A DNA stretch of 20,142 nucleotides from a virus. The notes below the pieces were generated by a model. The model worked only from the letters and a program-made list of their open reading frames with translations. It made no database searches and was not told the DNA's origin. The stretch is from the IMG/VR virus record IMGVR_UViG_3300023079_000012, positions 1-20,142 of that record. The stretch is one strand, 5' to 3'. Of this stretch, positions 1 to 20,142 are shown one piece after another. Numbering within the stretch: position 1 is the stretch's first letter; every line of letters starts with the position of its first letter. The position numbers and the translations under genes are program-made.

Positions 1-321
1 TGCCCGCGTGGATACGGGAAGACATCGTTCAGGATATGCGAAGCTTTGCAATACCTTACAATTCCTATTTACATTTCTGACGATCACATAATTCCTGGTG
101 GTTGGACATTACAAGGGAAGGCAACAGACATTCCACTTTTTAGTGGCGACGCCGAATGGATGGATATGTTCCTAGTTGAAACTTTGGATAATACATTTAA
201 GTCTACGGTATTTGGTTCTTTCGCAGATTTGATCGATCGATGCAGCGACATTTACTTTCAGTGGTACACATACGACGGACTTAAAAAACAGATACTCGAA
301 TGGTTGAAGCGTTTATCGTAG
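1..321 (+). CDS. C-terminal fragment of an exostosin-like glycosyltransferase (partial, 5' end outside window)
   Basis: The reading frame is open from base 1, so only the last 106 residues are visible; a TTG at 46 is merely internal. The first visible residues read CPRGYGKTSFR-x2-EALQ, followed by IPIYISD and a Pro a few residues later. This order (CPRG, S-F-R, EAL, IPV-like strand, D, P) matches the nucleotide-sugar-binding C-terminal motif of exostosin/GT47-type glycosyltransferases. Such enzymes transfer a sugar from a nucleotide donor. The remaining ~70 residues are helical with many aromatics and end in WLKRLS. The gene overlaps the next one, a second glycosyltransferase, by 22 bases, so the two are probably translated together. 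The acceptor is unknown. The family call rests on one motif in a partial protein. Confidence 0.6.
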   Translation, partial: CPRGYGKTSFRICEALQYLTIPIYISDDHIIPGGWTLQGKATDIPLFSGDAEWMDMFLVETLDNTFKSTVFGSFADLIDRCSDIYFQWYTYDGLKKQILEWLKRLS

Positions 322-1046
322 GTTGGAACGAAAGTGAGACTATACACCTCACGCTGAAGCACTACTTCGGATTCTGCGAGAAGGTGACTCTGTTCGACAA
401 CTACTCGAACGACGGAACGCCGGACATCGCCAGATCAATGGGTGCAGAGGTTAAGCATTTCGGAACGCCGGGTGTTCTATCCGACGACGACTACCTGACA
501 GTTAAAAACAACTGCTGGAAGAAGTCTAAAGCGGACTGGGTGATCATTGTAGATGCCGACGAGATTCTTTGGGATGGCCATAACCTGTACTCTGGGCCAA
601 CGACGGGAGATCACCTTTACAAGGCTAGTGATTCCGGTGCGACGATAATCAAAACTATTGGATTCGATGTTGTGTCTCATGAGATGCCAAGGCTAAACTT
701 CTTTGAGGTACAGAACGGATACCGCAACGAGAACTATTCAAAGCTTGCGGTGTTTAATCCGAAGGAGATAAAGGAGATCAATTACAAGTACGGATGCCAC
801 GTTGCTAAACCGACTGGTAATGTTGTGTATGCTGATAGCAGCCTGCTTCTAATGCACTATCGTAACATCGGTGGACCGCAGCGTCTTGTCGATCGACACG
901 CGCTATACAGGCCCCGTATGAGTGAAAAGAACAAGCGTTTCGGACTAGGTTGCCACTACGAATATTCAGACGAACAACGGGTAAAAGAATGGGAAGAAAA
1001 GTTCAGTGGATCGCAAGATTTGCTACTGCTTGGTGGTTTGTTATAA
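300..1046 (+). CDS. Family 2 (GT-A fold) glycosyltransferase
   Basis: This 248-aa protein starts at an ATG overlapping the end of the preceding glycosyltransferase gene. The N-terminus (MVEAFIVGWNE) is the first strand of a GT-A nucleotide-binding fold with the usual N-E pair. LFDNYSNDGT at residues 31-40 matches the D-N-x-S-x-D-G-T motif of family 2 enzymes. WVIIVDADEIL places the metal-binding DxD at D85-D87. A late MHYRN segment and a closing hydrophobic tail fit the Glyco_tranf_2_4-like group. It probably transfers a sugar from a nucleotide donor in the cytoplasm and has no membrane segment or signal peptide. Neighbouring virion genes suggest a virion protein or host surface glycan as acceptor, but phage DNA base modification cannot be excluded. 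The substrate is inference; the fold is well supported. Confidence 0.85.
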   Translation: MVEAFIVGWNESETIHLTLKHYFGFCEKVTLFDNYSNDGTPDIARSMGAEVKHFGTPGVLSDDDYLTVKNNCWKKSKADWVIIVDADEILWDGHNLYSGPTTGDHLYKASDSGATIIKTIGFDVVSHEMPRLNFFEVQNGYRNENYSKLAVFNPKEIKEINYKYGCHVAKPTGNVVYADSSLLLMHYRNIGGPQRLVDRHALYRPRMSEKNKRFGLGCHYEYSDEQRVKEWEEKFSGSQDLLLLGGLL

Positions 1047-1063
1047 CTGGTGGAAACACACCG

Positions 1064-1204
1064 TTGAGCCGTGAAAGGATGAAGCACTGCAAGCCGTGCG
1101 ATCGCCGCCGATGGATCGCATGCGGCATGTGCGGTTGCCCTCTTATCGCAAAGACCCGACTGACAGACGAAACATGCGAACACCCCGACGGCAGTAAGTG
1201 GTAA
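1064..1204 (+). CDS. Small zinc-ribbon-like protein
   Basis: The frame is open further upstream, but the coding-like part is the last 42-47 residues. TTG at 1064 gives a 46-aa product beginning MSRERMKHCKPC; ATG at 1079 gives 41 aa. TTG is preferred because it starts just after the glycosyltransferase stop at 1046 and keeps the S-x-E-R lead-in before the first Cys. Two Cys pairs (CKPC and CGMCGC), an 'L-x-AKTRL' stretch, then a further Cys and a terminal GSKW are visible. This spacing recalls small zinc-ribbon proteins common near structural genes of Bacteroidota phages, where the usual ending is C-P-x-GKW. It probably binds one zinc ion. Its role is unknown. Confidence 0.6.
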   Translation: MSRERMKHCKPCDRRRWIACGMCGCPLIAKTRLTDETCEHPDGSKW

Positions 1205-1259
1205 CATGAATTGATACCGATTCCTTTTACATGCCCAGATACGCGTACTTTTGGGCACA

Positions 1260-3050
1260 ATGCGCCGTTCTAAAAGGAAATATAGCCCGTCAGTTTCATT
1301 TCTACCGGCAAGCGGGCCGCAAAATCTAAAGCGTGAGAAAGCAGTACCAGAGCAAAAGAACTGGTCAGAAGACACCATACGATACGGTGACGACGACGCT
1401 TTGCCTTTACGTATTGCCCAGGCGGTAGAGGAAAGCCCTGCGGCTTCATCGTGCACGGCAACGGTAGCGCAGTTTATAAAAGGGGCAGGATTCTCTGACC
1501 CCGCATTAATGGACCTTGTAATCGACGATACCGGCACCTCTCTTTGGGAGTTGCACGAGTCGTTATCGGAATGCTTGGCGCTGTTCGAAGGATTTGCGGT
1601 TAACCTAAAATACAACCCGAAAGGGAAAATAACCCAAGCGTACATGCTCGGGTTCGAGGGATGCCGGATGACAATGCCCGCTGAAGGGTCGCCGATAATC
1701 ACGTCAATCAAGCACAACCCATATTTTGGTACCGAACAATGGCGTAGGCACTACACCGAATGCTATCCGGTGTGGAATCCTAAAACCATCGACGACGAGT
1801 TAAAAGCTTCGCAATACAACGAAGACCCGGAATACAAAGGATACCCCGGACAGGTTTTCTACTACGGCAAAACGAGTCCCATCCATAGATTCTACCCTGT
1901 GCCTACTTTCTGGTCGGCACAGAAGTGGATCTACATAGACGGTAAGATCCAGACCGCGCACGCGGCCAACATGGACAACGGCTGGTTTCAGTCGGTCCTG
2001 TTGAAAATGATCGGAGATCCAAACGCGTGGTCAACTAATCCGAAATACGTCGATTCTAAAACAGGTAAGTCTACAAAGACTAATGGTCAGGAGTTTGCGG
2101 AGGACATGGCTGCAAATTTCTCAGGCTCGAAACGTATGGGCGGAGTAATGGCACTTTGGGGATTAAACAATGCATCACTACCCGAGGTTGAGCCATTCCC
2201 TACCAGCGCTAACGCTGATCTTTTCCTGGCATTACAGGACATCACCACAAAAAACATCACGATCGCACGCCGGGTTCCGCCGATTCTGGCGAACATCTCG
2301 GAAGGCGTATCGCTCGGCTCCGGTGGGTCTGAAATGCAGAAAGCGGTAGAGCTTATGCAGTCTCGGTGCACGCCGTTCCAAAAAGTGCTGATGAACTTTT
2401 ACAACAAAGTTTTGCTCCCTGGCATGGGTGTTCGTCTTACTGTTGACATTCAACACTTCACGCCGGTAACGACACCGGTTGAACTTGATGATAAGTTTTG
2501 GGACGTATTGACTGCCGCAGAAAAGCGGGAGTTTGTAAAGAAGAACTTCCCTTCGGCCCCTCTTCAGGACATCCCAGAGGCATCGGCTCCGTCACAGAAA
2601 ACACTTATCGAGGTTATCGGCGTAGGCGGATCGCAAGCTCTGATGGAGATACTTGCGCAGTACGCAGCAGGCACGGTTACAGAACCGCAAGCTTCCAATA
2701 TCCTACAGATACTTTTCGGCATCAAGCCCGAAGATGCGGCGCGCATGCTACAGAAAGGGACCACGCCAGCACCTGGCATGCCTGGTTCAGCTCCGGTAGA
2801 ACCCGGAGTAGTTCCCGATGTTATTGACCCAACAACACAGGAGAAGCCGGTTAGCGAAGCAATACGCAAGCTAACAGCTAAAGACCTTCAATTCATCGCC
2901 GGTATTCAAAGGAGGTACAACAAAGGAGAGTACACCTACGAACAGGCAAAGATTATGATACAGGGCCGCACGGGCCTTTCGGATGTAGATACAGACGTGT
3001 TCCTAGTAACCCCTGAAGAAGATGCCGCTGATACCACTACACTACCTTAA
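1260..3050 (+). CDS. Phage portal protein
   Basis: ATG at 1260 gives 596 aa; a TTG at 1251 would add three residues. The portal forms the dodecameric ring at one capsid vertex through which DNA enters and leaves. Near residue 45 is the segment I-R-Y-G-D-D-D-A-L-P, then a helix ending in an F-I-K-G-A-G-F strand, the normal start of Bacteroidota phage portals. Around residues 340-390 is RRVPPILANIS followed by a Gly/Ser-rich loop and a long helix with MQSRCTPFQ, like the portal stem/clip region where 'VPP' precedes a helix. A Pro-rich linker (about residues 500-525) leads to a short helical C-terminal domain. The length is typical. It overlaps the next gene by 29 bases, which fits a head-tail connector operon. 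The call rests on these motifs and on order. Confidence 0.78.
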   Translation: MRRSKRKYSPSVSFLPASGPQNLKREKAVPEQKNWSEDTIRYGDDDALPLRIAQAVEESPAASSCTATVAQFIKGAGFSDPALMDLVIDDTGTSLWELHESLSECLALFEGFAVNLKYNPKGKITQAYMLGFEGCRMTMPAEGSPIITSIKHNPYFGTEQWRRHYTECYPVWNPKTIDDELKASQYNEDPEYKGYPGQVFYYGKTSPIHRFYPVPTFWSAQKWIYIDGKIQTAHAANMDNGWFQSVLLKMIGDPNAWSTNPKYVDSKTGKSTKTNGQEFAEDMAANFSGSKRMGGVMALWGLNNASLPEVEPFPTSANADLFLALQDITTKNITIARRVPPILANISEGVSLGSGGSEMQKAVELMQSRCTPFQKVLMNFYNKVLLPGMGVRLTVDIQHFTPVTTPVELDDKFWDVLTAAEKREFVKKNFPSAPLQDIPEASAPSQKTLIEVIGVGGSQALMEILAQYAAGTVTEPQASNILQILFGIKPEDAARMLQKGTTPAPGMPGSAPVEPGVVPDVIDPTTQEKPVSEAIRKLTAKDLQFIAGIQRRYNKGEYTYEQAKIMIQGRTGLSDVDTDVFLVTPEEDAADTTTLP

Positions 3051-3567
3051 CGAGGCATGCTTTCTGTCGTTGAACGAGGACGACAAGAAATACGCAATGT
3101 GCCTGGACATGTCTGAGGACGACCTGAAAGGAATTTTAGGACGTGCGTATTTTACTGAGTTGACTACTCAGTACAACGCGAATGAGTTAACCGAGGATAA
3201 CAGCAACCTGTATGAAGAGGCAATAAAGAAGTACCTGGCGTGGCGGACGTACTTCCACTACCTGAAATTCGCGAACGTAACAGCTACGCCTACCGGCATG
3301 CGAACTTTCAACGACGACAACAGTTCTCTAGCGGAAGACATTCAAATGTACTCGCTAGAGAAGCACGTAAAGGCGCAGTTTGTCAAGTACCAGAACGAGA
3401 TCACGAACTACATAAAGTCGATTCGAGTAACAAACGCATCCGCATACCCGCTGTTCGACTCGTGCGGTGGCGGAACTGTGAACAACTTTTCAATCACGGC
3501 CATCCACGGATGCAGCTACGGGCAGATAAATTTAAACGTCGCAAGATCGATTCAGAACAATGAATAA
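3022..3567 (+). CDS. Head-tail connector-like protein (DUF6712-like)
   Basis: This 181-aa protein starts at an ATG inside the end of the portal gene. The first 120 residues are largely helical. It has an early segment with K-G-I-L-G-R-A-Y-F-T-E-L, a Y-L-A-W-R-T-Y helix, a 'T-x-T-G-M-R' turn and a final helix ending near S-A-Y-P-L-F. The pattern 'L-x-x-x-L-G-x-x-x-Y' followed by helices and an 'n-x-x-x-YP' ending resembles connector/adaptor proteins that bind under the portal (gp6/gp15-like, DUF6712). The last 40 residues are Gly/Asn/Ser-rich and look like an extended tail. Its likely role is a ring joining portal to tail. The family name is recalled rather than searched, so the call is moderate. 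Confidence 0.5.
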   Translation: MPLIPLHYLNEACFLSLNEDDKKYAMCLDMSEDDLKGILGRAYFTELTTQYNANELTEDNSNLYEEAIKKYLAWRTYFHYLKFANVTATPTGMRTFNDDNSSLAEDIQMYSLEKHVKAQFVKYQNEITNYIKSIRVTNASAYPLFDSCGGGTVNNFSITAIHGCSYGQINLNVARSIQNNE

Positions 3568-3925
3568 GCGATCATCGATAGACCCCGCACGCCGCGTGCT
3601 TTTGCAGTTCCGAATTAACCGGGACGGCACGCTACCTTTTGTATTTACGGAGAACTGTGAAGAAGTAGACATTACTGCGTGGGGATTCGAGCTATTCATA
3701 TCACGATACCCGGGGGATAGAAAGAAAATCATCACGTTGACGTTGGGCGACGGGCTGAGTATTCCGGTTTATGAAATCAATAAACTGGAAGCCTTCTTCA
3801 CCTCGGACCAAACCAACATACCAGAAGGACAATACTACTGGGAACTGTATAGGACAGATACGAAAGAAACCTGGCTTAATGGGTACGCGGACTTTACCTA
3901 TGGCCCTAAAGACGCGAAGTCATGA
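3560..3925 (+). CDS. Small beta-rich virion protein of unknown function
   Basis: This 121-aa protein overlaps the connector-like gene by 8 bases and the fibre gene by 4 (ATGA), so it belongs to the same translationally coupled unit. It begins with a basic tip (NKRSSIDPARR). Alternating hydrophobic strands follow, and then an ending in which PEGQYYWELYRTD is followed by WLNGYADFTYG. That hairpin-plus-'G-x-x-x-x-x-YG' ending is common in beta-sandwich phage proteins, such as baseplate or fibre-attachment domains. There is no signal peptide or membrane segment. Its position directly before the fibre suggests an adaptor connecting fibre to connector ring. No family was recognised with certainty. 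Confidence 0.6.
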   Translation: MNKRSSIDPARRVLLQFRINRDGTLPFVFTENCEEVDITAWGFELFISRYPGDRKKIITLTLGDGLSIPVYEINKLEAFFTSDQTNIPEGQYYWELYRTDTKETWLNGYADFTYGPKDAKS

Positions 3926-5304
3926 TAACGGTAGAAGTACTAGGCAAAGAAATTCACATAGGATGGATCGAAGGTGTTTCGGTGTCATCAAACGGCGTCT
4001 CGAAGGGTAAAACCAACCGGATAGACTTTGTTGACAGCGACAGCGTATCGTTCCACGTGGAACGCGTAGGTAACAAGATAACCGTATCAGCAACATCTTC
4101 GGGTGGTGGCGGAGGTGGAGGTCTTGACGCTACCGTTTCCGGTGGCGTTGAGCTGGTAGATGATAACATCACATTAGGCAGTGTGCTTATTCGTGACGTG
4201 CTTATCCCGGGCAATGACTTCGGTGCGCAGTGGGGTACGGACGATTCAAACATAGGCTTCTTCCGGTGGATAGGTAATAACTGGTCTGTGCTGTGGAGCA
4301 ACACAACTCTGTACTTCAAGTCTGCCGCCGGCTTCGGATTTGAAGGCGAAGGGAGTAGTTCTCCTGCATGGTTCAATAACCTGTCTGGTCTTGTGATAGG
4401 TGGCACAACGATTAACGGGTCATCTATCTTACAACTTATAAGCAACACCAAAGCATTCCTTTTCAACATCGTTTCAAGCCTTTCTGGTGTTGCCGCACCG
4501 GCCGAGGGTATGGTCGTAGGATCTGTCGAGAAGGATGACCTAATGCTTTATTGGAACAACGTCTGGACCGGCATTACCCGGCCTGAGATATTCGTAATAG
4601 CCGAGCAGAACTTCCTACTTGAAGAGAAACACCGTAACGCTGTCATTGTTATGACATACAACGGCATAGCTTCGGTAACTCCGACGCTAGGTCTTAGTAA
4701 AGGATGGACATCATTCTTTTATAAACAGGACGGCACTAACGATTATATCCAGATAACAGAAGGTCCATACCAGGATATCAACGCATTCAACATGCGGGTT
4801 TATGTCGGCGGGGCGGCAATCATTCACCAGGGAGCAGAAGTGTTCCTCGTTTCAGGATCGCTTGGTCCATTGGTAAGCCAGTCCGCTATTACTGCGGCTA
4901 TCGCAGTGGCAGCAACAGCCGCCGAGAACAATGCAAAGGCCTACGCGGACGACTTACAACGCATTCAAGTAGCGTGCTCTGACGAAACCACAGCCATCAC
5001 AGCAGGCACAGCAAAGGTAACATTCAGAATGCCGTACGCCGCGACTCTGGTAGGTGTTCGGGCCAGCCTTGCAACAGCTCAGGTATCCGGTAACATCTTC
5101 ACGGTTGACATAAACGAAGGTGGCACGTCGGTTCTTTCAACGAAACTTACCATCGACAACACAGAGAAGACTAGCACCACGGCGGCAACGCCTGCGGTAA
5201 TATCTGACTCTGCATTGGCTGACGATGCGGAGATAACCATAGATGTTGATCAGATCGGTAACGGAACCGCAAAGGGACTTAAAGTAACCTTGATTTTCGG
5301 ATGA
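3922..5304 (+). CDS. Tail fibre protein with conserved C-terminal receptor-type domain
   Basis: This 460-aa protein starts at the ATG of an ATGA overlap. Residues 1-60 form a beta-rich attachment domain. A run of seven glycines (61-67) is a flexible hinge often seen in fibres of Bacteroidota phages. The middle (70-330) is beta-rich with repeated short strands and Asn/Gly turns. A segment rich in Ala (near S-A-I-T-A-A-I to A-K-A-Y-A-D-D-L, about 315-347) looks like a trimeric coiled coil. The last 113 residues hold a domain with ACSDETTA, RMPY, FTVDINE and DNTEKTS, which I recognise as a conserved domain at the ends of many phage fibres. It probably forms a trimeric fibre binding the host surface. 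The next gene overlaps its stop. Confidence 0.75.
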   Translation: MITVEVLGKEIHIGWIEGVSVSSNGVSKGKTNRIDFVDSDSVSFHVERVGNKITVSATSSGGGGGGGLDATVSGGVELVDDNITLGSVLIRDVLIPGNDFGAQWGTDDSNIGFFRWIGNNWSVLWSNTTLYFKSAAGFGFEGEGSSSPAWFNNLSGLVIGGTTINGSSILQLISNTKAFLFNIVSSLSGVAAPAEGMVVGSVEKDDLMLYWNNVWTGITRPEIFVIAEQNFLLEEKHRNAVIVMTYNGIASVTPTLGLSKGWTSFFYKQDGTNDYIQITEGPYQDINAFNMRVYVGGAAIIHQGAEVFLVSGSLGPLVSQSAITAAIAVAATAAENNAKAYADDLQRIQVACSDETTAITAGTAKVTFRMPYAATLVGVRASLATAQVSGNIFTVDINEGGTSVLSTKLTIDNTEKTSTTAATPAVISDSALADDAEITIDVDQIGNGTAKGLKVTLIFG

Positions 5305-5912
5305 TCATAAACTCGTACATGTTCGGTAAGCTGTTGCTTCGTCTCAATTTTGGGATGAATGGGGCAGCTCCGTCTGTGGATGGGTGGAATAACATATGGG
5401 GTGAAAGCAACCCTGACAACGCGGCAGGAACTATTGATTGCAGCAGAACAAACACTGGCAACAACCTGTGGAGTCAGTGGTGCAACATTGCCGGTACAGG
5501 AATAAGCGTACGGTCAATAAACACTGGTAACGATACTACAAGCTGGGCGCGTGCCGCATTAAATACGGGGCAGTCAACAGGCAACAACTCGGGCATATAT
5601 CCAGATCTTGTTTTAACATCTTTCTGGTATGTAAACGCCGGCCAGGGCCGATTACAGATTTACGGCCTAAACGACGCGAAGACTTATAAAGTAACGCTGT
5701 TAGGTTCTCGTGATTCAGCCGTAGGTGGTTCTCGCCGGTCAATATTCACAGTCGCAGGAGTCGCTTTAACGGCGCTTCAGTGCATCGGTAACACTTCAAA
5801 CACAGTCAATAGAACAGGAGTCGCGCCAACATCAGGCGTGATCGATATACGTCTTGACAAAGACGACAATTCACTTGCATACATGAACGCTCTAGTTTTA
5901 GAGGAAGAATAG
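5301..5912 (+). CDS. Stand-alone beta-sandwich module protein, paralogous to modules in the giant tail protein
   Basis: This 203-aa protein starts with the ATG of an ATGA overlap with the fibre stop. After ten residues the sequence enters LLRLNFG, then a WNN-containing turn, an R-S-I-N-T strand, an IYGLNDAKTYKVTLLGSRD segment and a closing YMNALVLEE. The same order of motifs occurs three times in the following 1807-aa protein (residues ~912-1090, 1120-1288, 1630-1807), for example FTGLNNAKSYKV near the end of that protein. The fold is probably a jelly-roll like malectin or carbohydrate-binding domains, so glycan binding is plausible but not shown. There is no signal peptide. Its place between fibre and giant protein suggests it joins the same tail structure. 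Confidence 0.65.
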   Translation: MIINSYMFGKLLLRLNFGMNGAAPSVDGWNNIWGESNPDNAAGTIDCSRTNTGNNLWSQWCNIAGTGISVRSINTGNDTTSWARAALNTGQSTGNNSGIYPDLVLTSFWYVNAGQGRLQIYGLNDAKTYKVTLLGSRDSAVGGSRRSIFTVAGVALTALQCIGNTSNTVNRTGVAPTSGVIDIRLDKDDNSLAYMNALVLEEE

Positions 5913-5913
5913 A

Positions 5914-8900
5914 ATGGTAACATCACTCCTGCCGGGTCTCTCTTCGAGAGCATCATACGTAGTACCTGATCCTGTTAGAACTAACAGTGGATGGAGGTAT
6001 GCGGATGCCATTGACGCGGCGGAGATATGGAATGCTAACATAGGTGACTACATCATAGACGGTCCTAACGTAATAATCCAGAGACCGGGTGGATTGTTCG
6101 TTGCCATTGACATGAACCCCGTTTTTGGGAACCATAACGTTCCGGTGAGCTGGCCCAACAAGGTCATCATTAAGGGCGGTAACTACGGGTACGTAAAGCT
6201 TGAGACGCAATATTGGAACGGTAATTCTGACACTGAGCGCGTCATTATAACCAACTACGACGGCCAGATAAACTGCGGCGGCTTCAAAACTGCCATCGGT
6301 TTCGAGAATACCTGGGGCATGGCCGGGTCGGAATACTTCCGGCTAACAGGAAAGTACGACCCTGTGTTAAAGACAGGTGACCCTAATTTCCGTGGCCACG
6401 ATACAGGATACGGCAACAGCGCTGGCAAGTACGGTATTCGCTGCTCGATGAACTGGACTACTCAGGAGCAGTTCAATTTGGCGATAGGAGGTACTACTGC
6501 AGTAGGTATGGCTAACCACTTCGAGCTAGATTACATCGAGGTGTGCGACGGTGGGTTCGGGGTATCTCTTAAATGGGACAGCCCGCCAGCGTTGGAAAAC
6601 GAGGCGATGACCTACAAGGTACACGATTGCTACTTCCACGACATGGGAGGAGAAGGCGGGTACTACGGCCAGAACACGAACAACGGGTCTCACCGGATGG
6701 TCGATTGCAAGGTTTATAACAACCGATATGTACGCGTTGCAAACGAAGGACTTCAGATAGGGAACTACGCAGAAGGTTGTGACGTGCACAACAACGTGTT
6801 CGTAAACTGCGCCATGCGCTGGAAATCGCCTTTTCAGCCTTTCCAGGATCGAGCAATACAGGAAGCCACTAGAAACGGACCTGTATATTTTCAGAATAAT
6901 TTAGTTATCGGTTGCAGCGAATACTTCTTTGTCCTGTCAAATGCAAACGGCATTAACACGCCGCCGGACAATCCGATTCCAGGCAACAACATCATTGTCC
7001 AAAACAACCTGTTCTTCGGAACCAGGTATGAGGGTGTTTACATATTCTCGATCAACGACGGAATTACAGGATACGACTTCCTGGACAACTGGTTCGGATA
7101 CTTCATGGACAGCCTTTTACCGGCCAACATAAAGTACAGCTCAGTTTATCCGGCGAAGGTTGGCCCGGTCACACGGGTAGTTGACAACGATTGCGTAGAC
7201 GTTCCTATCTCATTCAAGCGTAACAAGTACCCGACTGGTATGACGTTCGTGGATGGGTTGACGCCTAACGTGACCATAGGAACCGGAATTGACGCGAACA
7301 CAGCGGTGAGCAGCCCGGTGTGGCCGGCATTCGTAAACCATGGATTCGAGCCTACTTACGCATACCTAAACCTTTCTCAGTGGTCTTCAAAGATCGGAGA
7401 AGAAGCCGGGTTCCCTGCATCAGGGACGAACAAAGGACAAAACAATGTATACAACTTCGGGGATTGGACTCAGCACAAGTCTGCAATCTACCGTTCTAAA
7501 ATAGACAACAATTTCGGGCATGAACCACCCGCCGGTACAAGCGACGCGTTCTGGGAACTGCAGTTGTTCAACAGCAGCACTACGACGCGTCCGCCGGATG
7601 ACTACCGATTAAAGGCTGAGGACGTTTACAACTTCCTGGGAATAGGGTTGCTCGACAACGAACCTGCCGGTACTCAGTCCATACAGCTTGACCTTACCGT
7701 ATTCGATCCGGTGTTCTTTGACATCACCGTGTTCGACCCGGTTGAAATCCACATTGCGGTTTCTGACGGGCTGAACAATACTGTGCGTTTCAACATCGAT
7801 TATCCTACTAACCTACTAACGAACGCGCCGCGCATCGTTGGGTTAGGGTCTTCGACAATGACAGGGGCTGGCGCTTCTCCCGCGTCTAACGGGCTTCCGA
7901 GCCTGCTTGCTGCGTGGGTTGACTCATACAGCGCTGACGGCGTATTCCTTGCCCAAGCGGTAAGCGGAACGTATTCTAACATGTACGTGCCTGACGGGAC
8001 CACTGCTCAAAGCGATTGGAACCGAAACATCGAAGCAGCCATGGCGCTAGATCCGGACATACTGATAGTTTCCCTGCCGTCGAATGATCCTTCGTTTAAC
8101 ACCAACGATGTATTCTTAAACAACCTCAAGACCATATTCAACGAGGCCCGGGAGCGGAACGTGTACTGTTTCATAACGACGACACAGCCCCGCACGGAGT
8201 ACGGACAGGATCTACAGCAGAAGCTTTATGACGCCATGCTGTTGATAAAGGCCGAGTTCAAGCAGTATGCAATCGACGTGTTTACACCTTTGGCAGACCC
8301 TTACACGGTTCAGTTCCCGGCACGCATAAAGGACATATACAACGCGGACACAATCCACGTAAACAACGCCGGGCACATTGTCCTGCGGGATACGATCATT
8401 GCCGCGCTGCAGGCCGTATTCATCAACAAAAGCTACCTGAAATACCAGATATTCAGGAGCACAAACGCTACAACAGGATTCGACCTTTGGAAGGATAACG
8501 TCACCCAAAACGACGTTTCGTTCTTCCGGGAAGATGATACAACATATTACTATCGTGTGCGTGCCCAGCGCTCCGACACTACATACACCGCGTACTCGAA
8601 CGTGGTAAGCCTCGATCAGGATCTTTTTGCCGGTGATGTGGTGCAGCGAGTATTTATCAACTTCGGCAATAGCACCAGGCCAGGGCCGGTGGTGGGGTGG
8701 AATACTCTGCTTCCTTCAGGAGATCAGCCTGACGCCGGGGAGGAATTCACTGGCATGAAAGACGTGCTGGATGCAGACACCGGTATAGGCGTTCGTATTA
8801 TTGGCTCTTTCGCAGGTGTTCGATCATCCGGGGGACGCGCAAGCGAGGACTACCCGCTTGACGTGATCCGAACGAGCTGGAGACTGGACGCAACGACAAA

Positions 8901-11337
8901 GGCTGAAATCGAGTTCTTTGGACTCGACCCGGCCTACTTGTACACTTTCAAGTTCCTGTCGTCATTCCAGAACATCGGACCATATTGGTACACCGGATTT
9001 GTTTCCGGTGAGAGAAGTGCCTACGTTCCTGCAAATGACCCTGTGTTGTCTTCTAACGATAGCAAGACGGCGGACCTGTATTCTATGCGCCCGGCTGGCG
9101 ATGGCACGCTGCGGGTCAAGATTAAAGCCCTGCCGGCAGCGGTGATCGGGTTCATGAACACGGTTAAGATCTATAAGCTTAACCTGAACAATGCTATCCC
9201 TATCGACATGGCCACGTTCAGCCCGGTTCTGTTTGAGCCTGTGTCATACAGATCAGGCACGACAAACGGGGTGATTCAGATCAACCTCACCGGCGCGGTA
9301 GATTCAGGCCTGGATGATTGGAACGACGTAAACGCCAGCACGACACAGACCTTCGGGAACATGATCACGTCGGCGCTTGTTAATACTGGCATCGGCATCC
9401 GGTTCGTTGGAATCGACAACAACAGAACCGACAACGACACGAACTACGCGGGTACTACCGAGTTCCCGACAGCAGTCATAAGATACGGTATCTACCGGTC
9501 CGGGAATCCTCCACCGCAGGTAATCCTGACCAACATCAAAGAAACTAAGCGACTGGACTTCCGGATCTTGGCATCACGACGGGATACGGATAATATACAG
9601 TCGATCACGATCGGAAGCATTACGCAAGAGGTAAACGTCTCGAACAACAAGACAAGCATTCTTGAGTTCCTGAACGTAGAGCCAGACAGCGAAGGTGATA
9701 TCGCAATGACGATTACCTACGTATCGGGTCCGTCCGTTGGGTACACTTACCTCACCGCAATGCGGGTGGAGGTAAAGGATGCCGACGCAAACGTTCCGGT
9801 TATCCTGCCAGTGACCACATTCGACGCGGTATTCTTCGATCCTCAGGTTCTGCAGAACAACATCATATTCGGGCTTACAACCTTTGATCCTGTATTCTTC
9901 CAGCCGGTAGTCGCTGAGGCGGGGGGTAGTGCAGCAGTTCTGTCCACAAACCAGGTGTACATAACCGGCACCACGGAGCGGGCTATGATCTACCAGCCTG
10001 CGGGTTATAACAGCAACTCTAACACTTATCCGTTGATGATCTACCTGCACGGAGCGGGTAGAACTATCAATACCGTATTAGGAGAAGGAGCACCGCTGAT
10101 GATCAATTCAGGCGACACCCTGGACAATGAAATGCTGGTGATAGCACCCGGAGCTCCGTCAGGTTTAACCTCATGGGGCATCACGATCAACGGCCAGATG
10201 CGGCCATTGCACGCGCTGGACTACATGATCGCAAACTATCGGGTAGACATTACGCGAGTTTACGTGACCGGTCTTTCCCTCGGTTCTGCCGGTTCTTGGC
10301 TGATGGCAGCCGCGGCACCTACCAGGGTGACGGCAGTATTCGCTGTAGCTGGTAGTCAGCCTATCGGCTACAGCTACGCGTCAATCCGTAATCTGCCGGT
10401 GTTCTCTTTGCACGGGTCCACCGATACAACACAGGACCGCGCCAATACTCCGCAGATGGCGTTTGCGATGAATTCACTTAGCCCTGCCCCGAAGTACCCG
10501 CCGATCATGATGATCATCTGGGGGGTAGGTCACAGTTCGGCAGTGTGGCATGACAACGCATACCGACGCAAAAACAGCCCTGTATCCGGAACGAAGGCCA
10601 AATACAATTACAACTGGTGGATGCTGAAATTCAGCAAAGACACTCAGAAAGAGGCATTCGGATTCGTGCAATACGCGGAAAGAACTCAGCTAATTGAGGA
10701 CTACATCCAGGCGCTGCCAGTGGTCAACGCGCTGCCGTCGTCGTCATTCAAGACCGGATTGCTAGGTCAACTGGCCGCGCTGAAGGCATCGCTGTACGCG
10801 CGTATGTTCATTGTCGACCTCGGATCTTCCACTTATCCCAGCTCATCACCGATCAACAATCTGACCAACATAAACAACGGTCAGTCGATTAACAACCTGG
10901 TTGAATATGACGGAGCCTCGTCAACAGTAGGATTGACAATCATAAACCGGTTTAGCACGTTCCTCCCGCAGACCGAGCACAGCGTACGGATGGCGGCGAA
11001 CTACTTCGGGTTGGGTGTTAACTTCAACCGCGACGGCGCACGTATGCTGACATCGATCACTAACGGATCGATGAAGTTCACAGGCCTGAACAACGCCAAA
11101 TCCTACAAGGTTGTGGTGTACGTAGGGATGGACAACGGCGACGACTTCGCCAGCCGGGCGGAAGCATCGGTAACTATCGGGGCCTCGACTCAGACCATGT
11201 ACGCGCAATACAGCGTGTTCCAAGGAATCATATTCGACTCCGTTACGCCTACAGCGGGAGAAATTACCATCGCGGCACGGGCATCACAAACCCGCGACGC
11301 GTGTATCACAGGACTTATTTTAATCGAAAAACCATAA
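5914..11337 (+). CDS. Giant multi-enzyme tailspike/depolymerase: beta-helix, SGNH hydrolase, Fn3, beta-sandwich modules, alpha/beta-hydrolase esterase
   Basis: This 1807-aa protein starts one base after the previous stop. Residues ~20-480 have the Asn/Gly-rich strand pattern of a right-handed beta-helix (polysaccharide lyase-like). At 510-550 lies a short segment ending P-P-A-G-T-S-D-A-F-W-E-L, resembling CBM5/12. Residues 637-835 are an SGNH hydrolase: GLGSSTMTG with likely nucleophile S647, PSND with N724, and D812-x2-H815 before AGH. Residues 840-900 look like fibronectin III. Beta-sandwich modules occupy 912-1090, 1120-1288 and 1630-1807. Residues ~1348-1576 are an alpha/beta hydrolase with HGAG (1379-1382), GLSLG with S1455, HGSTD with D1504 and GVGH with H1540. 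Short TTFDPVFFDP-like linkers stand at domain borders. It probably binds, deacylates and cuts host capsular or cell-surface polysaccharide during adsorption. No transmembrane segment is seen. Confidence 0.85.
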   Translation: MVTSLLPGLSSRASYVVPDPVRTNSGWRYADAIDAAEIWNANIGDYIIDGPNVIIQRPGGLFVAIDMNPVFGNHNVPVSWPNKVIIKGGNYGYVKLETQYWNGNSDTERVIITNYDGQINCGGFKTAIGFENTWGMAGSEYFRLTGKYDPVLKTGDPNFRGHDTGYGNSAGKYGIRCSMNWTTQEQFNLAIGGTTAVGMANHFELDYIEVCDGGFGVSLKWDSPPALENEAMTYKVHDCYFHDMGGEGGYYGQNTNNGSHRMVDCKVYNNRYVRVANEGLQIGNYAEGCDVHNNVFVNCAMRWKSPFQPFQDRAIQEATRNGPVYFQNNLVIGCSEYFFVLSNANGINTPPDNPIPGNNIIVQNNLFFGTRYEGVYIFSINDGITGYDFLDNWFGYFMDSLLPANIKYSSVYPAKVGPVTRVVDNDCVDVPISFKRNKYPTGMTFVDGLTPNVTIGTGIDANTAVSSPVWPAFVNHGFEPTYAYLNLSQWSSKIGEEAGFPASGTNKGQNNVYNFGDWTQHKSAIYRSKIDNNFGHEPPAGTSDAFWELQLFNSSTTTRPPDDYRLKAEDVYNFLGIGLLDNEPAGTQSIQLDLTVFDPVFFDITVFDPVEIHIAVSDGLNNTVRFNIDYPTNLLTNAPRIVGLGSSTMTGAGASPASNGLPSLLAAWVDSYSADGVFLAQAVSGTYSNMYVPDGTTAQSDWNRNIEAAMALDPDILIVSLPSNDPSFNTNDVFLNNLKTIFNEARERNVYCFITTTQPRTEYGQDLQQKLYDAMLLIKAEFKQYAIDVFTPLADPYTVQFPARIKDIYNADTIHVNNAGHIVLRDTIIAALQAVFINKSYLKYQIFRSTNATTGFDLWKDNVTQNDVSFFREDDTTYYYRVRAQRSDTTYTAYSNVVSLDQDLFAGDVVQRVFINFGNSTRPGPVVGWNTLLPSGDQPDAGEEFTGMKDVLDADTGIGVRIIGSFAGVRSSGGRASEDYPLDVIRTSWRLDATTKAEIEFFGLDPAYLYTFKFLSSFQNIGPYWYTGFVSGERSAYVPANDPVLSSNDSKTADLYSMRPAGDGTLRVKIKALPAAVIGFMNTVKIYKLNLNNAIPIDMATFSPVLFEPVSYRSGTTNGVIQINLTGAVDSGLDDWNDVNASTTQTFGNMITSALVNTGIGIRFVGIDNNRTDNDTNYAGTTEFPTAVIRYGIYRSGNPPPQVILTNIKETKRLDFRILASRRDTDNIQSITIGSITQEVNVSNNKTSILEFLNVEPDSEGDIAMTITYVSGPSVGYTYLTAMRVEVKDADANVPVILPVTTFDAVFFDPQVLQNNIIFGLTTFDPVFFQPVVAEAGGSAAVLSTNQVYITGTTERAMIYQPAGYNSNSNTYPLMIYLHGAGRTINTVLGEGAPLMINSGDTLDNEMLVIAPGAPSGLTSWGITINGQMRPLHALDYMIANYRVDITRVYVTGLSLGSAGSWLMAAAAPTRVTAVFAVAGSQPIGYSYASIRNLPVFSLHGSTDTTQDRANTPQMAFAMNSLSPAPKYPPIMMIIWGVGHSSAVWHDNAYRRKNSPVSGTKAKYNYNWWMLKFSKDTQKEAFGFVQYAERTQLIEDYIQALPVVNALPSSSFKTGLLGQLAALKASLYARMFIVDLGSSTYPSSSPINNLTNINNGQSINNLVEYDGASSTVGLTIINRFSTFLPQTEHSVRMAANYFGLGVNFNRDGARMLTSITNGSMKFTGLNNAKSYKVVVYVGMDNGDDFASRAEASVTIGASTQTMYAQYSVFQGIIFDSVTPTAGEITIAARASQTRDACITGLILIEKP

Positions 11338-11341
11338 TTTT

Positions 11342-11764
11342 ATGCCTAGCTATTTAACAAATAAATACAAAGATCTTACTCTCAATGGAGACATAGATCC
11401 CATTGCAGATACCATTAAGATCATGGCATGCAATCAGTTCACTGTGAATGTTGCAACACAGGACTTTATCAACTCGGTGTCTTCGAACCAAATCACCGCG
11501 ACGGGGTACACTGCCGGTGGGCAGACGCTCACGAGCAAAGTGATTACTCGTGACAACACCGACAACCGGGTGTACTTCGACTTCGCGAACCCGTCATGGA
11601 CGATCACCGGTACGATGACAGCGCAGACGTTTGTGATATATAAAGACACCGGAACGCCTGCAACATCGCCGATAATTGCCATCGTCGACACAGGGGCTCC
11701 ACAGTCACGGACAGACGCCGACTTTGTTCTACAGCTTAACGCGAAAGGCATCTTTGGAATCTGA
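11342..11764 (+). CDS. Small phage virion (tail-associated) protein
   Basis: This 140-aa protein begins with ATG four bases after the giant gene. The order of motifs is familiar from small structural proteins of many phages. It opens with NKYKDLTLNGDIDPIADTIK, continues with a D-F-I-N-S-V strand, ATGYTAGGQTLTSK, a DNTDNRVYFD strand, VIYKDTGTPATSPIIA and ends LQLNAKGIF. The family is usually 120-150 aa and beta-rich. It has been annotated as structural, fibre-associated or unknown, and I do not know its exact role. It may decorate or assemble the preceding giant tail protein, since it directly follows it. Its stop overlaps the probable TTG start of the next gene by 11 bases. Confidence 0.7.
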   Translation: MPSYLTNKYKDLTLNGDIDPIADTIKIMACNQFTVNVATQDFINSVSSNQITATGYTAGGQTLTSKVITRDNTDNRVYFDFANPSWTITGTMTAQTFVIYKDTGTPATSPIIAIVDTGAPQSRTDADFVLQLNAKGIFGI

Positions 11765-12182
11765 TTCTTTAGACGTCGTAAAGCAGGTAATCGACAAGTT
11801 ACCTTCAAGCTACTGGGCTGAAAAGGAGCCTTGGAAGATCATTGTCATGTGCTGGACGGTGTTTAATCTACACTGTCTTGAGCCGGCTGTTTTGATCTTG
11901 TGCCTTAAATTCCCCGGGGTAGCTCATTGGTTCCGAAGACTGGCTGAGGACAGCGACGACAAGCCAAACCTAAAGGACGCGGTTACGATTGTACTAATCC
12001 TATTAGTGCTTTGGGCCGGTCGCGGGTTCGTCATTGTGGGGATATGGTGGTGTATTTTCCAAGAAAACCAGGGTGGCTTAATGGGAGTTTTAGCGGGATT
12101 CATTGCGGCATTGCTCGCAACATCTATATTTACAGGACAGAAAACTTTAAACGATTTGAACCATGTCGAAAACAAAAAGTAA
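11754..12182 (+). CDS. Small membrane protein, holin candidate
   Basis: The frame has an ATG far upstream at 11676, but that part reads as a shadow of the previous gene. TTG at 11754, preceded by AAAGG, gives 142 aa beginning MESDSLDVVKQV. The N-terminal ~25 residues form an amphipathic helix. Hydrophobic segments lie near 28-51, 76-102 and 107-125, separated by a charged loop (R61 to K74), and the C-terminus is polar and basic. Two to three membrane helices, a charged tail and a place just after the virion genes fit a holin, which makes the inner-membrane hole for lysis. No known holin family was recognised, so this is inference from topology and position. It overlaps the tiny gene downstream. 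Confidence 0.6.
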   Translation: MESDSLDVVKQVIDKLPSSYWAEKEPWKIIVMCWTVFNLHCLEPAVLILCLKFPGVAHWFRRLAEDSDDKPNLKDAVTIVLILLVLWAGRGFVIVGIWWCIFQENQGGLMGVLAGFIAALLATSIFTGQKTLNDLNHVENKK

Positions 12183-12246
12183 ATCAGCCGAGGAAAAGCC
12201 GACCAACCCTCCACCGAAACCACCAGGAGGCAAAAAGTCAAAGTGA
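12163..12246 (+). CDS. 27-aa Lys/Pro-rich peptide ORF
   Basis: An ATG at 12163, inside the end of the membrane protein gene, opens a 27-codon frame reading MSKTKSKSAEEKP, then a short NPPPKPPGG stretch and KKSK. Its TGA at 12244-12246 shares a base with the ATG of the next gene (TGATG). An AGGAGG within its own 3' part (12225-12230) could serve as the ribosome site for that next gene. The product has ten Lys, no hydrophobic segment and is disordered. Overlap on both sides is the pattern of translational coupling, which is the main reason to call it. It may be only a spacer that couples the two membrane proteins. Confidence 0.4.
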   Translation: MSKTKSKSAEEKPTNPPPKPPGGKKSK

Positions 12247-12635
12247 TGCGGGATAAGTACATCTTATTTTGCCTATTCCTCTCCACCATTGTGATGGTAG
12301 TCTATGGGCTATTCCCAGATGGTCCGGAGAGGGATTACTTTTTGTTTGCGGATCAGCTAATCAGCTTGGAGTCCTACGTGTATTACGCGCAGGAACACGT
12401 AAGCCGGGCGATCTTAATCTTTGCGCTTCTACTGGCTCTGCCGGAACATAGGCGAATCATGTGGGTATTTTTTGCCCTGGAAATCGTAACGCTGATTGAC
12501 TATGTTGTCCGATACAATCAGGATATAATCGTATCAGGCTTTAACATCGACACCATTAAGCTGGTGGTATACGGTACGCTTATTTTATCAGCTATGAAAG
12601 GCAACAATCAACGGCTATATGGGGGAGCGACGTGA
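12246..12635 (+). CDS. Multi-pass membrane protein of unknown function
   Basis: ATG at 12246 (129 aa) overlaps the stop of the preceding tiny ORF; a GTG at 12243 would add one residue. AGGAGG lies 12-15 bases upstream. Hydrophobic segments are visible near residues 6-23, 56-69, 72-91 and 104-118, suggesting three or four membrane helices. The loop at 25-50 contains several acidic residues and the C-terminus is short and basic. The gene lies between a holin candidate and a DUF5675-like gene, so a role in lysis or its control is possible (second holin, antiholin). No family was recognised. The stop overlaps the next GTG start as GTGA. Confidence 0.6.
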   Translation: MRDKYILFCLFLSTIVMVVYGLFPDGPERDYFLFADQLISLESYVYYAQEHVSRAILIFALLLALPEHRRIMWVFFALEIVTLIDYVVRYNQDIIVSGFNIDTIKLVVYGTLILSAMKGNNQRLYGGAT

Positions 12636-13051
12636 GCAACTTGTATCTCGGGTTATTGATCGGATTTGTTTTGGCTTCCTGTCTATGGTTGCCGGGGTTC
12701 GTATTAGCGTACCGGAGAGTCATCCGCAAGAAGATGGCGGAGATAGAATATCTGAAGCAGGCGCACCAAGCGGAGTTCGCCGACATGATTCACAGGATGA
12801 ACCACGAGGGGCCGATAAAGGAAGGGTCAAGCGCTCATGGGCTGACGTATCTTATTTTATGGGCAGTCGAGAATTCTTTGATAATCTTGGAACAGCTTTA
12901 CACGAAGCAGGACTGGAATACAATGGAAGCTATTTCGAATCTGCGCGGCATCGCCATGGTGGAGCTACAGATGTTGCACCAAAAACTGGGCGACTTCCTG
13001 GAAGCTAAGAGAAATGTGTTGAGGGATTTCAACAGACAACAAGGGTTATGA
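12632..13051 (+). CDS. N-terminally membrane-anchored helical protein
   Basis: This 139-aa protein starts at GTG within a GTGA overlap; GGGGGAG ends about five bases upstream and supports this start. Residues 2-26 form one hydrophobic helix followed directly by YRRVIRKK, so the long C-terminal part is probably cytoplasmic by the positive-inside rule. From residue 34 on it is almost entirely helical with charged and hydrophobic heptads, including a less charged helix at about 70-88. This topology differs from a periplasmic spanin. It could be a holin partner or lysis regulator, or unrelated. An overlapping frame (12619-13008) is also open but reads as a shadow. The next gene starts in its ATGA stop. 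Confidence 0.55.
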   Translation: MSNLYLGLLIGFVLASCLWLPGFVLAYRRVIRKKMAEIEYLKQAHQAEFADMIHRMNHEGPIKEGSSAHGLTYLILWAVENSLIILEQLYTKQDWNTMEAISNLRGIAMVELQMLHQKLGDFLEAKRNVLRDFNRQQGL

Positions 13052-13449
13052 ATGTATTAATTGAACGAGTTTACTTGCCGACAGAGACGCTTGGCAGCAT
13101 GTACATTAACGGGGAGTTCGCATGCAAGACCATGGAACTACCGTGGAAGGATAACGCACGCAGCGTATCGTGCATTCCGGAAGGATCATACAAGGTAATC
13201 AAACAGCCTCCTAAAGCAGACCGGCCATACCCGTATTTCAGGCTTCCTGAAGTGCCCGGGCGCACGGGTATTTTGATCCATAAGATCAGCTACGTGAGCG
13301 GTTTAAAAGGATGTATTGGCGTTGGTATGGAGTTTGCAGACTTGAACAAAGACGGCGTTCCTGACATCATCAGATCGGGTGAAGCACTTCAAATGCTTAT
13401 CGATAAACTGCCCGATTCGTTCACGATCGTGATTCGCAAAAAGGTCTAA
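13048..13449 (+). CDS. DUF5675-like protein, candidate peptidoglycan-active enzyme
   Basis: This 133-aa protein starts at the ATG of an ATGA overlap. The N-terminus is L-I-E-R-V-Y-L-P-T-E-T-L-G with a following F-A-C-K-T-M-E strand, then C-I-P-E-G-S-Y-K-V, a strand with GILIHKI (H78) and LKGCIGVG (C89). This arrangement matches the DUF5675 family, which is common in phages. The H...GC pair and the 'P-x-G-x-Y' element recall L,D-transpeptidase (YkuD) catalytic motifs, although the H-to-C spacing is shorter. It closes a run of membrane genes and precedes a terminator, the usual place of a lysis gene. The enzymatic reading is inference, since the family has no established function that I know of. 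No signal peptide is seen. Confidence 0.65.
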   Translation: MNVLIERVYLPTETLGSMYINGEFACKTMELPWKDNARSVSCIPEGSYKVIKQPPKADRPYPYFRLPEVPGRTGILIHKISYVSGLKGCIGVGMEFADLNKDGVPDIIRSGEALQMLIDKLPDSFTIVIRKKV

Positions 13450-13453
13450 TTCA

Positions 13454-13504
13454 AAAGCCCTCCGGATAACCTGTCGCTGAACCGAACGACAGCCGGAGGG
13501 CTTT
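13454..13504. terminator. Bidirectional hairpin terminator between convergent operons
   Basis: AAAGCCCTCCGG (13454-13465) pairs perfectly with CCGGAGGGCTTT (13493-13504). Inside it CTGTCG (13471-13476) pairs with CGACAG (13487-13492), leaving a 5-base bulge and a 10-base loop. The stem has A on one side and T on the other, but only three Ts end it, so termination may be moderate. It lies between the plus-strand stop at 13449 and the minus-strand stop at 13569, as expected for converging transcripts. The rest of 13505-13568 holds a weak CCGGG/CCCGG pairing and nothing else I can name. Confidence 0.7.
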
Positions 13505-13568
13505 GTGATTCTTACCGGGCTACGGTTTCCCCGGCACGGTCGCAAAACTACAAAAACTATGCCTGCAA

Positions 13569-13871
13569 TCAAATTTCGCTAGTTGCTTTTTTGATGGCTG
13601 CAAGTACCTTTTCAAGGTCTTTATCGTACCCATCAGCAATGTCCATAAGGTCGTCGATCGCATCTTTTGCGGTAATCAAAGCATCAAGCATGTCCGGCGC
13701 GGCGGCTATCAGCTTTGCATTGTATACCTTTCGATTGAGAAGGCTTCCATCGTCCATAACTTCCTTTGGGCGAAGAGAAGTTACCGCTATTTCAGAGCCA
13801 ATGGCGCTGTATATTGTACGCCCGTCTTCATTGTCTACAGTCCACGGACCTGGTGTGTGCTTTATTTCCAT
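13569..13871 (-). CDS. Small phage protein of the 'HTPGPW' type, unknown function
   Basis: This 100-aa protein starts at 13871. The opening MEIKHTPGPWTVD and the later NAKLIAAAPDMLDAL are hallmarks of a very widespread small phage/bacterial family in which H-T-P-G-P-W leads a short beta domain and N-A-x-L-I-A-A-A-P leads a helix. The C-terminal third is a charged helix. Its function is unknown to me; it is usually found among early or accessory phage genes. It is the last minus-strand gene before the terminator. The 36 bases to the divergent gene at 13908 are AT-rich and hold TAACTTTA (minus, 13875-13882), one base from the Bacteroidota -7 box, but no convincing -33 box. Confidence 0.8.
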   Translation of the reverse strand: MEIKHTPGPWTVDNEDGRTIYSAIGSEIAVTSLRPKEVMDDGSLLNRKVYNAKLIAAAPDMLDALITAKDAIDDLMDIADGYDKDLEKVLAAIKKATSEI

Positions 13872-13907
13872 GATTAAAGTTAAATAAAATTTGACTAATT
13901 TCGTGCT

Positions 13908-14567
13908 ATGAAAAGCAAAATATTCCTTGTTATAGGCGCTGCGGTGCTGGTTCTGTCGGTCCTGTTCACGATCAAATCCTGCGAGAAGCGGGAGTTCGAC
14001 GAGAAGGTGGACCGGATCAAGCGGGAGGTTATCTCGAAACAGTTCGCTCTGGATAGCCTGGCTGCGCTACACGAGACTTTCCGCGAGAAGATGAAGCAAG
14101 ACACGGCTAGAGCCTCGGATGCGCGTAAAGCGCTTAAAACGCGAATCTCGGCTTTAGAGGGTAAACTCCGGAAAATCACCCTTGCGAACGCCACCCCGCG
14201 CCAGTTGGACAGCGTTCGGGTTATCATCGCGCCGCAACAATCGGATTCCCTGTACTGCCTTCCGATCGAATCTGCCCGGGTTATCATGGCGGATGCCGTA
14301 AGCAAGCGGGTGCAGGACACGTTACTCTTGCAAAAGGATTCGCTGATTGGAAACCTAAACCACGAGAACGGATACCTAAAGGCTGCCTTCGGAAAGAACG
14401 ACACCCTCTGGCAGGCTCGGTACGACACCCTCCACTCCATAACTGATTCCAAAGAACTTATCATCCAGACGTACGAGAAGAAAGAACGCCGCGCAGCTTT
14501 CAAATCCTGGTTAGATAAAGTAGGCGCTGTAGCTGCGGGCGTGCTTATAGGGCTGATCATTCAGTGA
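13908..14567 (+). CDS. Spanin-like coiled-coil membrane protein
   Basis: This 219-aa protein stands alone on the plus strand among minus-strand genes. Residues 5-22 are a hydrophobic helix followed by KSCEKREF. Residues ~30-90 and ~120-195 are long charged helices with heptad character. Residues ~203-218 are a second hydrophobic helix ending the protein. A membrane anchor, a periplasmic coiled coil and a terminal hydrophobic segment suggest a spanin-type protein that disrupts the outer membrane at lysis, but no lipobox is clear and a class cannot be assigned. TAATTTCG at 13896-13903 differs by one base from TAnnTTTG and would start transcription at about the ATG; there is no obvious -33 box. 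The 3' end overlaps the convergent gene by 7 bases. Confidence 0.6.
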   Translation: MKSKIFLVIGAAVLVLSVLFTIKSCEKREFDEKVDRIKREVISKQFALDSLAALHETFREKMKQDTARASDARKALKTRISALEGKLRKITLANATPRQLDSVRVIIAPQQSDSLYCLPIESARVIMADAVSKRVQDTLLLQKDSLIGNLNHENGYLKAAFGKNDTLWQARYDTLHSITDSKELIIQTYEKKERRAAFKSWLDKVGAVAAGVLIGLIIQ

Positions 14568-14755
14568 GCAGCGTTATTCGCGCCGCATGAGTATCCTTCA
14601 TCAAATTCCTGCTTCGCGTATAGCTCTGCGGCTCGATCAATCTCTTTTATAAGATTGTCTTCATCGCCTATATGTATCATATCTGAGTACATATCATCGA
14701 AGTTTTCGTAGCCGTATTCCTGGGCTACCTGCTCTTTAAACTCTTGTAGGGTCAT
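14561..14755 (-). CDS. Small helical phage protein, paralogue of the upstream 95-aa protein
   Basis: This 64-aa protein starts at ATG 14755, six bases after the stop of the upstream gene. It reads FKEQVAQEYGYENFDDM, then a variable stretch and DRAAELYAKQ. The upstream protein has CKDQAATEIQYESWDDM, then HRAMQLYGEQ in the same order. The pair therefore looks like a duplication of one short helical unit, which recurs in small proteins of Bacteroidota phages. It is acidic with no membrane segment. The 3' end overlaps the convergent spanin-like gene by 7 bases. The function is unknown. Confidence 0.6.
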   Translation of the reverse strand: MTLQEFKEQVAQEYGYENFDDMYSDMIHIGDEDNLIKEIDRAAELYAKQEFDEGYSCGANNAAH

Positions 14756-14761
14756 AGTGTT

Positions 14762-15049
14762 TCATCCGGTTAACGCCCCCGGGGCGGTTAGTTTTTCGTA
14801 TATTTTTTCAGCAAGTAAGAAATCTGATTCTGATGGGTATGATGCGATCATGTATGCAATATCCTCTGCTGTTAATTTCACTACCAGCTCCCGGCACTGC
14901 TCGCCGTATAGCTGCATGGCGCGATGGGCTCGTGACGCAATCATTTTCTTAGATGTCCGTTTTACCATATCATCCCAGGATTCATATTGTATCTCTGTCG
15001 CTGCCTGATCCTTGCAGGCGTCGATGGCGGTTTTTTGTTCTGAGGTCAT
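14762..15049 (-). CDS. Small helical phage protein of unknown function
   Basis: This 95-aa protein starts at the ATG of an ATGA overlap with a 53-aa ORF upstream. It is mostly helical: an N-terminal helix (QKTAIDACKDQAATE), a Y-E-S-W-D-D-M motif, a central basic stretch (K-R-T-S-K-K), a helix ending R-A-M-Q-L-Y-G-E-Q and a C-terminal helix rich in Leu and Glu. The first half resembles the following 64-aa protein, so one gene likely arose from the other. There is no signal peptide, membrane helix or catalytic motif. Position at the end of a replication cassette suggests an accessory role only. Confidence 0.6.
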   Translation of the reverse strand: MTSEQKTAIDACKDQAATEIQYESWDDMVKRTSKKMIASRAHRAMQLYGEQCRELVVKLTAEDIAYMIASYPSESDFLLAEKIYEKLTAPGALTG

Positions 15050-15207
15050 GGCTTTGGTGTTACACAGGGTTGTTGACGTTCAAAAACAACAAGTACAGCA
15101 CCGTTGATTCCGGCCGGAGCCATACACTTTACTGTCCACCCTTGGACTAACCAGCAGCCTATAGCGTAGCTGAAGTCTTGTTCGATTAACTCGCTTGATT
15201 GTTCCAT
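15046..15207 (-). CDS. 53-aa ORF of unknown function
   Basis: The minus strand from ATG 15207 reads 53 codons, starting MEQSSELIEQDFSYAIGCW, continuing with a VQGWTVKCMAPAG strand and a GAVLVVFERQQ strand. Its TGA shares bases with the ATG of the next gene (ATGA at 15046-15049). The alternation of hydrophobic residues, the overlap and the lack of another frame in this gap support coding. The product could be a small beta-rich domain with three Cys. The gap upstream (15208-15288) is AT-rich and holds no gene. Confidence 0.55.
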   Translation of the reverse strand: MEQSSELIEQDFSYAIGCWLVQGWTVKCMAPAGINGAVLVVFERQQPCVTPKP

Positions 15208-15271
15208 AATTTTAATAGTGTTTTAGTTTAAAAACGTTTCGTTTACATTAAAAGCAAATCACAGCTCTATC

Positions 15272-15330
15272 GTTAAAGTCGGGTGATTTTATAAAAGTCT
15301 ATTTAGTTCTTCGATGGTTAAAGTCGGGTG
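15272..15330. repeat. Direct repeat duplicating the coding tail of the 196-aa gene beyond its stop
   Basis: GTTAAAGTCGGGTG occurs at 15272-15285 and again at 15317-15330; extended to 20 bases the copies differ at two positions. The right copy lies in the 3' end of the minus-strand 196-aa gene and encodes HPTLTIEEL. The left copy lies just after its TAA stop, and in the same frame encodes NHPTLTIEL then TGA. It therefore looks like a short tandem duplication of the C-terminal coding sequence, with the original stop kept. Confidence 0.75.
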
Positions 15331-15879
15331 CTTCTCCCGGAGTTCGGCGAGACGGGCAGACTTAGCGGCTTCAAGTTCAAGTTCGCGTTCCTCGTACTGC
15401 TCGATGGTTGTCGATGGGTGGAATGACGGGCCTTCGATTTCCTTTCCAAAGAACTGCTTCCGCCGATTCTCGATGCGCTGCTCTTGGGTGACATCCTGGT
15501 TACCTATCTTCTTAACCTGCTCTAGCCACTGTTCCAGGTACGGAGCGTACTCATCAGGTGTCAGAATCTTGCCAGTGCTTATCTCACTTTCGACCTTTGC
15601 CGCCATTGTGGTGTATCGGTCTTTGTGCTGGTTAAGCCAGCGCGCAATAACCCTGGCATTCAAGCCGGTAAACTCCGTGTCAAAGATTACCCCGTTTTCG
15701 ATGATCTTCTGTTTGTCCGCATCCGGGATCATGGGGAACTGATCAGCGACCCGGCAGAGCACGTCTAGTAGGGCTGCAATCTCTTTTCTCGGATCGGGCA
15801 TATCATTCAGAGTCTGTAACTGATTAAGCCCGCAGAGTCGCTTTAAATCGTTCAGGAGTTGTTTGAAAAATTCTCTCAT
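15289..15879 (-). CDS. Replication accessory protein candidate (helicase-loader-like position)
   Basis: This 196-aa protein starts at ATG 15879 in an ATGA overlap with the replication initiator-like gene. It is almost all helical. Around residues 60-90 it has a segment G-V-I-F-D-T-E-F-T-G-L-N then ARVIARWLNQHKDRY, a pattern that in Bacteroidota phages follows DnaD/DUF1376-type genes. Residues ~145-190 are strongly charged and coiled (EERELELEAAK). No Walker motif is present, so it is not a DnaC ATPase itself. A role as a helicase loader or a replisome adaptor is inferred from order only. A duplicated copy of its last coding bases follows the stop. Confidence 0.55.
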   Translation of the reverse strand: MREFFKQLLNDLKRLCGLNQLQTLNDMPDPRKEIAALLDVLCRVADQFPMIPDADKQKIIENGVIFDTEFTGLNARVIARWLNQHKDRYTTMAAKVESEISTGKILTPDEYAPYLEQWLEQVKKIGNQDVTQEQRIENRRKQFFGKEIEGPSFHPSTTIEQYEERELELEAAKSARLAELREKHPTLTIEELNRLL

Positions 15880-16559
15880 ATGTCGGTCATGTCTACGTAT
15901 GTACTTTTCTTAGTTGCGGTTGTGCAGAACTTTCGGTATGAATTGTAAAGGTGCGTGTCGTCCTCAAACACGGCGGCCGGGTTAGCCGTCATGAATGCAT
16001 CGTATGCCGTCCATCCAGCGCGGGCGAAGTCGTCAAGCTTGTCAGCGAAGTAAGCACGCAGGTCATAGATGATCTTCACCTTGTCACCAGCGTAAACTTT
16101 CTTAATCGAAATTCTTGACTCCTTTTTATTACCAAATACAATTTCATTATCACTTTCATATTCATTATCATATTCAGTGTTTTGTATTGTTTTTGGATAT
16201 GCAAAATCTTTACTAACTTCTTTGTCCCATCGCTTTTTAGCCGAATCAGCGCGTTTTGAAGAAATGTCGCAATCACGTTTCATCCTTCGGCTGACAATTG
16301 TGACTGTGCCGTCGCCATGCAAAGTAATGTCTGCGGTCTTTTTTTGCATAAGCAAATTTATTGCAAACCTTGCTTCTTCCTCTGTGCACGACATCATCCT
16401 GGAAAAATCTTCATACGTTCCGGTAAGCTCACCGCGCACGGGATTTTCCCACATATTCAAAATAAGATCTACCCAAGCGCCTCGAACAGCCAGCGGAAGT
16501 ATACGCGTTGCCTTGATGTAGTCTCCAATATAGAAAGGGATGTATGGCTGCTTACCCAC
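15876..16559 (-). CDS. Phage replication initiator-like protein (DUF1376/DnaD-type N-terminus)
   Basis: The start is GTG at 16559, sharing one base with the upstream TAG (TAGTG), and gives 227 aa. The N-terminus PYIPFYIGDYIKAT is followed by LPLAVRGAWVDLILNMWE. This is the classic 'y-x-P-F-y-x-g-D-W/Y-l' then 'RG-x-y-x-x-L' arrangement of DUF1376-like winged-helix domains of phage replication proteins. A second helical unit (EEEARFAINLL) and an R-x-M-K-R-D basic stretch follow, then a linker rich in Asn, Asp and Glu (about 115-150) and a C-terminal DnaD-like helical domain with W-T-A-Y-D-A-F. It probably binds the phage origin and recruits host helicase. The next gene overlaps its stop. Confidence 0.7.
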   Translation of the reverse strand: MGKQPYIPFYIGDYIKATRILPLAVRGAWVDLILNMWENPVRGELTGTYEDFSRMMSCTEEEARFAINLLMQKKTADITLHGDGTVTIVSRRMKRDCDISSKRADSAKKRWDKEVSKDFAYPKTIQNTEYDNEYESDNEIVFGNKKESRISIKKVYAGDKVKIIYDLRAYFADKLDDFARAGWTAYDAFMTANPAAVFEDDTHLYNSYRKFCTTATKKSTYVDMTDI

Positions 16560-16786
16560 TAGAATAGCCCGGTTTGGTTGACGTCTGGAATGTCTTTTTT
16601 CTTGCGCTTTAGACCACGCTGTACCTTTATCTCGTCAAGCCATATCTTGTACGGGTGCCACTGTCGAGCACCGTAAGGATACGCATCAAACAAAGCTTTC
16701 TTTATCTCCTTCTCGCTCTTTCCGCGTGTCTCTTTCAACACTTGCGCGATGATATGTTTTGCTGAGTCTCGCCATGTTCTTGTCAT
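16559..16786 (-). CDS. Small basic 'HPYKIW' phage protein
   Basis: ATG 16786 gives 75 aa. Frames continue upstream to 16891, but that stretch runs through a terminator stem, so the shorter start is chosen. The protein reads MTRTWRDSAKHIIAQVL, then K-S-E-K-E-I-K-K-A-L-F-D-A-Y-P-Y-G-A-R, and HPYKIWLDEIK, followed by a Lys/Arg-rich tail (K60-K64). The 'AYP-x-G-x-R-x-x-HPYK-x-W' motif recurs in small proteins of Bacteroidota phages next to replication genes. It is probably a nucleic-acid-binding or replisome accessory protein; the function is not established to my knowledge. It is the first gene after a leader with an intrinsic terminator, so it may be expressed conditionally together with the initiator. 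Confidence 0.7.
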   Translation of the reverse strand: MTRTWRDSAKHIIAQVLKETRGKSEKEIKKALFDAYPYGARQWHPYKIWLDEIKVQRGLKRKKKDIPDVNQTGLF

Positions 16787-16793
16787 AGGGCAT

Positions 16794-16829
16794 AAAAAAA
16801 GCCGGGGTCTGTGGAACGAGACACCCGGC
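16794..16829 (-). terminator. Intrinsic terminator in the leader of the replication genes (attenuator candidate)
   Basis: On the minus strand GCCGGG (16829-16824) pairs with CCCGGC (16806-16801), and GTCT pairs with AGAC inside, leaving one bulged base and an 8-base loop. Seven Ts follow (16800-16794). The U tract ends directly before the start region of the 75-aa gene. The loop contains GTTCCAC, complementary to GTGGAAC at 16868-16862 upstream in the same transcript, allowing an alternative fold. It could equally end the upstream operon. Confidence 0.65.
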
Positions 16830-16888
16830 AGGTTGTGAAAACCCAAACCCAGCGCCGCCTTGTTCCACGAAAACAGCGCAGGGATATG

Positions 16889-16919
16889 CAAACATAAATA
16901 TTATTTCCGAACTTCCAAA
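16889..16919 (-). promoter_or_regulatory. Bacteroidota-type promoter
   Basis: On the minus strand TTTG (16919-16916) and TATGTTTG (16896-16889) match the -33 (TTTG) and -7 (TAnnTTTG) boxes of Bacteroidota primary-sigma promoters exactly, with 19 bases between them. The start would be near 16881-16884, giving a leader of roughly 95 bases before the ATG at 16786. The -33 box lies in the end of the upstream coding region. The match is by eye and chance matches occur, but spacing and location are good. Confidence 0.5.
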
Positions 16920-17170
16920 GAAAATATCTCGGAAAGTTCTTCGGCGAGAACGGTGTCGGAGACTACCTTGGCGAAACCTGCCTGATCGAAGTTATTGAGA
17001 GGGTAATTTTCCTTCAAAGTGATCCACCATGTTTCCCACTTAAACTTGAAACCTGATACGTGGTATACCTTACCAAATTGAGGCAAGTTATCCGTTCCCC
17101 GTAGTTCCCACCCGATTGGATTTGATACCGGCGTTACCGCCTGTCCGATTGAGAATAGTTGTCCGTTCAT
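16901..17170 (-). CDS. Small beta-rich phage protein of unknown function
   Basis: This 89-aa protein starts at the ATG of an ATGA overlap. It reads LFSIGQAVTPVSN, a P-Q-F-G-K-V-Y-H-V-S strand, a WWITLKE strand and a final helix with FAKVVSDTVLAEELSEI. 'G-Q-x-V-T-P ... F-G-x-x-Y-x-V' resembles SH3-like small phage proteins seen in Bacteroidota phages, where strands of about five residues alternate with turns. It has no membrane segment or catalytic motif. The following promoter overlaps its final codons. The function is unknown. Confidence 0.65.
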   Translation of the reverse strand: MNGQLFSIGQAVTPVSNPIGWELRGTDNLPQFGKVYHVSGFKFKWETWWITLKENYPLNNFDQAGFAKVVSDTVLAEELSEIFSLEVRK

Positions 17171-17427
17171 AGCATGTGCATTGTATAGTTGAATTCTGCT
17201 TCGATTATTTTGGTCTCCCGGAGCGAGTTGTTAAGCTCCTGGTACTGGTTTAGTTTATCGGGGTTGATCTTGTCGTTCCCCGCGTCGTAGCGCAGTTCTC
17301 TTGCGAGTGCTCGCATCTTCTTTTGAATGCGTAGCTTCCGCATGTTCAGGGCATCGCATGAGTCCTTCAGTTGGGCTTTCGTGCGGCCTGGGTTCTGTTG
17401 GTCGGCTAGTGTGCCAGGATTCTCCAT
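17167..17427 (-). CDS. Coiled-coil protein of unknown function
   Basis: This 86-aa protein starts at 17427, inside the end of the upstream 40-aa membrane protein gene, and ends in an ATGA with the next gene. After a short polar N-terminus (MENPGTLADQQ), residues ~17-80 form two charged helices broken by D-A-G-N-D-K-I-N-P-D-K, so an antiparallel hairpin is likely. The first helix is rich in Arg and Lys (MRKLRIQKKMRALAR). It has no recognisable family motif. The compact overlap on both sides supports a real gene of the recombination/replication operon. Confidence 0.6.
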   Translation of the reverse strand: MENPGTLADQQNPGRTKAQLKDSCDALNMRKLRIQKKMRALARELRYDAGNDKINPDKLNQYQELNNSLRETKIIEAEFNYTMHML

Positions 17428-17528
17428 ATCACGAATACGACAAGTAAAACCATTGATACTAGCGCACCGACTAACCTCGGACCGAAGTCCGGGTTGTCGT
17501 GGTCTTGGTACTCTTCTTCCGGTGTCAT
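17406..17528 (-). CDS. 40-aa single-pass membrane protein
   Basis: ATG 17528 shares bases with the TGA of the methyltransferase gene (ATGA at 17525-17528), and the frame ends in TAG at 17408-17406, inside the next gene. The product starts MTPEEEYQDHDNPDFGPR, an acidic tail, followed by a hydrophobic helix (V20 to W36, LVGALVSMVLLVVFVIW) and a short basic end RILAH. This is a clean one-helix topology. The ATGA coupling supports it as a gene. The function is unknown; small membrane proteins in this position may be involved in exclusion or membrane recruitment, but nothing shows this. Confidence 0.65.
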   Translation of the reverse strand: MTPEEEYQDHDNPDFGPRLVGALVSMVLLVVFVIWRILAH

Positions 17529-17962
17529 AGTTTTTTCGTTTTTAGTATTACGATCATACTATCGTGCATTCCTGAATGGTTATTGACTTTTTCGCCTTTT
17601 GTGTTAATTCCTATGAATTTAACACGCCCTCGAATGAATCGAATCTCAGAAGCATTAGGCTTAACAACGTCGTGAAAAAGTGCAGTTGATGTACTAACAG
17701 GTAGAAGTAAAACACATAGCTTTCCGTATCCAGACATCTCAACAGCTCTTTTTACAAAGGCTTCCTTTAGCTTTCTTGAGTACGGTGGGTTTATAAAATT
17801 ACGATCTCCCCATTCAATTAATAAACCGTCTTTATCTGGAGTTATGTAACCTTCATTAAGCGGACATGGATCAAAATCAAAATTGAATTCTTGATTCAGT
17901 TTGTTATAAAGTTCCGGAGGAGTAGCCCAATTATCACTATGTACCAATGTCCTATTTTTCAT
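17525..17962 (-). CDS. dam: Phage DNA N6-adenine methyltransferase (Dam type)
   Basis: This 145-aa protein is of the phage N6A-methyltransferase type (PF05869-like). It starts at ATG 17962 in an ATGA overlap. It reads NWATPPELYNKLNQEF near residue 11, then FDFDPCP, YITPDKDGLLIEW and FINPPYS (N58-P-P-Y61), the catalytic motif of amino-methyltransferases. The 'W-x-TP ... EF-x-F-D-x-D' order is characteristic. A V-x-F-I-G element and N-H-S-G-M-H-D follow. It transfers a methyl group from S-adenosylmethionine to adenine N6, probably protecting phage DNA from restriction. The target site cannot be seen from the sequence. It stands between two tiny membrane protein genes and is slightly shorter than usual, with all core motifs present. 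Confidence 0.85.
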   Translation of the reverse strand: MKNRTLVHSDNWATPPELYNKLNQEFNFDFDPCPLNEGYITPDKDGLLIEWGDRNFINPPYSRKLKEAFVKRAVEMSGYGKLCVLLLPVSTSTALFHDVVKPNASEIRFIRGRVKFIGINTKGEKVNNHSGMHDSMIVILKTKKL

Positions 17963-18093
17963 AGACTTTCAGTTAGGTAAGCGAATACAGTTCCGATTGT
18001 AATGAAAAGCATGACCGATATTATCAGTCCTGCCAACAGGGCGCGGGTCATTCTGTTGCGGTGGTAGCGGGCTACTTCTTTACTTGTAAGCAT
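17959..18093 (-). CDS. 44-aa single-pass membrane protein
   Basis: ATG 18093 lies inside the end of the exonuclease gene; the TGA at 17961-17959 overlaps the methyltransferase start as ATGA. The product begins MLTSKEVARYHRNRMTR, a basic tail, followed by one hydrophobic helix (A18-Y39, with LLAGLIISVMLFITIGTVFAY) split by no charged residue, and ends LTESL. The basic N-terminus puts it in the cytoplasm. Coupling on both sides supports coding. It differs in sequence from the 40-aa membrane protein on the other side of the methyltransferase, but has similar size and topology (opposite charge on the N-terminal tail). Confidence 0.65.
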   Translation of the reverse strand: MLTSKEVARYHRNRMTRALLAGLIISVMLFITIGTVFAYLTESL

Positions 18094-18833
18094 TCCTCGA
18101 TGTATTTAAGTTTCTCAAGCTTCTCTTTGACTGCTGCGGTGATCTTCTTTGCGATCAGGTCGAACGCCTGCGCCTCTGGTTTTATGATGATGTGAGTCAT
18201 ACGATACGGTTCCGGATAGCGCGGGTCGTACGTGATGAAGTGGCAGCGCTCTCTGGCGGTGAAGAACAGGTTGCTCATGCACTGCCAGTAGTATTCCGCG
18301 CTATATCGCTTCAAGTCCCACTGGTCGGTTAGTTCCAGATAGTCTATCTGCTTTTCAAGCGTCCACGGGCACTTAACCTCAAGCAGGTCATCTTCACCGA
18401 TATACCGGTCAGGGCTACCGCCTGCATGATCACCGAAAGGAACGAATCCAACTTCTTCGCAAACCATTCCAGTTTGCTTTTCGAAGTACTCCACTGCTTC
18501 CGGTTCCATCTCCGTACCACGCACGAGCGGAAACGCATACGAGTTTTCCTTCGATGTTCCAGTTAACACTTCAGCAACCTTGATTTGTATGTAGGTCTTC
18601 GCGGCATCGCTCAGGATGTCGGGCGACTCTATCCACTTAACCGCCGAGCCTTCGCCTTTCTTCGGTCGGTTCTTCAGTTCATCTGGAGTCATGAGCCGGT
18701 AGCCCGGACTCATGAGGTTGTGTATCTCGGACGAAGTGAAACGCCCGCGCCGTATATCGTCCCAGGCATCGCTGCCTTGGGTTATTAGGTACTGCGATGC
18801 GTCGCCGCTGTTGAGTGATTCGAAAAAGTCCAT
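18072..18833 (-). CDS. YqaJ/lambda-type exonuclease (viral recombinase)
   Basis: The open frame extends to 18872, but ATG 18833 (253 aa) overlaps the upstream stop as TGATG and is preferred. The PD-(D/E)xK nuclease signature is complete: R-x-x-x-F-T-S-S-E-I near residue 31-37, RGTEMEPEA (105-113), GGSPDRYI with D142, and LLEVKCPW with E152 and K154. Y-W-Q-C-M in the later half is the Q-containing motif of the family. The enzyme degrades one strand of linear double-stranded DNA 5' to 3', exposing single strand for annealing. It lies two genes after an ERF protein, with which it should act as an exonuclease/annealase recombination pair in the cytoplasm. Confidence 0.85.
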   Translation of the reverse strand: MDFFESLNSGDASQYLITQGSDAWDDIRRGRFTSSEIHNLMSPGYRLMTPDELKNRPKKGEGSAVKWIESPDILSDAAKTYIQIKVAEVLTGTSKENSYAFPLVRGTEMEPEAVEYFEKQTGMVCEEVGFVPFGDHAGGSPDRYIGEDDLLEVKCPWTLEKQIDYLELTDQWDLKRYSAEYYWQCMSNLFFTARERCHFITYDPRYPEPYRMTHIIIKPEAQAFDLIAKKITAAVKEKLEKLKYIEECLQVKK

Positions 18834-19180
18834 CAGTAATCTATTTCTTGGCAGTCTGTAATATCCCAGCATTTATCGACACCTTCAATACCATCAAGGC
18901 ATAATGATAGTTGTTCGCTGTAGTATCCATTGTTACTTCCGTATCCAGGCACTCTGACAGGATGGCCGTGTAACGGGATCAATTCAATACCGTACCCTTT
19001 AACTCGATTAAAGAAATTGTCGCCTGTAAGATCAAATTCAAGTCCTTCAAAGTCTTGAATTGTAAGATCTTTGAATGACAAATAATGCTCTTCGCAACAC
19101 TCACTTGAGTGATAAGAATAGATTTGCAAGCCATCGTCGAAAACGATTGACTCGTCTTTTACCTCAATTACCTTGCTCAT
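18833..19180 (-). CDS. Acidic Cys-rich protein of unknown function (DUF7448-like)
   Basis: This 115-aa protein starts at ATG 19180, overlapping the ERF stop (ATGA). It is strongly acidic, with about 23 Asp/Glu against 7 Lys/Arg, and has five cysteines (S-S-E-C-C-E-E-H, S-L-C-L, D-K-C-W, T-D-C-Q). An early H-x-x-E-C-C pattern and late G-S-N-N-G-Y-Y-S resemble a widespread small domain (DUF7448 as I recall it) in which a 'DCCE' motif precedes 'NGYYS-x-x-L'. It stands between the annealase and the exonuclease. A partner or inhibitor role is possible, since an acidic surface can mimic DNA, but the sequence does not show it. Confidence 0.6.
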   Translation of the reverse strand: MSKVIEVKDESIVFDDGLQIYSYHSSECCEEHYLSFKDLTIQDFEGLEFDLTGDNFFNRVKGYGIELIPLHGHPVRVPGYGSNNGYYSEQLSLCLDGIEGVDKCWDITDCQEIDY

Positions 19181-19941
19181 GCCTTTGTCAGTTTAGTTAA
19201 AATCTCTCTTGCCTTTCCGATAGCTACTACGTACAGTTTCGCGGTTCGCTCTGACTTCCAGTTGTCTGGGTCCATGGTTGTCCGGTAGGTCGAGTCTTTC
19301 TCCACGATCTTTTCGAACAATTCCATGTAGTTTTTGTGCAGCTTGTCAACGTCAACCTCTGGTAGCCTCCCATCGATGTCAGAATCCGCCGTAGTGATTC
19401 CAAGCGCCCCAACCAGTGTGTAGCGCTTCATGTACTCGATCGCGCTGCCACGGGCCTGTATTGGGTTCTTAGAGCCTGAGGTGTCAGGTTTTGCTGTCAT
19501 CGATGTCTGCTCCGTGTGCCCGCCGATGTGCGCTATGATGCAGGTAACCTTTATCTCGTCTCCGTTATCCTGGATCTCCCACCGCTTTGAGAAGCCGTGA
19601 TCCTTCATGACCTTGCGTAGCTGTCTATCTATGTCGGCCAGTGGGGCGTACATGTACTTCGTGGTTCCGAACTCCACACCCTTTGTCTTTCGGATGTCAG
19701 GAGAGTCCATCTGGAAATCAGAAAGGGCGTTTAGGAAAGATTGTCGCGCAATCTCTTTTTCGTGCCGTTCCTTCAGCGCCATCAATCGTTCCAGCGCTTC
19801 TATGCTGGCCCCCGATGAAACAGCGGTTGCAATCATGTCCATGTAGGAAGTGGTGGCATTAACTTTCTGCGCGGCAGCAAATTGCTCCGTAGTCTGTACC
19901 TTGTTTGTGAACTGTAGTACTCCTGAGTCTTTGTTATCCAT
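19177..19941 (-). CDS. ERF-family single-strand annealing recombinase
   Basis: This 254-aa protein starts at ATG 19941. After a ~45-residue N-terminal extension and a charged helix (EKEIARQSFLNAL), the ERF core is clear: KYMYAPLADID (95-105), L-R-K-V-M-K-D-H-G-F-S, then H-I-G-G-H, K-P-D-T-S-G-S-K-N-P-I-Q-A-R-G-S-A, YMKRYTLVGALGI and T-A-D-S-D-I-D-G. These match the ERF superfamily (PF04404). The protein binds single-stranded DNA as rings and anneals complementary strands in phage recombination and genome circularisation. The C-terminal ~60 residues are helical and may contact partners. It is followed by the acidic 115-aa gene and YqaJ exonuclease, forming a recombination cassette. Confidence 0.88.
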   Translation of the reverse strand: MDNKDSGVLQFTNKVQTTEQFAAAQKVNATTSYMDMIATAVSSGASIEALERLMALKERHEKEIARQSFLNALSDFQMDSPDIRKTKGVEFGTTKYMYAPLADIDRQLRKVMKDHGFSKRWEIQDNGDEIKVTCIIAHIGGHTEQTSMTAKPDTSGSKNPIQARGSAIEYMKRYTLVGALGITTADSDIDGRLPEVDVDKLHKNYMELFEKIVEKDSTYRTTMDPDNWKSERTAKLYVVAIGKAREILTKLTKA

Positions 19942-19952
19942 TATTTTATAGG

Positions 19953-20111
19953 TTAAATCATGATCTTATTTTCGCACTTCTTATGAACGTATTCAAGTTT
20001 CTCTAACATTGAGAACTTGTCCATGACGTATCCACAAATAAAACGCCGGTACATTAGTACGCCCTTTTGTTTTGGGGACAAAAACTTTCCACAGAGTTGA
20101 CATTTTTCCAT
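19953..20111 (-). CDS. 52-aa zinc-finger-like protein
   Basis: ATG 20111 shares a base with an upstream TAA (TAATG); the frame ends with TAA at 19955-19953. The product has CQLC near the N-terminus (residues 4-7), a Lys-rich stretch, C27 and C46, so a four-Cys zinc site is possible (C-x2-C ... C ... C). The rest is helical and basic, including KFSMLEKLEYVHKK. A 11-base gap leads to the ERF gene. It is too short to assign, but the overlap and the Cys pair support a gene. It may bind nucleic acid. Confidence 0.55.
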   Translation of the reverse strand: MEKCQLCGKFLSPKQKGVLMYRRFICGYVMDKFSMLEKLEYVHKKCENKIMI

Positions 20112-20142
20112 TACTTTGGAAGGTTTAGCTCTTCAATCATAC
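20111..20142 (-). CDS. C-terminal end of an upstream minus-strand gene (partial)
   Basis: On the minus strand the last bases of the window read MIEELNLPK then TAA, which overlaps the ATG of the 52-aa gene. Coupled TAATG junctions are normal in this operon, so this is probably the end of a gene whose start lies beyond the window. Nothing about its function can be said. Confidence 0.35.
   Translation of the reverse strand, partial: MIEELNLPK

Follow-up and report, generated by a model that had tools for sequence, protein, structure and literature searches.

A candidate tail-borne depolymerase of a probable Bacteroidota phage with a beta-helix and two unrelated esterase domains in one polypeptide

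The CE6 domain is of the SGNH type. Fused CE6-CE1 double esterases of Bacteroidetes raise backbone cleavage by xylanase, and in the B. ovatus enzyme the two domains were shown to act in intramolecular synergy (PMC7110780). Acetyl esterase activity has been measured for SGNH tail fibres, and some tail proteins of this type, G7C gp63.1 and Klebsiella prophage fibres, remove acetyl groups but do not depolymerise (PMC13123978). Vibrio phage Peru-2, which depends on acetylated exopolysaccharide, has a beta-helix, pectin-lyase-like tailspike (P2_41) and a virion GDSL esterase (P2_42) (PMC13320782); VPS acetylation was also reported (PMC11637428).

Here we describe P0001, an 1807-residue predicted multi-enzyme protein encoded in an IMG/VR record of 20,142 bases (the window, meaning the whole stretch analysed). 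In Peru-2 the activities are divided between two separate proteins with one esterase, whereas P0001 is one chain with one more predicted esterase. The CE6-CE1 enzymes, which are found in PULs of F. johnsoniae and B. ovatus, have CE6 N-terminal to CE1 in a single chain and act on polysaccharide decorations (PMC7110780); however, they are cellular, lack a beta-helix and have plant xylan as substrate, and the SGNH domain of P0001 was assigned as SGNH, not as CE6. The SGNH tail proteins (G7C gp63.1, Aristophanes gp41 and Klebsiella prophage 164_08 and 174_38; PMC13123978, PMC11058221) have complete SGNH catalytic residues, as does the tail candidate P0001, which adds a beta-helix and a second, unrelated esterase and whose SGNH sequence relatives are secreted Bacteroidota enzymes. 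Beta-helix tailspikes (P22, Sf6, CBA120 TSP2, Klebsiella Depo32) share with P0001 the fold (Z 19-20.5) and the position among structural genes. P0001 differs from them by two extra esterases and three beta-rich modules, by having no recognised particle-binding or trimerisation domain, and in that its nearest sequence relatives are cellular secreted and prophage-like proteins. Finally, T9SS proteins of Cytophagales (WPO38840 and an ORF of locus L010) combine a homologous alpha/beta-hydrolase, beta-rich module and beta-helix in one polypeptide, but are non-viral, lack SGNH, have another module order and carry a signal peptide, PKD repeats and a T9SS sorting domain. The features of P0001 are as follows.

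5914..11337, plus strand: P0001, 1807-aa predicted multi-enzyme protein (open frame; full-length match, 89% identity, in a second virus)
6001..7428, plus strand: right-handed beta-helix, residues ~30-505 (PF13229; VIA-align; cellular and prophage homology)
7429..7695, plus strand: cap at the C-terminal end of the beta-helix domain, residues 506-594 (conservation in prophage-like L057/L058 and in L073 stops at the same point)
7696..7746, plus strand: junction motif TVFDPVFFDITVFDPVE, residues 595-611
7828..8418, plus strand: SGNH/GDSL hydrolase, residues 639-835, with S647, N724, D812 and H815 (PF13472; PDB profile; Foldseek)
8419..8643, plus strand: short FN3-like segment, residues 836-910 (by eye)
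8644..9183, plus strand: beta-rich module, copy 1, residues 911-1090 (hhalign to family profile, probability 97.6%, E 3e-12)
9211..9239, plus strand: junction motif ATFSPVLFEP, residue 1102
9265..9783, plus strand: beta-rich module, copy 2, residues 1118-1290 (hhalign 97.6%, E 3e-12)
9814..9905, plus strand: double junction motif TTFDAVFFDP ... TTFDPVFFQP, residues 1303 and 1322, before the alpha/beta-hydrolase
9934..10644, plus strand: CE1-like alpha/beta-hydrolase, residues 1341-1577, with S1455, D1504 and H1540 (4q82 profile; VIA-align)
10798..11334, plus strand: beta-rich module, copy 3, residues 1629-1807, at the C-terminus (hhalign 92.6%, E 5e-7)

The frame at 5914-11337 is uninterrupted. 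A strong RBS-like sequence, GAGGAAG, lies at 5901-5907 inside the 3' end of the upstream gene, and P0001 starts directly after the stop codon of that gene (5910-5912). The window is identical across 19,334 bases to part of a 43.9-kb contig (IMGVR_UViG_3300022917_000017, L001), and the whole of P0001 is present in a second virus (IMGVR_UViG_3300037439_000033, L002, 46.3 kb). No match to whole P0001 was found by tblastn in 50,697 phage records. Searches of viral contigs with a single sequence or close alignments returned only these same two viruses, and more distant viral homologues were reached only with alignments that mixed in cellular homologues. A plasmid search yielded mostly alpha/beta-hydrolases and one multi-module cellular relative. 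P0001 has no hydrophobic N-terminal stretch that would qualify as a signal peptide, nor, in Pfam, the Por_Secre_tail domain for T9SS sorting, which is present in the cellular loci L008 and L073; no adapter or trimerisation domain was recognised with Pfam or PHROGs.

The N-terminal region was confirmed as a right-handed parallel beta-helix by Pfam and homology together with a predicted structure. In the family alignment PF13229 (Beta_helix) matched 7 of 10 members, with a best E of 1.4e-9, P0001's own copy staying below the cut-off (E=0.0021). The AlphaFold2 model had a low mean pLDDT of 43, the value for both structure models of P0001 parts, with 60-77 in its best core blocks. Plain Foldseek gave no strong match among solved structures for the beta-helix/SGNH model (best E 0.014), besides one weak match to a viral esterase, and the fold was then settled by VIA-align, which matched RbmB (Z 23.6, 3.8 A, 287 residues), alginate lyases and AlgE4, the phage tailspikes mentioned above and NosD (Z 19.4), all within Z 19-24. 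A PDB sequence search with the beta-helix profile returned nothing up to E 1, and no GH or PL family could be assigned. Five residues (H237, Y240, H242, E247 and Y250) are kept from the phage protein through cellular T9SS proteins, and they showed no correspondence to a known active site. The Asn/hydrophobic periodicity was weak (lag 28-29, z ~2.5) and hence was not used as support. In 395 Bacteroidota genomes the beta-helix was matched at 1e-8 only once; thus, this subfamily is rare. By eye, the cap at 506-594 resembles CBM5/12.

Residues 639-835 were confirmed, by sequence and fold comparison, as an SGNH/GDSL hydrolase domain with predicted esterase activity. PF13472 matched residues 644-821 above its gathering score (E=1.2e-10), a PDB profile search found 4ppy at 6e-8, and Foldseek gave probability 1.00 to TesA-type folds (E ~0.01-0.03). 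S647, N724, D812 and H815, as well as the block II Gly, are invariant across five cellular SGNH homologues that are 35-38% identical. The FN3-like segment that follows is also found in cellular L029, whose match spans residues 631-924.

For the alpha/beta-hydrolase, phmmer detected 4q82 (7e-10), 3wyd and 3doh, and the profile match to 4q82 reached E 5e-44, S1455 being aligned to the nucleophile position of 4q82, where the residue is given as X (modified). The predicted fold matched CE1-type esterases in VIA-align (Z 18.6, 2.9 A, 215 residues), the match being the B. thetaiotaomicron feruloyl esterase BT_4077. The domain thus has the nucleophile elbow GxSxG, a Ser-Asp-His triad and the alpha/beta-hydrolase fold, and S1455, D1504 and H1540 are invariant across eight cellular homologues (30-34% identical). 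Curated cut-offs were missed by NF050058 (48.6 against 150 bits), TIGR01840 (36 against 107.85) and PF00756 (15.9 against 22), and therefore the domain was assigned at the superfamily level only. As sequence evidence for the two predicted esterases, the invariance of all seven catalytic residues in homologues only 30-40% identical is stronger than a motif match.

The beta-rich module, of ~170-190 residues, has no Pfam family and occurs also in Cytophagales secreted proteins. A PDB profile search produced only a weak match, to the Lap adhesin 6xi3 (E 1e-4, 38 positions). We regard it as an undescribed module, probably of a binding type and with glycans as its presumed ligand. A fourth copy, at 5331-5909, makes up nearly the whole upstream 203-aa gene. 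FDPVFF-like motifs stand at three domain junctions of P0001; they are strongly conserved between the window virus and L002 and, among the loci compared, were found in these two only. It is possible that they are spacers or marks of recombination.

These results bear on a first-pass annotation, which had placed a beta-helix, an SGNH hydrolase and an alpha/beta-hydrolase in a single polypeptide at 5914-11337. The single chain is borne out by the frame and its conservation in L002, the three folds were recognised correctly, and both sets of catalytic residues lie where they had been put. Its proposed range of 1-600 for the first fold did yield a beta-helix but was slightly too wide, because residues 506-594 form a separate C-terminal cap; the beta-rich modules, the FDPVFF-like motifs and the modular exchange described below had been overlooked. 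Its reading of a virion-borne machine that first deacylates and then cleaves a host capsule is supported in part, with the virion location, catalysis by the beta-helix, the order of the steps and the capsule as substrate all standing as predictions.

P0001 lies in the following gene order.

1251..3050, plus strand: portal protein (phrog_11226, E 1.4e-36)
3922..5304, plus strand: 460-aa protein two genes upstream of P0001, probably a tail or fibre component from its position (phrog_27064, function unknown, E 4e-6, in the last 100 residues)
5301..5912, plus strand: upstream 203-aa gene, almost only the fourth beta-rich module
11342..11764, plus strand: 140-aa phage protein directly downstream of P0001 (phrog_644, function unknown, E 3.5e-28)
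11676..13051, plus strand: three small ORFs, probably the start of a lysis region (from their position and from hydrophobic stretches seen by eye; no family matched with confidence)

The remainder of the 43.9-kb contig encodes a terminase large subunit, a head maturation protease and a virion structural protein, and L023/L024 contain terminase, head protease and head-type matches. P0001 is located between the structural genes and the probable lysis region, and gene packing around it is as tight as in the structural genes. A large sugar-gene cluster was noted between the head genes and the portal (window 1-1046; L001:9-3133; L024:275-3658), with epimerase-like, glycosyltransferase-like, FkbM-like methyltransferase and fucosyltransferase-like genes by eye. 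Of 14 portal relatives in phages, 13 belong to phages named for Bacteroides, Parabacteroides or Tenacibaculum and one to an unassigned faecal phage, and weak portal relatives occurred in 7 of the 395 Bacteroidota genomes. The portal relatives therefore suggest that the host is likely a member of Bacteroidota, in agreement with the first-pass annotation.

Several relatives contain parts of the P0001 architecture. WPO38840 (L008, CP139022), a T9SS-sorted protein of Flammeovirgaceae SG7u.111, has the alpha/beta-hydrolase, the beta-rich module and the beta-helix, each ~28-29% identical to P0001, in the order hydrolase, PKD, module, PKD, beta-helix. In the 1848-aa ORF of L010 the module is present three times, together with hydrolase and beta-helix; this record (PBYL01000129.1) is titled as a Thalassovita MAG, but its order is that of a Cytophagales genome and the title is probably wrong. 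In L061/L049, a secreted-looking cellular ORF of 1121 aa has the same SGNH followed by an alpha/beta-hydrolase; this precedent is weaker, since its alpha/beta part was recognised by eye from motifs of the HGxxG and GxGxAG type and Pfam did not report it. Modules are joined to SGNH in L043, a beta-rich module, PKD and SGNH share one 1815-aa protein in L066 (a 108-kb viral contig), and the viral or prophage-like loci L069 and L070 have the alpha/beta-hydrolase alone. In a Cytophagales genome, two genes with the full beta-helix domain (L057 and L058; 29% and 28% identity, E 4e-39 and 1e-37) are located inside prophage-like tail-fibre/endolysin clusters. In the products at L057:8023-11271 and L058:6374-9643, an N-terminal part of 500 residues resembles, by eye, a polysaccharide deacetylase, with no Pfam or PDB match. 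In addition, Sec-type signal peptides, which are unusual for virion proteins and absent from P0001, start several (pro)phage tail-fibre-like ORFs (L057:6577-16162, L058:761-14206, L066:3966-9413, L070:2066-11371).

Within the limited set of collections searched, where the large genome scan scored two candidates per genome and so under-counted architectures, no chain other than P0001 and its L002 relative had beta-helix, SGNH and alpha/beta-hydrolase together. Within these collections the chain of all three folds plus three binding-type modules is thus new, each fold being ordinary and each pair having a precedent: alpha/beta-hydrolase with beta-helix in T9SS proteins, SGNH with alpha/beta-hydrolase in the cellular ORF and in CE6-CE1 enzymes, and beta-helix with GDSL in Peru-2. 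The earlier impression that two unrelated esterases with a beta-helix are unusual consequently applies to the triple but not to its pairs.

Between the window virus and L002, identity of P0001 was 99% in residues 1-137, 64% in 221-505 (the middle of the beta-helix), 79% in 641-745 (the N-terminal half of SGNH) and 94-100% from 836 on. Over the alpha/beta-hydrolase and the beta-rich modules, many synonymous and few non-synonymous changes gave a dN/dS of ~0.02-0.06. Such a distribution of identity is expected if the host-contacting parts change while the rest is constrained: the attachment end would be under constraint, the face in contact with glycan would change, and the tail with its esterase and binding modules would be conserved. 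The pattern rests on two genomes, which cannot separate selection from recombination, and recombination could be its source, because synonymous sites are saturated in the divergent parts. The gene upstream offers a related observation: the L002 orthologue of the 203-aa protein is 720 aa long (L002:5837-7999) and shares with it both the start and the beta-rich module, but between these two parts an SGNH domain (PF13472 5.8e-5, below cut-off; SASA 0.016) and a LamG-like stretch (by eye) are inserted. This cassette is absent from the window virus, which suggests that the neighbourhood of P0001 gains or loses esterase cassettes.

Taken together, we consider it probable that P0001 is a tail-borne, receptor-binding depolymerase of a siphovirus-like Bacteroidota phage, built from modules that Bacteroidota use in secreted polysaccharide-processing enzymes, its virion location, activity and substrate all being predicted. 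P0001 would most likely attach to the particle through its N-terminal part, in which residues 1-137 hardly vary. The beta-helix would bind, and probably cut, a polysaccharide of the host surface or of a biofilm. O-acyl decorations of two kinds, which would otherwise block the beta-helix, would be stripped by the SGNH and CE1-like esterases, and the three beta-rich modules might hold P0001 on the glycan or space the enzymes. Deacylation would then help cleavage in this presumed order of action. This proposal draws on the three folds, the triads invariant in distant homologues and the position between structural and probable lysis genes; on the divergence of the beta-helix middle and the N-terminal half of SGNH beside the nearly fixed remainder; on the lack of a signal peptide and T9SS tail, unlike in cellular L008 and L073; on the beta-helix homologues in tail-fibre clusters (L057/L058) and SGNH with the module in viral L066; and on the precedents of SGNH tail-fibre acetyl esterases (PMC13123978) and CE6-CE1 fusions (PMC7110780). 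Against it stand the failure to recognise an adapter or trimerisation domain or a GH/PL family, the conserved polar residues of the helix being matched to no known active site, the pLDDT of 43 of both models, and the basis of the divergence pattern in two genomes, where recombination could produce it.

The beta-helix might instead not cut, and P0001 would then be a receptor-binding, deacylating adhesin in which the helix and the beta-rich modules bind and the esterases remove acyl groups. G7C gp63.1 and the Klebsiella prophage fibres behave in this way (PMC13123978), beta-helix folds are also found in non-catalytic proteins such as NosD, and no GH or PL family was found; however, the top structural matches are catalytic lyases and epimerases (RbmB, alginate lyases, AlgE4), and the conservation of the polar residues H237, Y240, H242, E247 and Y250 from phage to T9SS proteins suggests an active site, so that we regard such an adhesin as unlikely. 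We give still less credence to a soluble, non-virion enzyme, freed at lysis, that would loosen host exopolysaccharide or biofilm for progeny spread. P0001 does adjoin the probable lysis region, its cellular homologues are secreted enzymes rather than structural proteins, and no adapter domain was recognised. On the other hand, the gene follows the structural genes with equally tight packing, residues 1-137 are conserved as expected of an attachment site, and prophage-like homologues occur inside tail-fibre clusters, although none of these points is decisive. That P0001 is a recombination relic, i.e., strung-together host secreted-enzyme modules with some enzymes inactive, appears very improbable: the same modules do occur in other orders in cellular proteins, and a cassette was gained or lost in the neighbouring gene, but the frame is intact in two viruses, dN/dS is low over the alpha/beta-hydrolase and beta-rich modules, and all catalytic residues are kept.

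Returning to the predicted depolymerase, a broader suggestion is offered tentatively, as possible but rather less than probable: Bacteroidota phages might build virion spikes from host secreted polysaccharide-enzyme modules, yielding a one-chain kit for decorated glycans (a cutting beta-helix, two chemically distinct deacylases and several binding modules), with esterase cassettes swapped in the neighbouring fibre gene. If active, P0001 would link backbone cleavage and the removal of two kinds of decoration in a single phage receptor-binding protein, by the same logic as CE6-CE1 enzymes on xylan, and would suggest that phages take depolymerase parts from secreted enzymes of their hosts. It would also offer a natural multi-enzyme scaffold for acylated exopolysaccharides and a ready test of capsule acylation as a barrier to phages in Bacteroidota.
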